Shown here in pieces: positions 1-64,000 of a DNA stretch of 64,000 nucleotides (the first letter of the stretch is position 1; each line of letters begins with the position of its first letter). This stretch comes from Comamonas sp. lk (GTDB lineage Bacteria; Pseudomonadota; Gammaproteobacteria; Burkholderiales; Burkholderiaceae_C), in contig NZ_UOOB01000001.1 of the NCBI RefSeq assembly GCF_900564145.1, forward strand, positions 2,854,754-2,918,753. Reading direction: 5' to 3'. A program made the position numbers and the translations under genes. Below the pieces are notes generated by a model, which worked only from the letters and a program-made list of their open reading frames with translations, searched no databases and was not told the DNA's origin.

Positions 1-290
1 CACAGATATCCCCAAGCGGTCATGCCCGCAAGCCACAGCGGCAACCATACCCAGTACATGCCCGGCACACGATCAGCCACATCAATGCCGGGCAGCAGCG
101 GACCGGCCAGCAACCAAAGGCCGCCTACCAGCAGCAGGGCCGCGTGCTTGCCTGCAGCGCTTTTGCTCCCTGCGATTCGCGCCGCCTTGACGGTACCCGT
201 ATCGGGAATGCGGCTCGCGGCTGCGGCGTTGTCCACCCCTGCCGCTTCCACAGCCTTCATACCTGACCCCATATCCCGCAGTTGCCCCAT
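1..290 (-). CDS. Small membrane protein, 3' end outside window
   Basis: The reading frame starts at an ATG (complement of 288-290) preceded by an AGGGAG ribosome site and runs off the left edge without a stop. About 97 residues are visible: a soluble alanine-rich first half (to about residue 45), then two hydrophobic stretches with a short polar break. The second half (GLWLLAGPLLPGIDVADRVPG and what follows) loosely resembles small DUF3311-type membrane proteins that often sit before sodium:solute symporters; that comparison is from memory and weak. The longer overlapping frame starting near 462 is less likely because it has no membrane character and no ribosome site. Confidence 0.5.
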   Translation of the reverse strand, partial: MGQLRDMGSGMKAVEAAGVDNAAAASRIPDTGTVKAARIAGSKSAAGKHAALLLVGGLWLLAGPLLPGIDVADRVPGMYWVWLPLWLAGMTAWGYL

Positions 291-367
291 CGCCAATCTC
301 CCTTGCATCACCTGTTATTTCGTCAGTTCTGACTGAAAAACTGCAAGCTGGCCTGCATCTGCCACGG

Positions 368-395
368 CTTGCGGCACACTGCGGCATGCCGCAAG
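368..395. repeat. Inverted repeat in the 291-615 intergenic region
   Basis: The arms CTTGCGGCA (368-376) and TGCCGCAAG (387-395) are perfectly complementary and flank CACTGCGGCA, so the region can fold in two alternative ways (TGCGGCATGCCGCA is itself a palindrome at 380-393). It lies between two divergent genes and is not followed by a T-run, so it does not look like a terminator. The rest of 291-615 should hold the two divergent promoters; I could not pick them out with confidence. Confidence 0.4.
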
Positions 396-615
396 TTACT
401 GCCCACATTTCTCGCCACGAGCGCCAGGGCGAACATGGCAGGAATGGGTCACCGCCAACCATTCCCCGCCATTGATACGCCTTTGAGCCAGCATGGCCCA
501 GTCACTTTCCAGGCCGCAAGCTTACGTAACAAATTGAAATATTTCGAGCGCGGATTACCCGCAATTTCGCGCTCCTCTCTCATGCTGAAATGGCATCAGC
601 CCATAATAGACACCC

Positions 616-1821
616 ATGAATCCCTTGCTCTCGCGCCTTCAGCCTTATCCATTCGAACGCCTTCGCCAACTGTTCGCCTCGGTTCAGCCGCCCGCAGACA
701 TTCGACCCATCAGCCTGGGCATTGGCGAGCCGCGCCACGCCACGCCGGCCTTCATTGAAAAAGCCCTGAGTGCCGACCTCAAGGGCCTGTCCGTCTACCC
801 GGCCACCGCAGGTACGCCCGCTTTGCGCGAGGCCTGCGCCGCCTGGGCCAATCAGCGCTACGGCATTGCGCTGGATGCCGCCACCCAGGTGCTGCCCGTC
901 AACGGCTCGCGCGAAGCCTTGTTCTCCTTTACCCAGGTGGTGGTGGACAGCAGCCAGGCCGGCGCCCGTGTCATCTGCCCCAACCCCTTCTATCAAATCT
1001 ACGAAGGCGCAACCCTGCTGGCCGGGGCCACGCCCTATTACGCCGCCAGCGACGCCAGCCGCAACTTTGCGGTGAACTGGGATGCCGTGCCCGATGACGT
1101 GTGGCAGAACACGCAGATGATCTTTGTCTGCTCGCCCGGCAACCCCACGGGCGCAGTAATGCCGCTGAGCGAGTGGGAAAAGCTGTTTGCACTGTCGGAC
1201 CGCTATGGTTTCGTCATCGTCAGCGACGAGTGCTACAGCGAGATCTATTTCGGCGACCAGCCTCCGCTGGGCGGCCTGGAAGCGGCGCTGAAGCTGGGCC
1301 GCAGCGATTTCAAGAACCTGGTGATGTTCACCAGCCTGTCCAAGCGCAGCAATGTGCCCGGTTTGCGCAGCGGCTTTGTGGCCGGTGATGCCAAGCTGCT
1401 CAAGGCCTTTCTGCTCTATCGAACCTACCACGGCGGCGCCATGAGCCCCGTGGTGCAGAGCGCCTCGGTGGCCGCCTGGGGCGATGAAGCCCATGTGGTG
1501 GAAAACCGCCGTCTGTACAAGGAAAAGTTCGAGCAAGTCACGCCCGTGCTGTCCAAGGTCATGGATGTGAAGCTGCCCGATGCCAGCTTTTATCTGTGGG
1601 CCGGCATTCCCGATAGCCTGGGCATGGATGACGCCGAATTTGCCAAACAGCTGTATGCTTGCACAGGTGTCACCGTTTTGCCCGGCAGCTATCTGGCACG
1701 CGAGGCCCAGGGCTTCAACCCCGGCGCCAAGCGCATACGCATGGCTCTGGTGGCTGAAACGGCAGAATGCCTGGAAGCCGCACAGCGCATTGCCGCCTTC
1801 ATCGAAGCCCGCACGCGCTGA
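616..1821 (+). CDS. dapC: Succinyldiaminopimelate transaminase
   Basis: PLP-dependent class I/II aminotransferase of 401 residues. DapC makes N-succinyl-L,L-diaminopimelate from the 2-amino-6-oxo precursor and glutamate, in the succinylase branch of lysine and meso-DAP synthesis. Visible signatures are the SPGNPTG substrate/cofactor loop near residue 172, the SDECYSEIYF segment, and the Schiff-base lysine K243 in SLSKRSNVPGLRSGF. Length is normal for the family. The start ATG at 616 opens MNPLLSRLQPYPFERLRQL, which matches the typical DapC N-terminus. dapD follows in the same direction 140 bases later and dapE lies two genes on, so the biochemical context supports DapC over other aminotransferases. 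Confidence 0.93.
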   Translation: MNPLLSRLQPYPFERLRQLFASVQPPADIRPISLGIGEPRHATPAFIEKALSADLKGLSVYPATAGTPALREACAAWANQRYGIALDAATQVLPVNGSREALFSFTQVVVDSSQAGARVICPNPFYQIYEGATLLAGATPYYAASDASRNFAVNWDAVPDDVWQNTQMIFVCSPGNPTGAVMPLSEWEKLFALSDRYGFVIVSDECYSEIYFGDQPPLGGLEAALKLGRSDFKNLVMFTSLSKRSNVPGLRSGFVAGDAKLLKAFLLYRTYHGGAMSPVVQSASVAAWGDEAHVVENRRLYKEKFEQVTPVLSKVMDVKLPDASFYLWAGIPDSLGMDDAEFAKQLYACTGVTVLPGSYLAREAQGFNPGAKRIRMALVAETAECLEAAQRIAAFIEARTR

Positions 1822-1961
1822 TATTCAGGCGTTGATGCCCAGGTGCTAGCCCAGGCATTAGCACCGATGTGAGTAGCCTATAAAAACCAGCACGGTCTGC
1901 CGCCGCAGACCTTTGCACTTCACCGATTCACCTCAACTTTCGATCTTTGACCGAAAACATC

Positions 1962-2795
1962 ATGACGCAACAACTGCAATCCATCATCGACACCGCCTGG
2001 GACAACCGTGCTTCCATCTCGCCTGCTGCCGCCTCCAAGGAAGTGGCCGATGCCGTGGAACACGTGATCGCCGAGCTGGACGCCGGTCGCATGCGCGTGG
2101 CCACCCGTGAAGGCGTGGGCCAGTGGACCGTGCACCAGTGGCTCAAGAAAGCCGTGCTGCTGTCCTTCCGCTTGAAGGACAACGCCCTGATCAATGGCGG
2201 CGCACTGAACTTCTTCGACAAGGTGCCCACCAAGTTCGAAGGCATGAGCGAAGCCCAGATCGCCGCCACCGGCGTGCGCGTCGTGCCTCCTGCCGTGGCC
2301 CGTCGCGGCTCCTTCATCGCCAAGGGCGCCATCCTGATGCCTTCCTATGTGAACATCGGCGCCTATGTGGATGAAGGCACCATGGTCGACACCTGGGCCA
2401 CCGTGGGCTCCTGCGCTCAAGTGGGCAAGAACGTTCACCTGTCCGGCGGCGTGGGCCTGGGCGGCGTGCTTGAGCCCCTGCAAGCCAACCCCACCATCAT
2501 TGAAGACAACTGCTTCATCGGCGCACGCTCCGAAGTGGTCGAAGGCGTGATCGTGGAAGAAAACTCCGTGCTGGGCATGGGCGTATACATCGGTCAGTCC
2601 ACCCCTTTGTTCAACCGCGAAACCGGCGAAATCAGCTACGGCCGCGTGCCCAGCGGTTCGGTGGTCGTCAGCGGCAACATCCCCAAGCAGACCAAGGACG
2701 GCAAGGACTACAGCATGTATGCCGCCATCATCGTCAAGCGCGTGGATGCCCAGACCCGCTCCAAGACCAGCATCAACGATCTGCTGCGCGACTGA
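1962..2795 (+). CDS. dapD: Tetrahydrodipicolinate N-succinyltransferase
   Basis: Transfers succinate from succinyl-CoA to tetrahydrodipicolinate, the step before DapC. The protein of 277 residues has the N-terminal helical domain (to about residue 100) followed by the left-handed beta-helix built from hexapeptide repeats ([37 protein letters not shown] and similar). The length agrees with the usual 274. A TTG 15 bases upstream is in frame, but ATG 1962 gives [16 protein letters not shown], the expected start. It lies between dapC and a PilU-type gene, and an intrinsic terminator at 2856-2891 closes this unit. Confidence 0.96.
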
Positions 2796-2855
2796 TAGGC
2801 TGGCGTGAAGACGCCCGCCCCCCAAAGGGGTTTGAGCGCCTGACGCGACCCCGGC

Positions 2856-2891
2856 AAAGCCTGCCCGCATTTTTTGCGTGCAGGCTTTTTT
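2856..2891 (+). terminator. Intrinsic terminator after dapD
   Basis: AAAGCCTGC (2856-2864) pairs perfectly with GCAGGCTTT (2880-2888), and the stem runs into a T6 tract. It separates dapD from the downstream ATPase gene, so pilU probably has its own promoter in 2892-3000. Confidence 0.85.
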
Positions 2892-3006
2892 GTTTGCACA
2901 GGATCAGCTGCCTGCGCCTTGCATGCCGGCACCCCGCCTGCAAGGCGCTAACATGCTCGCACCGAGAGGGTCTGGACAGCAGAACCCAGAACAAGATGAG
3001 GAATGT

Positions 3007-4173
3007 ATGAGCACCATGGAAAAAATCCTGCGTCTGATGGCCGAGAAAAAAGCCTCCGACGTGTATTTGTCTGCCCGCGCCCCGGCGCTCATCAAGATCA
3101 ATGGTGAATGCGTTCCCATCAACGCCCAGTTGCTGCCGCCCGAAGCCCCTTTGGCCCTGCTGGCCGAAGTCGCTTCGCCCGAAGCGATTGAGGAGCTCAA
3201 GGCCACGGGCGAGCTCAATACGGCCGTGCCCCTGTCCGGCGTGGGGCGCTTTCGTATCAGCGCCATGCGCCAGCGCGGCACCTATGCGGTGGTGGTCCGC
3301 TTTATCTCCCAGCGCGTACCCACCCGCGAATCCTTGAATCTTCCGCCCGTGCTCAGCGAGCTGATCATGGAAAAACGCGGTCTGGTCCTGCTGGTCGGAG
3401 CCACGGGTTCGGGCAAGAGTACCACCCTTGCCTCCATGATCGAGGAGCGCAATGAGAAAGTCACCGGCCACATTCTGACGGTGGAAGATCCCATCGAATA
3501 CCAGTTTCGCAACAAGAAATCCATCGTCAATCAGCGCGAAGTCGGCACCGATACCGAGTCGCTGCACACGGCGCTCAAGAACGCGTTGCGTCAGGCACCC
3601 GATGTGATTTTGATCGGCGAAATCCGCGACCGCGAGACCATGTCGGCCGCCGTGAGCTATGCCCAGTCCGGCCATCTGTGCCTGGCCACGCTGCACGCCA
3701 ACAACAGCTATCAGGCGCTCAACCGCATTCTGTCCTTCTACCCCGAAGAGATCCGCCCCACCATGCTGGGCGAACTCTCAGCCGCGCTCAAGGCCATCAT
3801 CTCCCAGCGCCTGGTGCGCACCATCGATGGCCAGCGCATGCCGGCCGTGGAGGCCATGCTCAACACAAAGCTGATTTCCGACCTGATTCTTAGAGGCGAC
3901 TTCGGCGGCGTCAAGGAAGCCATGGAAAAGTCCATGGCCGAAGGCTCGCAGACCTTCGAGCAGGCGCTGGCCAAGCTGGTGGTCGATGGACTGGTGACGC
4001 GCGAAGAAGCCCTGTCCTATGCCGACTCGCCCACCAATCTGATGTGGCGCATGGACAATGAGCTGTTCCAGGCCAAGAAGGACAAAGCCAACGAGGAGAC
4101 CGATGTGCTGCTGCCCGGTGATGACGATATGCCATCGTTTACAGAAATCACTTTGGACATCAAACCGCTGTAA
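3007..4173 (+). CDS. pilU: PilT/PilU-family type IV pilus retraction ATPase
   Basis: Hexameric secretion-superfamily ATPase acting at the inner-membrane base of type IV pili. The 388 residues carry Walker A GATGSGKST near 131-139, the Asp box, Walker B DVILIGEIRD near 199 and the His box TLHANN. The C-terminal part (ISDLILRGDFGGVKEAMEKS, then QTFEQALAKLVVDGLVTREEAL) reads like PilU rather than PilT. ATG 3007 was chosen because GAGGAA lies just upstream and MSTMEKILRLMAEKKASDVY is the normal family start; the frame is open 43 codons further up without a better site. No other pilus gene is nearby: it sits between dapD and dapE. It could be a second or third PilT/PilU paralogue. Confidence 0.85.
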   Translation: MSTMEKILRLMAEKKASDVYLSARAPALIKINGECVPINAQLLPPEAPLALLAEVASPEAIEELKATGELNTAVPLSGVGRFRISAMRQRGTYAVVVRFISQRVPTRESLNLPPVLSELIMEKRGLVLLVGATGSGKSTTLASMIEERNEKVTGHILTVEDPIEYQFRNKKSIVNQREVGTDTESLHTALKNALRQAPDVILIGEIRDRETMSAAVSYAQSGHLCLATLHANNSYQALNRILSFYPEEIRPTMLGELSAALKAIISQRLVRTIDGQRMPAVEAMLNTKLISDLILRGDFGGVKEAMEKSMAEGSQTFEQALAKLVVDGLVTREEALSYADSPTNLMWRMDNELFQAKKDKANEETDVLLPGDDDMPSFTEITLDIKPL

Positions 4174-4310
4174 TTAGGCCACAGCGCGCGCCCCACGCCA
4201 CGCCCACAGGCGTCACAATACGAGCTGCTTACACCTCGTCAACTTGATTGGGGTCGGCCTGCAGCGCTTGCGACTGCCGTGTCGCCCCGGATTGCCCAGA
4301 ACCCTCCCCC

Positions 4311-5507
4311 ATGTCCCGTACTCTGCAACTGACCGAGCAGCTGATCAGCCTGCCTTCCGTCACCCCTGAAGATGCCGGCTGCCTTGAGCTGCTGGCCGAC
4401 GCGCTGAACCCCATGGGCTTTGCCTGCGAGCGGCTGGACAGCGGCCCCCAGGATTTCCGCGTCTGCAATCTGTGGGCAAAACGCACGACCGCCAGCCCTG
4501 CATCTGCGTCAGAAGCTATCATTTCAGGATCAACAGCGGGCAAGCCCGTGCTGGTGTTTGCAGGACATACCGATGTGGTGCCGCCCGGCCCGCTCAAGGA
4601 ATGGAGCAGCCCGCCGTTTGTGCCCATGCACCGCAACGGCCGCCTCTACGGCCGTGGTGCCAGCGATATGAAAACCTCCATCGCCGCCTTCGTGGTGGCG
4701 CTGGAAGAGTTCTTGCAAGCCACACCCGAGCCGTCCTTCGACATCGCTCTCTTGCTGACCAGCGATGAAGAAGGCCCTTCGATCGACGGCACCAAGGTCG
4801 TGGTCGAGATGCTGAAAAAGCGCAACGAGCGCCTGGACTGGTGCATTGTTGGCGAGCCCACCTCCGTCAAGCGCACCGGCGACATGATCAAGAACGGCCG
4901 CCGCGGCACCATGAGCGGCAAGCTCACCGTCAACGGCATTCAGGGCCATATCGCCTACCCGCAGCTGGCACGCAACCCCATTCACGAGGCCCTGCCTGCG
5001 CTGACCGAATTGGCCACCACCGTCTGGGACCGCGGCAACGACTTCTTCCCGCCCACCAGCTGGCAGATCAGCAACATCCACGGCGGCACGGGCGCGAGCA
5101 ACGTCATCCCCGGCCATGTGGTGATCGACTTCAACTTCCGCTTTTCCACCGAATCCACGGCCGATTCGCTGCAAAAGCGCGTACACGAGGTGCTGGACCG
5201 CCACGGCCTGGAGTATTCACTGGTCTGGACCATTGGCGGCCAACCGTTTCTGACCGAGCCCGGCACCCTGGTGCAGGCCGTGCAGGCTGCCATCCAGGAC
5301 GAGACCGGGCTGACCACCGAACTCTCGACCACCGGCGGCACCAGCGACGGACGTTTCATCGCCCAGATCTGCTCGCAGGTCATCGAGATGGGGCCGCCCA
5401 ACGCCAGCATCCACAAGATTGATGAATACATTGCCGTGGCCGATATCGAGCCGCTCAAGAACATTTATCGCAAGACGCTGGAACAGTTGCACCAGATGCA
5501 CCGGTAA
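4311..5507 (+). CDS. dapE: Succinyl-diaminopimelate desuccinylase
   Basis: Zinc-dependent M20 amidohydrolase that splits N-succinyl-L,L-DAP into succinate and L,L-DAP. Visible are the metal motif [18 protein letters not shown], the acidic catalytic pair in [12 protein letters not shown], the dimerisation domain around [15 protein letters not shown], and the C-terminal GTSDGRF and HKIDEYI metal ligands. At 398 residues it is about 20 longer than E. coli DapE. Part of the excess is a low-complexity insert near residues 60-75 ([20 protein letters not shown]) whose DNA at 4515-4535 contains GAAGCTATCATTTC, similar to the dispersed GCTATCAAAT elements of this genome. ATG 4311 gives the canonical [12 protein letters not shown] start. 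Confidence 0.95.
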
Positions 5508-5529
5508 ATAGCGGGCCGCGCCCGCCTGC

Positions 5530-5558
5530 CATGCGGCATGAAACTAAAATGCCGCATG
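5530..5558. promoter_or_regulatory. Perfect 10-bp inverted repeat over the prmB start
   Basis: CATGCGGCAT (5530-5539) and ATGCCGCATG (5549-5558) are exact complements with a 9-base loop. The second arm contains the ATG at 5556 that I prefer as the prmB start. In mRNA the hairpin would bury this start codon. It begins 22 bases after the dapE stop and lacks a T-run, so translational control is at least as plausible as termination. Confidence 0.5.
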
Positions 5559-6503
5559 ACCTCGACTCCCTCCCCCGCCATCCACGGTGACACCCTCGCC
5601 GAACTCGTCGCCAGCGGCGCCCAGGCCCTGACGGCCGCAGGCGTTGCCTTTGGCCACGGCACGGCAACTGCCGAAGACGAAGCGGCCTGGCTCGCCCTCT
5701 GGAAGCTGGGCCTGCCCCTGGACAGCGAACTCACGCCCGGCGCGCCGCAATCTCTGGCCGATCGGCCTGTAACCCAAGAAGAACAAGCGCTGGTTGCTGC
5801 ACTTTTCGAAGAACGCATCCGCAGCCGCAAACCTGCGGCCTATCTCACGCGCGAAGCCTGGCTGCAAGGCGTGCCGTTTTATATCGACGAGCGCTCCATC
5901 GTGCCGCGCAGCTTTATTGCCGAGCTGCTGGCCGACGGCAGCGTTGACGGCTGGCTCTCGGACAAGACCACCCAGGTGCTGGATTTGTGCACCGGCAACG
6001 GCTCGCTGGCCTGCTTGGCCGCCATGGCCTGGCCCGAGGTGCAGGTCACCGGCGCCGATATCTCGCCCGATGCCCTGGCCGTAGCCCGCATCAATGTGGA
6101 CAAGCACGCCCTGCAAGACCGCGTGCAGCTGGTGGAAAGCAACGGCCTGGCTGCCGTGCCCGGCCCCTGGGATCTGGTGCTGTGCAACCCCCCTTATGTG
6201 AACGCCGACAGCATGCGCAAGCTGCCCGCCGAATACCAGGCCGAGCCCGAACTGGCCCTGGCCGGCGGTGATGACGGCATGGACTTCATCCGCCAGCTCT
6301 TGCTGGATCTGCCGGCGCGCCTAAACAAGAACGCGGTGGTGATTCTGGAAATCGGCAATGAAAAGCCGTTCTTTGAAGCCGCCTTCCCCGATCTACCGGT
6401 CTTCTGGCTGGACACCAGCTCGGGCGACGAACAGGTGCTGTTGATCACCGAAGAAGCGCTGCGTCACTGGAGCCAGGGCAATACGGCAGCGCTAAGCCTT
6501 TAA
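5556..6503 (+). CDS. prmB: Ribosomal protein uL3 glutamine N5-methyltransferase
   Basis: SAM-dependent methyltransferase that modifies a glutamine of ribosomal protein L3. It has the SAM motif DLCTGNGSLA near residue 143 and the catalytic NPPYVN that contacts the glutamine side chain, with an N-terminal helical domain typical of PrmB/PrmC. PrmB is preferred over PrmC because of the segment LTREAWLQGVPFYIDERSIVPRS, as in PrmB, and the DLCTGNG rather than DLGTGSG motif. Length 315 residues is normal. The start is uncertain: ATG 5556 lies within a hairpin and an in-frame ATG at 5538 would add six residues; neither has a clear ribosome site. Confidence 0.9.
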   Translation: MTSTPSPAIHGDTLAELVASGAQALTAAGVAFGHGTATAEDEAAWLALWKLGLPLDSELTPGAPQSLADRPVTQEEQALVAALFEERIRSRKPAAYLTREAWLQGVPFYIDERSIVPRSFIAELLADGSVDGWLSDKTTQVLDLCTGNGSLACLAAMAWPEVQVTGADISPDALAVARINVDKHALQDRVQLVESNGLAAVPGPWDLVLCNPPYVNADSMRKLPAEYQAEPELALAGGDDGMDFIRQLLLDLPARLNKNAVVILEIGNEKPFFEAAFPDLPVFWLDTSSGDEQVLLITEEALRHWSQGNTAALSL

Positions 6504-6532
6504 GCAATCATCGCATCGGCTATCAAAAACAA

Positions 6533-6617
6533 AGCGGCTGGCGTTTGCTATTTCTTGGTTTTGGCATTATTCATACCCAGAACCTAGAAATAGCCAGCGC
6601 CAGCCGCTATGGTTTTT
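6533..6617. terminator. Long bidirectional terminator hairpin
   Basis: Arms 6533-6560 and 6581-6608 pair over 28 bases with three mismatches; the outer part is AGCGGCTGGCG. A T-rich tract follows on the plus strand (GGTTTTTATT) and an A-rich tract precedes it (TATCAAAAAC), so it can stop both prmB and the convergent gene at 6668. The arm sequence recurs in the 3' end of dnaE2 (49339-49352), which suggests this terminator was built from a dispersed repetitive element. Confidence 0.8.
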
Positions 6618-6667
6618 ATTAATTACCGCCAAAATTAGTCACCGCCATTGCTTGCGGGCTGCACCGT

Positions 6668-7543
6668 TCAGGCAGACATCACCCGCGTTGCAAACTTGGC
6701 TATGGGCGCATGCAGCAGGCCTTCCACCTTGTGGGGCAGCAGCAGAGGCTTGAGCAACATGCGCACCGCCATATCGGCAGGCAGTCGGCTGCTGACCAGG
6801 CGGTAAATGCGCTGGGCCATCACTTCGAACTGCGCACTGGGCTGCGCAAAAAACGCACCGCCATATGCTCCGCCCACCCCTTGCCTATGCGCCCAGACAT
6901 GGCGCAGCGCCACATCGGAGTCGCTCTCGCGCATCTCCTTGAGCCGCTGATAAAGAATGCGCGCAATCTGCAGCCGGCCCACGGGCTGGGTTTGCTGCAG
7001 CTGCTTGAAATACTGCAGAAAATGCTTGAAGTGGCTGACTTCGTCGTTGCGAATATGGCCTAGCAGCACCTTGAGCACCGGCTCCTCGGTCAGGCCGCCC
7101 AGCGTCTGGTAGTAGGCCGTGGTGCCCGTTTCCACCACACAGCGCGCCACCAGCTCCAGGCGCGCATCGGGGTAGAGCTCTTCCATGGTGCACAGCTGGG
7201 AATACTCGGCAAAAAAACCGTCATAGGCCTGCTGCCAGGGAAACAGCGGCCACACTGCCTCCACGTAAGCGCGCAAGGCATGGCCGTGCTGCAACTCCTC
7301 GGCTTCCCAGTGCCGCTTGAGCCAGGCACTGATTTCAGGGTGATCGCCGTAATGCTCGGCCAGATTGTTGGCATAGGTATCCGAGCCTGTCTCGACAAAA
7401 GACGCACTGAGCAGCATGAAAAACAGATCTTCGTTGTGCTCTATGGCGGCGCGGTCTATGCCGTTCAGCTCAATATCTTCCACCCGCCAGTGATGGCGGC
7501 TGGAGTCGGCAGGATCAGAGGACATCGGTGATTGGGAATGCAT
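6668..7543 (-). CDS. Ferritin-like diiron protein
   Basis: A 291-residue soluble helical protein. The metal-ligand pattern of a four-helix diiron carboxylate centre is visible: E in SFVETGSDTY (near residue 52), EELQHG (EExxH, near 82-86), E in VVETGTTAYY (near 138) and DEVSHF (DExxH, near 167). Such proteins include acyl-ACP desaturases, rubrerythrins and various oxygenases. The spacing and the tyrosine-rich surroundings suggest a redox enzyme rather than iron storage, but the substrate is unknown to me. It stands alone, convergent with prmB. The start could also be the ATG six codons downstream. Confidence 0.75.
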   Translation of the reverse strand: MHSQSPMSSDPADSSRHHWRVEDIELNGIDRAAIEHNEDLFFMLLSASFVETGSDTYANNLAEHYGDHPEISAWLKRHWEAEELQHGHALRAYVEAVWPLFPWQQAYDGFFAEYSQLCTMEELYPDARLELVARCVVETGTTAYYQTLGGLTEEPVLKVLLGHIRNDEVSHFKHFLQYFKQLQQTQPVGRLQIARILYQRLKEMRESDSDVALRHVWAHRQGVGGAYGGAFFAQPSAQFEVMAQRIYRLVSSRLPADMAVRMLLKPLLLPHKVEGLLHAPIAKFATRVMSA

Positions 7544-7922
7544 CTAGGAATGGTGTGAGACGCCCAATGCCATCTTCTGCACTCGGCTGAGCCAGGAGCA
7601 GACATTGTTCGCCTTGATAACTAAAAGGCGCTTCCATCTTGCTGACCTGCCCAGCGGCTCCGTGTCAGTCCAGACCGACATTACCATTGGCTGACATTTA
7701 GTCCAAGACTGCGGCACACGATCCGTCCATGCGAGGCATTCCAGGCCGCCTCCTCGCGATCAAGCACTCCAAACAATCAAATTTGATAGCTTACAGTGCA
7801 ACCCTGAAAAGCACTTCAGGCATTTTTTATTCATTTTGTAAAAACACCTGCGCTTCCTGCCACAAAACAACAAGAACCCTGCAGAAACGGGCTCGTCCAA
7901 TCGCTGGGATAATCTTGCCCCA
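7544..7922. other. Intergenic region with dispersed-element copy
   Basis: 379 bases between the divergent ferritin-like and ABC-F genes, AT-richer than the flanks. A palindrome ATCAAATTTGAT followed by AGC lies at about 7778-7792; this TTTGATAGC core recurs at several places in the window. No small gene with a convincing ribosome site was found. Confidence 0.4.
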
Positions 7923-9971
7923 ATGATTACCCTCAAAAACGTCACCCTGCGCCGTGGCACCAAAGTCGTGCTCGACAGCGTCTCCGCCACCATCAACCCT
8001 GGCGAAAACGTCGGTCTTGTCGGCCGCAACGGTGCAGGCAAGTCCAGTCTGTTTGCCCTGCTCAGTCGCAAGCTGACTGAAGACGGCGGTGAATTTCACA
8101 TCCCTTCGAGCTGGCGTATGGCCGAAGTGGCCCAGAACATGCCCGAGACCGACCAGGGCGCGACAGACTTCGTGCTCGAGGGCGATACGCGCCTGGCCGA
8201 GGTGCAGCGCCAGCTGGCAGAAGCCGAAGCGGCTGACGACGGCATGGCCATTGCCCAAGCCTATTCCGACCTGCACGACGCCGGGGCGCACGACTCCGAA
8301 GCCCGTGCCCAGGCGCTGATTCTGGGCCTGGGATTTCGCGCCAGCGAGCTCAACAACCCTGTCGACAGCTTCTCCGGCGGCTGGCGCATGCGCCTGCAGC
8401 TGGCACGCGCACTGATGTGCCCTTCCGACCTGCTGCTGCTGGACGAGCCCACCAACCACTTGGACTTGGATGCCCTGGTCTGGCTGGAAGCCTGGCTCAA
8501 GCGCTACGCAGGTACGATGATCGTCATCAGCCACGACCGCGAGTTTTTGGATGCCATCACCAACGTCACGCTGCAAATTCAAAGCGGCGAGTTGAACCGC
8601 TACGGCGGCAACTACAGCAAGTTTGAAGAGCTGCGCGCCCAGCAGCTCGAACTGCAAGCCGCTAGCTTCTCCAAACAACAAGAGAAGATGGCCCACCTGC
8701 AGAAGTTCATTGACCGCTTCAAGGCCAAGGCCAGCAAGGCCAAACAGGCCCAAAGCCGAGTCAAGCAGCTGGAACGCATGGAAAAGATCGGCCCGGTGCT
8801 GGCCGAGGCCGATTTCACCTTCGAGTTCAAAGAACCCGCCAATCTGCCCAACCCCATGCTGTCCATCAGCGATGCTTCGTTCGGCTATACGGACGAAGAA
8901 GGCAACGCCACCACCATCCTGCGCGGTGTCAACCGCTCGGTGCTGGCAGGTCAGCGCATTGGTATCCTGGGTGCCAACGGCCAAGGTAAATCGACCCTGG
9001 TCAAGACCATTGCTCGCGACATGAAGGCTCTGGGCGGCGACGTCACTGAAGGCAAGGGTCTGAACATCGGCTACTTTGCTCAGCAAGAGCTGGACGTGCT
9101 GCGCCCCGAGGACAATCCGCTGGAGCACATGATCCGCCTGGCCCGTGAAATGGGTGCCGATGCCAAGCAACCGAGCCGTGAGCAAGACCTGCGCAGCTAC
9201 CTGGGCACGTTCAACTTCACGGGTGACATGGTTAAGCAGGCCGTGGGCACCATGAGCGGGGGCGAAAAAGCCCGTCTGGTGCTGTGCATGATTGTGTGGC
9301 AACGCCCCAACCTGCTGCTGCTGGACGAGCCTACCAACCACCTGGACTTGGCCACCCGCGAAGCGCTGGCCATGGCGCTCAACGACTTCGACGGCACCGT
9401 CATGCTGGTCTCCCACGATCGTTCGCTGCTGCGCTCGGTCTGCGAAGACTTCTGGATGGTTGGCCGCGGCGTGGTTGGCCCCTTCGACGGCGACCTGGAC
9501 GACTACCAGCGCTACCTGCTGGAAGAATCCAAGCGCCTGCGCGAAGAAGCCAAGAACGCCGAACTCAACGCCGCCAAGGCAGCTGCTGCCAAGCCCGCTG
9601 CCGTGGCTCTTGCGCCAGCCGTTGCAGCGCCAGTGGTTGCTGCCAAAGCTGCGGCGGCCGCAGTTCCCGCTTCTGCCGTGGACCAAAAGGAACAGCGCCG
9701 TCTAGCCGCCTTGGCACGCCAGCAAATGGCCGACTCGCTGCGCCCCTTCCGCAAGGAAATCGAACAGATCGACAAAAAACTGCCGGCCCTGCAAGCCGAA
9801 CGCAGCGCACTCGAAACCCGCATGGCCGAGCCCATGGCCGCTGCCGAGATCGCCGAAGCCGGCCGTCGCCTCAAGGCCTGCAACGATGAAATCGATCAGC
9901 TCGAAGAACGCTGGTTGGAGCTGAACGACCAAGTCGAGCAACTGAGCGGCATGGTAGGCAACGAAGCGTAA
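7923..9971 (+). CDS. ABC-F family ATPase, YheS-like
   Basis: Cytosolic ribosome-associated ABC-F protein of 682 residues with two nucleotide-binding domains and no membrane segments. Domain 1 has GRNGAGKSS near residue 38 and FSGGWRMRLQLARA followed by LLLLDEPTNHLD. The P-site-tRNA linker region is basic (RFKAKASKAKQAQSRVKQLE, near 255). Domain 2 has GANGQGKST near 349, MSGGEKARL and a second LLLLDEPTNHLD. After about residue 540 comes an Ala/Val-rich linker and a C-terminal coiled coil, as in YheS and Uup. By family, it should rescue or tune stalled ribosomes; there is no evidence here for an antibiotic-resistance role. It is a single-gene unit ended by the terminator at 9990. Confidence 0.88.
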   Translation: MITLKNVTLRRGTKVVLDSVSATINPGENVGLVGRNGAGKSSLFALLSRKLTEDGGEFHIPSSWRMAEVAQNMPETDQGATDFVLEGDTRLAEVQRQLAEAEAADDGMAIAQAYSDLHDAGAHDSEARAQALILGLGFRASELNNPVDSFSGGWRMRLQLARALMCPSDLLLLDEPTNHLDLDALVWLEAWLKRYAGTMIVISHDREFLDAITNVTLQIQSGELNRYGGNYSKFEELRAQQLELQAASFSKQQEKMAHLQKFIDRFKAKASKAKQAQSRVKQLERMEKIGPVLAEADFTFEFKEPANLPNPMLSISDASFGYTDEEGNATTILRGVNRSVLAGQRIGILGANGQGKSTLVKTIARDMKALGGDVTEGKGLNIGYFAQQELDVLRPEDNPLEHMIRLAREMGADAKQPSREQDLRSYLGTFNFTGDMVKQAVGTMSGGEKARLVLCMIVWQRPNLLLLDEPTNHLDLATREALAMALNDFDGTVMLVSHDRSLLRSVCEDFWMVGRGVVGPFDGDLDDYQRYLLEESKRLREEAKNAELNAAKAAAAKPAAVALAPAVAAPVVAAKAAAAAVPASAVDQKEQRRLAALARQQMADSLRPFRKEIEQIDKKLPALQAERSALETRMAEPMAAAEIAEAGRRLKACNDEIDQLEERWLELNDQVEQLSGMVGNEA

Positions 9972-9989
9972 GCAGCACGCCTCACCGCC

Positions 9990-10037
9990 ATAGCGGCCAG
10001 AGCCCTTGTTTCATGGGCGCTGGCCGCTATTGTTTTT
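9990..10037 (+). terminator. Intrinsic terminator after the ABC-F gene
   Basis: ATAGCGGCCAG (9990-10000) pairs with CTGGCCGCTAT (10020-10030), with further AGCCC/GGGC pairing in the loop, followed by TGTTTTTT. Confidence 0.85.
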
Positions 10038-10163
10038 TCTGCGCTTGCAGCGAGCTGACGCTGCCGGATCATCCCGCTTGCATTTTCTTGCGTTTTCCTT
10101 TCGCTCCAGCGTCAACGCCTGGACATAGCCGGGCGTTGAACACTCACAAAGGAGTGAGCTGTA

Positions 10164-10280
10164 ATGACCCACACTGTTTTCGACACCGCAACCGCCCAGC
10201 AACTGGCCGCTGCCCTGTCACAGATGTCCTGGCCCTGGGACGAGCGTGACCGCAAGCGTGCACCAACCCGCTCCGCCTGA
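10164..10280 (+). CDS. Micro-ORF 1 (38 aa) ending in a WPWDERDRKR region
   Basis: A 38-codon ORF too short for routine calling. It has a strong ribosome site (AAAGGAGTGAG, 8 bases before ATG). Its last third is MSWPWDERDRKRAPTRSA. A second micro-ORF at 10382 ends in IWPDDERDRKR, so the W-P-x-D-E-R-D-R-K-R motif is shared. The upstream context is also shared: GCGTTGAAC, then a small hairpin that overlaps the ribosome site (CACTC-ACAAAG-GAGTG here). The duplication of motif, spacing and hairpin argues that both are translated and related, perhaps as regulatory leader peptides. I do not recognise the family. Confidence 0.6.
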   Translation: MTHTVFDTATAQQLAAALSQMSWPWDERDRKRAPTRSA

Positions 10281-10381
10281 TCCTCAAACCACTGGATAAA
10301 AGAACAGCAAAAATAATTTCAAAAAGCTGTCAACGAGCTGAAAAGCTCAAGCGTTGAACCTGCAAACAGGAGAGATTTCCC

Positions 10382-10441
10382 ATGCAAACCACCCTCATCA
10401 TGAACATCTGGCCCGACGACGAGCGCGATCGCAAACGCTGA
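10382..10441 (+). CDS. Micro-ORF 2 (19 aa) ending in WPDDERDRKR
   Basis: A 19-codon ORF, MQTTLIMNIWPDDERDRKR then TGA. CAGGAGAG is a good ribosome site 8 bases upstream, itself part of a small hairpin CCTG-CAAA-CAGG. The upstream GCGTTGAAC also occurs before micro-ORF 1. The peptide ends exactly on the shared motif, whereas micro-ORF 1 has six more residues. The stop is followed within four bases by a hairpin (10445-10465), and an intrinsic terminator lies at 10584, giving the layout of a short dedicated transcript. Function unknown. Confidence 0.6.
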   Translation: MQTTLIMNIWPDDERDRKR

Positions 10442-10444
10442 TCG

Positions 10445-10465
10445 CTGCGCTTGAATCAAGCGCAG
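10445..10465 (+). repeat. Hairpin just after micro-ORF 2
   Basis: CTGCGCTTGA (10445-10454) and TCAAGCGCAG (10456-10465) form a perfect inverted repeat around one base. In RNA an eight-base stem with a five-base loop is feasible. It starts four bases after the stop codon and has no T-run. Confidence 0.6.
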
Positions 10466-10583
10466 ACCAGATGCCCGGCAGCTTTTTCACAAACCTGCCC
10501 AACGTTGCAAGCCACTCTTCAAAGCAGATGTCTTGCAGCAGCCACCGGTGATGAACAAGGTGGCAACCGGAAATAGTCCAAAC

Positions 10584-10609
10584 AAAAAGCCCGCTCAGCG
10601 GGCTTTTTC
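10584..10609 (+). terminator. Intrinsic terminator of the micro-ORF unit
   Basis: AAAAAGCCCGC (10584-10594), a TCA loop, then GCGGGCTTTTT (10598-10608): a perfect stem that ends in a T-run. It can also act on the opposite strand. Confidence 0.88.
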
Positions 10610-10692
10610 ATGGGTCTGCAGGCTCCAGGGCCCGGATCACTTGGCAAGAAGCCGGTTGATTTTTTCCAGGCCTGAGCTTGCATTCCAAACAA

Positions 10693-10718
10693 AAAAGGAG
10701 TCCCGAAAGACTCCTTTT
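10693..10718 (-). terminator. Intrinsic terminator after phaB
   Basis: On the minus strand AAAAGGAGTC (10718-10709), a six-base loop and GACTCCTTTT (10702-10693) form a perfect stem followed by TT and a T-rich stretch. It lies 18 bases past the phaB stop. Confidence 0.88.
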
Positions 10719-10735
10719 GTGATTGGCACTAAAGC

Positions 10736-11473
10736 TTAGTGCATGTGCAAGCCGCCGTTGACGGGGAAATCCGCACCAGTGGAGTAGCCGCCTTCTTCCG
10801 AAGCCAGCCAGGAAATGATGGAAGCAATCTCGCTGGGCTCGCCCAGGCGCTTGACCGGCACGCCGGCCACGATTTTTTCCAGCACATCAGGACGAATGGC
10901 CTTGACCATGTCGGTGCCGATATAGCCAGGGCTCACGGTGTTGACCGTCACGCCCTTGGTGGCCATTTCCTGAGCCAGCGCCATGGTGAACCCATGCATG
11001 CCGGCCTTGGCTGCCGAGTAGTTGGTTTGACCGGCCTGGCCCTTGGCGCCATTGACCGAGCTGATGTTGATCACACGGCCCCAGCCTTTTTCCACCATAT
11101 CGCCCACCACCTGCTTGGTGACGTTGAACATAGAGTTGAGGTTGGTTTCGATGACGGAGTGCCAGTCCGCCGGTGTCATCTTGATGAACATGCGGTCAGC
11201 TGTGATGCCCGCATTGTTGACCAGCACATCAATCGCGCCGTGTTCTGCCTTGGTTTTGTTGAATGCTTCGACGGTGGAGTCCCAGTCCCCCACGTTACCG
11301 ACCGAAGCATGGAAGGTATAACCCAGAGCTTTTTGCTCATCGAGCCACTTCTTGTAATCGCGCGACGGTCCGCAACCCGCGATCACTTTGAAGCCATCCT
11401 TATGTAAACGCTGGCAAATTGCGGTACCAATACCGCCCATGCCGCCCGTGACGTACGCTACTTTCTGGCCCAT
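10736..11473 (-). CDS. phaB: Acetoacetyl-CoA reductase
   Basis: NADPH-dependent short-chain dehydrogenase that reduces acetoacetyl-CoA to (R)-3-hydroxybutyryl-CoA for polyhydroxybutyrate synthesis. It has the cofactor motif TGGMGGIGTAI near residue 9, NNAGIT, the catalytic Ser in NISSVNG, and YSAAK (Tyr and Lys) near 150. The 245 residues match PhaB of Ralstonia in length. ATG 11473 has GGAGAGATGA just upstream. It lies downstream of phaC and phaA on the same strand. Confidence 0.94.
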   Translation of the reverse strand: MGQKVAYVTGGMGGIGTAICQRLHKDGFKVIAGCGPSRDYKKWLDEQKALGYTFHASVGNVGDWDSTVEAFNKTKAEHGAIDVLVNNAGITADRMFIKMTPADWHSVIETNLNSMFNVTKQVVGDMVEKGWGRVINISSVNGAKGQAGQTNYSAAKAGMHGFTMALAQEMATKGVTVNTVSPGYIGTDMVKAIRPDVLEKIVAGVPVKRLGEPSEIASIISWLASEEGGYSTGADFPVNGGLHMH

Positions 11474-11774
11474 TCATCTCTCCTGTCAATCAATGGTTTT
11501 TCACGATCACACTATTGCCAATAAGCTTCTATAGATTTTGCTTATTGGCCAGAACGCCAAGCGCCTTGCATACGGCATAACCAGTATGCATGCCTTGCGA
11601 AGGGAAAACGCCCTCACCGGCCTTTGATTGTTTACAGGTCTTCCCTAGGGTCGAACACTGCAAACTGGCCGCCAGGAGCGAGTCCGGGACTGCACCGGTC
11701 TTCAGGAGCACCGGTACAGACCGCATTGGGACCAGCTTTATGGGCTGGTCTTCAAATGGGGAAAAGGGCTGCGA
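11474..11774. other. phaA-phaB intergenic region with hairpin
   Basis: 301 bases between phaA and phaB. GCCAATAAGC (11517-11526) and GCTTATTGGC (11540-11549) form a perfect 10-base stem-loop on the phaB leader side. This spacing allows a separate phaB promoter or processing of the mRNA. No additional gene was seen. Confidence 0.45.
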
Positions 11775-12956
11775 TCAGCAGGCTTCGAGGGCCATGGCAA
11801 CACCCATGCCGCCGCCGATGCACAGGCCTGCCAGGCCCTTTTTGGCACCGCTGCGCTGCATTTCGTGCAGCAGCGTCACCAGAATGCGGCAGCCGGAGGC
11901 GCCGATGGGGTGGCCGATGGCAATGGCGCCACCGTTGACATTGACCTTGGCGGTATCAATGCCCAGGTCCTGGTTGACGGCGCAAGCTTGTGCAGCAAAG
12001 GCCTCGTTGAGTTCGAACAGATCTACATCGGCCGCCGTCCATCCCGCACGCTCCAGCGCCTTGCGTGTGGCAAACACCGGACCCAGACCCATGACCTCGG
12101 GAGCCAGGCCGCTGGTAGCGTAGGAGACGATCTTGGCCAGAGGCTTCAGACCCAGAGCCTTGGCCTTGGAGGCGCTCATCACCACCACAGCGGCAGCACC
12201 ATCGTTCAGACCCGAAGCATTGCCCGCCGTGACGGAGCCGGCCTTGTCAAATGCGGGGCGCAGGCCTGCCAGCGCTTCCGCATTGGTCTTGCGGTTGATG
12301 TATTCGTCGGCGGCAAACACCACGGGCTCGCCCTTGCGCTGAGGAATGCTCACCGGAACGATTTCGTCCTTGAACTTGCCGGCATCCTGAGCAGCCGTCG
12401 CCTTTTGCTGGCTGGCCAGTGCCAGTGCATCCTGCTGTTCACGGCTCACGCTTTTTTCCTTGGCCACGTTCTCGGCAGTAATGCCCATGTGGTACTGGTT
12501 GTAGACGTCCCACAGGCCGTCCACGATCATGGTGTCCACCATCTTCCAGTCGCCCATGCGCTGGCCGTCGCGGGAGTTGGGCACGGCATGGGGCGAAGCG
12601 CTCATGTTTTCCTGGCCGCCAGCCACCACGATCTCGCTGTCACCGGTAGCAACTGCCTGAGCTGCCAGCATCACGGCCTTCAGACCCGAGCCGCACACGG
12701 CGTTGATCGTCAGTGCGGGAGTTTCCTTGGAAACGCCGGCTGCCATCATGGCCTGACGGGCGGGATTTTGGCCGCTGGCAGCCGTGAGCACCTGGCCCAT
12801 GATCACTTCACCGACCTGATCCTTACCCACCTTGGCACGTGCCAGCGCTTCGCTGATCACAATGGCGCCCAGCTGGGGTGCGGGCACCTTGGCCAGGGAA
12901 CCGCCAAACTTGCCTACAGCGGTACGAACGGCCGAAACGATAACGATGTCTTCCAT
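11775..12956 (-). CDS. phaA: Acetyl-CoA acetyltransferase (beta-ketothiolase)
   Basis: Condenses two acetyl-CoA into acetoacetyl-CoA, the first step to polyhydroxybutyrate. A 393-residue thiolase with the acyl-accepting Cys in [10 protein letters not shown] near residue 88, the GHPIGASG His motif near 348 and the C-terminal CIGGGMGVA with the proton-shuttling Cys near 378. Length and motifs are standard. It is the middle gene of a phaC-phaA-phaB series. Confidence 0.94.
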
Positions 12957-13104
12957 GATGACGAACCTTTCTAGGTCTCTCTCGATTGATGCATGAATAA
13001 AGGCCGGCGCATATTCACCATACGCCTGGCCACAGGCGCATTACGGCACACTGCTGCACCGCAATATCAAAGCGATTGTGCCTCAGGCCTTAGCCAGACC
13101 CAAC

Positions 13105-15012
13105 TCAGGCCTTGACCAGAACATAGCGTCCGGGCGCGGCTTCGATAGCGGGATATTCCTGGCCTTTGCCATAGCTGGCGGGCGCAGCCACCTGCTTGCC
13201 GGCATGCGACGCAAGCCACTCGCTCCAGTCCGTCCACCAACTGCCGGGATACTCGGTAGCACCTGCGGTCCAGTCGGTAAAGCTAGCAGGAAACATGCCA
13301 TCTTCACGCAGCCAGTGGCTGCGCTTTTTCTTGGCCGGAGGATTGATCACGCCAGCGATGTGACCCGAGGCGCCCATCACAAAGCGCAGCTCGCCGCCCA
13401 GGACCTTGGTGGAGGCATAAGCCGCATCAATGGGCACGATATGGTCGTCGCGCGAGCCATAGAGATAGGTGGGCACGGTCACGCGGCTCATGTCTATGGT
13501 TTCGCCACAGACGGTGAGTGCACCAGGCTTGATCAGGCTGTTTTCCAGGTACAGATTGCGCAGATACCAGGCATAGAACGGACCGGGCAAATTGGTCGAA
13601 TCGCTGTTCCAGTACAGCAGATCGAACGGCGGCGGTGTCTCGCCCTTGAGGTAGTTGCCCACCACATAGTTCCACACCAGATCGTTGGGGCGCAGAAAGC
13701 TGAAGGTGGAGGCCATGTCCTGGCCCTTCATCAATCCGCCCTTGCCCATTTGCATCTCACGAAAACGCACCATGTTTTCGTCGATGAAGATGTCCAGAAT
13801 GCCGGTATCGCTGAAATTGAGCAAGGTGGTCAGCAGCGTCATGCTGGCCACAGGGAAAGGCTTGGCGGCCGTCTTGCTGCTGGACTTGGCTGCCGTTTTG
13901 GCCGCTGCCGAGCGGCTGCGCGCCGTGGTCTTGGCAGGCTCCGCCGGCACATCACCACTCTCTCTGGCATGGCGGGCCGTGAGCACGGCCATGGCGGTGG
14001 ACAGCATGGTGCCGCCAACGCAAAAGCCCAGCACATTGATCTGAGGCGCATCGCAAATGTCTTGCGTCACGCTGATGGCCTTGATGACGCCGTCTTCGAT
14101 GTAGTTGTCCCAGGTCTGGTGGGCCTGGCTTTCATCGGGGTTGCGCCAGCTGACGACAAAAGTGCGATGCCCTTGGGCAACCGCATGGCGAATCACCGAG
14201 TTGTCGGGCTGCAGGTCCAGGATGTAGAACTTGTTGATGCAAGGCGGCACCATCAGAAACGGCTTTTCGTGCACCTTGGCTGTCAGCGGCTTGTATTCGA
14301 TGAGCTGGAACAGCTCGTTTTCGAACACCACCGCGCCTTCGGTGGTCGCCACGTTCTTGCCCACGGTGAACAGGCTCTCGTCCGTCATGGAGACATGGCC
14401 CTGGCGCATATCTGCCAGCAGGTTGGAGATGCCCTGGGCCAGACTGCCGCCCTTGGTCTCCACCACTTTCTTCAGAGCATCGGCATTGAAAGCCAGAAAA
14501 TTGCTGGGGGCCATGGCTGCCACCCACTGCTCCACCGCAAAGCGTACGCGGTTGCGGGTCTTGTCATCGCCTTCCACTGCATCGGCCAGGCCGGTCAGCA
14601 TGCGGCTGTTGAGCAAATAGGCTGCAGCTGCTGCACCCGCCACCGGGTTTTGCGACCAGTCTGCTGTATTGAAGCGCTTGTCCTTGGCCAGCCAACTCTG
14701 GGTCTGGTCCTTGTCGGACAATGCCTGCGCATCGTGCAGATAGGCTTGCTGCAGGTTTTGTAGCTTTTGTGCGTCGAATTGAACTGCAGGCTGAGCGCCG
14801 TGGGTGGCTGTCGCCTGTCCCATCGCCGATTGCAGTGCCTGGGTGATGGCAGCCCAGGGATTGGCAGATTCCGGTGTGCCCGGCATCACATTCAAAGCGC
14901 TGGGAACTTGCTGCCCCATTTGCTGCATGCTCTGCAGGCCGCGCGTCCATTGTTCGCTCCAGAATGCCTGCACTGACTGGCCGGTCTGGCCCCATAGTGG
15001 GTCAAAATTCAT
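13105..15012 (-). CDS. phaC: Class I polyhydroxyalkanoate synthase
   Basis: Polymerises (R)-3-hydroxyacyl-CoA on the granule surface. The 635-residue protein has the lipase-like nucleophile box GFCVGGT with the catalytic Cys, the Asp in SRDDHIVP and the His in GASGHIAG. A typical class I synthase is about 590 residues; the excess is an Ala/Lys/Ser-rich insert (EPAKTTARSRSAAAKTAAKS and a few more residues) between the nucleophile region and the next core strand, roughly residues 355-390. The first gene of the pha cluster; phaA starts 148 bases further on. Confidence 0.94.
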   Translation of the reverse strand: MNFDPLWGQTGQSVQAFWSEQWTRGLQSMQQMGQQVPSALNVMPGTPESANPWAAITQALQSAMGQATATHGAQPAVQFDAQKLQNLQQAYLHDAQALSDKDQTQSWLAKDKRFNTADWSQNPVAGAAAAAYLLNSRMLTGLADAVEGDDKTRNRVRFAVEQWVAAMAPSNFLAFNADALKKVVETKGGSLAQGISNLLADMRQGHVSMTDESLFTVGKNVATTEGAVVFENELFQLIEYKPLTAKVHEKPFLMVPPCINKFYILDLQPDNSVIRHAVAQGHRTFVVSWRNPDESQAHQTWDNYIEDGVIKAISVTQDICDAPQINVLGFCVGGTMLSTAMAVLTARHARESGDVPAEPAKTTARSRSAAAKTAAKSSSKTAAKPFPVASMTLLTTLLNFSDTGILDIFIDENMVRFREMQMGKGGLMKGQDMASTFSFLRPNDLVWNYVVGNYLKGETPPPFDLLYWNSDSTNLPGPFYAWYLRNLYLENSLIKPGALTVCGETIDMSRVTVPTYLYGSRDDHIVPIDAAYASTKVLGGELRFVMGASGHIAGVINPPAKKKRSHWLREDGMFPASFTDWTAGATEYPGSWWTDWSEWLASHAGKQVAAPASYGKGQEYPAIEAAPGRYVLVKA

Positions 15013-15100
15013 GCTTACATCCTAATCAAGGCACTCTCCCACGCAGGAATCATGCGGAATCTGCAATTCGGCTAACACTGGCCCACATTATCACCAGCTA

Positions 15101-15131
15101 TTTGTCGTTTTAGACAAACTATGACGACAAA
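15101..15131. promoter_or_regulatory. Overlapping inverted repeats upstream of phaC
   Basis: TTTGTC (15101-15106) is complementary to GACAAA (15113-15118), and TTTGTCG to CGACAAA (15125-15131). The AT-rich sequence that follows could carry promoter elements for phaC and the divergent gene at 15201. The overlapping dyads may bind a regulator, but none can be named from sequence. Confidence 0.35.
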
Positions 15132-15200
15132 ATAACTTAAACCTTATTTTTTATTGTTCAACAATCGACGCTTTAATGCATCGACTTACTGTTTTATTGT

Positions 15201-15515
15201 ATGTACCTTGTTGCTATAGCCTGGATTTATGTCGTTGTCATGATGGCTGTGGCCGAGGCCGCCAGCCCCAACGGCAGCTTGCTTGGCGCCTTTTTCACGT
15301 TGCTGCTTTATGGACTGTTGCCTCTGTCCATCGTGCTCTACATCCTGGGCACTCCAGGCCGCAAGCGCCGCCTGCGTGCGCAGTTCGAGCGCGAGCGGGC
15401 ACAGGAAGGGCAGGCCGTGAATGCCTCAGAAGCCCTCCTCACGCCAGATGCAGGCAGCCAGCCGCCCGCTGCTGCCGAGCCGGAGCGCATCGCGCCGGTG
15501 CGAGAAAAACCGTGA
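15201..15515 (+). CDS. Small two-helix membrane protein
   Basis: A 104-residue protein with two hydrophobic segments (about 3-22 and 28-49) and a charged C-terminal tail (GRKRRLRAQFERERAQ), so the tail should be cytosolic by the positive-inside rule. It is divergent from phaC and convergent with pgeF; its last 90 bases overlap the 3' end of pgeF on the other strand. ATG 15201 was chosen because it starts the first helix. No function assigned. Confidence 0.6.
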   Translation: MYLVAIAWIYVVVMMAVAEAASPNGSLLGAFFTLLLYGLLPLSIVLYILGTPGRKRRLRAQFERERAQEGQAVNASEALLTPDAGSQPPAAAEPERIAPVREKP

Positions 15516-16346
15516 TGCATTGCTGACCGTGCACCAGGGCGCACTGCCGTCATTACCGTAAATCGCCTTAATACCCAAAGCCTTAAGGCGCTGGCGCGCC
15601 AGTAACGGCAGATTTGCCAGGTATTTACCCTTGCGCCCCACCAGCGCAACAAAATATTCAGCAGCCTGCGCATCTTGCTGAATAAACACCTGTCTTACGT
15701 CCTCGCTCACTTCAAATGCCGTAGGGCCTATACAAGGACCAAGCCAGGCCAGCGTCTGGCTTGCAATATGCGCGGCATTCTCTTTTTTAATAGCGGATTG
15801 CGTATTACCGGCAAGGGGTTGAGCATTAAATTGCTCACAGAATGAAGTAAATAACGACTCCAGCACCCCCTGCGCCAACGGGCCCTGCTCTGCGCTGCGC
15901 CCCGGCGGCATGCCGGCCAGGCCGCGCCAGCCCGCGTGCGCCGCCCCAACCACGGTTCCGTCCGCATGGGCCAGCAACACCGGCAGGCAGTCGGCCACCA
16001 TGATGGTGCAGACCACCGCGGCATCGCGCGTCACGCAGGCATCGAAGGCTGAGCCATTGGCATGGCCCACATTGGCTTGGTCCAGCGCCAGCACGTCCAC
16101 CCCATGGACCTGCTGCAAAAAAGCCGAGCAGGCACCGGGCGTGGCCGTCTGCAGACTGCGCTGCAAGATGGCACGGTTTTGCTGCACATGCGCGGGCAGG
16201 TCGCCCACATGATCGCCCAGGTTCATGCTGCCCCAGGGGGCCTGGCTGACGCCGCCCTCGCGCGCGGTGCACACGGCATGCACGCCCGGTGGTGCGGGCC
16301 AGTCAGGAACCAGCCAGGAGGCAGGCCATACAGGGTGAGCCATCAT
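15426..16346 (-). CDS. pgeF: Laccase-domain purine nucleoside phosphorylase (YfiH family)
   Basis: Family proteins are cytosolic zinc enzymes acting on purine nucleosides; they have also been described as polyphenol oxidases and as editing peptidoglycan precursors. The 306 residues contain the conserved ADCLPVLLA, AAHAGWRGLA and GPCIGP motifs with the metal-binding His and Cys residues, and the terminal SNASRFFSHRRD. ATG 16346 overlaps the stop of the upstream isomerase gene (ATGA), so translation is probably coupled; an ATG one codon later is equally possible. Confidence 0.85.
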   Translation of the reverse strand: MMAHPVWPASWLVPDWPAPPGVHAVCTAREGGVSQAPWGSMNLGDHVGDLPAHVQQNRAILQRSLQTATPGACSAFLQQVHGVDVLALDQANVGHANGSAFDACVTRDAAVVCTIMVADCLPVLLAHADGTVVGAAHAGWRGLAGMPPGRSAEQGPLAQGVLESLFTSFCEQFNAQPLAGNTQSAIKKENAAHIASQTLAWLGPCIGPTAFEVSEDVRQVFIQQDAQAAEYFVALVGRKGKYLANLPLLARQRLKALGIKAIYGNDGSAPWCTVSNASRFFSHRRDALRLGSSGRLAACIWREEGF

Positions 16347-17008
16347 TCGGCATCCGGGCAGGCAGAGGGGTGAGCCGCCGCAAACGCGGGCAAGGCATTG
16401 CAGCGCTCCACCACCGCCATCAGGCGTGGCAGACCATCGAGATCCACATTGAAGCGCTGGGCATTGAAGATCTGCGGAATCAGGCAGCACTCGGCCAGCG
16501 TGGGCGTATCGCCCCAGCAGTAAAGCGACTCGGGCAGGCCGTCGGCCTTGCGCTCGGCATCGAGCAGCGCCAGCTGACGCTCGAACGCTTCCAGACCCGA
16601 ACGCACCCAGTGGGCATACCAGGCGGTCTTGGCTTCGTCCGAAACCGCCAGATCCTTGACCAGATACTTGAGCACGCGCAGATTGTTGAGCGGGTGAATC
16701 TCGCAGGCCACCATTTGCGCCAGCGCCCGCACATGGGCCCGCCCCAGCGCATCGCTGGGCAGCAATGGTGTTTGGGCATGGGTCTCATCCAGATATTCGA
16801 TGATGGCCATGGACTGGGTCAGCCAGTGGCCGTCATCGGTGATCAGCGACGGCACCAGCGCATCTCCCACATGGCTGGCATAGGCGGGCTGCTTTTGCTC
16901 TCCGCGCACCAGGTGCACGGGCAGGGATTCATAGGGCAAGCCCTTGAGCAGCAGCGCAATGCGCACGCGATAGGAGGCAGAGGATCGGAAATAGGTATGC
17001 AGCTTCAT
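16343..17008 (-). CDS. maiA: Maleylacetoacetate/maleylpyruvate isomerase (zeta-class GST)
   Basis: Glutathione-dependent cis-trans isomerase of tyrosine or gentisate catabolism. 221 residues: N-terminal thioredoxin-like domain with YFRSSASYRVRIALLLKGL and the glutathione-binding TQSMAIIEYL, then a helical domain with ACEIHPLNNLRVL and TLAECCLIPQIFNAQRF. The usual active-site SSCS reads SSAS here. A fumarylpyruvate/fumarylacetoacetate hydrolase is divergently encoded 147 bases away, which fits sequential steps of one ring-cleavage pathway. ATG 17008 opens MKLHTYFRSS; an upstream open stretch lacks similarity. Confidence 0.85.
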   Translation of the reverse strand: MKLHTYFRSSASYRVRIALLLKGLPYESLPVHLVRGEQKQPAYASHVGDALVPSLITDDGHWLTQSMAIIEYLDETHAQTPLLPSDALGRAHVRALAQMVACEIHPLNNLRVLKYLVKDLAVSDEAKTAWYAHWVRSGLEAFERQLALLDAERKADGLPESLYCWGDTPTLAECCLIPQIFNAQRFNVDLDGLPRLMAVVERCNALPAFAAAHPSACPDAE

Positions 17009-17155
17009 GGTGTGACCAGCATAGCGTGCGCGCGGCATACCTATGCGTAGAAACCACCGCGCAACAGCCCATTCGCAGCCCTGCGCCATGGCACACTGCT
17101 TGGCGCATCAACCCATGCCGCAGCCAGCGGCGCACCCGTCTTTGCCGAGGTTTTC

Positions 17156-17851
17156 ATGAGCTATGTGTTCAATCCCCCCGCTGTTGCCAGCCTGCCCGTC
17201 GTGGGCCGCGGCGAGCGCTTCCCGATTCACCGCATCTACTGCGTAGGCCGCAACTACGAGGATCACGCCAAGGAAATGGGCTTTACCGGCCGCGAGCCGC
17301 CGTTCTTCTTTCTCAAGCCCGCCGATGCCACCCTGGTGGTGGATGCAGGCAGCACCGCCCGCATGGACTACCCCACGCTGACGCAGAACCTGCACCACGA
17401 GATCGAACTCGTGGTCGCCATCGGCAAGGGCGGCAAGAACATCAAGGCCGCTGACGCGCTGCAACACATCTACGGCTATGCCGTGGGCCTGGACATGACG
17501 CGCCGCGACCTGCAAAACGAGATGAAGAAGCAAGGTCGCCCCTGGTGCATTGGCAAGGGCTTCGAGCAATCGGCCCCCATCGGCCCCATCACCCCCGCAG
17601 CCGAAGCCGGCGACATCGCCGCCGCTGAAATCGCTCTGCAGGTCAACGGCGCCGACCGCCAGCGCAGCCACATCGGCAAGCTGATCTGGAACATTGCCGA
17701 GACCATCGAGCACCTGTCTGCTGCCTGGGAACTGCAGCCCGGCGACCTGATCATGACCGGCACACCCGAAGGCGTGGCCGCCGTGGTCAGCGGCGACGTG
17801 CTGGAAGGCAGCGTCACCGGCCTGACCCCCATCAAGGTGCAGATCGCCTAA
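17156..17851 (+). CDS. Fumarylpyruvate hydrolase-like FAH-family protein
   Basis: 231-residue fumarylacetoacetate hydrolase-fold protein. Metal ligands can be seen in HHEIELVVAIGKGG and GLDMTRRDLQ, and the C-terminal GDLIMTGTPEGVAAV is diagnostic. The start MSYVFNPP followed by RIYCVGRNYEDHAKEMGF strongly resembles NagK-type fumarylpyruvate hydrolases, the last step of the gentisate pathway. The partner isomerase lies next door on the other strand. A pathway oxygenase is not in the window, so assignment to gentisate rather than homogentisate breakdown is inference. Confidence 0.8.
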   Translation: MSYVFNPPAVASLPVVGRGERFPIHRIYCVGRNYEDHAKEMGFTGREPPFFFLKPADATLVVDAGSTARMDYPTLTQNLHHEIELVVAIGKGGKNIKAADALQHIYGYAVGLDMTRRDLQNEMKKQGRPWCIGKGFEQSAPIGPITPAAEAGDIAAAEIALQVNGADRQRSHIGKLIWNIAETIEHLSAAWELQPGDLIMTGTPEGVAAVVSGDVLEGSVTGLTPIKVQIA

Positions 17852-17889
17852 AAACGCCTGAAAACCAGGCACCCCAGCATTGGGCTGAC

Positions 17890-17928
17890 AGGGAGTGGAT
17901 TCCTTCACCAGGAGTCAACTCCCTTTTT
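17890..17928 (+). terminator. Intrinsic terminator after the FAH-family gene
   Basis: AGGGAGTGGATTCC (17890-17903) pairs with GGAGTCAACTCCCT (17911-17924), and the stem runs into TTTTT. A copy of the dispersed ATAGCTTGTTGCGCTTGTA-type element follows directly at about 17931-17949. Confidence 0.8.
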
Positions 17929-17987
17929 CATAGCTTGTTGCGCTTGTACTACCTGCAACTGCAGCCCGATTTGCTTATAGTGGCGGG

Positions 17988-18551
17988 ATGATTTTCCGCA
18001 GCCCGATCAAGTTCTGCCGCAACTGTGGCACCGCCGTCACCTATCGCCTCCCCGACGACGGCGACACGCGAGAGCGCGCTGTCTGCCCTCACTGCAATAC
18101 CGTCCATTACGAAAATCCCCTCAACGTCGTGGGCACCGTGCCCGTGATGGACGACGGCCGCGTGCTGTTGTGCAAACGCAATATCGAGCCGCGCAAAGGC
18201 AAGTGGACGCTGCCTGCGGGCTTTATGGAACTGGCCGAAACCACGGCAATGGGCGCGCGCCGCGAAACCGACGAGGAAGCCGGGGCCGATATCGAGATGG
18301 GCCGCTTGTTCTCCCTCATCAACGTGCCCCAGGTCGGCCAGGTGCACTTTTTTTATCTGGCCTATCTGCGCGCCGAAAAATGCTATCCCGGCCCCGAGAC
18401 CATGGAGGCCCAGCTGTTTGCCGAAGCCGATATTCCCTGGGACGAAATCGCTTTTCGCACCGTCAAGGTCACGCTGGAGCGCTATTTCGAAGACCGCAAG
18501 GCCGGCGTGCTCAACCGCGGACATATCCATTGCGTGGATCTCAATGTGTGA
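17988..18551 (+). CDS. Nudix hydrolase with N-terminal zinc ribbon
   Basis: 187-residue pyrophosphohydrolase. Residues 10-40 hold two CxxC pairs (CRNC, CPHC) forming a zinc ribbon as in NudC-like proteins. The Nudix box follows the G-x5-E-x7-RE-x2-EE-x-G pattern, starting at the glycine of PAGFMELAETT near residue 75. The substrate cannot be read from sequence; NADH, nucleoside-diphosphate and RNA-cap substrates are all known in zinc-ribbon Nudix enzymes. It is a single gene with the next ORF 37 or more bases away. Confidence 0.85.
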   Translation: MIFRSPIKFCRNCGTAVTYRLPDDGDTRERAVCPHCNTVHYENPLNVVGTVPVMDDGRVLLCKRNIEPRKGKWTLPAGFMELAETTAMGARRETDEEAGADIEMGRLFSLINVPQVGQVHFFYLAYLRAEKCYPGPETMEAQLFAEADIPWDEIAFRTVKVTLERYFEDRKAGVLNRGHIHCVDLNV

Positions 18552-18588
18552 TTCAGGGTTGGATCTAACGGCCTGATCTGACGAAGCG

Positions 18589-19704
18589 GTGCGGGCCGCC
18601 GCTGCAAACTGTGTAGCTCCCTCCGCTCTTGCGATCGCCGTGACCACATCCCCAACACCCGCCATCGCCGCAGGCGACTACAGCGCCTCGCCCCAGTTTG
18701 CCCAGGGTCGCTTTCACAATCTGCAGCCCCGCCCGGCCGATTCGCCAAAGATCGGTGCGCGGCTGTATTGGGATTTCTTCTTCAACAAGCCCGCCAACTC
18801 CGAGCCTGCACAGGCTTTGCCCGTGCTGCCGCTCAACCGCTTGTTGCTGCTGCAAGCCCCCGAGCGCAGCCTGTACCGCTTAGGCCATTCCACCTTGCTG
18901 ATGAAGCTGCGCGGCGGCTGGTGGCTGACGGACCCGGTATTTGCCCAGCGCGCGTCGCCGCTGTCCTTCATGGGCCCCAAGCGCTTTCATGCACCGCCCA
19001 TCGCACTGGCCGACCTGCCCAGGATTCGCGGCGTCATCCTCTCGCACGACCATTACGACCATCTGGACCGGGACGCCGTTTTGGCACTTGCGCCCCAGGT
19101 CGAGGTCTTTTTATGCACGCTGGGCGTGGGCGACAGACTGCTGAGCTGGGGCATTCCCGCAGCCAAGATCCAGCAGTACGACTGGTGGCAGGGCACGCAG
19201 ATCGACGGCCTGCGCTTCACGGCCACGCCTGCCCAGCATTTTTCGGGCCGCAGCCTCAAGGACGGTAACCGCACGCTCTGGGCCTCGTGGGTGATTGAAG
19301 ACCTGAGCAGCGCGCGCGGGCTGCGTGTTTTCTTCAGCGGCGACAGCGGCTACTTTGACGGCTTTGCCGAAATCGGCCGCCGCTTTGGCCCCTTCGATCT
19401 CACGCTGATGGAAACCGGCGCCTACAACGAGCACTGGCCTTATGTGCACATGCTGCCCGAGCAAACCGTGCAAGCCCATATCGACCTGCAAGGCCGCTGG
19501 TTGCTGCCCATACACAACGGTACCTTCAATCTGTCCATGCATGCCTGGTGGGACCCGTTCGAGCGCGTGCATGCCCTGGCCAAAAAACAGAAGCTGCAGC
19601 TGACCACGCCCATGATGGGGGAGCGCATCGACCTGGATGCACCCCACCCCGGCTCCCTGTGGTGGCGCGACTGCGCCGATGTGCGCCAGGCAATCCAGCG
19701 CTAA
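18589..19704 (+). CDS. MBL-fold metal-dependent hydrolase
   Basis: Metallo-beta-lactamase-fold protein. Metal ligands are SHDHYDHLD (HxHxDH), PAQHFSGRS, the bridging Asp in FFSGDSGYF, and a late His in LLPIHNGTFNL. The arrangement with WWQGTQIDGLRFTATPAQHFS resembles the NAPE-PLD/UlaG-like branch of membrane-lipid or phosphodiester hydrolases. The start is uncertain: GTG 18589 gives 371 residues, another GTG at 18640 gives 354; neither has a good ribosome site. An intrinsic terminator follows. Confidence 0.75.
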   Translation: MRAAAANCVAPSALAIAVTTSPTPAIAAGDYSASPQFAQGRFHNLQPRPADSPKIGARLYWDFFFNKPANSEPAQALPVLPLNRLLLLQAPERSLYRLGHSTLLMKLRGGWWLTDPVFAQRASPLSFMGPKRFHAPPIALADLPRIRGVILSHDHYDHLDRDAVLALAPQVEVFLCTLGVGDRLLSWGIPAAKIQQYDWWQGTQIDGLRFTATPAQHFSGRSLKDGNRTLWASWVIEDLSSARGLRVFFSGDSGYFDGFAEIGRRFGPFDLTLMETGAYNEHWPYVHMLPEQTVQAHIDLQGRWLLPIHNGTFNLSMHAWWDPFERVHALAKKQKLQLTTPMMGERIDLDAPHPGSLWWRDCADVRQAIQR

Positions 19705-19724
19705 AGCGTCCTAGCCCCAGCAAC

Positions 19725-19760
19725 AAGCCCAGCCGCACTGAACGCGGTCTGGGCTTTTTT
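19725..19760 (+). terminator. Intrinsic terminator after the MBL-fold gene
   Basis: AAGCCCAG (19725-19732) pairs with CTGGGCTT (19749-19756), with CGC/GCG pairing further in, followed by TTTT. Confidence 0.85.
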
Positions 19761-19821
19761 GCATGGGCGCTTCGGCCAACGCCCGCAATATGCGCATTCC
19801 TAGGGATAACCAGCAGGCTGG

Positions 19822-19863
19822 TTGATACATATCAAGCACCACATTGGTGCAGCTCAATATAGT
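19822..19863 (+). promoter_or_regulatory. FNR box and -10 element of the ttr operon
   Basis: TTGATACATATCAA (19822-19835) is a perfect match to the FNR/ANR consensus TTGAT-N4-ATCAA. TATAGT at 19858-19863 is a good -10 element placed so that the box centre would lie about 41 bases before the transcript start, the class II activation geometry. Anaerobic activation of ttrBCA is therefore very likely. Confidence 0.85.
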
Positions 19864-19951
19864 CAAAAGCACATGAAAAGCTTTTATTTAAAACTTTTTC
19901 ATGCATAAAAATAGCCGACCCCGGCTGTGCTCGACGATGAAAGCAAGAGCC

Positions 19952-20821
19952 ATGCAGCTTCCCCAAACTCCATCCTCCAATCGCAATCACAACTGCGACT
20001 GCAGCGGCCAAAGCGGTAACGACTGCAATCGCGCTTCAAGAGCCGAGGCAGGCGCCCTGCCCCAAGGCGCGCCCTCCTCGGCCAAGCGAGGCTTTCTGCA
20101 GGATCTGATTGCCGTGGCCGCCAGCTTTGGCCTGGCGGGTGCGGCCAAAGCCGTCACGCCTGGCAGCGCCAGCTTTCAGCCCCCACGCCGCCCCGGCATG
20201 GAAGGCAAGCGCTTTGGCATGCTGGTCGATATGCGCAAATGCATTGGCTGCCAGGCCTGCACGGTGAGCTGCTCGGTAGAGAACCAGCCGCCCATAGGCC
20301 AGTTTCGCACCACGGTGCTGCAGTACGAGATCGACCAAGCCGGCAGCAGCGCACCGGCCATGGTCAGCCTGCCGCGCCTGTGCAACCACTGCGACGAGCC
20401 ACCCTGCGTGCCGGTCTGCCCGGTGCAGGCCACGTTTCAGCGCAGCGACGGCATTGTGCTGGTGGACAACGAGCGCTGCGTGGGCTGCGGCTACTGCGTG
20501 CAAGCCTGCCCTTATGACGCGCGCTTTATCAACCATGAGACGCAGACGGCCGACAAATGCACCTTCTGCGAGCACCGGCTTGAAGCCGGGCTGCTGCCCG
20601 CCTGTGTGGAGAGCTGCGTGGGCGGAGCACGGGTGATTGGCGATCTGAATGACGCGCACAGCGAGATCAACCAAAGGATCAGCGCGCACAAGGACGAGAT
20701 CAAGGTGCTCAAGCCCGGCATGAAAACCAAGCCCCATGTGTTCTATATCGGCCTGCCCGATGAATTCGTCAATGGCGTCGATGGTCAGGCGACCGTCCGC
20801 CTGGTGGCAGAGCATCTTTAA
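19952..20821 (+). CDS. ttrB: Tetrathionate reductase iron-sulfur subunit
   Basis: Electron-transfer subunit that passes electrons from the NrfD-like subunit to the molybdenum subunit on the outer face of the membrane. Four cysteine clusters are visible: CIGCQACTVSC, CNHCDEPPCVPVCP, CVGCGYCVQACP and CTFCEHR, enough for four [4Fe-4S] centres. SSAKRGFLQDLIAVAAS is a Tat-like signal with Lys-Arg in place of Arg-Arg. This KR variant is known from Salmonella TtrB. The signal is preceded by an unusual Cys-rich leader of about 40 residues; ATG 19952 has AAGAG upstream, but 19937 or 19901 are possible. Confidence 0.88.
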   Translation: MQLPQTPSSNRNHNCDCSGQSGNDCNRASRAEAGALPQGAPSSAKRGFLQDLIAVAASFGLAGAAKAVTPGSASFQPPRRPGMEGKRFGMLVDMRKCIGCQACTVSCSVENQPPIGQFRTTVLQYEIDQAGSSAPAMVSLPRLCNHCDEPPCVPVCPVQATFQRSDGIVLVDNERCVGCGYCVQACPYDARFINHETQTADKCTFCEHRLEAGLLPACVESCVGGARVIGDLNDAHSEINQRISAHKDEIKVLKPGMKTKPHVFYIGLPDEFVNGVDGQATVRLVAEHL

Positions 20822-20833
20822 AGGAGTCCCAGC

Positions 20834-21880
20834 ATGCAAATCATCGAACTCCTGACCCCTGCCTACGAAGCCGCCTGGCTGCCCTGGGCCGTGCAGTATT
20901 TCTTTCTGGTCGGCATTGCCACCGGCGCGGCGCTGTTGACCTCGGCCTGCATCTTTGGCCCCGGGCACGGAGCACAAGCCGGTCTGCGCCAGCGCCTGCT
21001 GCCCACGGCCGTGCTGTTGCTGGCCGTGAGCGCGGCCTCTGCGCCCGTGGCCCTGCTGGCCGACCTGCACCAGCCCGCACGCTTTTGGCACTTTTACGCC
21101 CATCTCACGCCTTGGTCGTGGATGAGCCTGGGCGCGGTGCTGATGCCGGTGTTCGTGCTGCTCAGCCTGCTGATGTGTGCGCTGTGGTGGCTGGGCCAGG
21201 CCCGCTGGATGCGCTGGCTGGCGCCGCTGCTGATCGTCTCCACACTCAGCATCGTGGTCTACACCGGAGCGGAAATCATGGCCGTGCGTTCGCGCCCGCT
21301 ATGGAACACGCTGTGGGTGCCCATCAACCTGGCGCTCAGCGGCTGGCTGGCCACGGTAGGCATGGGCTTTGTGCTGTATCGCTTTCTGCCCCGGCCCTTG
21401 CAACCCGATGCCCAGGCGCTGCAAGCCCTGCGCAATCTGGGCCTGTGGCTGGCCACCGGCCTGGTGATTTCCGCGCTGACCTGGGCTCTGGCTGGCATCG
21501 CCGGCAACAGCCCCTCGTTCGACATGGCCGTGCGCCTGTTCCGGGAATTTCCCGTCTGGCGTCTCTCCATGCTGGGCTCGGCGCTGTTTGGCGCCGCCGT
21601 GGTCGGGGCCCTGCTACGCGGCGAGCGTCGTCTGCACGCCAAGGGCTACACCCTGGTGCTGGGTGCAGGTCTTGCCGCATCGGCCTGGGCCTTCCGCTGG
21701 GCCTTGTTTATGGGCGTGCAAGGCGTGCCCAAGTTTGGCGCGGGGCTGTATCTGTACAGCATGCCCCTGGGCGGCGACGGCCTGCTGGGCATGCTGGGCG
21801 TGGCCGGTCTGTGCGTGGCCCTGGTGGCCCTGGCGACCTGGGCGCTGGAGCTTTTCCCCCAACGCCAGGCCACCGTCTGA
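20834..21880 (+). CDS. ttrC: Tetrathionate reductase membrane subunit (NrfD-like)
   Basis: 348-residue integral membrane protein with about nine hydrophobic segments, of the NrfD/PsrC quinol-oxidising family. It anchors TtrA and TtrB and takes electrons from menaquinol or ubiquinol. GGAG lies 8 bases before ATG 20834, and only 12 bases separate it from ttrB. Order ttrB-ttrC-ttrA is the same as in Salmonella. The assignment depends mainly on the neighbours; NrfD proteins are similar across several complexes. Confidence 0.85.
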   Translation: MQIIELLTPAYEAAWLPWAVQYFFLVGIATGAALLTSACIFGPGHGAQAGLRQRLLPTAVLLLAVSAASAPVALLADLHQPARFWHFYAHLTPWSWMSLGAVLMPVFVLLSLLMCALWWLGQARWMRWLAPLLIVSTLSIVVYTGAEIMAVRSRPLWNTLWVPINLALSGWLATVGMGFVLYRFLPRPLQPDAQALQALRNLGLWLATGLVISALTWALAGIAGNSPSFDMAVRLFREFPVWRLSMLGSALFGAAVVGALLRGERRLHAKGYTLVLGAGLAASAWAFRWALFMGVQGVPKFGAGLYLYSMPLGGDGLLGMLGVAGLCVALVALATWALELFPQRQATV

Positions 21881-21925
21881 AGCATTTTTTCAAGCCAAAT
21901 CGGCCTGTACCGCATAACAGAAGAA

Positions 21926-21960
21926 CGGCAGCAGCTATCAAATTAAAAGCATCGCTGCCG
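21926..21960. repeat. Dispersed-element copy with hairpin between ttrC and ttrA
   Basis: CGGCAGC (21926-21932) pairs with GCTGCCG (21954-21960) and the loop contains AGCTATCAAATTAAAAGC. The same GCTATCAAAT core is found at other intergenic sites here. It may tune the relative expression of the subunits. Confidence 0.5.
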
Positions 21961-21985
21961 CGCACCAGCCCAGAAGAGGCACACC

Positions 21986-24900
21986 ATGACTGACAAGAAA
22001 CTCACCCCCGAACAATCTCATGATGACGCGGTATCCGACGCCAATGTTGCACGCCGCCGCATGCTGCTGCGCGGCGGCGCCGTGGCCGGCGGTATGGCCG
22101 CCTTTGCCGCCGGCTATGGCGAAACCGTGGTCAAAGGCGCCAAGGGGCTGATCACCGGTACTTCGGGCAAAGCCACAGCCAGCGCCACGCGCGGCAATTC
22201 GCTGACGCCGGAATTCCGTATCGACCCGGTCACCGGCAAATTGACGACCCAGCCCGGCCAGGTGGTCAGCCCCTCGTCCTGCCTGGGCTGCTGGACCCAG
22301 TGCGGCGTGCGCGTGCGCGTCGATACCGAACACAACCAGATCATCCGCATTGCCGGCAACCCCTACCACCCGCTGGCCACCACCCATCCCGCGCCCATGG
22401 AAACACCGGTGCGCGAGGTCTATGCCATGCTGGGCGGTGACAACGGTCTGGAAGGCCGCGCTACCAGTTGCGCCCGTGGCTCGGCCATGCTGGAGCACCA
22501 GAAAGCGGCGCACCGCGTGCTCCAGCCCTTAAAGCGCGTGGGCCCGCGCGGCTCGGGTCAATGGCAGACCATCACGCTGGAGCAGCTGGTGCAGGAAATC
22601 TGCGCCGGTGGCAATCTGTTTGGCGAAGGCCATGTGGACGGGCTGGCCGCCATCCGCGATCTTGAAACGCTGATCGACCCAAACAGCCCCGAATACGGCC
22701 CCAAGGCCAATCAGTTGCTGTTCACCGAAGCGGCCAACGAAGGCCGCACGCCGCTGGTCAACCGCTTTGCCAAGCAGGCGTTCGGCACCATCAATGTGTC
22801 CAATCACGGCTCTTACTGCGGCCAGACTTACCGCGTGGGCACGGGCGCGGCGCTGGGCGACATGGCCGGCATGCCCCATGGCAAGCCGGACTGGAGGAAC
22901 TCGCGCTTTGGCCTCTTCATAGGCACCTCGCCCGCGCAATCGGGCAATCCCTTCCAGCGCGTGGGCCGCGAACTGGCCGAAGCGCGCTCGCGCAGCGAGA
23001 ACACTTATCAATATGTGGTGGTCTCGCCCATGCTGCCCACCTCGTCCAGCCATGCGGCGGGCAGCAACAACCGCTGGCTGCCCGTCAAGCCCGGCAGCGA
23101 CCTGGCGCTGGCCATGGGTCTGATTCGCTGGATCATCGACAACCAGCGCTACGACCAGCAGTTCCTGACCCAACCCGGCCCCGCCGCCATGGCGGCTGCG
23201 GGCGAGGCCAGCTGGAGCAATGCCACGCATTTGCTGATCAACGAACCCAAGCACCCGCGCTACGGCCAGTTTCTGCGCGGAGCCGATATCGGTTTGGCCC
23301 TTCCAGAGCCGGTGGATGAAAAAACGCCTGCTGAAGATGTGTATGTGGTGCAACTAGCCGACGGTAGCCTGGTCGCCCACACCGTAGCCCAGCCGGCCGA
23401 GCTGATGGTGGAGCGTGAGTTCAGGCCCATCAAAGCCGCCGACGCCACCGAGGAACCTGCACCCATTGCGGTCTGCACCGCTTTTGCAAAGCTGCGCAAG
23501 GAAGCTCAGCAAAAGACGCTTCAGGAATATGCCGCTCTGTGCGGCGTTCCGGTCAAGGAGATCGAGGAGCTGGCGCGTGAATTCACCAGCCACGGCAAGC
23601 AGGCCGTGGCCAATTCGCACGGCGGCACCATGAATGGCTCGGGCTTTTACACCGCCTACGCGATTGCCATGCTCAACAACCTGATAGGCAATCTCAACGT
23701 CAAGGGCGGCTGGGTCATGGATGCGGGACCGTTCGGACCGTTCGGCCCCGGACCGCGCTACAACTTTGCGCAATTCCAAGGCGCGGTCAAACCTACGGGC
23801 GTGGCGCTGTCGCGCAGCAAGTTCCCGTATGAGAAGACCAGCGAATTCAAGCGCAAAAAGGAAGCCGGCCAGAACCCCTACCCCGCCAAGGCTCCCTGGT
23901 ATCCCGCCACCGGCGGGCTGTCTAGCGAAATGCTGGCCGCCGGCATGCTGGGCTATCCCTATCCGGTCAAGGCCTGGATCAACCACATGAGCAACCCGAT
24001 CTATGCCGTCTGCGGCTTCGAAAACGCTCTGGCGGCATCGGTCAAGGATGTGAAAAAGCTGCCGCTGTTTGTCTCGGTCGATCCCTTCATCAACGAGACC
24101 TCGGCCCTGGCCGACTACATCGTGCCCGACACCGTCACCTACGAAAGCTGGGGCATTGGTGCGCCCTGGGCCGACGTGGTGGCCAAGAGCAGCACCGTGC
24201 GCTGGCCCACCGTGCAAGCTGCCACCGCCAAAACGGCCGACGGCCAGCCCATCAGCTTTGAAACCTTTATCTTTGCCGTGGCCAAACAGTTGAAGCTGCC
24301 AGGCTTTGGCAAGAACGCCATGTCCACCAAGGAAGGCGATCCGCTGGACCTGGAAAACGCCGAAGACTTTTATCTGCGCGGCATCTGCAATATCGCCTAC
24401 CAGGCCGGCAAGCCCGTGGCCGAAGCCAGCGATGACGATATAGCAATCACCGGCCTGAAAAAGTGGATGCCATCGGTCGAGGCCCGCGTCAAACCCGAGG
24501 AGGTGCGGCGCGTGGCCATGGTCATGAGCCGCGGCGGCCGCTTCGACCGGCAGGAAGACGCCTGGAAGGGCGAGCAGCTCAAGCTGCAAGCCAAGTTTCC
24601 GGCCACCTTCTGGCACGAAGGTCTATCCAAAATGCGCCACTCCATGACCGGCGAGCGCTATAGCGGCTGCCCCACCTGGTACCCCACGCGCCTGGCCAGC
24701 GGCGCGGACATGCGCGCCGTGTTCAGCGAGCAGGACTGGCCGCTGACCATGACCAGCTACAAGTCCAACCTGATGAGCAGCATGTCGATCGCCGCCTCGC
24801 GCCTGCGCCAGGTGCACCCGCACAACCCCGTAAGCTTGAACCGGGACGACGCCGCCCAGCTGGGCATTGCCAATGGCGACCGGATTTTGCTGAGCACCCC

Positions 24901-25177
24901 CGGCGGCCAGCTCCAGGGTGTGGCCCTGGTGCGTGCCGGTATTGCAGCGGGCGCTGTGGCTATTGAACACGGCTACGGCCACAAGCAACTGGGCACCGTG
25001 GCCCACCAGGTCAACGGCAAACCCACTCATGCCAACCCGCAGCATGGCAATGGCGTCAACCTCAATGCGCTGGGTTTTGCCGACCCGACCCGCCCGGAAA
25101 AGGACAATGTCTGGATTGACTGGGTGTCGGGGGCGGTGGTGAGGCAAGGCCTGCCCGTCAAAGTGCGCAAAGCCTAG
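21986..25177 (+). CDS. ttrA: Tetrathionate reductase molybdopterin subunit
   Basis: Large catalytic subunit of 1063 residues, exported by Tat (RRRMLLRGG near residue 25) and carrying a molybdopterin guanine dinucleotide cofactor. The N-terminal Cys cluster CLGCWTQCGVRVRV with a later CARGS would ligate one [4Fe-4S] centre. The fold domains of the DMSO-reductase family follow, with the C-terminal dinucleotide-binding part NRDDAAQLGIANGDRILLST. Reduction of tetrathionate to thiosulfate supports anaerobic respiration. The sensor-regulator pair TtrSR found in Salmonella is not in the window, and the FNR box suggests oxygen is the main signal. Confidence 0.88.
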   Translation: MTDKKLTPEQSHDDAVSDANVARRRMLLRGGAVAGGMAAFAAGYGETVVKGAKGLITGTSGKATASATRGNSLTPEFRIDPVTGKLTTQPGQVVSPSSCLGCWTQCGVRVRVDTEHNQIIRIAGNPYHPLATTHPAPMETPVREVYAMLGGDNGLEGRATSCARGSAMLEHQKAAHRVLQPLKRVGPRGSGQWQTITLEQLVQEICAGGNLFGEGHVDGLAAIRDLETLIDPNSPEYGPKANQLLFTEAANEGRTPLVNRFAKQAFGTINVSNHGSYCGQTYRVGTGAALGDMAGMPHGKPDWRNSRFGLFIGTSPAQSGNPFQRVGRELAEARSRSENTYQYVVVSPMLPTSSSHAAGSNNRWLPVKPGSDLALAMGLIRWIIDNQRYDQQFLTQPGPAAMAAAGEASWSNATHLLINEPKHPRYGQFLRGADIGLALPEPVDEKTPAEDVYVVQLADGSLVAHTVAQPAELMVEREFRPIKAADATEEPAPIAVCTAFAKLRKEAQQKTLQEYAALCGVPVKEIEELAREFTSHGKQAVANSHGGTMNGSGFYTAYAIAMLNNLIGNLNVKGGWVMDAGPFGPFGPGPRYNFAQFQGAVKPTGVALSRSKFPYEKTSEFKRKKEAGQNPYPAKAPWYPATGGLSSEMLAAGMLGYPYPVKAWINHMSNPIYAVCGFENALAASVKDVKKLPLFVSVDPFINETSALADYIVPDTVTYESWGIGAPWADVVAKSSTVRWPTVQAATAKTADGQPISFETFIFAVAKQLKLPGFGKNAMSTKEGDPLDLENAEDFYLRGICNIAYQAGKPVAEASDDDIAITGLKKWMPSVEARVKPEEVRRVAMVMSRGGRFDRQEDAWKGEQLKLQAKFPATFWHEGLSKMRHSMTGERYSGCPTWYPTRLASGADMRAVFSEQDWPLTMTSYKSNLMSSMSIAASRLRQVHPHNPVSLNRDDAAQLGIANGDRILLSTPGGQLQGVALVRAGIAAGAVAIEHGYGHKQLGTVAHQVNGKPTHANPQHGNGVNLNALGFADPTRPEKDNVWIDWVSGAVVRQGLPVKVRKA

Positions 25178-25217
25178 AATCGGCACGCATGACCTGGGGG
25201 CTTAGCCCCCGCGCCCG

Positions 25218-25258
25218 CCTTAAACAGCCTCGCCCGCCCCGGCGGGGCTGTTTTAAGG
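25218..25258 (+). terminator. Intrinsic terminator after ttrA
   Basis: CCTTAAACAGCC (25218-25229) pairs with GGCTGTTTTAAGG (25246-25258) with one bulged T. The stem itself supplies the T-run. Confidence 0.7.
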
Positions 25259-25282
25259 GGTGCGCCACTATCAAGCGAGCAT

Positions 25283-25918
25283 ATGACTGAGAAACACTGG
25301 TCCCGGATCGAGATGCTGCACGCGACCGTGCGCAACCCCAACATCCACCTCAAAGGCCGACACAGCTATTACAGCGACGCCTGGAGTGGCTCGTTTGAGC
25401 AGTCCGTGGTGCGCTATCTCTACGGCGACGATTACAGCCAGCAACACTGGCAATCGCAGTGGAAGGTGGACCCGCTCCATATCGGCGACTATGTCTGCAT
25501 AGGCGCAGAGGCCGTGATCCTGATGGGCGGCAACAACACCCATAGAGCCGACTGGTTCAGCCTCTACCCTTTTGCCGACAACATCCTGGCCTCCTACCAG
25601 GCCAAGGGCGCTACCCGCATCGGCGACGGAGCCTGGATCGGCATGCGGGCCATGCTCATGCCCGGCATCACGATTGGCGAAGGTGCTGTGATCGCGGCCG
25701 GCGCCGTCGTTACCCGCGATGTGGCGCCCTATAGCGTGGTAGGCGGCAATCCGGCCCAGCACATCAAATCGCGCTTCAGCGACGATGTGATCGCCCGGTT
25801 GCTGGCGCTGAAAATCTATGACTGGCCCGAGGCCGCATTCCAGCTTCTGCAGCCTCTGCTATGCGCTTGCGATATCGCCGCGCTGGAGGCGGCGGCCAGG
25901 GATGTTCATTTAATCTGA
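25283..25918 (+). CDS. CatB-related hexapeptide acetyltransferase
   Basis: 211-residue acyltransferase of the xenobiotic (type B chloramphenicol/Vat) branch of the left-handed beta-helix superfamily. The repeats IGDYVCIGAEAVILMGG and IGDGAWIGMRAMLMPGITIG are visible, and GGNNTHRADWFSLYPF contains the catalytic His in the context expected for CatB/Vat. The C-terminal FSDDVIARLLALKIYDWP is also characteristic. Chromosomal homologues often have unknown natural substrates, so drug resistance should not be assumed. Confidence 0.8.
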   Translation: MTEKHWSRIEMLHATVRNPNIHLKGRHSYYSDAWSGSFEQSVVRYLYGDDYSQQHWQSQWKVDPLHIGDYVCIGAEAVILMGGNNTHRADWFSLYPFADNILASYQAKGATRIGDGAWIGMRAMLMPGITIGEGAVIAAGAVVTRDVAPYSVVGGNPAQHIKSRFSDDVIARLLALKIYDWPEAAFQLLQPLLCACDIAALEAAARDVHLI

Positions 25919-25999
25919 TAGCTGAAAGCGCAGACTGGTCTTGGGCTTTAACCGGATTACGTCTAAAAAATTTAGCCCGACGTTTGGCTGAGCTGCGGC

Positions 26000-26392
26000 T
26001 TACCGCAGCTGGGCACGATAGCGTTTGAGCTCGGCCTGCAGCCAGCTGCTGGCAGGCTCGACCGCCTTGCCGGCACAGCGCACCTCGTAGGCTTTGTGGC
26101 TGATGCTGCTCTCGGTGGCAGCACGGGCAATGAAGTCCTCTGCCGACTGCAGCAAGTCTTTTTTCACCAAATAGTCGTATTTTTTCTGCAAATGATCGCG
26201 CGCCTGCACCGAGCTATGCCAGCTGCCGTTGCGCTGAAATTCACAGCCCGAGTTCTTCAGATAGTCCTGCAAATGCGCGATTTCCTGCTGGGCCTGGGCC
26301 GAGGGAGCTGCCGCCAGCGCCAGTTGCGCCGGGCCGGCGGCCAGAAACAGGGCAAAGCCCGAGACCATCTTAGCGATATTCAGTTGGGGCAT
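26000..26392 (-). CDS. Exported DUF5329-like protein
   Basis: 130 residues with a signal peptide (hydrophobic 9-27, cleavage near ALAAAPS). The mature part has the pattern of DUF5329: IAHLQDYLKNSGCEFQRNG, then WHSSVQARDHLQKKYDYL, SAEDFIARAATESS and a second Cys in VRCAG, probably disulfide-bonded. Family function is unknown. It stands close to another exported protein gene on the same strand, 87 bases apart. Confidence 0.7.
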   Translation of the reverse strand: MPQLNIAKMVSGFALFLAAGPAQLALAAAPSAQAQQEIAHLQDYLKNSGCEFQRNGSWHSSVQARDHLQKKYDYLVKKDLLQSAEDFIARAATESSISHKAYEVRCAGKAVEPASSWLQAELKRYRAQLR

Positions 26393-26479
26393 CCGGCTTC
26401 CTTGCGACTGACAGTCGTGAAATTGACTGCGCCCATGCTAGCAAAGCCAGGGCTACGGCAAGCAGCCCCGGCGACAAGA

Positions 26480-27148
26480 TCAGAACTGGCTCAGCATTTC
26501 GTCAAATGTCTCTCTGGCAAAGTCATTGCGCCAGGCTTCGTTCTTGTCTTTGGGCACCATGCTCAGCGGAAACACCCCGCGATAGCTGACGCTGACAGGC
26601 GCGGCATACGCAGCTTGCAGTGCCTGCAAATCGCTGCGGCTCTTGGCAACATCGGCGTTGCTGCGCACCAAGCGTTGAATAGCAGCCGCCCAGCTTTCCT
26701 GGGTTTTGACCAGGGAGCACTCAAAAGCCACTTGAGCCGTCAACACGCCATTGCTGGCCATGGTCGGTGGCTCGGACGACAAGGCTTTGCACTCGGACTT
26801 CTGCCTAGCTTGCTGCACGGTGCTCATCAGGCTTTCCAGCGGTGCTTTCATCTCGTCCCGCATGGCTTGCGGAAACAGCTTCACCGCGATTTCCGTTATT
26901 TCGCCGGGGAAGGCCTTGTCCGCCGCTTGCAGCGCTGCCAGGTCGGCATAGTCCGCACTGCGGCCGGAGCGCAGACGGTCGGGGCGCAGATAGTCGTTCA
27001 ACTGACGAATGGCTTGCTCATCATGGTTGACCAGGGTCTTGATATACAGGTCAGCCGCGGGAATCGGGGACGGCGGCTCGGCCGCCTGCGCTGCGACGGC
27101 CAAAGGCAGTGCCAGAAAAGCGAAGGCTTGGTGAATCGTTGGATGCAT
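26480..27148 (-). CDS. Exported protein of unknown function
   Basis: 222 residues starting MHPTIHQAFAFLALPLAVAA, a clear signal peptide; this ATG is preferred to one 15 codons upstream. The mature protein is helical with two Cys (SECKALSS and AFECSLVK) that may pair. No domain recognised. Confidence 0.6.
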   Translation of the reverse strand: MHPTIHQAFAFLALPLAVAAQAAEPPSPIPAADLYIKTLVNHDEQAIRQLNDYLRPDRLRSGRSADYADLAALQAADKAFPGEITEIAVKLFPQAMRDEMKAPLESLMSTVQQARQKSECKALSSEPPTMASNGVLTAQVAFECSLVKTQESWAAAIQRLVRSNADVAKSRSDLQALQAAYAAPVSVSYRGVFPLSMVPKDKNEAWRNDFARETFDEMLSQF

Positions 27149-27642
27149 CTTTTGGATGGGATAACAAGGAGTTGAACACATTCGCTGCGGCACGACAGCA
27201 GGCTATGTGCTCTATGGAAAAGGGCGCAAGCTGGGATCGCCCCAAGGAGAAGAGTGCGCAAAGTGCTGCCCAGGCACGGGGCAGACCTAAGCGGCTGGGC
27301 AAGCCATCTTAGGCCCTGCCTGCCGTTGCGTTATTAGGGGCACTGAAGCATGTAGACCTTTGCCATAAATCACACAGGTAGAATTGTTCAAGATCAAACA
27401 CCAAGCTCGCGGCTTGGCCCATGCCTGTCCTGGCAACTGCCTATGCCTGACAGCCCCGGCGCCAAGCCGCCGTTTTTTGCCCATCCCGTTCAGATAAAAA
27501 GCCTGCAGCCTTTGCTGCGGTCCATGTTCCACGCCATGCCCTGTCGCTTTTGCGAAAAATCACAGCCTCTCTTGCCCATGCCTAAGCAATGGACAGCTTG
27601 CATTGCGCAGACCGGCTTGCACACCCTGGCTGAGGCAGTGCA
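27149..27642. other. Intergenic region upstream of ctaA
   Basis: About 490 bases between divergent transcription units. It should hold both promoters. A 67-codon ORF (27443-27646) overlaps the ctaA start but has no ribosome site or recognisable sequence. Nothing else was seen. Confidence 0.4.
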
Positions 27643-28812
27643 ATGACCCATAGCGCCCTCTACGATCTGGCACCGATGCTGGAGCTGATGGCTTTGGGCC
27701 TGGGTCTGGCGCTGGGACCGCTGACCTGGGTGTGGTGGCGCAATCGCGGCACAGGCTCGGGCAAGCGCCTGCAGGCGCTGTGCATTCTGACCCTGTTTCT
27801 GACCTTTGACCTGGTGCTGTTCGGTGCCTTCACGCGCCTGACGGATTCCGGCCTGGGTTGCCCCGACTGGCCGGGCTGCTACGGCACATCGAGCCCAATT
27901 GCGGCCAGCGCGCAAATTGCGCAGGCGCAGGCCGCCATGCCTACGGGCCCGGTCACGCATGGCAAGGCCTGGGTGGAGATGATTCACCGCTACCTGGCCA
28001 CCACCGTGGGCGTGCTCATCATCGCCATGACCGTCATGGCATGGCGGCGTGCACGGCAGCTGGGCAGGCAAGCCAGCACAGGCGCCCTGAGTCCCTGGTG
28101 GCCGACGGCGGCCCTGGTCTGGGTCTGCATACAAGGTGCTTTTGGCGCGCTGACCGTGACCATGAAGCTGTTCCCGGCCATCGTCACCCTGCATTTGCTG
28201 GGCGGCACGGGCTTGCTGGCTTTGCTGTGCATTTCGGCTGCGGCCATGAGTCTGGCAGCACGCCAGCAGGCGCCGGCGCTGATCTCCCGAGGTTTGCGCC
28301 TTGGCCTGTGGGCAGCGCTGGCCATTGTGGTGATGCAGGTGGCACTGGGCGGCTGGGTCAGTACCAATTATGCTGTGCTGGCCTGTACCAGCTTTCCCAC
28401 CTGCCAGGGCAGCTGGTGGCCGGCCATGAATTTTGAACAGGCGCTGCAGATCTGGCGTCCGCTGGGCTTGCTGGCCGATGGCAGTAGCATCGCTTTCGAG
28501 GCGCTGACCGCCATCCACTACCTGCACCGCTTGGCGGCCTATGTGGTGGTGGGCGTGTTGGCGGCACTGTGGTGGTGTCTGCGCCTGGTGCCGGCGCTGG
28601 CGCTGCAGCGGCGTCTGCTCGGCGGTTTTCTGATTTTGCAGGTGGCAACCGGCTTGTCCAACGTGGTGTTGGACTGGCCTTTGGTTGCCGCCGTGCTGCA
28701 CACCGGTGGTGCTGCAGCTCTGGTGACGATTGTGGTCTGGTGCCTGACGGTGACCCGTGCGACGCAAACTGCGTCCCAAGCGCCAAGCCCCACGACTGGT
28801 GCGGCCCGCTGA
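27643..28812 (+). CDS. ctaA: Haem A synthase (COX15/CtaA)
   Basis: Membrane enzyme that oxidises the C8 methyl of haem O to give haem A for cytochrome aa3-type oxidases. The 389 residues have eight hydrophobic segments with pairs of conserved His, as in EMIHRYLATTVGV and AIHYLHRLAAYV, and GAFTRLTDSGLGCPDWPGCYG, a hallmark of the family. It lies directly before ctaB, which makes the haem O substrate. Confidence 0.93.
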   Translation: MTHSALYDLAPMLELMALGLGLALGPLTWVWWRNRGTGSGKRLQALCILTLFLTFDLVLFGAFTRLTDSGLGCPDWPGCYGTSSPIAASAQIAQAQAAMPTGPVTHGKAWVEMIHRYLATTVGVLIIAMTVMAWRRARQLGRQASTGALSPWWPTAALVWVCIQGAFGALTVTMKLFPAIVTLHLLGGTGLLALLCISAAAMSLAARQQAPALISRGLRLGLWAALAIVVMQVALGGWVSTNYAVLACTSFPTCQGSWWPAMNFEQALQIWRPLGLLADGSSIAFEALTAIHYLHRLAAYVVVGVLAALWWCLRLVPALALQRRLLGGFLILQVATGLSNVVLDWPLVAAVLHTGGAAALVTIVVWCLTVTRATQTASQAPSPTTGAAR

Positions 28813-28842
28813 AGGCGGCGCACACAAATTGAGAGTGTTTGC

Positions 28843-29754
28843 ATGAGTGCTAGTGATATTTCCCTGACAGAGAGCAGTTCCTCACGCGTGAGCCAGTTTT
28901 ACGCGCTGACCAAGCCACGCGTGGTGCAACTGATCGTTTTCTGCGCGCTGATTGGCATGGTGTTGGCCGTTCCCGGCTGGCCCACGGGCTCACAGTGGCT
29001 CTACATGGGCGTGGCCTGTGTGGGTATCTGGCTGGTAGCCGCTGCGGCTGCGGCCTTCAACTGCCTGGTGGAGCGCCATATCGATGCCAAGATGAAGCGC
29101 ACCTCCTGGCGCCCTACCGCGCGCGGCGAGCTCTCCAGCCAGCAGGCCCTGGCCTTTTCGGCCATTCTCTGCATGGTGGGCGCAACGATTCTCTGGATCT
29201 TCACCAATGCGCTGACCATGTGGCTGACGCTGGCCACGTTTGTGGGCTATGCCGTGATCTACACCGTGGTGCTCAAGCCCGCCACGCCGCAGAACATCGT
29301 GATTGGCGGCGCATCCGGCGCCATGCCTCCCGTGCTGGGCTGGGCGGCCATGACGGGCAATGTGGGCCCCGAAGCCCTGATTCTGTTTCTGATCATCTTC
29401 CTCTGGACGCCGCCCCATTTCTGGGCTCTGGCCCTTTACCGCGTGGAAGACTATCGCCAGTCCGGCCTGCCCATGCTGCCCGTCACCCACGGCAGCAAGT
29501 ACACGCGGCTGCAGATTCTGCTCTACACCTTTGTGCTGTTTGCCGCCTGCCTGCTGCCCTTCATCTACGGCATGAGCTCGTGGCTGTATCTGGTGACGGC
29601 CATCATCCTGGGCGCCGGCTTTTGCGGTTACGCGATTGCCCTGTACCGCAATTACTCGGATGAGCTGTCGCGCAAGACCTTCCGCTTCTCGCTGATTCAC
29701 CTGAGCCTGCTGTTTCTGGCTCTGCTGATCGATCACTACATCTGGCTGGGCTGA
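28843..29754 (+). CDS. ctaB: Protohaem IX farnesyltransferase (haem O synthase)
   Basis: UbiA-superfamily prenyltransferase that attaches farnesyl to protohaem. 303 residues, nine membrane segments. Start region [12 protein letters not shown], the Asp-rich loop [16 protein letters not shown] and the second motif [27 protein letters not shown] (shown in part as [10 protein letters not shown]) are all diagnostic. The gap to ctaA is 30 bases. Confidence 0.94.
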
Positions 29755-29794
29755 GCCTGCAGGGGGCCGACCCACATGGAATGAATGGAGCCCC

Positions 29795-30232
29795 ATGTCG
29801 CATCGCGTCCCTGAAGATATTTTGCAGCTGGCCCGCCAGGGCGAAAAAGTCCGCGCCATTGCCCTGTTGCGCGAGCAAAACGGCCTGGGTCTAGCCCAAG
29901 CCAAGCAGTTGTTGGAAGAGCGGCTGGAAGATGCCCAGGGCAAGCCGAACCCTGCAACACATCAAAGCTTCACGCCTGAGGATGTGATGACAGCCATCGA
30001 TGCCGCCCTGGCTCGCGGCGAGAAACTGCAGGCCATCAAACTGCTGTGCGACAGCACGGGCCTCGGCCTGCTGGAGGCCAAGCAGCGTATAGAACAGCGC
30101 ATGGCTATAGCCCCAACCCAAGCAGACCGCAACCAGTCACCGGGTGAAGTGACGCGCAGCAGCGGCCGGCCTTTTTTGGCACTCTTGCTGGCTGCGGCCG
30201 CAGCTCTCTGGTATTACTTCAGCAAAAGTTAA
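29795..30232 (+). CDS. Membrane-anchored protein with two L7/L12-like modules
   Basis: 145-residue protein in which a helix-turn-helix pattern like the ribosomal L7/L12 C-terminal domain occurs twice: KVRAIALLREQNGLGLAQAK (residues 18-37) and KLQAIKLLCDSTGLGLLEAK (near 77-96). L7/L12 has the equivalent AIKxVRxxTGLGLKEAK. A single hydrophobic segment closes the protein (FLALLLAAAAALWYYF), so it is probably tail-anchored in the inner membrane with the modules in the cytosol. It follows ctaB by 40 bases and may be co-transcribed. Function unknown. Confidence 0.7.
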   Translation: MSHRVPEDILQLARQGEKVRAIALLREQNGLGLAQAKQLLEERLEDAQGKPNPATHQSFTPEDVMTAIDAALARGEKLQAIKLLCDSTGLGLLEAKQRIEQRMAIAPTQADRNQSPGEVTRSSGRPFLALLLAAAAALWYYFSKS

Positions 30233-30247
30233 ACAAGCCCCAAGCCT

Positions 30248-30268
30248 CGTCTGGAAATAGGCCAGACG
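30248..30268. terminator. Short inverted repeat between convergent genes
   Basis: CGTCTGG (30248-30254) and CCAGACG (30262-30268) are perfect complements between the ends of two convergent genes. No strong T-run follows, so function as a terminator is tentative. Confidence 0.4.
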
Positions 30269-30269
30269 C

Positions 30270-31772
30270 TCACTTTTCAGGAGTGATAGTCGCAACTGCC
30301 GACGCGGCTTTCTGCCAGCCGCCACCAAGGGCCTGATACAGCTGCACCGCGTTTTCCAGCTGCGATTGGCGCAGGCGTATCACCTCCTGCTGCACGGCAA
30401 ACAGATTGCGCTGTGCGTCCAACTCCTCCAGATAGCTGGCATAGCCGGCCTCGTAGCGATCCTTGGCAAAACCCAGAGTGCGTTGCAGCACCGCCTCACG
30501 CTGTCTGGCACTGGCCAACTGGGTTTGCAGATATTGGGTGCTCACCAGAGCCAGCTGCACATCGCCCAAGGCCTTGATGACCGTGCCGCGATAAGCGTAC
30601 GCGGCCTGATCACGCTGGGCATTGGCCGCATCGAACTGGCCTTGCAGCCGCCCGCCGCTGAACAGCGGTGCCAGAATGCTGCCGCCCAGGCCCCAGACGG
30701 TAGCCGGGTGGTAATCCAGCGCATTGATCAGCAAGCTGCCCAGATTGGCACTCAGACTTACCTGGGGCAAAAACGCGGCGCGCTGGGCGGCCAGCTGCTT
30801 GTCGCTAGCGGCCAGCTGCAACTGGGCCCGGGCAATATCCGGGCGGCGCTCCAGCAGCTCGGACGGCAAGCCCAGCTCCGGCAGCGCAGGCACGGCCAGC
30901 GCCTCCAAACCGCCCTGCGGCTGCGTTACAGCACGGCCTGGCAATGTCTCGCCCATCAGCTTTTGCGCCGACGCATCGCCGATGCCGCCCGCCAGCTGCA
31001 GCAAGGCAAGGCGCTGGCGCTCCAGCGCCAGAGTCAGCTGCTCTATGGACTGCCTGACGCTTTCCAGTTCGGCCAGCGCCTGGCTTTGCTGCAGCTGCGA
31101 GATATAGCCTACCCGTACCTGATCGGTGAGCAGGCGCACAGCCGCCTCGCGCGACTGCAGCGTGTATTGGGCTACGCTCAGCTGCGCCTGCAGCGAGCGC
31201 ATGCCTATATAGGCCTGAGCCGTGGTGGCAGCTACCGCCAGCTGCACGGCATCGCCATCGGCCTGGCTGGCTTGCAGGCGCAAATCGGCCGCGCTGCGCA
31301 AATCGCCCAAACGGTTCCAGACATCCAGCTCCCAGCTGGCCTGCAGCCCGGGCTGAAGACTGCGGGTCTGCGTCAAGCCGCGCGCGCCCAGGCTGCGGCC
31401 GCTAGATAGAGGCAAGGCCGCCGATACCTGGGGCATCGCCGCAGCACCTGCCAGCTCCAAATTGGCCCTGGCCTCATCCACCCTGGCCATGGCGGTCAGC
31501 ACATCATTGCTTTGCTCCAGAGCCAGACCCACCCAGGCGTTGAGCCCTGCATCGCCAAAAGCCTGCCACCAGGCCGACTGAAGCTGGGCCTGGTTTTGAG
31601 CCGCTGACGCGGCCTGCTCCCACTGCGCCGGCACGGCCGGCTGGGCACCGGCTGGCGCCTGGCTGGTACGAGGCAGGGAACAAGCGCTCAGCACCACGGC
31701 CAGGGCCGCGCAGGCAAGCGGTTTGAGCGTCCAGGCCCTCTTGGACCGGCAATTCAGCATGGGCTGTTTCAT
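30270..31772 (-). CDS. NodT-family outer-membrane efflux lipoprotein
   Basis: 500-residue TolC-like channel. It has a lipobox LSAC with Cys31 and two TolC-type repeat halves; the motif region LGLPSELLERRPDIARAQLQL is typical of the NodT/OprM branch. It provides the outer-membrane exit for the upstream membrane-fusion and MFS proteins. Its ATG overlaps the stop of the fusion-protein gene by four bases. Confidence 0.88.
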   Translation of the reverse strand: MKQPMLNCRSKRAWTLKPLACAALAVVLSACSLPRTSQAPAGAQPAVPAQWEQAASAAQNQAQLQSAWWQAFGDAGLNAWVGLALEQSNDVLTAMARVDEARANLELAGAAAMPQVSAALPLSSGRSLGARGLTQTRSLQPGLQASWELDVWNRLGDLRSAADLRLQASQADGDAVQLAVAATTAQAYIGMRSLQAQLSVAQYTLQSREAAVRLLTDQVRVGYISQLQQSQALAELESVRQSIEQLTLALERQRLALLQLAGGIGDASAQKLMGETLPGRAVTQPQGGLEALAVPALPELGLPSELLERRPDIARAQLQLAASDKQLAAQRAAFLPQVSLSANLGSLLINALDYHPATVWGLGGSILAPLFSGGRLQGQFDAANAQRDQAAYAYRGTVIKALGDVQLALVSTQYLQTQLASARQREAVLQRTLGFAKDRYEAGYASYLEELDAQRNLFAVQQEVIRLRQSQLENAVQLYQALGGGWQKAASAVATITPEK

Positions 31773-33031
31773 GGTTTGACCTTATGGTCTGCAGACTCAG
31801 AATTCAAAGGCAAATCGGCCTCTACCTCTTTATCTGATTGCGCCTTTAGCTCCTGTTTTTGAAGATTCTGCAACTTTTGCTTGGTATCCAGTCGCACCAT
31901 GACCGACATGCCGGGCCGCACCCGCGCGGCCAGCTCCTGGCCCTCATCGATGGCAATCTTCACCGGCAGGCGCTGAACCACCTTGGTGAAGTTGCCGGTG
32001 GCGTTATCGGCCTTGAGCACGCTGAATTCCGAGCCTGTGGCCGGCGCTATTTCCACCACATGGCCTTTGAGGCGAGCACCGCCCAGCGCATCCACGCCAA
32101 AAGTCACGGCCTGGCCGATCTGTACATGGGCGGTCTGTGTTTCCTTGAAATTCGCCACCACCCAGAACGTGGGCGGCACCACATACACCAGCTGGGTGCC
32201 GGCCGCCACATACTGGCCCTTGCGCACCGAGACTTCGCTGACCTGACCATCGCTGGGCGCATGCACGGTGGTGTTGTCCAGATTGATCTGTGCCTGTTGC
32301 AACTGGGCTTCAGCCATCTGGACCTGGGCCTTGAGCGCATCTCGATTGACCGTGGTGGCCTTGATCTTTTCGCTATTGATTTCAATATCGGCCTGGGACT
32401 TGGCCACATTGCTGAGCGCCAGACGCGCCGTGGCGCGCACCTTGTCGCGCTCGTTCAAAGAGACCGAGCCGCGCTCGGCCAGCTCCTGCACGCGTTTGAG
32501 TTCGGCCTGAGCACGCTCGGCCTCGGCCTGCACTGCCGCCAAACCGGCGCGGCTGGCAGAGAGGGTGGCGCGGTTCTGGGCCTGGGTCTGGTCGGCATTG
32601 GCCAGCTGGGCATTGGCGTTGGCCAGCTGCGCCTGAGCCTGAGCCAGCGAGGCTTCATAGCTGCGCCTATCAATATGCACCAGAGGCTGGCCGGCCTTGA
32701 CCTGTTCGTAGTCCTTGACCAGCACCTCGGTCACATAACCGTTGACCTGGGGCGCAAGAATGGTGACGGCGCCGCGCACATAGGCGTTGTCGGTGCTGAT
32801 CACCGAGCTGTTGAAAGGCCAGAGATTCCAGGCCCGCAGCACCAGCAAGATACCCGCCAGCGCCACCACCAGCATGATGAGCACGCTGCGCGTGGAGGGC
32901 TTGATCTTCTTGGGCGTGCTCGGCAACGCGGCCGATGCCGAGGCGGATGCAGCACCGGGTGCTGGTGATGCCGCCGGTGATGCCGCCGGTGTGGCCGCAG
33001 AAGCCGCTGTGTTGGATGGTTTTTCGCTCAT
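31769..33031 (-). CDS. emrA: EmrA-like membrane-fusion protein (HlyD family)
   Basis: 420 residues: an N-terminal Pro/Ala-rich cytosolic tail, one membrane helix near 50-70 (RSVLIMLVVALAGILLV), a lipoyl half-motif (GYVTEVLVKDYEQVKAGQPL), a long coiled-coil hairpin, then a beta-barrel domain. It couples the MFS pump to the outer-membrane channel. The C-terminal tail (ELKAQSDKEVEADLPL) is encoded by a DNA segment at 31828-31860 that recurs almost unchanged in dnaE2. Confidence 0.87.
   Translation of the reverse strand: MSEKPSNTAASAATPAASPAASPAPGAASASASAALPSTPKKIKPSTRSVLIMLVVALAGILLVLRAWNLWPFNSSVISTDNAYVRGAVTILAPQVNGYVTEVLVKDYEQVKAGQPLVHIDRRSYEASLAQAQAQLANANAQLANADQTQAQNRATLSASRAGLAAVQAEAERAQAELKRVQELAERGSVSLNERDKVRATARLALSNVAKSQADIEINSEKIKATTVNRDALKAQVQMAEAQLQQAQINLDNTTVHAPSDGQVSEVSVRKGQYVAAGTQLVYVVPPTFWVVANFKETQTAHVQIGQAVTFGVDALGGARLKGHVVEIAPATGSEFSVLKADNATGNFTKVVQRLPVKIAIDEGQELAARVRPGMSVMVRLDTKQKLQNLQKQELKAQSDKEVEADLPLNSESADHKVKP
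31828..31860. repeat. Dispersed repeat copy inside emrA
   Basis: CTTTATCTGATTGCGCCTTT and the following AGCTCCTGTTTTT match 49350-49378 in dnaE2 except for one substitution near the middle, two single-base indels and the last base. It encodes part of the emrA C-terminal tail. Confidence 0.55.
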
Positions 33032-33059
33032 ACCCAGAATCTTTGTGTGTTGTGTTTCT

Positions 33060-35303
33060 TCAATCAGGCTTGCGCGCAGGCTGGGCCTGGGCTTCAGCTT
33101 GGGCATCCTGCTTGCTGGCGGGTTCGGTCGCAGTTGGCAGCGCGGCCCGGCTGGCTTGTTCCTGCGCTGCTTTTTCCTTAGCCGCCTGCCCTATGCCGGC
33201 TTCCAGACGCTCTTTCAGCGCCAGCGCCGGCTCGTTATCCTGTAGCGGGTCCCGGCTGGCCAGCACCGCCGCTTCTTGCAGCTGAGCGGCCTGGGCGGCT
33301 TGCGAAAGCTCCAGGGCCTGCTCGCCTTCAATCACCAGAGTCTGGCCCGGCACCTGGGCGTAGCCAGCCAAATCGTCGCCGCGGGCATCGGTCTGGCTTT
33401 CCTCTACCACCACGGTGAACCTGGGCTGACCGCCTGCTGCAGCCTGGGGCTGAGCCTCGTTCACCGCGCTTTGGCTACGGTCTGCAGCCTGGGAGGACAG
33501 TGAAGAAGCTCTTTGCGGTGCCCCATCCGTTGCAGCCGCAGCCGCGCCCTGGTTGCCGCTTTGCCAGGTCAGTGCCCGCACCAAAGCCGCAGCCTTGCGC
33601 AGGCGCTCAACCACGCCCAGCAACCACAGCAGATAGGCCACCGCAATGGCCGCCGTCAGCGCGAACACATCGTTATAGGCACGCACATTGGCTTCGCGCC
33701 GCACGATTTGCGACAGCTGCAGCAGGCCCTGGTTGGCGCGCATGGCAGGGTCTGGCGTGACCCGGCCATAGATCTGGCTCTGAATCTTGAGCCGCTCGGC
33801 CACCACAGGGTCGGTGGGGTCGAGTTGGGCCACCAGGGCCACGGAGTACACCTGCTCGCGGTGCAACTGGTAGGTGCTGAGCAAGGCCGAACCCATCAGC
33901 CCGCCCATGGCCTGCGTCATGGAGATGGTGACAATCGCCGTGAGCATATGGTTGGGCCCGTACTTCAGCCCCTGGATCACGCCCGTCAACATCAGCGGGC
34001 CCATGAAGATGCCCGCGCCTATGGCCAGCAAAAACTGGCTCAAAAAGAAGTCGGCAGGCCGGTCCAGACTGGTGCGGTGCAAGTCCAGAAATGCGGCCAC
34101 AGCAAACAAGGCAATCGCCCCCAGAATTTGCTTGCCCAGATGCGGCAATCCAAAAGTGCTAGCAGAGACCGCAATGCCGACAAGCGTTCCGAGCAAGATG
34201 ACCCAGAACAGCGGCTGCATCTGGTCGGGCGTCATACCCAAGGTGCGCAGCAGGCCCACCATGCCGTAGGTCTGCTCGGTGGTCAGAAAGCGCAGCAAGA
34301 TAGCTCCCACCACAAAGCGTATCGTGGGCGCTTGCGTGAACCAGCGGGTATGCAGCATGGGATTGCGGCGGTGGTGCTCTATGTACAGCGCCGTACTCAG
34401 CAGCACGATGGAGCCCACCAGCATCCAGGCCAGCCAGGGCGTATCCAGCCACCAGTGGCTGTAGCCTTGCACCAGCACGGCGATCAACAGGCCCAGGCCC
34501 GGCACCATGAGAGCCATGGTGAGGAAATCGAGCTTCTCGAAGGTCTTGATGAACACGCCTGGCGGCAGCTTGAGCACCACCACGGCAGCAAAGGACAGCA
34601 GCGCCAGCCCGGCCTCAAACATATAGAGGTTGTGCCAGTCGCTGTTGTAGAGCAGGCCTGGCGATAGCACCCAGGCCAGGGGCGCGGCGAGTTGCCCCAC
34701 GCCCACGCCAATCACCAGCATCTTGAGCACATAGGTCCGCGGTGCGGCCTGCAGCATATACAGCGTGCCCAATGAGGAGCAAGTGGCAGCAGCCAGACCG
34801 CTGGCGGCACGCAGCAAAATCAGGCTGTCATAACCGCCCAGCAGCAGATGCAGCACGCACAGAGCGGCATAGACACCCAGGCCGATTTCGGCAAACAGAC
34901 GCATGCCGAACTGCTGGCGAAATTTGTAGACCAGCAAATTGGCCGTCACATTGAACATGACGTAAGCGCCGGAGAGCCAGGCGGCCTCGGTCACCGTCAG
35001 ACCCATCTGCCCCTGGATGGTGGGCAGATTGGCCGTGAACAAGGCATTGCCCAAGCCCCCGGTGAGAGCGATCAGCACGGCAATCAGGCCGTAGCAGACA
35101 CGCACCCAGGGCTTGTGAAAAGGCATGGCCGGCGAGCCCGGCAGACTAGGTTTTTCATGCTCTTCCCAGTCTGGCGGACGCCGCAGATAAATCATGGGCG
35201 CCTGGGGCGGCGCGCCGCCAGCTGCAGCGGGGGCGGCGCTGGCTGATGCAGTGCTGCTTGGTGCAGCGCTGGTTGCAGCAGTGGCTGCAGCGGTTTGGCT
35301 CAT
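33060..35303 (-). CDS. emrB: EmrB/QacA-type MFS drug exporter with long tails
   Basis: 747-residue transporter of the 14-helix DHA2 family. The core (about residues 65-580) contains motif LTVTEAAWLSGAYVMFNVTAN near helix 1-2 and FFLSQFLLAIGAGIFMGPLM later. Typical EmrB proteins have about 510 residues. The surplus is an Ala/Ser/Pro-rich N-terminal stretch of about 60 and an acidic, Ala/Gln-rich C-terminal extension of about 150 (from about residue 595), both presumably cytosolic and disordered. ATG 35303 lies five bases after the TetR stop, and the operon continues with emrA and the outer-membrane gene. Confidence 0.87.
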   Translation of the reverse strand: MSQTAAATAATSAAPSSTASASAAPAAAGGAPPQAPMIYLRRPPDWEEHEKPSLPGSPAMPFHKPWVRVCYGLIAVLIALTGGLGNALFTANLPTIQGQMGLTVTEAAWLSGAYVMFNVTANLLVYKFRQQFGMRLFAEIGLGVYAALCVLHLLLGGYDSLILLRAASGLAAATCSSLGTLYMLQAAPRTYVLKMLVIGVGVGQLAAPLAWVLSPGLLYNSDWHNLYMFEAGLALLSFAAVVVLKLPPGVFIKTFEKLDFLTMALMVPGLGLLIAVLVQGYSHWWLDTPWLAWMLVGSIVLLSTALYIEHHRRNPMLHTRWFTQAPTIRFVVGAILLRFLTTEQTYGMVGLLRTLGMTPDQMQPLFWVILLGTLVGIAVSASTFGLPHLGKQILGAIALFAVAAFLDLHRTSLDRPADFFLSQFLLAIGAGIFMGPLMLTGVIQGLKYGPNHMLTAIVTISMTQAMGGLMGSALLSTYQLHREQVYSVALVAQLDPTDPVVAERLKIQSQIYGRVTPDPAMRANQGLLQLSQIVRREANVRAYNDVFALTAAIAVAYLLWLLGVVERLRKAAALVRALTWQSGNQGAAAAATDGAPQRASSLSSQAADRSQSAVNEAQPQAAAGGQPRFTVVVEESQTDARGDDLAGYAQVPGQTLVIEGEQALELSQAAQAAQLQEAAVLASRDPLQDNEPALALKERLEAGIGQAAKEKAAQEQASRAALPTATEPASKQDAQAEAQAQPARKPD

Positions 35304-35307
35304 AGCT

Positions 35308-35865
35308 TCAGGCCTTGATGCCTTCCAGAATGATCTGCAGGGCGCGGCGCGCCAGTGCCTTGCGTTGCTGTGCGGTTTCGCCGCGCAGCGATCCGCCCAG
35401 CATGCCAAGCACCAGCCCCAGGTCTTTTTGCGACAGCATCTGCTTGCACAGACCGCTGGCAACCGCGCGCTTCATAGGCTCCTCGAAAGCATGCCAAAGC
35501 TGCTGGCGCGCGTTGGCCAGGATTTCGTCGCCCCTGTCCACCGCACGCCAATAATCGACCATGGGGGCAGAAATCGCAATCCGATCCGCCACCATCTCCA
35601 GCAGCTTGAAAAACGCCTGCTCGTCGTCACGCAAGGCATGGGCTGCGGCCAGCGTCTTGTTCAGCGAGCGTTCCAGCAGCGCCAGCGTGATGGCCCGCCG
35701 ATCCGGGAACTGGCGATACAGCGTGGCCCGCCCTACCTGGGCCCGCTCCACGATCATGTCCAGCGGAGCCGTCACTCCGTACTCGGCAAACACGGCATCC
35801 GCCGCATCCAGCAACTGGGTACGGCGCTCTTCGGCAGGGGGACGTTTGGAACACATGCAAAGCAT
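35308..35865 (-). CDS. TetR-family repressor of the efflux operon
   Basis: 185 residues with an N-terminal TetR helix-turn-helix: RRTQLLDAADAVFAEYGVTA, then MIVERAQVGRATLYRQFPDR. First gene of the operon TetR-MFS-fusion-outer membrane. A perfect palindrome sits immediately before the start (35867-35886), so autorepression is likely. If the GATAAT at 35869-35864 is the -10 element, the transcript would begin near 35857 and translation would have to use the ATG at 35856, close to leaderless. Confidence 0.85.
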   Translation of the reverse strand: MLCMCSKRPPAEERRTQLLDAADAVFAEYGVTAPLDMIVERAQVGRATLYRQFPDRRAITLALLERSLNKTLAAAHALRDDEQAFFKLLEMVADRIAISAPMVDYWRAVDRGDEILANARQQLWHAFEEPMKRAVASGLCKQMLSQKDLGLVLGMLGGSLRGETAQQRKALARRALQIILEGIKA

Positions 35866-35866
35866 T

Positions 35867-35886
35867 ATCGGACAAAACTGTCCGAT
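35867..35886. promoter_or_regulatory. Palindromic operator of the TetR-efflux operon
   Basis: ATCGGACA (35867-35874), AAAC, TGTCCGAT (35879-35886): a perfect 8+8 palindrome. It lies between a TTGAAT -35 candidate (35890-35885) and a GATAAT -10 candidate (35869-35864) for the minus strand, 15 bases apart, which is the expected place for a repressor. Confidence 0.7.
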
Positions 35887-35938
35887 TCAATGCCAGAGAG
35901 GCAGCCGCCCTGCTGCACTCAGGGTCTGCGGCTGAAAT

Positions 35939-36856
35939 TCAGGGGCTGGGCAGCGGTGCCAGACTGCGGCGACTTTCGAACGCGCGCCGCTCGCCGGTCA
36001 AGGGATCGTCAAACGCCAGGCTGCATGCCAGCAATTGCAAAGGATTCGAGTAATCGCCCGGCTCGGGATCGTTGACCACGGGATACAGCGGATCGCCCTT
36101 GAGCGCCAGGCCCAGCGCCGCCATGTGCACGCGCAACTGGTGACGCTTGCCCGAGACGGGCGAGAGCCGGTAGCGTGCCCAGCACGGGTTGTGCTCGATG
36201 ATTTCCATCCAGGTCTGGCTGTTGGGCTCGCCCGCCACTTCGTGCATCCGAAAGAATTGCCCGCTCTCTTCCAGGCGGCTGGCGTGCTCGCGCGGAAAGT
36301 CGAGCTCGGCTCTGAACGGCGCCACAGCCTCGTACGTCTTGTGAATGCTCCGCTCGCGAAACAGCGCCTGATAAGCCCCGCGCGTCGCGCGCTGTACTGA
36401 AAACACCACCAACCCCGCCGTGTCGCGGTCTATGCGGTGGATGGGCGACAGCTCCTCCAGCCCGAACTCGCGCTTGAGGCGTACCAGCAAAGTGTTCTGC
36501 AGATACTGGCCGGCCGGCACGACTGGCAGAAAATGCGGCTTGTCGGCCACCAGCAGCTGGGCATCGCGGTAAACGACTTCGGCCACGAACGGGATCTCCG
36601 GCTCCTCGTCCAGCGAGCGGTAATAGTAGTAACGCCTTCCCGGCTGCAGCTGCGTTTGCGCCGTGGTCACCTCGCCCAGCTCGCTGACCACCTCACCCTC
36701 CTCGATGCGGCCCAGCCAGCGTGCTCGCCCCACATCGGGCAGGCGTTCGCACAGAAAATCCAGCAGCAAGCCCGCGCCCTGGCTGGGGGCCACCACGCAG
36801 CTGGGGCTGACGCCGTCGCGCAGCGGCAAGACTTTGGGATTGTGGGTGTTATGCAT
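35939..36856 (-). CDS. RluA-family RNA pseudouridine synthase
   Basis: 305 residues. The catalytic Asp lies in HRIDRDTAGLVVF, the RluA-family signature, near residue 153. Other conserved segments are VVYRDAQLLVADKPHFLPV, HKTYEAVA and GKRHQLRVHMAALG. No clear S4 domain at the N-terminus. It should isomerise uridines in rRNA or tRNA; the exact target cannot be told. ATG 36856 chosen; the frame is open 54 codons upstream with no similarity. Confidence 0.82.
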   Translation of the reverse strand: MHNTHNPKVLPLRDGVSPSCVVAPSQGAGLLLDFLCERLPDVGRARWLGRIEEGEVVSELGEVTTAQTQLQPGRRYYYYRSLDEEPEIPFVAEVVYRDAQLLVADKPHFLPVVPAGQYLQNTLLVRLKREFGLEELSPIHRIDRDTAGLVVFSVQRATRGAYQALFRERSIHKTYEAVAPFRAELDFPREHASRLEESGQFFRMHEVAGEPNSQTWMEIIEHNPCWARYRLSPVSGKRHQLRVHMAALGLALKGDPLYPVVNDPEPGDYSNPLQLLACSLAFDDPLTGERRAFESRRSLAPLPSP

Positions 36857-36967
36857 GGCTCGCAATTTTAGGGCGGCCATGAGGCGCCATTGGCATGGCT
36901 TCGTCATCCCCTGCCTACGCCGATTGCCAAACAAGGTCCCCAAAAATAGCGTAAACCGGGCGTTAGC

Positions 36968-39208
36968 ATGGTTGCAATGAATGAATCTGCAAGTAGCTCT
37001 GCCCCTACAACCGCCCAACGCAAGCCCAGGCTCTGGCTGCGCCTGCTGGGTGCAATATTCGGGACCTTGGTCGTGCTCTGCCTAGCCGCCGCAGCAGCCA
37101 TCGCCTGGATTGACTGGAACCAGTTCAAACCCTGGGTCAATGAAAAAGTCAGTGCCGCCACCGGTCGCGAATTTGCTGTGGAAGGTGATCTGCGGCTGAA
37201 CTGGACCTGGCCCCAGCCGCTGGACACCGGCTGGAAGCATTGGGTTCCAGGTGTGGTGGTCACCGCCGGGCAGTTGCGAATTTCCCAGCCTCTGGGCTGG
37301 CTGGTTGAAGAAGCACCAAACCAAGGCAGCGATGACCTCCCAGCCTTGCCTGAGGCTCCCAAAGACCTCAACACTGGACGCTTGCCTCACAGCGATCAAC
37401 CCACGAAGCCCACAACAGGTACCGCAGTTACAGACACCCAGGATGACAGCTACGAAATCGCAGAGGCCGACGCGCAAACGCTCCAGCGTACGCCCTCCAC
37501 CATGGCTACCGCCGCAAGCGCTACCGCAAGTCTTCGACTGCTGCCGCTGTTGGCACGGCATATACAGCTCGACCAACTGGTACTGGATGCTCCGGATATG
37601 GTTCTGGCCCGCAACAAGGCAGGCGATGTCAATTGGATCTTCAAAACACCTGAAAGCAATGGAGCGCCCTGGAGTTTCAAGCTGGGACAGTTGCACATAC
37701 GCCATGGCGTTATAGGCTGGACCGATGGCATCAAACGCATGGCCGTGCGAGCTCGGATTGACAGCTTACGCAAGCCCGTGACTGCCACCCAGCCTTATGG
37801 CATACGCTTTGGTCTAACCGGTTATATGGAGCAAGGCAAAAAACGAGCGCAAATTCAGGCGCAAGGGCTGGCCGGCCCGGTTCTGGATCTGCAGCAAGAG
37901 CAGTTGCGTTTTCCGCTGCGCTTCTCAGCCAAGGCCGGCAGCGTGCAAGCCTTTGCCGAAGGCGTTCTGGACAATCCCCGAGAGCTGGATGGTTTGGACT
38001 TTCAGGTAAGACTGCGCGGCAACAGCATGGCCGATCTGTTTGAACTTACCGGTCTGCTGCTGCCTGCCACTCCGCCATTTGATACCAGTGGCCATCTGAT
38101 CGGCAGCCTCCAACCGGGCAATGCCATATGGAACTATGAAAAATTCCAAGGCAAGGTGGGACAAAGCGATGTGCGCGGTGAGCTGCACTACCGGTCTGGC
38201 AAACCCCGCCCCAAACTCAGCGGTCAGGTGTCATCTCAGCTGCTGCGCCTGCAGGATCTGGGCCCGACAATCGGGGCCACTCCATCGGGCAGCAGCGCCA
38301 AGCCACGGCCCAACAACGGCAAGGTATTGCCGCAAATCCGCTTTGATACGGCCAACTGGGACAAGATGGACATGGATCTGCGCTATGAAAGCAGCCACAT
38401 CTTGCGCCCCGACGCCCTGCCGCTGCAAAACCTCAAATTGCGCGCCCAGCTTGACAACGGCAAGCTCGTGCTCTCGCCGCTGCAATTCGGTTTCGCCCAG
38501 GGCACACTGGACTTGAGCACCACGGTGGACAGCCATGACAAGCCTGTTTCCGCCCAGATCACGGGCCGGGTCAACGCACTCAAGCTCTCGGCACTTTTTC
38601 CCAAAATAGAGAAAATGAAGAAAAGCCTGGGGCGTCTGGATGGAGCCATGACCCTGCAAGGCCGTGGCGATTCCCTGGCGCAGTGGCTGGGAAGCGGCAA
38701 CGGCTCGGTGCGGCTGTATGTGCGCGAAGGTACTTTCAGCCGCGAGCTGCTTGATCTGGCCGGGCTGAACGTCGGCTCCGTGGTCGTTTCCAAGCTATTT
38801 GGCACAGACAAGGAAGTGCAACTGCGCTGCGCCATCGCAGACCTTCAGATACAAAACGGCGTAGCCCGACCCCGTAACGCCAAGCTGGCAACCGCCGAAG
38901 CGATTGTGCAAGCCACCGGCCAAGTCAACCTTGCGCAGGAAACACTGGATTTGCGCATCGTGCCCGAAGCACTCCAATGGAAATTCTTTTCGCTACGTAC
39001 ACCACTGTATGTACGCGGCAGCTTTGCCAAACCAGACGTGGGCCTGGAACCGGGCCCGCTGGTAGCCCGTGCCGGTGCTGCGGTAGCAGCGGCAGTTTTT
39101 GCCCCAGCCGCACTGGCCTTGCTGCCGCTGACCGTACCTGCCGCCGACGACGATGTGAACTGCAGACAATTGCTGGTACAGGTTCAAGCCAAGGAGCAAG
39201 GCAAGTGA
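36968..39208 (+). CDS. AsmA-like envelope protein
   Basis: 746 residues with one N-terminal membrane helix (LRLLGAIFGTLVVLCLAAAA) and a large beta-rich periplasmic part. The opening after the helix (AWIDWNQFKPWVNEKVSAAT, then GREFAVEGDLRL) and the C-terminal region around GSGNGSVRLYVREGTFSREL are typical for AsmA/YhjG proteins. Family members act in lipid transport between membranes or assembly of outer-membrane components. Residues about 120-180 form a Thr/Ala/Pro-rich insert. Divergent from the pseudouridine synthase gene. Confidence 0.8.
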   Translation: MVAMNESASSSAPTTAQRKPRLWLRLLGAIFGTLVVLCLAAAAAIAWIDWNQFKPWVNEKVSAATGREFAVEGDLRLNWTWPQPLDTGWKHWVPGVVVTAGQLRISQPLGWLVEEAPNQGSDDLPALPEAPKDLNTGRLPHSDQPTKPTTGTAVTDTQDDSYEIAEADAQTLQRTPSTMATAASATASLRLLPLLARHIQLDQLVLDAPDMVLARNKAGDVNWIFKTPESNGAPWSFKLGQLHIRHGVIGWTDGIKRMAVRARIDSLRKPVTATQPYGIRFGLTGYMEQGKKRAQIQAQGLAGPVLDLQQEQLRFPLRFSAKAGSVQAFAEGVLDNPRELDGLDFQVRLRGNSMADLFELTGLLLPATPPFDTSGHLIGSLQPGNAIWNYEKFQGKVGQSDVRGELHYRSGKPRPKLSGQVSSQLLRLQDLGPTIGATPSGSSAKPRPNNGKVLPQIRFDTANWDKMDMDLRYESSHILRPDALPLQNLKLRAQLDNGKLVLSPLQFGFAQGTLDLSTTVDSHDKPVSAQITGRVNALKLSALFPKIEKMKKSLGRLDGAMTLQGRGDSLAQWLGSGNGSVRLYVREGTFSRELLDLAGLNVGSVVVSKLFGTDKEVQLRCAIADLQIQNGVARPRNAKLATAEAIVQATGQVNLAQETLDLRIVPEALQWKFFSLRTPLYVRGSFAKPDVGLEPGPLVARAGAAVAAAVFAPAALALLPLTVPAADDDVNCRQLLVQVQAKEQGK

Positions 39209-39361
39209 GAATCGAGGGTAGTGCGCATTACATGACGTATTGCTACGACCATGGCTTGAGCCAAGCCCATCCATGCACTCAACTCTGCTGGCTGCCACCT
39301 GCCCGACAAACCAAGTCCACGCCGTTCAAGCAGTCGCTGGTATGAGAAATCAACTTCGACA

Positions 39362-40111
39362 TCAAGGCGCAGCTTTTAGACATCCCTCGGAAGGGGTTGA
39401 TTTCACGACAGAATCTGCCAGCAGCTCTGCACTCACCGGCGCCAGCGTGGCACGCAGGCGAGCGCTGGCACCGGGAGGTGGCGCTGGCGGACGGATGTCC
39501 AGTGAGCGCTCCACCATGCCGATGTGCTCCAGCATCAAGGTCTTGGCAGCTTCGGTGTCGCCGCGCTCCAATGCAGCCACGATGCGCTCATGCTCGGCAC
39601 AGGACTGGTTGGCGCTGTGCGTGGATTGGTAGAGCGTAGCGGCCAGCGTGGTGCGGGCCGTGAGATCGCGCAGCGTGACGGCCAGCAGACGGTGGCCCAT
39701 CTGCTCGGCCAGACAGACGTGAAAGTCGGCCAGCAGAAAGGCCCGAGTGGCCGCATCGGCGCCTTCTATGACCTGCTTCTCCTGGGCGATGTGGCGGCGC
39801 AGCTGACCGATCACGCTTTGCATGGGCCGACCGGCTTCGCTGAGAATGCCGGTCTCGATGATGCGCCGCGCCGCAAAGGCGTCCTGCGCCTCCTCCACCG
39901 TGGGTTGAACCACATACCAACCCCGGCGCGGCTGCACCTGTACAAAGCCGCGCGCCTGCAACTGCATCAGCGCCTCGCGCACCATGGTGCGGCTGACGGC
40001 GAAATTGTCGGCCAGCTCCTGCTCCCCCAGCCGTTCGCCGGGCGCCAGCTTCTGGGCCAGGATGGATTCCACCACGCGCTCGGCGATATGCAGGGGGCTT
40101 ACAGGATTCAT
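39362..40111 (-). CDS. GntR-family regulator (FCD type)
   Basis: 249 residues: winged helix (GERLGEQELADNFAVSRTMV, REALMQLQARGFV) then an all-helical FCD ligand-binding domain with metal-binding His and Asp positions (ADFHVCLAEQMGHRLL). It starts with ATG overlapping the stop of the upstream transporter gene by one base (TAATG), so both are co-translated. The double operator at 41480-41520 upstream of the transporter is the probable binding site. Confidence 0.85.
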   Translation of the reverse strand: MNPVSPLHIAERVVESILAQKLAPGERLGEQELADNFAVSRTMVREALMQLQARGFVQVQPRRGWYVVQPTVEEAQDAFAARRIIETGILSEAGRPMQSVIGQLRRHIAQEKQVIEGADAATRAFLLADFHVCLAEQMGHRLLAVTLRDLTARTTLAATLYQSTHSANQSCAEHERIVAALERGDTEAAKTLMLEHIGMVERSLDIRPPAPPPGASARLRATLAPVSAELLADSVVKSTPSEGCLKAAP

Positions 40112-41457
40112 TAGACGACGGGGTGAGCAGGAAGGATGGGAGACACAGGCTGGGCAAGCGGCGCTGGGCTGGGAGCATCGGCAGACTCCTGATTGTCAAC
40201 CAGGCCGTCGAGCACCGCATGGGCACGCTCGCGATCGATATCACCTTCCCAGGCGGCGATGGCCACGGTTGCCACACAGTTGCCGATCAGGTTGCCCACG
40301 GCGCGGGCAATGCCCATGAACCAGTCTACAGACAATACCAGCACCAGTCCGATGGCGGGAATCGCAGGAATCGCATGCAAGGTGGCAGCCAGCACCACAA
40401 TGGCCGAGCCCGGTACGCCATGGGCGCCCTTGGATGTCACCAGGGCGATGGCCAGAATGGTCAGCAGATCGGCCATGCTGATGGGCGTGTTCGTTGCCTG
40501 GGCGATGAACACGGCAGCCAGCGTGATGTAGATCGAGAAGGCATCGAGATTGAAGGAGTAGCCCGTGGGAATCACCAGACCCACAGTGGAATCGCGCACC
40601 CCCATATTGCGCAGCTTGGCCATGATCTGGGGCAGCACGCTGTCGGACGATGTAGTGGCAAAGACCACCGCCAGTTCCTCACGCAGATAGCGCAGCAGCT
40701 TGATCAGGCTGAAGCCTGACAGGCGCATCACCAGACCCAACACCACGAAGACGAAAAAAGCCACGGCCACATAGAACAGCAGCACCAGCATGCCCAGCTG
40801 CTTGAGCGAGCCTATGCCGTACTGACCCACGGTAAACGAGATCGCACCCAGCACGCCCAGCGGCGCCAGCTTGATGATGATGCCCATGATCTTGAACAGC
40901 ACATGCGACAGCGTATCGATCAGCAGACTCACCGGAGCAGCGCGTTCGCCCAGCATGCTCAGGCCACAGCCGAACAGCACGGCGAACAGCAACACCTGCA
41001 GCACATCGCCTGTGGCAAAGGCCTGGACCACGGTGGTCGGGATGAGCTTCATCAGAAAGTCCACCGTGCCGCCGCTGGTCAGCTTGTCGGCATTGCTGGC
41101 ATAGGCGCTCATGGCGGAGGCGTCGAGCTTGCTCGTGTCCACATTCATGCCCGTGCCCGGCTGGAACACAAAGGCCAACACCAGACCCAGCACCAGGGCA
41201 ATGGTGGTCAGCGCTTCAAAATAGATCAACGCCTTGACGCCGACGCGGCCCACGCGCTTGAGGTCGCCAGCGCCCGCGATGCCATGCACCACCACGCAGA
41301 ACACCAGCACAGGGATGATCATCTTGATCAGCTTGATGAAAGCATCGCCCAAGGGTTTGAGTTTGGCGGCCCATTCAGGGGCCAATAGTCCGGCGAGCAC
41401 ACCCAAGATGAGTGCGATCACCACCTGTCCGAAAAGTGATTTGGCAAAGCGGCGCAT
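40111..41457 (-). CDS. dctA: Dicarboxylate:cation symporter (DctA/GltP family)
   Basis: 448-residue sodium/proton-dependent carrier of the DAACS family with eight membrane helices and two re-entrant loops. The conserved elements are FATTSSDSVLPQIM (Ser-rich loop), VIPTGYSFNLDAFSIYITLA, and TSKGAHGVPGSAIVVLAATL. It resembles DctA, which takes up succinate, fumarate and malate; glutamate or other acids are alternatives. ATG 41457 gives MRRFAKSLFGQVVIALILG. An alternative frame extension upstream runs through the operator. Confidence 0.87.
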   Translation of the reverse strand: MRRFAKSLFGQVVIALILGVLAGLLAPEWAAKLKPLGDAFIKLIKMIIPVLVFCVVVHGIAGAGDLKRVGRVGVKALIYFEALTTIALVLGLVLAFVFQPGTGMNVDTSKLDASAMSAYASNADKLTSGGTVDFLMKLIPTTVVQAFATGDVLQVLLFAVLFGCGLSMLGERAAPVSLLIDTLSHVLFKIMGIIIKLAPLGVLGAISFTVGQYGIGSLKQLGMLVLLFYVAVAFFVFVVLGLVMRLSGFSLIKLLRYLREELAVVFATTSSDSVLPQIMAKLRNMGVRDSTVGLVIPTGYSFNLDAFSIYITLAAVFIAQATNTPISMADLLTILAIALVTSKGAHGVPGSAIVVLAATLHAIPAIPAIGLVLVLSVDWFMGIARAVGNLIGNCVATVAIAAWEGDIDRERAHAVLDGLVDNQESADAPSPAPLAQPVSPILPAHPVV

Positions 41458-41479
41458 AGTCGTCTTTCGCAAGTTAGAG

Positions 41480-41520
41480 ATTCTTGTATGCAAGTTCATC
41501 AAAAACTTGCATACAAGAAT
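41480..41520. promoter_or_regulatory. Twin GntR-type operators before dctA
   Basis: ATTCTTGTATGCAAGT (41480-41495) and ACTTGCATACAAGAAT (41505-41520) are perfect 16-base inverted copies. Each contains CTTGTATGCAAG, itself a near-palindrome of the TTGTATnCAA type seen for FCD-GntR regulators. They lie 23-63 bases before the dctA ATG. Confidence 0.75.
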
Positions 41521-41887
41521 GTAGATAAGCGAAAGCCGTGCCAGAAGCGGGTATTCCCTGCAGATTTGCGCCGCTTCAGAGACGATCAGTCCTGACTTGC
41601 GTGCATGAAATCCAAAGCTTTCCCTGCTGTAGTGCAGACGGACTGCGCAACATGCCCGCATATGGGGCACAGGCCCGGAGACGGTGCATGCCAGCCAGAT
41701 CCTTGAGACGGGTTCACAGCGGCGCACTGCGACTATTCATTTGATAGCAATTGATGCAAGCAATATGCGCGCCAGCAGCCGGGATAGGCAGGAGTCGGGC
41801 GCAAGGCTATGCTTTCGGCGTTGCAGGCCCTACCCGTGCGGGCGATCTGCAGCTTCACTGCCAAGCCAATGCCTTAAGGAGAGCGTC

Positions 41888-42679
41888 ATGCTGGTCATGC
41901 CCAAGATTCGTTCGCTATATGCCGGGCTGTGCACGGCTTTGCTCATGCTTTCGGCCCAGGCATATGCGCAGGGGTCGTTGCTGAGACTGCCCACCAGGGC
42001 CGGCGTGGAAACCACGGTGTTCTGGGACCCCGCCCCCCAGGCTGCGGCCACGGTGCTACTGCTTCCTGGCGGATTGGGCGGCTTTGGCAAGATGGAGCAA
42101 GGCCGACCCAGCAGCGACAATTTTCTGGTGCGCGCCGAGCAGGATTTTGTGGCCCAGGGCCTGAATGTGGCCATCTTCGGCCGCGCCAACGGCCAAGAAC
42201 TCAAACCCAGAGACCGCATGTCGCCCGAGCACCTGGAAGACCTGCGCCAGGTAATTGAAGCCGTCAAACAGCGCAGCCCCGCCCCCATCTGGCTGGTGGG
42301 CACCAGCCGGGGCACAACCTCAGCAGCGGCGGCTGCCAGCCAATTTCCTGATGGAGTGATTGCCGGTGTGGTGCTGAGCTCCAGCATTGTGGATGCCAAA
42401 GAGCCCGGCTCCATGCAAAGCCTGAACCTCAGTCGTATCCGCGTGCCGGTGCTGCTGTTTCACCATGCCAGAGATGCCTGCCGCATCTGCCCGCCCAGTG
42501 CCTTGCCCGAGGTCTTGCAAGCGCTCACCGGGGCACCCGTCAAAAAACTCATGCTGGTCGATGGCGGCGCCAACCCGTCTGGTGATCCATGCCACGCCAT
42601 GCACTGGCATGGTTATATCGGCATGGAAGCCCAGGCCGTGGCGGCTATGGCTCAGTGGATCAAACAGCCGGCTCCCTGA
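41888..42679 (+). CDS. Exported alpha/beta-hydrolase
   Basis: 263 residues with a signal peptide ending near AQAYAQG. It has the nucleophile elbow GTSRG (in LVGTSRGTTSAAAAAS), a later Asp-containing region (HHARDACRICPP) and a terminal His (MHWHGYIG). Two Cys pairs (DACRIC and DPCHAM) fit a periplasmic location. Substrate unknown. ATG 41888 has AAGGAG 7 bases upstream, which settles the start despite a long open frame before it. Confidence 0.75.
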   Translation: MLVMPKIRSLYAGLCTALLMLSAQAYAQGSLLRLPTRAGVETTVFWDPAPQAAATVLLLPGGLGGFGKMEQGRPSSDNFLVRAEQDFVAQGLNVAIFGRANGQELKPRDRMSPEHLEDLRQVIEAVKQRSPAPIWLVGTSRGTTSAAAAASQFPDGVIAGVVLSSSIVDAKEPGSMQSLNLSRIRVPVLLFHHARDACRICPPSALPEVLQALTGAPVKKLMLVDGGANPSGDPCHAMHWHGYIGMEAQAVAAMAQWIKQPAP

Positions 42680-42816
42680 AGCCAAATCGCCCGCTGACGC
42701 CCTGCAGACATGGGCAGAAAGCTATGAAAAAGACGGTTGCGGCTGCACATGCCGTTCTCTTGGCTCAGTGAACGGCATTCCGCGCAAGCAGGCGCTGTGG
42801 CGCAGCGCAATGCCGC

Positions 42817-43806
42817 TTAGTTCTCGGGCGTGATCTTGGCGAACTTCACCAGTTCGGCGTATTTGCCCATATCGGTGCGGATGACCTGGGCAAGACTTTC
42901 CGTACCGTTGGCTGGCGGGGTGCCTGCGGCTTCCAGCCTCTGGCGGATGGCGGGATCGGCCAAGCCGGCCTGCACTGCTTTTTGCAAGCTGGCAACGACG
43001 TCCGTAGGAACGCCCTTGGGCGCCGCCAGTGCAAACCAGCCACTGAGGGCATAGCCTTTGAGTGCAGGATGCTCAGCCAGCGCGGGCACGTTCTTCAAGG
43101 TGCTGATGCGCTCGGCCGTGGTGGCGCCCAGGATCTTGATCTTGCCCGATTGCACCAGCGGCGCCGAGGCCATGGGCGAGAGAATGGCGAAATCCAGATT
43201 GCCGCCGCCCAGATCGGCGGTCATTGCGGGAGAGCCTTTGTAAGGAATATGGACCAGGTGAACACCGGCCGTCTTCTTGATCAGCTCGCCCGAAAAGTGC
43301 GGCGTGGAGCCAATGCCAGGGCTGCCATAGCTGTACTTGCCGGGATTGGCCTTGACCAGCTGGATGAACTCATCGATGTTCTTGACTGGCACATGGGCGC
43401 CCGCCACCCACAGATTGGGGGCCGAAGCCGTCAGCGCAATCGGCGTCAGGTCGACAGCCGGATCGTACTTTTGCGCGGCGTTGACAAACTTGGTCCCCGC
43501 CATCTCGTTGCTAGAGCCCGCCAGCAAGGTATAGCCATCGGGCTTGGCCGAGACCACACGCTGCGCACCCACCACACCTGCGGCACCGGGTACGTTCTCG
43601 ATCACCACGGTGGTGCCCAGTTGCTTGGCCAAAATATCACCAATCACACGCCCGACCATATCAACCGAGCCGCCGGGCGCGTAGGGCACCACAACGCGTA
43701 TGGGTTTGTTCGGATAGGCGGTTTGCGCATGCAACGAGCCTCCCAGCAATGCTGCGGCGCAGGCAAGCAAAGTGCGTCTAGAGATGGCGGCTTGGGTCAG
43801 ATTCAT
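42817..43806 (-). CDS. Bug-family periplasmic binding protein (TTT type)
   Basis: 329 residues with signal peptide MNLTQAAISRRTLLACAAAL. The mature part opens YPNKPIRVVVPYAPGGSVDM, the signature of Bug receptors. These bind carboxylates for tripartite tricarboxylate transporters or act as orphan sensors. No TctAB genes are next to it, so it is an orphan, as most Bug genes are. Confidence 0.9.
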   Translation of the reverse strand: MNLTQAAISRRTLLACAAALLGGSLHAQTAYPNKPIRVVVPYAPGGSVDMVGRVIGDILAKQLGTTVVIENVPGAAGVVGAQRVVSAKPDGYTLLAGSSNEMAGTKFVNAAQKYDPAVDLTPIALTASAPNLWVAGAHVPVKNIDEFIQLVKANPGKYSYGSPGIGSTPHFSGELIKKTAGVHLVHIPYKGSPAMTADLGGGNLDFAILSPMASAPLVQSGKIKILGATTAERISTLKNVPALAEHPALKGYALSGWFALAAPKGVPTDVVASLQKAVQAGLADPAIRQRLEAAGTPPANGTESLAQVIRTDMGKYAELVKFAKITPEN

Positions 43807-44283
43807 AGCGAGAGGTATACAGCGGGAGCCACAAGCAATCCATCAGCGATACATCATGGATTGCTCAACAAAATTCACTTCATTGTCCTTAAATTATTTG
43901 ACAAGGAAATACATAGAAACCAGAACATGGCGTGGCGCGCCAAGCTGATGGCAGCTGGCACGGCCTGAATGGGATATGTGAGCGACGGAGTTCGGCCAGA
44001 AGCGGAATTCCGGCTAACAGATGCCAGCGTTGGCTTCAGGCTGAGAGCTGACGTAGGGGCTTCAACATCGAATGTCGGCGGCGATCAACAGCTGAGCTTG
44101 ATGGTCTCTGGCTGCAATCTCCAAGAATCGGCATTCAAGGATTTCCTCAGCCCTTGTCGGCGACCACCCCGATCCGGCCCCTTGACGACGATTCACCGTG
44201 CATTCAGGCAAAATCCAGATGATCGGGGCAAGCCTGGCGTCAGGTCTGCCGGGAAGCCCACCTTGAAGAATGGAACAACATCA
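43807..44283. other. Left edge of the accessory island
   Basis: About 480 bases without a convincing gene. The first 100 hold the promoter of the Bug gene. From about 43970 the sequence changes character; GGCTAACAGATGCCAGCGTT (44012-44031) resembles half of an integron attC site but has no matching partner. I take this as decayed mobile DNA. Confidence 0.4.
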
Positions 44284-44724
44284 ATGGCACTGACGAAGAA
44301 GGGCGAGTTCTGGTACGGGACGACGTCCGGCGACACCCAAGCTGAGCTGCGCAGCTACAGCGTTGCGAATCGCCATGAGGCCGTCCGGTTTGCCTCGTCC
44401 AAATGCGATTGCGGGTGCCGGACTTTTGCGCTGCAGACCGATGAAGAAGCCGGCGTGGCAATCCGCACCTGCACCGACTGCGGGCAGAAACACCTGATGG
44501 GCGACAGCGCGGACTACGTTGAAGAGGCCGCCCCCGAGGCGCACGAGTGCGTGTGCGAGAACGAGGTGTTCGAGCTGATGTCCGGCGTCTCCGTGTACGA
44601 GGGCACACATGACGTGCGCTGGTACTACATCGCTTGCCACTGCGTGGAATGCAATCTGGTTGGGGTCTTCGCAGACTGGAAGTGTGAAGCAGGTGATGCG
44701 GCGGCCTTCCTCGCCAAGGTATGA
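44284..44724 (+). CDS. Cysteine-rich probable zinc-ribbon protein
   Basis: 146 residues with four Cys groups: CDCGC, CTDC, CVC and CHCVEC, arranged as two likely zinc-binding units that flank HLMGDSADYVEEAAPE. No signal peptide or membrane segment. ATG 44284 starts MALTKKGEFWYGTTSGD; the open frame continues upstream to 43969 but that part has poor coding character. Proteins like this occur as gene-cassette products and hypothetical proteins in other Proteobacteria as far as I recall; function unknown. Confidence 0.6.
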   Translation: MALTKKGEFWYGTTSGDTQAELRSYSVANRHEAVRFASSKCDCGCRTFALQTDEEAGVAIRTCTDCGQKHLMGDSADYVEEAAPEAHECVCENEVFELMSGVSVYEGTHDVRWYYIACHCVECNLVGVFADWKCEAGDAAAFLAKV

Positions 44725-45047
44725 GCGCGCCCCCACAGAGATCTTGTTCGCAGGCTCGAGCGGCCGAGGAGTGTCATGAGGTGGTTGGTGGACTTGGCTG
44801 TATCAATGACGGCAATCGCTGCAAAGCAGAAGTAGCCTGCCGAAGGCAGCTTTAGGCTGAACTGAGTCATTCAGGGACCTGCGCCTGAGGGACAGCAATC
44901 GCTAACACCAGCCGTTGAGCGCCATCTACCTCGAAGTGCCGCTTCACCCTCAGGACCGGTCACTCGATTGCGTGGTTCGACACGTATCCAAACGAAGGAT
45001 CGCTTCTGCGTGCCCCGACAGGCTTGTGTCGACCCACAGCAGACAGC
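44725..45047. other. Degenerate repeat region
   Basis: No supported gene. It contains GGCAATCGCTGCAAAGCAG (about 44811-44829), which recurs in altered form near 47850 and 48079, and GCTAACACCAGCCGTTGAGC (about 44901-44920), which looks like an attC remnant with a GTTGAGC core. An 84-codon ORF (44915-45169) overlaps the attC site and the next gene and was not accepted. Confidence 0.4.
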
Positions 45048-45104
45048 CACTAACGTTTGAATTCACCGACGCCGAAGGCGGTCCGGTGGAACAACATGTT
45101 AGAT
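45048..45104 (-). repeat. attC-like integron recombination site
   Basis: Read on the minus strand it begins ATCTAAC (45104-45098; fits RYYYAAC), then TTCCACCG (45091-45084), a central CCGCCTTCGGCG hairpin, CGGTGAA (45068-45062) and ends in GTTAGTG (45054-45048). The two outer and two inner boxes pair as in attC. The inner left box has one extra base compared with the right one, the usual extrahelical nucleotide. It lies six bases after the stop codon of the gene at 45111-45479, the exact position expected for a cassette. Confidence 0.65.
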
Positions 45105-45110
45105 TTCGCC

Positions 45111-45479
45111 TCAAGCAAGTATCCAAGCGGCGGCTACCTGAGCACAGCTACCGAGAGCAATCAAAATAAACCCCCACAAAGCCAAGTTCGACACTCGGAG
45201 CCGGTAGTTCAATTCAGAGGTTTCCAGTTCTGCCTGGAGTTCTGCCATCATCTCGTCACGTTGAGTCTTAGCGGCGGCTACTTCGTCAGCGGAGTACGGC
45301 GGACTGGGATAAGTGGTACTCAAGTATTGATGTAAACGCAGTAGGCCGTCGATCCGTGACTTGAAATGGCGCTGCCGTTGAACCTGCATGGGCGCTTGGA
45401 ATGCGTCGTATGCCAACAGGGCGGCCCCAAGAAGTGCCAGAAGTGGCCCAATAATGGCCAAGAGTGTAGAAACGCTCAT
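45111..45479 (-). CDS. Two-helix membrane protein in an integron-like cassette
   Basis: 122 residues: an N-terminal helix (LLAIIGPLLALLGAALLAYD), a charged probable coiled coil (residues 30-90, with DEVAAAKTQRDEMMAELQAE) and a C-terminal helix (LWGFILIALGSCAQVAAAWI). Both termini would face the same side. It is followed at once by the attC-like site at 45048-45104. The start is probable rather than certain because no strong ribosome site is seen and the preceding cassette boundary may lie close by. Function unknown. Confidence 0.55.
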   Translation of the reverse strand: MSVSTLLAIIGPLLALLGAALLAYDAFQAPMQVQRQRHFKSRIDGLLRLHQYLSTTYPSPPYSADEVAAAKTQRDEMMAELQAELETSELNYRLRVSNLALWGFILIALGSCAQVAAAWILA

Positions 45480-45484
45480 GTGAG

Positions 45485-45513
45485 ATTAAGTCGGCTTAGA
45501 TGAGTTGTTAGTC
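45485..45513 (-). repeat. Partial attC-like site
   Basis: Minus strand: GACTAAC (45513-45507) starts four bases after the stop of the repeat-protein gene, followed by a five-base spacer, ATCTAAGC (45501-45494) and CTTAAT (45490-45485). The inner boxes pair with one extra base on the left, as in attC, but the closing GTTRRRY box is not intact. Confidence 0.4.
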
Positions 45514-45517
45514 GACC

Positions 45518-45799
45518 TCAATTACGGATATCCAGGGTGGGAAGGCCGTAGTCATCAATACTGTTATGCACTGTTGGATATAGCTGTGTTCCGCGAATCT
45601 CGTAAAAAGGCAGGCCGAAATCATCAACAGAATTGTGAATAGTTGGATATACGGACGTGCCCCTGATCTCAAATGCAGGAAGTCCGTAGTCGTGCACCTC
45701 GTTATGCACAGTCGGATAGAGTTGGTTGCCGCGCATTTCAAAGGCCGGCAGACCAAAGTCATAACGTTCTGCATGGGCTGTTGGATACAAGCTTGGCAT
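45518..45799 (-). CDS. Four-fold tandem-repeat protein (93 aa)
   Basis: Nearly the whole protein is four copies of a unit of about 22 residues with consensus YPTxHNxxxDYGLPAFEIRG: first YPTAHAERYDFGLPAFEMRG, then YPTVHNEVHDYGLPAFEIRG, YPTIHNSVDDFGLPFYEIRG and YPTVHNSIDDYGLPTLDIRN. Each unit should give two short beta strands, so a small closed four-fold beta structure is likely. No signal peptide. The ribosome site CAGGAG lies 7 bases before the ATG. A GTTAGCC box (45822-45816) just upstream and a partial attC downstream mark it as an integron cassette. DNA of the four units has diverged much more than the protein, so the repeat is old and maintained. Confidence 0.75.
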   Translation of the reverse strand: MPSLYPTAHAERYDFGLPAFEMRGNQLYPTVHNEVHDYGLPAFEIRGTSVYPTIHNSVDDFGLPFYEIRGTQLYPTVHNSIDDYGLPTLDIRN

Positions 45800-45843
45800 T
45801 GAAGTCTCCTGAACAGGCTAACTGGATTTAGACGACAGGCAAA

Positions 45844-45898
45844 ATTGCTCATCGCTCTCATAAGAGTGAATCTATCTGTAATGATGAGAGTGAGCAAT
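45844..45898. repeat. Inverted repeat upstream of the repeat-protein gene
   Basis: ATTGCTCATCGCTCTCAT (45844-45861) is imperfectly complementary to ATGATGAGAGTGAGCAAT (45881-45898). It lies where the attC of the preceding cassette would be expected and could be its decayed form, or a transcription signal. Confidence 0.4.
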
Positions 45899-46062
45899 CG
45901 CAAGCATTGCCTTCTAGGCGAACCTAAAAATTTCGAGACTGGAGCTTGATATGTGCTATTAGAGGCCAATGATGGAATGACTGCTCATGGCCGACTGCGT
46001 GAATTCGATTTGCTCCTCGATAGCAGTCAGTCGACTTGCATCAGCTAATTGGTCGAAGGCAG

Positions 46063-46359
46063 CTATCGGTGGCGAGTACGAAGTGGTGTTGTCGGCCAGC
46101 AGCAGTCCTTGAAGGCATCTCCCTCATTGACTGTTTCAGGCTGATTGCGGAAGTTCACCAAGGTCCGCTTTGCGGCAAATCGGGCTAGGCCAATACGGAA
46201 GCCAGAAGACTCCTCTGTTCGCAGGCGGTCGAGCATCCGGCACAGCTGTTCGCGCAACTGGTCAAGTACCCGTGTGGCCCTCCGCGGCTGAAGCTCGATG
46301 ACGGGCCGCAGTCGCAGGTGCTTGCGATGGCCTTGATTGGACGGCAGGGCTGGCATCAT
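46063..46359 (-). pseudogene. Truncated integron integrase (IntI-like N-terminus)
   Basis: 98 codons from ATG 46359 (GGGAG 5 bases upstream). Residues 32-49 read LDQLREQLCRMLDRLRTE; class 1 IntI has LDQLRE, eight residues and then LRTE with the same spacing in its DNA-binding N-domain. After that similarity fades and the frame stops long before the tyrosine-recombinase catalytic residues (R, H, R, Y). I read it as the stub of a lost integrase. The perfect LexA box 75 bases upstream is what SOS-controlled intI genes have, which supports the call. An in-frame ATG at 46407 is possible. Confidence 0.6.
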
Positions 46360-46433
46360 GTGGGCTCCCGGCGGCAGCGAATCCTCGTTGAGGAGACTTG
46401 TAAGCACGCGCCGCTTTTGCCGGAAACTTAATT

Positions 46434-46449
46434 CTGTATTTAAATACAG
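46434..46449. promoter_or_regulatory. LexA box (integrase promoter)
   Basis: CTGTATTTAAATACAG is a perfect palindrome that fits CTGT-N8-ACAG. It lies between the integrase stub on the left and the rightward gene pair at 46592. LexA control of integrase genes is established for integrons; here it may also affect rightward transcription. Confidence 0.8.
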
Positions 46450-46557
46450 TTAAACGGGAGATTTCTATGACCTATCAAAGGCTTGCCGGTGCACGGTGCG
46501 CCGATTTAGGCGCGTAGCGGGTCTGCCTAGATGGCATTAGCCGTCTCCCGAGAACAC

Positions 46558-46564
46558 GTTAGAA
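46558..46564 (+). other. Candidate attI/first cassette junction
   Basis: GTTAGAA differs from the GTTRRRY core only at the last base. It lies between the LexA box and the first rightward gene, as attI does in intact integrons. Support is positional and weak. Confidence 0.3.
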
Positions 46565-46591
46565 TGACTAGTAAATTTTCGAGGCCAATCA

Positions 46592-47122
46592 ATGTCGAAA
46601 ACAAAAGAAATCGTTAATCAAAGAATTAAGCAGATTAACGAGTTTTTTGACAAGCAGCACTACCTTAAAAAAGGCCGACGGTCAGGCGCCTCGGTTTTCC
46701 GGATGCTTCGATACAAGAGTGTAAAATACAAAGAAAACATCGAGAGCGCTCAATCGGAATTAAGTGCAACGCTGGCCCAGCATGTTGAATTTCGCCACCA
46801 TACCTTGGTGGCGTGTGCTATTGGCGCGAGGGTGAAGAAATTCTATAGCTTTGGGACCTCCTACCGTGTTGTGCAGTCCTGTAATCCTCGACTGAAAAGG
46901 CGACTTGCCCGTCTCGGAGATGTTGGAAAGAAGTCGGCTAACACGAACTCGACAAACGTTATTGGAAAATGCGCTGAAGTTAAGGCTGCAAATCAAATCT
47001 TGCGAAAAAACAAGAAGTTGGATGTGCCCGAAATCGAACTCACCCCGGCCATTCGACCGCGCACCTTGGAAATAATACCGCGATGTCCGAATTGCGTGGT
47101 AGTGTTTGGACCCGAGAAATGA
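46592..47122 (+). CDS. Protein with cytidine-deaminase-like zinc signature
   Basis: 176 residues, basic, no signal peptide. The C-terminal third has GKCAEVKAANQIL (C127, E129) and, 38 residues later, PRCPNC (C165, C168). This [H/C]AE...PCxxC arrangement and spacing are those of the cytidine-deaminase superfamily, especially toxin-type deaminases such as the YwqJ group, where Cys replaces the first His. The chain ends eight residues after the second Cys, so later strands of the fold are missing or supplied otherwise. The first 110 residues match nothing I know. The next ORF begins within its stop codon (ATGA). GC content is clearly below that of the flanks, as usual for integron cassettes. Toxin or nucleic-acid editing activity is inference. 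Confidence 0.55.
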   Translation: MSKTKEIVNQRIKQINEFFDKQHYLKKGRRSGASVFRMLRYKSVKYKENIESAQSELSATLAQHVEFRHHTLVACAIGARVKKFYSFGTSYRVVQSCNPRLKRRLARLGDVGKKSANTNSTNVIGKCAEVKAANQILRKNKKLDVPEIELTPAIRPRTLEIIPRCPNCVVVFGPEK

Positions 47123-47694
47123 ACTCAACAGACTTCGATTTTGATCTATTCTTCAGATCCCGCTATAGCAGGTTCCTCATTCATCTCGCATCAGGGGGTG
47201 GCACGATCGCCAGCGAAGTTTTTTCAAATCCAGCGCATTTTGCGCTTCGGAAGAAGCTGAGGAGCATCCCAGAAAGCCTTAAACTCGAATACAAACTGAG
47301 TCCGCATATCGATGAAATACTTGCAAATAAAGCCAGGAATTTCGAAAGTCAAGAATTTGATCGCCAGGCCTACTTAAGCGATTTCATTGATTTTGCACGA
47401 TGTGGCTGTTTCTCCTTCGATAGAACTTACTTGGGTAAATCGACTGATCGCCAATACCACCTAGTCGCTTACCCTGTTTTTCGAAGGTCGTACGAAAATA
47501 TAGTTGATATAGTTGGGGGCGAGGTGATTTACGGACTCAGGAGACACTCAGATCCTGGCATATTAAACTCATTTATAGATAAATCCGTTAGAAAACCCTT
47601 CTGGAATGGGAATGTTTGGCTTATTGGAAAACATTTGGTCACCCATATTCACAACAACGATGAAGAAATCCATATTGCGAGCAGCCTCGAATAG
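47119..47694 (+). CDS. Unknown protein coupled to the deaminase-like gene
   Basis: 191 residues from ATG 47119, which overlaps the upstream stop by four bases. No signal peptide, membrane helix or known motif; contains ARCGCFSFDRTYLGKS and a His-rich C-terminus (GKHLVTHIHNNDEEIH). Overlap, matching low GC and the single downstream attC-like site make it part of one two-gene cassette. In such an arrangement an immunity or partner protein is the simplest guess, but nothing in the sequence proves it. Confidence 0.6.
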   Translation: MNSTDFDFDLFFRSRYSRFLIHLASGGGTIASEVFSNPAHFALRKKLRSIPESLKLEYKLSPHIDEILANKARNFESQEFDRQAYLSDFIDFARCGCFSFDRTYLGKSTDRQYHLVAYPVFRRSYENIVDIVGGEVIYGLRRHSDPGILNSFIDKSVRKPFWNGNVWLIGKHLVTHIHNNDEEIHIASSLE

Positions 47695-47724
47695 CCGGGA
47701 AATATATGGCGTATCCTTCTGGCA

Positions 47725-47812
47725 CTCTATTTAACCTGACTTATTTATCTGTCATGACCCTTTCAGCGCAAGGCTCGCGCCAGGCAAAACGCAGGTTAAT
47801 AGAGCGTTGAGC
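47725..47812 (+). repeat. attC-like site after the deaminase pair
   Basis: CTCTATTTAACCTG (47725-47738) pairs with CAGGTTAATAGAG (47792-47804) over 13 bases with one extra T in the left arm, the usual attC asymmetry. The right side ends in GTTGAGC (47806-47812), a perfect GTTRRRY core. The left outer box is degenerate. It begins 30 bases after the stop of the second gene. Confidence 0.45.
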
Positions 47813-48184
47813 GACCGCTTCCGGGCATCTCGTTCGGCAAGTCGAAGGACAGCAACCGTTGCAAAGCCGACATAGGTCTACGAAGGCTGGACGACCGCAA
47901 TGGGTCGCTAGCTCCTGTTCGCACGACGTGACAGCGGACATCCAGCGACCTAACTGCCTTCACTTGATAGTCGCTGTCCGCTGCACACCTGCAACCCGTC
48001 ATTGGGCAGTAGTCCGCGTCGATGATCGGATGGCCGGTATGGGACGGTGACAGTTAGGAAGCGTCGCGGCTACGAGCAGCGGCAATCGCTGCACAGCAAC
48101 CCTAGAGCGATAACATGCGAATAGCTGCAACAGGTCTCGTTTACAGCCGTCGAATCAGCCTAAGGATTGACCAAGCGAGCCTGC
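47813..48184. other. Non-coding decayed mobile DNA
   Basis: About 370 bases with no supported ORF. Short motifs such as CAGCAACCGTTGCAAAGC (about 47849) and GGCAATCGCTGCACAGCA (about 48082) are variants of the sequence at 44811. It probably contains empty or ruined cassettes. Confidence 0.4.
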
Positions 48185-48193
48185 TTAGAGCGG

Positions 48194-48663
48194 CTAACAC
48201 CACCTATCCACGAAGCGGGCGCAGATGATTGCTGCAGCCAATTGCAGCAACGCTTCGTGAATGTCCAAGCGCCTTTCAAAACGGATTCGCAGCTTGCCAA
48301 AGCCAGCAAACCATCCGTGTGTTCTCTCCACAACCCAGCGATGCCTACCCAGTTTCTCGCTGCTCTCCATCCCTCGCCTTGCAATCCGGCTGGCGATGCC
48401 CCGCCGCCTGAGATAGGCACGGCAGCGTCGGTAGTCATAACCTTTGTCGGCATGTAGCTTCGCCGGTCGCTTGCGTGCTCTGCCTGGCAAGCCTGCTTGC
48501 CGCAGGTAGCGCATCCATGCACTTCTCGAACATCATGGAATCGTGCCTGTTAGCCCCACTGACGAGAATCACCAGAGGGATACCTCTGGCATCTACGACG
48601 ATATGCCGTTTGGAGCCGAGCTTGCCTCGGTCGGTGGGGTTGGGGCCCGTTTCCTGGCCCCCC
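48194..48663 (-). pseudogene. IS427-type transposase OrfB, frameshifted
   Basis: After the -1 shift at the G6 run the frame reads GPNPTDRGKLGSKRHIVVDA, then VSGANRHDSMMFEKCMDALP, as expected for this group. It loses homology near 48505. Homology resumes in another frame (GLPGRARKRPAKLHADKGYD, WVVERTHGWFAGFGKLRIRF) to 48194. One extra base around 48500-48508 explains this. A functional DDE enzyme would need two frame changes, so the element is probably dead, or the base is a sequencing error. Confidence 0.75.
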
Positions 48664-49018
48664 GGGGGCTTGGCACCGAAGAGCCATCAATGCAGGCCCG
48701 GCTCCAATCAATCTGGTCATGTTCACGCAGGCGCACCAGCATGGCTTGGTGCAATCGCTGCCAGACACCACTAGCATTCCAGTCACGCAGGCGCCGCCAG
48801 CAAGTCATGCCGCTGCCGTAACCCAGGGATTGGGGGAGGTCTTCCCATGGAATGCCGGTGTGCAGCACGAACAGGATGCCGTTGAGGGCCGCCTCATCGC
48901 TCACGCGTAGCTTGCGCGCGCCACCTTTGCTGGAAGGTGAAAATGTTGGAATCAGGGGCTGCAGCTGTTGCCACAGTTCTTTGTTAACGGGTTGTCTTGC
49001 CATGAGGGCATGAAGCAT
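48593..49018 (-). CDS. IS427-type transposase, OrfA
   Basis: N-terminal part of a DDE transposase, with the DUF4096-like PLIPTFSPSSKGGARKLRVS and the first catalytic Asp in ARACIDGSSVPSPRG-like context (SRACIDGSSVPSPRGA). The frame leaves homology after a run of six G (48663-48658), the usual site of -1 frameshifting into OrfB. ATG could be 49018 or 49000. Confidence 0.75.
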   Translation of the reverse strand: MLHALMARQPVNKELWQQLQPLIPTFSPSSKGGARKLRVSDEAALNGILFVLHTGIPWEDLPQSLGYGSGMTCWRRLRDWNASGVWQRLHQAMLVRLREHDQIDWSRACIDGSSVPSPRGARKRAPTPPTEASSAPNGISS

Positions 49019-49248
49019 AAATGCTTCATGCCGGTCTCAGAGGGAAGTGGTGTTAGCGGCTCTTAGGTGTACAAAAATCACTGGATTCCGCATGGCGCAC
49101 CAAGTCGGTCCTTGCTGCCCGGCCTTTACTTTTTAAAAACCCTTTAATTTCTTGCCGCCGACTGCGTTTGCGCCCTGCTCCGGGTCGTTCACTCCCTAGT
49201 TTGTTGAACAATCTTGCGATGCAAGCGCTCTCACCGCAACCAACGGCC

Positions 49249-52200
49249 TCAATGAAAATCGCGGCTGTTCAGGCCGACTTCCACAAAGCGCCCCAGCCAG
49301 CGAGTCATGTCCTTGGCGCGCATTACTACCAAATGATGAGCGGCTGGCGCTTTATCTGATTGGGCTTTAGCCTGTTTTCCCTCATATTCCTCGGCGTCCA
49401 GCTGTGGAGCCGTGCTAGTTTGCCAGATGCCTTCCACGGCCAGCAGGCGTGAGGCCAGCAGCGGCGCCTGCCAGCGGGCAAAGGTCTGGGCCCAGACCAC
49501 AAGGTTGATGGTGCCGGTCTCGTCTTCCAGGGAGATGAACAGCGTGCCCTTGGCCGTGGGCGGTCTCTGGCGCACGGTGACGATGCCGCAGGCGCGCACT
49601 TTTTGACCCGGCAGCATGTTGCGCAGCTCCACGGCCGTGTGCAGGCCATGGCGGGCCAGCTTGGGGCGCAGCAGGGCCAGAGGGTGGCGGCGCAGACTCA
49701 GGCCCGTGGCGGCGTAGTCGAACATGATTTCTTCGCCCTCTCGGGCTGCGGGCAGCTGCAGCGCGGGCTCGTTGACCGGCACACCGGCAAACAGCGGCGG
49801 CAAGTCGTTTTGCACGGCGGCATCCCACATTTGCTGGCGTCTATGGCCCGAGAGAGAGCGCAGCGCATCGGCAGCGGCCAGGGCTTGCAGCTCGCTTTGG
49901 CTCAGCTGCGCTCTCAGGGCCAGATCTTCGGTATTCGCCCACGGGGATTGCGCCCTCTGCTCCTCTATGCGTAGCGCCGCAGCCTTGCCCAGATACGCCA
50001 CGCGATTCAGGCCCAGGCGCACGGCGGGCTGGGGCTGGGCCACGCCGCGCAGGGTTTGCAAAGGCGCTTCCAGCGTGCACAGCCAGTGGCTGTGGCAGAC
50101 ATCCACTGGCAGGACGCGCACGCCATGGCGGCGCGCGTCCTGCACCAGTTGCGCGGGCGCATAAAAACCCATGGGCTGGGCATTGAGCAGGGCTTGCAGA
50201 AAAATTGCCGGCTCATGGCGCTTGAACCAGGCGCTGGCATAGGCCAGCAGCGCAAAGCTGATGGCATGGCTTTCGGGAAAGCCGTATTCGCCAAAGCCCA
50301 GCATTTGCGCAAAGATGGCCTGGGCAAATTCCAGCCGGTAGCCGCGCGCCACCATGCCGTCGATCAGCGGGCGCTCAAAGCCGTGCACACCGCCCTTGCG
50401 TTTCCAGGCGGCCATGGAGCGGCGCAGCGCATCGGCTCTTTCGGCCGAAAAACCCGCCGCCTCCATGGCGATCTGCATGACCTGCTCCTGGAATATGGGT
50501 ACGCCCAGCGTGCGCTCCAGGGCTTTTTTCAGCTCTGGTTTTTCCAGCACCAGCGGCAAGTCCCTGCGCTCACGCTCGCGCGCCAGCAGATAGGGGTGGA
50601 CCATGCCGCCCTGAATCGGCCCGGGCCGCACGATGGCGACCTGCACGGCCAGGTCGTAGAACTTGCGGGGCAGCAGCCGCGGCAGCATGCTCATCTGAGC
50701 CCGGCTTTCGATCTGGAAAGTGCCCACGGTATCGGCACGGCAAATCATGGCGTAGGTAGCCGGGTCGTCCTGCGGGATCTGGGCCAGGCCCCATGATTCG
50801 CCGCGCCAGCGGGCGCGCTCGGTCAGCGCATTGCGCAGCATGGTGAGCATGCCCAGGGCCAGCACATCGACCTTGAGCAGACCGAGCACGTCCAGATCGT
50901 CCTTGTCCCATTGAATGACGCAGCGATGGGCCATGGCTGCAGGCTCCACCGGCACCAGCCGCGTGAGCTTGTCCTGGGTGAGCACAAAGCCGCCCACATG
51001 CTGGCTCAGATGACGCGGCCTATCCTTGAGCTGCCAGGCCAGCTCCACCCACAGGCGCAGCTGCCTGTCGCTGACGCTCACCGTCATGGATTTATCCTGG
51101 GCCAGCACCTGAGCTTCCTTGAATTTGCGCTCCACCCAGTCCTCGGGCAGGGTTTCTGGCCCGTCTTCGGGCGATGCCTCGGACGATGCCTGGGAGAGGT
51201 CGGCTTTTTCGGCCTGGGCCTGGGCATGTTCGCTGAACCAGTACTGGCCCTTGGCCAGCGCATCGATCAGGTCCGCCGGCAAGCCCAAGGCCTTGCCCAC
51301 ATCGCGCAACGCGCCCCGGCTGCGCCAGCAGCTGACCACGGCCGTCAGCGCGGCCCGATCGCGGCCGTATTTGGTGTAGATGTACTGGATGACCTCTTCG
51401 CGCCGGGCATGCTCGAAGTCCACATCGATATCGGGCGGCTCGCTGCGCGCCTTGCTGATGAAGCGCTCCACCAGCAAATGATTGCCCACGGGGTTGACGG
51501 CGGTAATGCCCAGGCAGAAACACACGGCGGAATTGGCGGCCGAGCCCCGGCCCTGGCACAGAATGCCGACGCTGCGCGCATAGCGCACGATGTCATGCAC
51601 GGTGAGAAAGTACATCTCGTACTTGCAGTCGGCAATCAGCGCCAGCTCGATCTGCAGCTGCGCCCGCACCGCTTCGGGAATGCCTTGGGGATAGCGCCCC
51701 GCCGCGCCCTGCCAGGTATGCCAGGCCAGGGTCTGGCCTGCACTCATGCCGGGCAACACGCTTTCCTGCGGGTACTGGTAGCTGATTTCGTTCAGGATAA
51801 AGCTGCAGCGTTCGGCCAACCGAACGCTGGCCTGTAGCAGCGCTTTGGGATACAGGGCCGCCAGCCGCAGGCGCGAGCGCAGATGCCGCTCGGCATTGAG
51901 CTGCAGCGCAAAGCCGCATTCGCCCACCGTCTTGCCCAACTGGATGGCCGTCACCACATCCTGCAGCGGCTTGCGCGAGCGGGCATGCATATGCACATCG
52001 CCGCAGGCCAGCAGCGGCAAGCCCAGCGCAGTGCCGACCTGCTGCAGGGTTTGCAGCCACAGACTGTCGTCGGGGGCCAGGTGCAGCTCCACACCCAGCC
52101 ATAGAGATTCTGAATAAAAATGGTTTACAGCGCTTTGAATACAAGCGCTTATAGATATCAAATCAGAAGCATCTTCAAAACCGGCAACCAGGCCACGCTG

Positions 52201-52665
52201 CGGCAGCAGCACGCATTCACAGCCCTGGTGCAGCAATGACCAGGGACTAGTCTCATCTACCACATAAGCGCCCTTCGCGGCCCGGCTGCGTGCAGCGGTA
52301 ATGAATTCGCAGAGATTGCCCCAGCCTTGCAGATCGCGCGCCAGCACCACGATGCGCAGCTTGCCCCAGGCAAATTCGCTGCCATAGATCAGATGCAGAT
52401 CGCAGTCTCGCGCCGCCTCGAAAGCACGCACGGCACCGGCTACCGAGCATTCATCGGTCAGCGCCAGTGCCGCATAGCCCAGACTTTTGGCTCGGTGCAC
52501 CAGCTCGGCCGGAGATGAAGCCCCGCGCAGAAAGCTGAAGTGCGACAGGCAATGCAGCTCCGCATAGGCCAGCGGCCCCCTGCCCGCCCCCAGGGCCGTG
52601 GGCAGGGCCGGCGCTGCCGCCGGTGGCTTGGCGGGTGCATTGCGGCTTAGAACTGCAGCAGCCAT
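49249..52665 (-). CDS. dnaE2: Error-prone DNA polymerase (DnaE2/ImuC)
   Basis: 1138 residues. N-terminal PHP domain (ELHCLSHFSFLRGASSPAEL), polymerase palm with the metal-binding PPDIDVDFEH, the GRGSAANSAVCFCLGIT fingers segment, and a C-terminal OB domain (VRACGIVTVRQRPPTAKGT). It performs translesion synthesis under SOS with ImuA and ImuB. ATG 52665 lies eight bases after the imuB stop. Two stretches look foreign: residues about 168-184 (ISISACIQSAVNHFYSES region), encoded by a repeat-like element at 52115-52163, and residues about 1096-1110 (KAQSDKAPA region), encoded by 49339-49378. Both keep the reading frame. Confidence 0.93.
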   Translation of the reverse strand: MAAAVLSRNAPAKPPAAAPALPTALGAGRGPLAYAELHCLSHFSFLRGASSPAELVHRAKSLGYAALALTDECSVAGAVRAFEAARDCDLHLIYGSEFAWGKLRIVVLARDLQGWGNLCEFITAARSRAAKGAYVVDETSPWSLLHQGCECVLLPQRGLVAGFEDASDLISISACIQSAVNHFYSESLWLGVELHLAPDDSLWLQTLQQVGTALGLPLLACGDVHMHARSRKPLQDVVTAIQLGKTVGECGFALQLNAERHLRSRLRLAALYPKALLQASVRLAERCSFILNEISYQYPQESVLPGMSAGQTLAWHTWQGAAGRYPQGIPEAVRAQLQIELALIADCKYEMYFLTVHDIVRYARSVGILCQGRGSAANSAVCFCLGITAVNPVGNHLLVERFISKARSEPPDIDVDFEHARREEVIQYIYTKYGRDRAALTAVVSCWRSRGALRDVGKALGLPADLIDALAKGQYWFSEHAQAQAEKADLSQASSEASPEDGPETLPEDWVERKFKEAQVLAQDKSMTVSVSDRQLRLWVELAWQLKDRPRHLSQHVGGFVLTQDKLTRLVPVEPAAMAHRCVIQWDKDDLDVLGLLKVDVLALGMLTMLRNALTERARWRGESWGLAQIPQDDPATYAMICRADTVGTFQIESRAQMSMLPRLLPRKFYDLAVQVAIVRPGPIQGGMVHPYLLARERERRDLPLVLEKPELKKALERTLGVPIFQEQVMQIAMEAAGFSAERADALRRSMAAWKRKGGVHGFERPLIDGMVARGYRLEFAQAIFAQMLGFGEYGFPESHAISFALLAYASAWFKRHEPAIFLQALLNAQPMGFYAPAQLVQDARRHGVRVLPVDVCHSHWLCTLEAPLQTLRGVAQPQPAVRLGLNRVAYLGKAAALRIEEQRAQSPWANTEDLALRAQLSQSELQALAAADALRSLSGHRRQQMWDAAVQNDLPPLFAGVPVNEPALQLPAAREGEEIMFDYAATGLSLRRHPLALLRPKLARHGLHTAVELRNMLPGQKVRACGIVTVRQRPPTAKGTLFISLEDETGTINLVVWAQTFARWQAPLLASRLLAVEGIWQTSTAPQLDAEEYEGKQAKAQSDKAPAAHHLVVMRAKDMTRWLGRFVEVGLNSRDFH
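49339..49378. repeat. Dispersed repeat copy in the dnaE2 3' region
   Basis: AGCGGCTGGCGCTTTATCTG followed by ATTGGGCTTTAGCCTGTTTT. The first 11 bases equal the arms of the terminator hairpin at 6533-6608, and 49350-49378 nearly equals 31828-31860 in emrA. Confidence 0.6.
52115..52163. repeat. Dispersed repeat copy inside dnaE2
   Basis: On the minus strand GATTTGATATCTATAAGCGC and onward to CCATTTTT. It contains an AGCGCT-N9-AGCGCT dyad (52129-52134, 52144-52149) and the TTTGATA core of the intergenic elements. It encodes a segment that I do not expect in the DnaE2 family. Confidence 0.55.
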
Positions 52666-52672
52666 GGCCGGC

Positions 52673-54247
52673 TCACCCGTAGATGCCCTGGGCAAACCAC
52701 TGCGTACCTGCCCCGGCACCAGCTGAACTGCCCCAGCCGCTTGCCACATGAGGCCCTGGCTCTGCCGCCCGCTGGCGGTAGATCCAGACATGGCCGACCA
52801 CCTCGTTAAAGGCCACAAAATAGTCGCGCACGGCCAGGGCATCTGCCTCGCCCCACCAGCCCGACTCCAGCCGGTAAGGCCCGGCGCGCAGTTGCAGCGG
52901 CCCGTGCCAACTGGGACGGCTGCCTTGCAATGGCAAAGCCTGGGGTTCGGCCAGCAGCCATGGCGGGCACAGCGACTGCCAGCAAGTGCTCATCGCCGCC
53001 AACGGCCTGACTGCCGGCTTTTGGGGCTGCAGCCCGCTGCTGGCGCTTTGCCATTGCTGCATGGCCTCGGGCCGGTGATCGGCACAAGGCGTCACCATGC
53101 GCACGGCGTCCTCGCCCCAGCGGGCACTGATGCGCTCCACCCATTCATGCCAGGGCAAGCTGTTGTCCTGGCAGCCCTCTTTTTCTCCCGGCTGCGGCAG
53201 GCAGCTGAGCATATCGGGCGCCCAGGCCACATTTTCCAGCAGATTCAGCTCCAGCATGTCCACGGGCGCACGCCAGCGCTGCTGGGTCAGGTGTTCGCGC
53301 AGCAGGCGCTGCAGATGCGCCATGGCCTGTGCGCCCTGGGCCGGCTGGGCCGTGCGTATGCAAAGCTCGCCCCACAGCGGCAGCTCCTGGCCATCCACCC
53401 GGCGCAAATCATGGTGCCAGCGCAGTTGCAGCGCCAGCACCGCCCGGTGGCGGGCCTGCAACCAGGTTTGCAGCGCCCGCAGCAAAGGCTGAGCCGCCTG
53501 CAGCACGGCATCGGCATGGTGGGCGGGGTAGCCCAGATCATGGCGCAGGCCAAACTGCTCGGGCAGTTGCAGCCAGTTCAGCGGCTGGGGCAAGAGCCCA
53601 TAGGCTTCATCGAGCACACGCAAGGCCTTGGCACCGATGCGGCGCGACAGCCCCGCACGCGGCAAAGCGCGCACATGGCCCCAGCGCGTACAGCCCAGGC
53701 GTTGCAGCACGGCGCTGTGCTGCTGCAAAGCCGTCAAAGTCCATAAGGGGAAATCATCAGCGTCCAGAGGCGTTGTGCCTTGCCCTGTTCCCCGCCCTGT
53801 GCCCCGCTCTGCTCTCGTGCCGTTTTCGCCGCCCAGCTTCAGACGCAGCTGCGCCAGCGCCTGCCAGGCCGTGGGCCCCTCCCCCGAAGCGGGAGACTCA
53901 ACCGCCGCAGCCCCAGGCTCTGCGGCTTGAGATACGGCTTGCTGAAAAGCCTGGGCCAGCCTGTGCAGCATGGGCTCGCGCCCGCCCCACAGGCGCTGGA
54001 CGCTGCTGGTTTCCATGAGCAAAGCCTCTTCAAGCACGGCCACGCGTGGCGAGTGCTGCAGTGCCCACCAGCAGGTGCTGGCCTGCAGCGGTTGCATGGC
54101 GTTCTTTGTGGATGTCTGTGCCGATATGGCTGGCGATGCGGTTGGAGATCGGGGCGGCGATGGCGCTGCACCACCTGCCTTGTCTGGCTGCAGCGCAGCC
54201 AAAGGCCAGGCGATCCAGTGCGGGGAAGGCAATGCGGCGGCTGTCAT
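52673..54247 (-). CDS. imuB: ImuB, Y-family polymerase-like protein
   Basis: 524 residues related to DinB/UmuC polymerases but lacking the catalytic carboxylates, as ImuB does. It bridges DnaE2 to the beta clamp in the mutasome. Visible are the start MTAAALPSPHWIAWPLAALQ, the helix-hairpin region (RLGCTRWGHVRALPRAGLSR) and the C-terminal YRLESGWWGEADALAVRDYF that is characteristic of ImuB. The longer open frame upstream overlaps imuA and is not used. The spacing to imuA is 17 bases. Confidence 0.9.
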   Translation of the reverse strand: MTAAALPSPHWIAWPLAALQPDKAGGAAPSPPRSPTASPAISAQTSTKNAMQPLQASTCWWALQHSPRVAVLEEALLMETSSVQRLWGGREPMLHRLAQAFQQAVSQAAEPGAAAVESPASGEGPTAWQALAQLRLKLGGENGTRAERGTGRGTGQGTTPLDADDFPLWTLTALQQHSAVLQRLGCTRWGHVRALPRAGLSRRIGAKALRVLDEAYGLLPQPLNWLQLPEQFGLRHDLGYPAHHADAVLQAAQPLLRALQTWLQARHRAVLALQLRWHHDLRRVDGQELPLWGELCIRTAQPAQGAQAMAHLQRLLREHLTQQRWRAPVDMLELNLLENVAWAPDMLSCLPQPGEKEGCQDNSLPWHEWVERISARWGEDAVRMVTPCADHRPEAMQQWQSASSGLQPQKPAVRPLAAMSTCWQSLCPPWLLAEPQALPLQGSRPSWHGPLQLRAGPYRLESGWWGEADALAVRDYFVAFNEVVGHVWIYRQRAAEPGPHVASGWGSSAGAGAGTQWFAQGIYG

Positions 54248-54264
54248 GGCGGTTCCTCTCAGAG

Positions 54265-55179
54265 CTATGCGGCCCCGTGCAGAGAGGCCGCGACGCCGGA
54301 ATCCAGCGACTGCGCTACCCGGCCTTGCATAAGCAAAGCGGCCTCGGCACTCTGGGCGGCACGGCGGCTGGCCTGGGCTTGCAAAATGGGCGCCCAGGCC
54401 CACTTCGAAAGCGATAGCTGTATGGGCAATTCCAGTGCGGGCCCACGGCGTTTCAGTATCTGAATCTGCAGCGCGTGCAGCGTATTTTCCTGGGCGGTCT
54501 GAGGCGCTTTGTCCAGGCGCAGGCGCAAGGCCGCCGGCGTGCTTTGCTGCTGCACGCTCAACTCCTGCCACAGCCACAGCGGCCGCCCCTGGGATGCCGC
54601 AGCCCAGTGCAGGCGGCGCAAGCTGCTGGCCGGCAATGAGGGCAACCAGGCCAGCAACGCCAGCACATCCCGGCAATGCAAGGCCTGCTCGCAAGCCCAG
54701 GCCAGCTCATGCACGGGCAAGGCCGGCGGTTTGTACACGCAGCACAGTTGCTCCGGGGCAATGCCTGCAGCCTGCAGACTAGGTGCAAACGGCAGATACG
54801 GCGGCTGCATCAACACAATTTTCCGAGTTGCCAGCCTGCCGGAAGGCTGGGCTTGATCGGCTGCTTTGGCCCGCCCAGCCTGTTCCGCCAACGCAGGCAG
54901 CAGCAAAGCCCATTCGGCATGGCAGTGAGCGGCCTGCAGCACCTCGGTCAGGCCACTGGCCGGCCAGCCGCCGCCGGGCAGCTCGGCATCCAGCGCCGCA
55001 TGGCCGGTGGGCCAGGTGCTGCTGCGCTGGCTGGCATGCCAGTCCGCGCCGCGCCAGACACCGGCAATATCTTGCAGCGCATCCGCCCCCTGGTGCCTGG
55101 TACGCGCCAGATCCTCTTCGCACGCACTCCGGCCTGCGGTATTGGCAGGGTTGAGAGAGGCGCTGAGAGGCAAGGACAT
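54265..55179 (-). CDS. imuA: ImuA, RecA-like SOS mutagenesis protein
   Basis: 304 residues with a weak RecA-type fold: HAALDAELPGGGWPASGLTE is the conserved N-terminal block of ImuA, and LLPALAEQAGRA and WALLL surround the degenerate nucleotide site. It is the first gene of imuA-imuB-dnaE2 and starts 24 bases from a perfect LexA box. Works with ImuB and DnaE2 in damage-induced mutagenesis. Confidence 0.9.
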   Translation of the reverse strand: MSLPLSASLNPANTAGRSACEEDLARTRHQGADALQDIAGVWRGADWHASQRSSTWPTGHAALDAELPGGGWPASGLTEVLQAAHCHAEWALLLPALAEQAGRAKAADQAQPSGRLATRKIVLMQPPYLPFAPSLQAAGIAPEQLCCVYKPPALPVHELAWACEQALHCRDVLALLAWLPSLPASSLRRLHWAAASQGRPLWLWQELSVQQQSTPAALRLRLDKAPQTAQENTLHALQIQILKRRGPALELPIQLSLSKWAWAPILQAQASRRAAQSAEAALLMQGRVAQSLDSGVAASLHGAA

Positions 55180-55203
55180 GGGCTGAAAGTCACAAAATCA
55201 ATT

Positions 55204-55223
55204 TACTGTATAAATATACAGTA
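55204..55223. promoter_or_regulatory. LexA box of imuA-imuB-dnaE2
   Basis: TACTGTATAAATATACAGTA contains CTGT-N8-ACAG with an A/T-only centre, an ideal SOS box, 24 bases before the imuA ATG. Strong SOS induction of the cassette is expected. Confidence 0.92.
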
Positions 55224-55272
55224 AACAGACTTGATGGCAAAAACCATGACCCTGAAAGCTGCAAACCAACGA

Positions 55273-55298
55273 AAAACGCCGGCTGAAACCGGTGTTTT
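55273..55298 (-). terminator. Terminator after the HD-GYP gene
   Basis: Minus strand AAAACACCGG (55298-55289) pairs with CCGGCGTTTT (55282-55273), one G-T wobble, followed by TC after a T5 run. It isolates the HD-GYP gene from the imu promoter. Confidence 0.8.
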
Positions 55299-55319
55299 GG
55301 GGGATCAAGCTCAGAAGCC

Positions 55320-56666
55320 TCAATCCTGCGATGGAGCTTTCACCTGTATTTGCATACAGGCATCGCACCATTGGCTCACCACCGCATCCAGCGGATGGCC
55401 GGGCTCAGCCGGGGGCGGCCAGCGGCGCAGACAGGCATTGACGATGGCTTGCAGCTGCCACAAGGCCTCCCGATTGACCAATGCCAGCTCGTTCATGCCC
55501 TCCGCATCGTCCTTGAGGTAGTTGAGTACGTCCAGTTGCTGATCGGGGTGTGAGCCAGCCTCGGCCAGCTGTTTTTGCAGATGCAGCAAGCTGGTTTGTA
55601 CAAAGGAAGCGGCTTCATGGTTAACCAGATCTGGCCTGCCCTCGTCCTGCCCCGTCTGCAGCAGCTTCTCCCACATCTGAAACACCGCAGACAGCGCCGC
55701 CACGCCATGCGTGACTTCGGCCAGCAGCGGTGCCAGCGGCGTGCCGGGGCTGATTTCGTCATAAAGCAGCGGCAGCATTCGATGTACCAGCGCCAACGGA
55801 TAACGTTTGTGGTTCATGCGCAGCATCAGCGACAGGCGCTGGCCCGGCATGTGCTTGAACTTGTCAAAGAAAGCCGCCACCACTTCGGCCAACAGCAAAA
55901 TCTGCCCCATGGGCGAGATGGCATCGCCCGGCACTCCGCGCGGATAGCCGGAACCGTCCATGCGCTCATGGTGCTCCAGCACCGCCATCTCCACCGCCCG
56001 AGAATACACGCCGGCACTGCGCACTACCAACATGGCCGTGATCGAATGCGCCACCAGATGTTTGCGCTCCTCGCCGCTGAGGCGGTATGCAGCATCCGTC
56101 CAGGCCGGGTCCATATAGAGCATGCCCACATCGTGCAACAAGGCGGCAGTGGCCAGAGGCACGCATTCGCGCTCGCTCCAGCCTTCCTGCCGCGCCAGAT
56201 AAATGGCCACCAGCGCCATCTGCAGACTATGGGCAAACAATTCGGGGCGCTGCTCACGCATCACCGTGAGCTTGAAAGCGATCTGCGGCGGCAGTTCGAT
56301 GCCGCGCAGCGGAGCCAACAGCCGTTCAGTCCCGCCTTGCGATTGCACCAGGCGCTTCATCAACTCTACGGTTTCGCACTGCACCATGGCCTGGGCCTGC
56401 AGCGCCGGAATGTCCACCAGATGTTCCGTGAGTAGATGGCTATCTATGGGGTCGCGCAGCTTGTGCTGTATGAGCCTGTCATACATGCGGCTATCCATGC
56501 GCGCGCCCTTGTCTACGAGCTTGATGCCTTTGTCGGTGTAAATGGCCTCACCCGTCACCACCTTGGTGTGCTCGGCCATATCGCTAACGGCACGCAAAAA
56601 ATGCGCACCGTCTTCGTGCGGCTCCACTTGCGGCTGACTCAGCTTCTGCGCTGTGTTTTCACTCAT
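55320..56666 (-). CDS. HD-GYP domain cyclic-di-GMP phosphodiesterase
   Basis: 448 residues. The HD-GYP core is complete: ALLHDVGMLYMDP (HD), HSITAMLV, HHERMDGSGYPRG (HHExxDGSGYP) and SPMGQILLLAEVVAAFFDKF. It should hydrolyse c-di-GMP to pGpG or GMP. The N-terminal 150 residues (with IYTDKGIKLVDKGARMDSRM) are not a receiver or other common sensor domain. ATG 56666 gives MSENTAQKLSQPQVEPHEDG; 43 further open codons upstream lack character. Confidence 0.87.
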   Translation of the reverse strand: MSENTAQKLSQPQVEPHEDGAHFLRAVSDMAEHTKVVTGEAIYTDKGIKLVDKGARMDSRMYDRLIQHKLRDPIDSHLLTEHLVDIPALQAQAMVQCETVELMKRLVQSQGGTERLLAPLRGIELPPQIAFKLTVMREQRPELFAHSLQMALVAIYLARQEGWSERECVPLATAALLHDVGMLYMDPAWTDAAYRLSGEERKHLVAHSITAMLVVRSAGVYSRAVEMAVLEHHERMDGSGYPRGVPGDAISPMGQILLLAEVVAAFFDKFKHMPGQRLSLMLRMNHKRYPLALVHRMLPLLYDEISPGTPLAPLLAEVTHGVAALSAVFQMWEKLLQTGQDEGRPDLVNHEAASFVQTSLLHLQKQLAEAGSHPDQQLDVLNYLKDDAEGMNELALVNREALWQLQAIVNACLRRWPPPAEPGHPLDAVVSQWCDACMQIQVKAPSQD

Positions 56667-57313
56667 TGCAAATTTCTCGATATTCAGAGTGGCTTGTACT
56701 ACCTGGCACATCGCAGATTTACGACTGCGACAAGGCGCGAAGCAACAAGTAACGACGGCAAGGCTCAGCGTCCTCGACGAAGCAACGATAGACATGAGCC
56801 CAGTGGGGCGGTCCGGATGACCAGTCCAAGGTCAACCAGAAAGGCCACCTACAGACAACGCCTGGCGGCTTTGCATAAGCACCAGTATGGCTTGAATACG
56901 AATTCAATCCGGCTCTAGTGTTTGATTCAATACGCAAAAAGCTAGCGATCTTGAAGCCTCCAAATACCGAACAGAGCACACCAACCCACATCACCACCCG
57001 CCATCCTGCATTTTCAGATTTTATTCCAACACATTCATGCACCGGCTTCAAAATATTGCCCCAAACACCGAAAACAGAAGTAAGCCCCAACTATTTAAAT
57101 AAGCAAAACCAAGTACCTAGATGCTTGTTATTTTTTGTTACCATCATCAAGTTATTTCCGTGTCCCAGTCAAATTTTCACCGATTCTCGAGCTGTATTTT
57201 GTGTCAGGTTTTTCATACCAAAGCTCTAGCACAAAATTTTGCATTAATCTCATAGAAATCCTGATTGGCGGAAATCATATCCAATAATCAAAAAACATAG
57301 CAAAAGAGAGAAA
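56667..57313. other. AT-rich intergenic region
   Basis: About 650 bases between divergent genes, clearly richer in A and T from about 56920 on. A 103-codon ORF (56918-57229) has no ribosome site and low-complexity residues, so I reject it. The long AT-rich leader before the OmpA gene may bind nucleoid proteins or regulators. AAGAGAG gives a ribosome site for 57314. Confidence 0.4.
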
Positions 57314-59026
57314 ATGCTAGCGAAAGCAAACACTTACCATCGATTCACAAGTTTGGTGATTGCGATGTCGCTGGCAGGGTGTGCCACTACAGGCAATGGG
57401 TCTGGCGGAGTTCAAAAAGCATTGACCGACACTTTTGCCAGCGATGACCCATGTGCTAATAACGCCAGAAATATTGGAATAGCGGTTGGCGTGGTAGGCG
57501 GCATCTTGCTATCCAAAGTGCTGGACGCCAAGCTGGGCGCAGCCATCGCAGGAGCCGCCGCTGGCGCCCTGGTTGGTGGCTTGATTGGTGCGAATATCGA
57601 TCAAAAGCGCTGCGAACTATCCAAAATTGCCAAGCAATACCAGCTTGATATGGAGTTCACTCCATTAGCCGTATCCGCAGAAGCGAAAAAAGATGAGCCT
57701 TCGCAAGCATTTTCCATGACAGTGCGTGATGCACAGGGAGATTCTGCACAGTTTCTTCCCAACTCAGAACAGCTGACGCCACGCGCTAGGGAATATTTTC
57801 TGCAAATCGCAAAACAATATGCACAGACTCACCCCCCCTCCGGCGCCAAACCTGAGCAAGTCAAAGCCTGGCAAAAAACCGTTCAGCAACGCCGTTTGCT
57901 GCTGATTGGTCATACAGACGATACCGGCAACTCTCAGGGCAATGCCGATCTTTCCGAGCGCCGCGCCAAAGCCGTGGCACAGCTGCTACGCCAAAATGGC
58001 GTTCCTCAGGATCAGCTGTATTTTCAAGGTGCTGGTGAAGGATATCCGATTGCGGATAATGAAACAGAACAAGGCCGAGGTAAGAATCGGCGCGTTGAGT
58101 TTGTAGAGGTTTATAGCGACGAGGCGCTGGCTTACTACATTGAAAATCGCCGTGCCAATTACGCGCTATATCGCGCCGTGCCATCAGGATCTGCATTTAC
58201 ATCAGCGGCAGATTCAGGCGAAAGCACGGCCTTTACCCACCACAGCAAAACTGTCCAGGCTCGCCCAGTCAAAAATGCAAGACCTGCGGTAAGCACATCC
58301 GCCAAGGCTGCGGCACCTCAACACACAGCAAGCGCCAAGGCTGCGCCAGTCTCATCCGCAGCCACCAAGGAAGATGCCGTTCGCCCTACAAGCAGCATGA
58401 CGGCAGCAGCATCCCAGCAGACCGCCCCTTCCCCTGTGCTGCCCACTGGGGTGCTGGACTTTGGCGGAACTCCTTTGTCAGCCAAGACACGGTTGGTCAG
58501 CCTGGGCGCACAAACACCACCCAAGAGCGGCTTCGGTCTGCTTTCTACAGCCCATGCCAGCAATGACGCACCCTTCATCGCCCGTTGCGACAATGACCGT
58601 CCGCGCAAAATTGGCGATGTCAAAACAATGACGGGCAAAAGCTACCGCACCAGCGAGCACATGAAGGGCTTGTACGGAACCACCTGGGCGCAACAGATCA
58701 ATGGCCATCTGGTGGTGCTCAACAAGGTGGCTGTTCTGCGCGACGGCAGCTCTCCACAATCGCCAGAACTGAAGTTCTACGCCGACTATGACTCCAGCAA
58801 GTCGGCCACGGCCAAGCCGGTCTGGAGTGGCAATCCAGCAGTCAACGTCTATCAGGGCAGCAACGGCCTTCTCTACCGTGTATTTGCCAACAGCCCGCAA
58901 GGCGCGCGCTGCATGGACATTCTCTTCCCGCAGGACGGGGGCAAAAGCGCCAGCGACGGAAAGCTCATCTACGGCAATGTAGAGCAGCTGTTTGCCACGG
59001 ACTTCAAGCCTCGCCAGCAGCTCTAA
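57314..59026 (+). CDS. OmpA-domain lipoprotein with extra C-terminal domain
   Basis: 570 residues. Lipobox LAGC with Cys23; a glycine-rich hydrophobic region (GIAVGVVGGILLSKVLDAKL, then AGAAAGALVGGLIGA, residues 50-97) of the glycine-zipper type; an OmpA/MotB peptidoglycan-binding domain about 120-275 (IGHTDDTGNSQGNADLSERR, NRRVEF); a Ser/Ala-rich linker; and an unrecognised C-terminal domain about 420-565 with two Cys. It is expected in the outer membrane, bound to the wall. It is followed after 24 bases by a polytopic membrane protein and then by a vWA-like exported protein; the three probably work together. Confidence 0.8.
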   Translation: MLAKANTYHRFTSLVIAMSLAGCATTGNGSGGVQKALTDTFASDDPCANNARNIGIAVGVVGGILLSKVLDAKLGAAIAGAAAGALVGGLIGANIDQKRCELSKIAKQYQLDMEFTPLAVSAEAKKDEPSQAFSMTVRDAQGDSAQFLPNSEQLTPRAREYFLQIAKQYAQTHPPSGAKPEQVKAWQKTVQQRRLLLIGHTDDTGNSQGNADLSERRAKAVAQLLRQNGVPQDQLYFQGAGEGYPIADNETEQGRGKNRRVEFVEVYSDEALAYYIENRRANYALYRAVPSGSAFTSAADSGESTAFTHHSKTVQARPVKNARPAVSTSAKAAAPQHTASAKAAPVSSAATKEDAVRPTSSMTAAASQQTAPSPVLPTGVLDFGGTPLSAKTRLVSLGAQTPPKSGFGLLSTAHASNDAPFIARCDNDRPRKIGDVKTMTGKSYRTSEHMKGLYGTTWAQQINGHLVVLNKVAVLRDGSSPQSPELKFYADYDSSKSATAKPVWSGNPAVNVYQGSNGLLYRVFANSPQGARCMDILFPQDGGKSASDGKLIYGNVEQLFATDFKPRQQL

Positions 59027-59050
59027 ATCACCTCAAACCAAGTCATTCAC

Positions 59051-60607
59051 ATGAAAGAAATTCTGACCACTTACCCGGTGGCTGTCTGGAGCGTTGTCAG
59101 CGTGCTGCTGGCCGCCATTGTTATCTCTGCGCTGTGGGACAAAGTCAAATGGTGGTGGATGAACACCTGGTACAGCTTTCCACTGATCGGTCATGTGGCA
59201 CGTCTGTCCAAGGACGTCAGCACCGATTATCAGACAGGCGCTTTTCAGGGAGATCTGAAACTGTGCCGCGACTACAAGAAGTTCATCCAACTGCGCAACG
59301 AGCATGACTTCAACGAAAAAATCACCTACCTGACCAAGGCTGGCGACCTGGGCCGCAGCGGCACACCGGTTTTCATCTGGCTGTTGACCACCTTGCTAGT
59401 GTTCGTTGAAGCCATGGGTTTCAGCTATGTGCTGGCCGGCTATACCATCCCAGGCGCCAGCGAGAACACCCAGCAAATGGGTGCACTGGGCATCGCCTTT
59501 CTGATCTCCGTGCTGCTGGTGGCTCTGACCCACTTCGCAGGCCACGAACTGTACCGCTCCGGCAAGATCAAGCAATCGCGCCGCAGCTGGCTCGATGGCG
59601 GTCGCAAGAGCGACCTCTTTACCAAGGAAATCGCACTGGCCGAACCCCAGAGCGTGGACAATCACCTGCCCGTCTACACCCAGCTGATCAATCGCGTAGG
59701 TGCACACCCTCAATATGCGATCACGATTGCCACCGTCATTTTCGTGGCCATGGTCGCTGTGGGCGCAACCTATGTGCGCGGCAAAGTACTGGAAAAGACT
59801 CTGACACAGGAAGTCGCTGGCCTGAGTCTGAGTCTGAACACCGGCAGTGGCGGTGAACTCAAACTCGATGGACTGGTGCTGCCCACGGACGATCAGGCCC
59901 GGGTGCAGGAAAGCAAGGACAAGGTCTTGCATGACACCCAGAATCTGGATCGCGACGGCGGCTGGGGCACCTTCATCGTGCTGGCCGTGATCTTTGTGTT
60001 CCTGCAGTTCCTGGGCGTGCTGTTTGGCTACAAATGGGGTTTTGCAGGCAAACAAAGCGCGGATGCTTTCCGAGCCATAGGCAAGGGCCGGTTCACCAGC
60101 TATGAAGATGTGCGAGCGCATTACCGCAATGTGGCCGATGCCGCACAAGCCCAGCTGAGCAGCCTGGACCAGCGCCGCCAGGAAAGCGGCCGCAGCGGCA
60201 CCAGCAGCGCCGCACAAGCGAACAAGATGAGTTTCAAGGAGTTCATGGACCGCGAGCGCAGTGAAGATGTGCGCGACCTCAACAGCCAGCACCAGCACAC
60301 GCAGGCATACACAGCCTCTCCGACAGCGGCTCAGGCACCGACTGTGCCAGCATCAGCGCCAGTGGTAGCTCCCACAACAACCACTGTCGTCGCACCTGGC
60401 TCTGCGGCCATCACCGCGCCTGTGCTCACAGAAATTGCCACCGCATCCACACCCGCCTTGAGCACGGTGGTCGTGCCAGCCGAATCTGAAGACGATGAAC
60501 TGGCCCGCCTGGAACGTCAACTGGCCGAGCGCAAGGACGCCCAGCGCCGAGCCAAGATTGAGCAGATGAAAAAGGAACTGGCCAATCTCGAAGGGGAACA
60601 GTCATGA
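59051..60607 (+). CDS. Polytopic membrane protein with long coiled-coil tail
   Basis: 518 residues. Hydrophobic segments lie near 10-30, 105-130, 145-170, 220-243 and 310-335. Residues 340-410 are charged, 410-475 are Ala/Pro/Thr-rich and 480-517 form a basic coiled coil (DDELARLERQLAERKDAQRR). No known family is recognised; MotA/TolQ-type proton-channel motifs are not evident. Its stop overlaps the next start (ATGA), so it is translationally coupled to the vWA-like gene. Confidence 0.75.
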   Translation: MKEILTTYPVAVWSVVSVLLAAIVISALWDKVKWWWMNTWYSFPLIGHVARLSKDVSTDYQTGAFQGDLKLCRDYKKFIQLRNEHDFNEKITYLTKAGDLGRSGTPVFIWLLTTLLVFVEAMGFSYVLAGYTIPGASENTQQMGALGIAFLISVLLVALTHFAGHELYRSGKIKQSRRSWLDGGRKSDLFTKEIALAEPQSVDNHLPVYTQLINRVGAHPQYAITIATVIFVAMVAVGATYVRGKVLEKTLTQEVAGLSLSLNTGSGGELKLDGLVLPTDDQARVQESKDKVLHDTQNLDRDGGWGTFIVLAVIFVFLQFLGVLFGYKWGFAGKQSADAFRAIGKGRFTSYEDVRAHYRNVADAAQAQLSSLDQRRQESGRSGTSSAAQANKMSFKEFMDRERSEDVRDLNSQHQHTQAYTASPTAAQAPTVPASAPVVAPTTTTVVAPGSAAITAPVLTEIATASTPALSTVVVPAESEDDELARLERQLAERKDAQRRAKIEQMKKELANLEGEQS

Positions 60608-61488
60608 CGGCCTCCTTCAGCTTAGGCCGCCCCACCGCGCGATTGCTGAGCATGGGCTTGGCAGCTGGATTGGCACTCGGCCTGGCCAGCACGGCGGCCT
60701 CGGCAGACACGGGCAACAATGCTTTGCCCGACTGCTATCAGTTCGCACAGATCAAGCGCCAGACGCCTGCCAGCGTACAAACCGAGCTGTTTGTGGTGAT
60801 TGATCAGACCACGCCGTTCAGCGGCGAGCTGCGCCAATCCCTGGCCCAGCAGATTGGGCCCTTGCTAAGCCCAGGCAATGCGTTGTCCGTATTCGCCTTC
60901 TCTGCTTATACGCAGGGCTATTACACACGCCGCCTGCTGCATGCTCGCATGGATGCACCCATGTCTGCCGACGCCCGCGACGATGCAGGAAAAGCCTTGT
61001 TGCAAAAATTTGATCAATGCTTGGTATTTCAGAAACAAGGCATTCATAAGCTGACACAGGAGGCACTGGTCAAGATTCTCTCGCAGGCCAGTTCCAGCAT
61101 CGCAAAATCGGATGTGCTGGGCAGCCTCAAGGACATCTCGACCCAGGTTCAGGCCTCACCCGCCCAGCGCAAGATTGTTTTACTGGCGTCGGACATGCTG
61201 GAAAATTCCTCGGTCAGCAGCTTCTACAGCAGTAAGGCCGTGCGCAAAATTGATGTGGCGACCGAGTGGAAGAAAGTGGAGAGCAATCAACTCACTGCAG
61301 ACTTTGGCGGTGCTCAGATCTATGTACTTGGTGCAGGCTTGATCGATAGCGACACGCAGAAAAACGGTGTTTACCGCGACCCGCAAACCATGAACGCCTT
61401 GCGCGCCTTCTGGGAGCAGTATTTCACAGCATCCCACGCCAAGCTGGCAGGCTTTGGCACGCCGGATCTGCTTGGCAAGATTCAATAG
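60604..61488 (+). CDS. Exported vWA-like protein
   Basis: 294 residues with a signal peptide (LLSMGLAAGLALGLASTAAS). The mature part begins a Rossmann-like alternation with TELFVVIDQTTPFSGELRQS, where DQTTP takes the place of a MIDAS DxSxS, then NALSVFAFSA and RKIVLLASDMLENSS. That is the strand order of a von Willebrand A domain with an imperfect metal site. Third gene of the OmpA-membrane-vWA unit, closed by a terminator 32 bases downstream. Confidence 0.7.
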   Translation: MTASFSLGRPTARLLSMGLAAGLALGLASTAASADTGNNALPDCYQFAQIKRQTPASVQTELFVVIDQTTPFSGELRQSLAQQIGPLLSPGNALSVFAFSAYTQGYYTRRLLHARMDAPMSADARDDAGKALLQKFDQCLVFQKQGIHKLTQEALVKILSQASSSIAKSDVLGSLKDISTQVQASPAQRKIVLLASDMLENSSVSSFYSSKAVRKIDVATEWKKVESNQLTADFGGAQIYVLGAGLIDSDTQKNGVYRDPQTMNALRAFWEQYFTASHAKLAGFGTPDLLGKIQ

Positions 61489-61519
61489 CCTCCTTCAATC
61501 CAAGCGTTATTGGATCCAT

Positions 61520-61547
61520 AAAAAAACCCGCTTTCGCGGGTTTTTTT
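61520..61547. terminator. Bidirectional terminator
   Basis: AAAAAACCCGC and GCGGGTTTTTT around a TTTC loop: a perfect stem with A and T tracts on either side. It serves the envelope cluster from the left and scoB from the right. Confidence 0.92.
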
Positions 61548-61572
61548 GTCTTGCTCAAAGCCTTGTAATCTC

Positions 61573-62214
61573 TCAGGCCCTGAGCAGGGTCACGCCGGTC
61601 TTGGACTGGATCTCGTCGAAGCTCACGCCATCGGCCAGCTCCACCAGTTTCAGGCCCTCGGCCGTCACATCCATCACGCCCAGGTCGGTGATGATACGGT
61701 CCACCACGCCCACGCCGGTCAGCGGCAGGGTGCAGTCGGGCAAGATCTTCAGGTCGGTCGTTCCGTCTTTTTTCTTGGCCACATGTTCCATCAGCACGAT
61801 CACGCGCTTGACGCCGGCCACCAAATCCATGGCGCCGCCCATGCCTTTGACCATCTTGCCGGGAATCATCCAGTTGGCCAGATCGCCTTTTTCAGACACT
61901 TGCATGGCGCCCAGAATCGACAGATTGATCTTGCCGCCACGGATCATGGCAAACGATTGGTCAGAGCCAAAGATGGACGAGCCCGGCAGCGTGGTCACAG
62001 TCTGCTTGCCGGCGTTGATCAGGTCGGCATCGACCTGGTCTTCAGTGGGAAACGGGCCAATGCCCAGCATGCCGTTTTCCGACTGCAGCCACACTTCCTT
62101 GTCGCCCGTGTGATTGGCCACCAGGGTGGGAATGCCGATGCCGAGGTTGACGTAGAAGCCGTCTTCGAGTTCTTGCGCCGCGCGTGCGGCCATCTGGTCT
62201 TGCGTCCAAGGCAT
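61573..62214 (-). CDS. scoB: 3-oxoacid CoA-transferase subunit B
   Basis: 213 residues. SENGMLGIG contains the catalytic Glu that forms the enzyme-CoA thioester; [12 protein letters not shown] and [15 protein letters not shown] are conserved. With ScoA it transfers CoA from succinyl-CoA to acetoacetate or 3-oxoadipate. It follows scoA after two bases. Acetoacetate (ScoAB) is preferred over oxoadipate (PcaIJ) from sequence feel only. Confidence 0.88.
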
Positions 62215-62216
62215 GG

Positions 62217-62924
62217 TCAGGCTCCTGCTTTCTCAGTGATCGTGCGCTTTTCGATGCGCTTTTCGGGGTGGGCGTTGTGCACAATGCGGTGCACATAAAT
62301 GCCGGGCAAATGGATGTCGTCAGGAGCGATAGCGCCCACTTCCACGACCTCTTCCACTTCCACGATGCAGACCTTGCCGCAGGTGGCCGCTGCCGGGTTG
62401 AAGTTGCGAGCCGTCAGGCGGAACTGCAGATTGCCGCTCTTGTCGGCGCGCCAGGCCTTGACCAGGGACACGTCCGCCACGATGGAGCGCTCCATCACAT
62501 AGGTCTCGCCGTCAAACTCGCGCTGCTCCTTGCCTTCGGCCACCAGCGTGCCCACGCCGGTCTTGGTGAAGAAGGCGGGAATGCCGGCGCCGCCAGCACG
62601 CATCTTCTCGGCCAGCGTGCCCTGGGGCGTGAACTCCAGTTGCAGTTCACCGGCCAGGTACTGGCGCTCAAACTCCTTGTTTTCGCCCACATAGCTGGCG
62701 ATCATCTTCTTGATCTGGCGGGTTTCCAGCAGCTTGCCCAGGCCAAAACCATCAATGCCCGCATTGTTGGATGCCACGGTGAGGTTTTTGACGCCGCTGT
62801 CGCGCAGTGCGTCAATCAGCGCTTCCGGAATGCCGCAGATGCCAAAGCCACCAACGGCCAGCAATTGCCCGTCAGCCACAACGCCCTGAAGCGCCGCGTC
62901 TGCGGATGGGTAGAGCTTTTTCAC
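62217..62924 (-). CDS. scoA: 3-oxoacid CoA-transferase subunit A
   Basis: 235 residues of the alpha subunit. [20 protein letters not shown] near the N-terminus is the CoA-binding signature; [17 protein letters not shown] and [20 protein letters not shown] follow. First gene of scoAB, divergent from a PAS-LuxR regulator 74 bases away. Confidence 0.88.
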
Positions 62925-62956
62925 AACTGTCTCCTTCAGATTAGATGCGATACGAT

Positions 62957-62966
62957 ACTACGTAGT
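62957..62966. promoter_or_regulatory. Palindrome between scoA and the LuxR gene
   Basis: ACTACGTAGT is a perfect 10-base palindrome in the 74-base divergent promoter region; TAAGTAGT a little further right repeats a half-site. A LuxR/FixJ-type protein binding here would control scoAB and itself. Confidence 0.5.
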
Positions 62967-62998
62967 TGAGTAAGTAGTTTTTCGTAAAGAGCAGCACT

Positions 62999-63541
62999 AT
63001 GGTGATTGATTACCGGTTGGCGTTTGAAGCGGCTCCTGTGGGCCTGGTCATCTCACGCAATCGCACCATGATTGACTGCAATCGGCAGCTGTGCGAGATG
63101 TTCCACGCCTCGCGCGAGGTGCTGATTGGTCAGTCCTTCCAGGTACTCTATCCCAGCGCCGACGAGTATGAACGATTGGGCGCCCGGATTGCCCCCATCC
63201 TCAATACCAAAGGTTTTTACAGCGACAACCGCATCATGAAGCGCGCCAACGGCGAGGCTTTCTGGTGCCACGTCACCGGTCGCACGCTGGATAGAGACGA
63301 CCCGCATGCCTCGGGCATCTGGAGCTTTGAAGACCTCTCGGCCCAGCGCACCGTCAAGGCCGAACTGACCGGGCGCGAACGCGAAGTGGCAGCGCGCCTG
63401 CTTGAAGGGCTGACCTCCAAGGAAATCGGCCGCGCCCTCAATATCAGTCACCGCACGGTAGAGATTTACCGCGCCCGGCTGATGCGCAAATACGGCGCCT
63501 CCACCGCCGCCGATCTGGTGCACAAGCTGGTGGCAGGCTAG
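62999..63541 (+). CDS. PAS-LuxR transcriptional regulator
   Basis: 180 residues: a PAS domain (FEAAPVGLVISRNRTMIDCN to the region of GEAFWCHVTGRTLDRDDP) and a C-terminal LuxR helix-turn-helix (LTGREREVAARLLEGLTSKE, IGRALNISHRTVEIYRARLM). It lacks a receiver domain, so it probably responds to a small ligand. The divergent position makes scoAB the likely target. Start codon ATG 62999. Confidence 0.85.
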   Translation: MVIDYRLAFEAAPVGLVISRNRTMIDCNRQLCEMFHASREVLIGQSFQVLYPSADEYERLGARIAPILNTKGFYSDNRIMKRANGEAFWCHVTGRTLDRDDPHASGIWSFEDLSAQRTVKAELTGREREVAARLLEGLTSKEIGRALNISHRTVEIYRARLMRKYGASTAADLVHKLVAG

Positions 63542-63876
63542 CAGCAAAGCGTCTGGGCTCAAGCCCATTCCGCCCCACCCTCCCTCAGGTCAAACACCAG
63601 ACTTTGAGCCTGCGCACTTGTGCAGATGCTCGGGCTCACCTACGCTTGAGCGGCGGGCAGCAAGCGACCGCATCCACACAGCTTCGTATATTTTTACTAT
63701 GGTGGCGCTTAGTAATTTCAATAGCAAAAAATCGCCTCTGCGCAAGCCTTGCGCCGATAATTCATTTCAATCGATTGCAAACAACTATCGATTTGAATTG
63801 ATTGATATCTTCCATGCGTTGATATCTCTCCCCTGACCTGGCCCGACTTGTCGGAAACGTTGAAACGGAGAACCCC
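63542..63876. promoter_or_regulatory. katG upstream region with inverted repeat
   Basis: 335 bases. ATTTCAATCGAT (63764-63775) and ATCGATTTGAAT (63787-63798) match in 10 of 12 positions as an inverted repeat. Further ATTGAT/ATATC half-sites follow. Regulation by a LysR protein such as OxyR would be expected for katG, but the repeat is not a clear match to the ATAG-N7-CTAT pattern. No gene seen. Confidence 0.4.
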
Positions 63877-64000
63877 ATGACCACAGAATCCAAGTGCCCT
63901 TTTCACCAGGCCAATAGCGGCACGGCCGCTGCTGGCGGCACCACGAACCAAGACTGGTGGCCCCAGCAGTTGCGCGTGGATCTGCTGAGCCAGCACTCGG
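63877..64000 (+). CDS. katG: Catalase-peroxidase, N-terminus only
   Basis: 41 residues visible before the window ends. [15 protein letters not shown], then [20 protein letters not shown] is the canonical KatG start (KCPFxH, NRDWWPNQLNL). CGGAG lies 8 bases before ATG 63877. KatG detoxifies hydrogen peroxide in the cytosol or periplasm. Confidence 0.9.

Follow-up and report, generated by a model that had tools for sequence, protein, structure and literature searches.

Two overlapping genes, P1 and P2, located in a 64,000-nucleotide stretch of the genome of Comamonas sp. lk (hereafter the window) probably form a toxin-immunity module of a toxin-antitoxin-like kind, composed of a deaminase toxin and its immunity protein. 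This reading, which a preliminary description of the same DNA had put forward among others, is favored by four co-conserved gene pairs and by a polyimmunity-like array in which a decayed toxin gene is accompanied by a P2-like one.

The P1-P2 gene pair

P1 (46592..47122, plus strand, 176 aa) encodes a putative stand-alone YwqJ-like deaminase-type toxin and P2 (47119..47694, plus strand, 191 aa) encodes its partner, a probable immunity or antitoxin protein. The C127-A-E129 and C165-P-N-C168 motifs reported earlier for the first product are indeed present in P1 (CAE at residues 127-129, CPNC at 165-168), and the two reading frames share the four bases previously pointed out (ATGA, 47119-47122), P2 starting at ATG 47119. 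Another possible P2 start, ATG 47083, is less likely because the P2 starts of the relatives described below align to 47119. Both frames are intact and all their conserved residues are present. By eye, a ribosome-binding-like GAGG lies immediately upstream of P1, and a simple scan of the region 5' of P1 revealed no sigma-70-like promoter. As had been remarked before, the GC content is low: 0.467 for P1, 0.429 for P2 and 0.449 for the whole cassette (46561-47812), versus 0.606 for the window.

Searches against Pfam, PADLOC, NCBIfam and PHROGs gave no meaningful match for either protein. The best NCBIfam hit of P1 was to an unrelated model (E 0.0031), the best PADLOC value for the two proteins was E 0.41, and the best matches to profiles of solved structures (E 1.3 and 0.24) were judged to be chance; the Rfam search at gathering thresholds gave no matches. 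P2, described at first as unrecognized, still matches no known family.

Integron setting

The pair is most simply explained as the first cassette behind the attI site of a dead integron. Carriage by an integron, proposed in the preliminary description, is upheld by homology to two attI/intI regions (L021 and L022) of a single genome, G1002, that belongs to the same family as the window genome. Window positions 46210-46561 are 67% identical to L021 3972-4322, and L022 shares 46396-46560 at 73%. The homology ends at 46561 with L021 and at 46560 with L022; at this point all three regions read GAACACGTT and then continue with unrelated sequence. P1 and P2 are placed in the first cassette position because the homology to the attI/intI regions stops where this unrelated sequence begins, and P1 starts 31 bases past the boundary. 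The attI-type region covers 46450..46560 on the plus strand, its left limit being approximate, and ends at the presumed core GAACAC|GTT. Upstream of it, a 5' remnant of a truncated integron integrase gene, intI, was assigned to 46063..46407 on the minus strand by homology via L021; the truncated ORF present in L021 matches PRK15417, an integron integrase model, at E 3.1e-34. The window ORF itself matched PRK15417 weakly (residues 38-68, E 0.12) and no Pfam family. Within the genome carrying the window, a search for an integron integrase (TIGR02249) yielded five matches, the best with 80.8 bits, all below the cut-off of 265; the one at C1:1.446 Mb was rejected as a XerD-like recombinase upon reading of the ORF.

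The LexA box noted earlier upstream of the pair is a perfect palindrome, CTGTATTTAAATACAG, without mismatches, at 46434..46449 in the intI/cassette promoter region. It lies 142 bases upstream of P1, inside the region that aligns with the G1002 integrons. LexA-like sites with up to three mismatches occur three times in the window, against 0.08 expected; the two others, at 55206-55221 and 55344-55359, differ from the 46434 box by 3 and 2 mismatches.

Concerning the other end of the cassette, an attC site at 47729..47812 (plus strand; R'' ATTTAAC, R' GTTGAGC) probably closes it, and P1 and P2 are its only contents. One attC-like site had been claimed before, and this candidate is the sole RYYYAAC/GTTRRRY pair at the scanned spacing in 46561-48300; when the 300 bases behind P2 were shuffled 2000 times, however, 8 shuffles reached its pairing score of 12, as did 72 of 2000 when the 1740-base region was shuffled, and the folding energy of the strand is ordinary (z -0.12). 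The same scan of L021 gave a pair with score 11 within a transposase-like ORF, which is probably due to chance. Because shuffles sometimes equal the score, the fold energy is ordinary and such a pair occurs in L021, the site is taken as probable only. L022 holds two clear attC sites of 57 bases.

On one side the pair adjoins the integron remnant. On the other, the cassette is immediately followed by an IS4/5-type transposase split between two frames (48194-49018, minus strand; Pfam DUF4096 and DDE_Tnp_1_2), and 1.55 kb downstream of the pair lies a gene whose 1197-aa product is of the DNA polymerase III alpha type (49249-52842, minus strand), dnaE2-like by reading. Other elements were observed nearby. 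A 93-aa ORF at 45518-45799 (minus strand) shows by eye about four repeats of some 24 residues, YPTxHNxxxDxGLPxxEIRG, and has no NCBIfam match, no Pfam family above cut-off and no DNA repeat of 20 or more bases. Positions 45812-45994 are 76.5% identical to L023 6080-5903, in the same genome (C1, ~3.324 Mb), where the copy stands between a patatin-like ORF (by reading) and an unknown ORF; integron features were not visible at this repeat. The integron remnants L021 and L022 each have an ORF of near-identical sequence, RRNTYGENSKSSRKNIPLSKALDIRSERRAQDSALAKA.

P1 as a probable divergent YwqJ-like deaminase

The assignment of P1 to a deaminase family, suggested before from its motifs, gained weight when its profile reached, at E 8.9e-6 across 1056 segments, the tip at the C-terminus of a polymorphic toxin from Streptomyces (L004), with no other unrelated match at E<=1. 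This toxin of 1074 aa carries RHS, ricin-lectin and pretoxin-HINT domains and is directly followed by a SUKH-3 immunity gene. Its tip appears to be a borderline member of the YwqJ-deaminase family PF14431: the score was 26.8 bits when the tip was searched as a 161-aa piece and 20.4 bits within the 1074-aa protein, the gathering cut-off being 25.9 bits. The CAE and CxxC motifs of P1 align to CAE and CDNC of the tip. In direct comparisons with PF14431, the P1 proteins of two relatives stayed below the cut-off (L005, 12.8 bits, E 0.14; L002, 11.4 bits, E 0.36), that of L003 gave no match and window P1 none at E<=5. Because these scores are below 25.9 bits while the P1 profile reaches the Streptomyces tip, we call P1 YwqJ-like and not a member of PF14431; by sequence comparison, it is probably a divergent deaminase of this YwqJ-like kind. 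Genome scans with PF14431 were negative in all 200 genomes of the window's phylum, the window genome included (E<=1e-5), and in all 247 Bacteroidota genomes, the L002 genome included (E<=1e-3); among 14 controls B. subtilis was the sole positive.

Besides L004, we examined five (L026-L030) of the 22 Streptomyces records matching the region of its tip. None was used: by reading, the similarity of L026-L028 is confined to the linker or HINT part, and the tips of L029-L030 are different ones. In L029 (up to 1356) and L030 (before 1344), both Streptomyces plasmids, SUKH-3 genes follow tips in which CGL and CxSC replace CAE and CDNC.

The short tail after CPNC, at first considered unusual, turned out to be ordinary for this group: 3, 5, 5 and 8 residues follow the last cysteine in the four P1 proteins and 14 in the Streptomyces tip. 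In the classical deaminase core the last two strands (4 and 5) come after CxxC. A full five-strand core in P1 is therefore doubtful, since chains that stop 3-8 residues after CxxC end too early for these strands. AlphaFold2 (AF2) models computed from two-row inputs had low confidence for P1 (pLDDT 36.5), with a low-confidence helix at 124-139 over CAE and strands at 151-154 and 161-164, and for P2 (pLDDT 30.2). The models were uninformative, so that the fold of P1, its substrate and its neutralization by P2 are inferred.

Relatives of the pair

Complete P1-P2 pairs were found four times: in the window, in a Muribaculaceae MAG (L002, from the Bacteroidota genome set), in a Segatella copri plasmid (L003) and in a gut record named 'Bacteriophage sp.' (L005, from a phage collection). 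Both proteins are homologous and the order P1 to P2 is the same in all four, the P2 homologue lying directly downstream of P1. All P1 frames are shorter than 190 aa and lack a Pfam trafficking domain, and no toxin backbone gene was recognized in the stretches examined beside the four P1 genes. In the four-row alignment (A1) of the intact P1 proteins, C127, A128, E129, C165, N167 and C168 are invariant. Hence C127, E129, C165 and C168, whose lack of conservation in homologues would have spoken against a deaminase, are kept in the four intact proteins and in the Streptomyces tip.

The preliminary description had raised the question of whether the two genes occur together elsewhere and near defense genes, and the three other pairs all adjoin genes of defense or toxin-antitoxin type. 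In L003, a PDC-M62A/B pair that also matches the Septu PtuA/PtuB models begins 22 bp behind P2. In L002, a PDDEXK_13/REase-ARP nuclease stops 27 bp before P1. In L005, a Fic gene lies directly 5' of P1 and ORF6N directly 3' of P2, with RhuM and DUF3791-DUF3990 genes nearby, the latter being, as we take it, a toxin-antitoxin pair. With Septu-like, nuclease and Fic/ORF6N neighbors, the three other intact pairs therefore adjoin conflict-type genes. Against an argument from neighborhood it counts that mobile elements gather defense genes anyway.

The distribution of the pair is sparse in the collections searched, the relatives being rare and coming from gut bacteria. Of the 200 family genomes searched, all but that of the window lack it, and scans of viral contigs with eight queries (window P1, A1, A2, P1 of L002, L003 and L005, P2 of L003 and L005) gave no confirmed relatives. 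In tblastn searches of plasmids and phages, neither window P2 nor L002 P1 had a match. L005 P1 found only the Segatella site among plasmids, L005 P2 found only itself among phages and nothing in plasmids, and L003 P2 found only itself in plasmids. A match in G1145 (E 4.8e-4) was judged to be chance, as it has internal stops and no P2 nearby.

P2 and the G188 array

None of the four P2 proteins matched an immunity family in Pfam (SUKH, Imm1-6 and others). The best clue to the role of P2 came from G188, which belongs to the same order as the window genome: a decayed P1 there shares 11 bases with the beginning of a gene that encodes a P2-like protein of 159 aa. In the decayed P1, CAE has become CAK, the matched part contains two stops, and one of the two CxxC cysteines remains. 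Its match, at E 7.1e-4 per genome in a search of 300 genomes, was outscored by the chance match in G1145 and would not stand without its position. The link of the neighboring gene to P2 likewise appears weak taken alone. Profile-profile alignment (hhalign) gave a probability of 32% with P 4.8e-4; the P2 profile found it at E 0.08, the next match, a chance one, being at 0.18; BLASTP of the protein against one relative gave E 0.027; and a further profile search did not report it at E<=1. By eye, its motifs FASAGSGVVP and RKGVFAYDA resemble HxASxGGxxP and ARxGFxSFDR of P2. The P2-like identity is persuasive because position, order and overlap add to these individually weak signals. The gene had no immunity-family Pfam match, and its protein was unmatched in plasmids.

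The surrounding array (L032 3153-10893, minus strand) looks like a polyimmunity locus, arrays of this kind being described in part of the literature consulted (PMC3482391). It comprises 11 small same-strand ORFs, two of them above Pfam cut-offs (Imm11 and DUF416) and nine without a family. That a decayed P1 overlaps a P2-like gene in such an array is why we regard P2 as a probable immunity protein.

Proposed action and comparison with known systems

P1 would be a zinc-dependent YwqJ-like deaminase toxin (CxE + CxxC) without a recognizable trafficking domain, able to deaminate a nucleic-acid base or a nucleotide in the cytoplasm and so stop growth. P2, made from the overlapping gene, would be its dedicated immunity protein, binding P1 and barring the substrate. 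Zinc binding, deamination, the nucleic-acid or nucleotide substrate, toxicity and neutralization by P2 are inferred. Since P1 lacks a delivery domain, its own cell is the most likely place of action, and the module would therefore be of the toxin-antitoxin-like or abortive-infection type. It would be harmless while balanced by P2 and growth-stopping if P2 were lost or overcome, as upon cassette loss or phage take-over; addiction may maintain it, and abortive infection is a possible use.

P1-P2 resembles the YwqJ-like toxins (PF14431), such as B. subtilis YwqJ-YwqK and the Streptomyces RHS/HINT tip with SUKH-3, in having CxE and CxxC with matching spacing, a chain that ends soon past CxxC and an immunity gene that immediately follows that of the toxin. 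It differs from them in that P1 is free-standing (138-176 aa), has no LXG, RHS or HINT and stays below the Pfam cut-off, and in that P2 is neither SUKH nor Imm6. Unlike polymorphic toxins in general, P1 does not sit at the C-terminus of a large protein that also has trafficking domains. The proposed action of P1 is similar to that of B. subtilis YwqJ, for which the sections consulted describe a marked effect on growth upon induction in the cell, with chromosome and rRNA showing no visible change; small molecules are proposed there as substrate, and the substrate is left open (PMC8321402).

The AvcID system is also a deaminase restrained by an adjoining element in a mobile region. According to the parts of the sources consulted, AvcID is an anti-phage type III toxin-antitoxin system, a deoxycytidylate deaminase with an RNA inhibitor and a nucleotide substrate (PMC10511110, PMC12409362), whereas the partner of P1 is a protein; the likeness is one of description only. 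The toxins of the DddA/SCP1.201 type, which act on DNA, are bacterial deaminase toxins as well. They come with an immunity partner. They differ in delivery, by type VI secretion according to the portion of the source consulted (PMC7901873), and every P1 lacks an SCP1.201-type Pfam match. Finally, integron anti-phage cassettes of V. cholerae, V. parahaemolyticus and mobile integrons are likewise small cassettes of unknown function, and P1-P2 is the first behind attI. They differ in that the part of the report consulted (PMC12409362) describes no deaminase pair among them.

Alternative explanations

A role in phage defense is plausible for P1-P2, and the pair could even be a dedicated anti-phage system in which P2 serves as sensor or switch and infection frees P1, whose deamination of nucleotides or of the phage's nucleic acid causes abortive infection. 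Two relatives adjoin Septu-like and restriction-nuclease genes, integron cassettes are reported, in the part of the source consulted, as a store of small anti-phage systems (PMC12409362), and AvcID and RADAR are deaminase-based defenses as far as the descriptions consulted go. Yet PADLOC models match neither protein (beyond the value given above for the window, the P1 and P2 of the three relatives had none at E<=0.01), no trigger is visible, and the setting most telling for the role of P2 is a polyimmunity-like array and not a defense island; we consider this explanation possible, with the balance of evidence tilted against it. It is unlikely that the pair consists of an antibacterial effector and the matching immunity protein, with P1 as a delivered small cargo or a spare tip that can recombine into a larger toxin, and P2 protecting the producer or giving acquired protection against rivals. 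This would agree with the RHS/HINT toxin tip in the P1 family, with the G188 array and with the stand-alone toxin cassettes recombining with polymorphic toxins that are described in the part of the source consulted (PMC3482391), but the short P1 frames free of Pfam trafficking domains, the lack of recognized backbone genes in the flanking stretches and a cassette that holds just P1 and P2 argue against delivery.

The cassette could also be a relic, stranded behind a dead integrase and now without effect, with the conservation stemming from the relatives only. The truncated intI, the lack of an integron integrase above cut-off in the genome, the negative promoter scan and the absence of the pair from the rest of the family genomes are compatible with this; still, both frames are intact with their conserved residues, and a free toxin gene would rarely be kept so without a working partner, which makes a relic quite improbable. 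The least credible reading, to which we give very little weight, is that of a mutator, an SOS-linked deaminase raising the mutation rate through the LexA box. In its favor are the box upstream of P1, the polymerase gene downstream with two LexA-like boxes beyond, and the mutagenesis of survivors reported for a deaminase toxin in the part of the source consulted (PMC7901873). The box, however, belongs to an intI/attI region that aligns with integrons bearing other cassettes, the transposase stands between the cassette and the polymerase gene, and no repair gene was seen in the stretches examined around the three other pairs.

Significance

In the portions of the literature covered by our search, there is no free-standing YwqJ-like deaminase with this partner, nor one carried as an integron cassette. 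It is a tentative and rather doubtful extension of the toxin-immunity reading that P1-P2 represents an undescribed two-protein type of toxin-antitoxin or abortive-infection system: a minimal deaminase without C-terminal strands or delivery domains and a new immunity fold, a compact module that travels between phyla on plasmids, in integron cassettes and with gut mobile elements and protects its carriers from phages. The pair joins polymorphic-toxin deaminases, integron cassettes and phage-defense neighborhoods, which are usually met separately, in a compact and testable form whose partner family is still unnamed. As a small stand-alone protein, P1 would be a convenient enzyme for settling the substrate of YwqJ-type deaminases and may perhaps provide a very small base-modifying domain.
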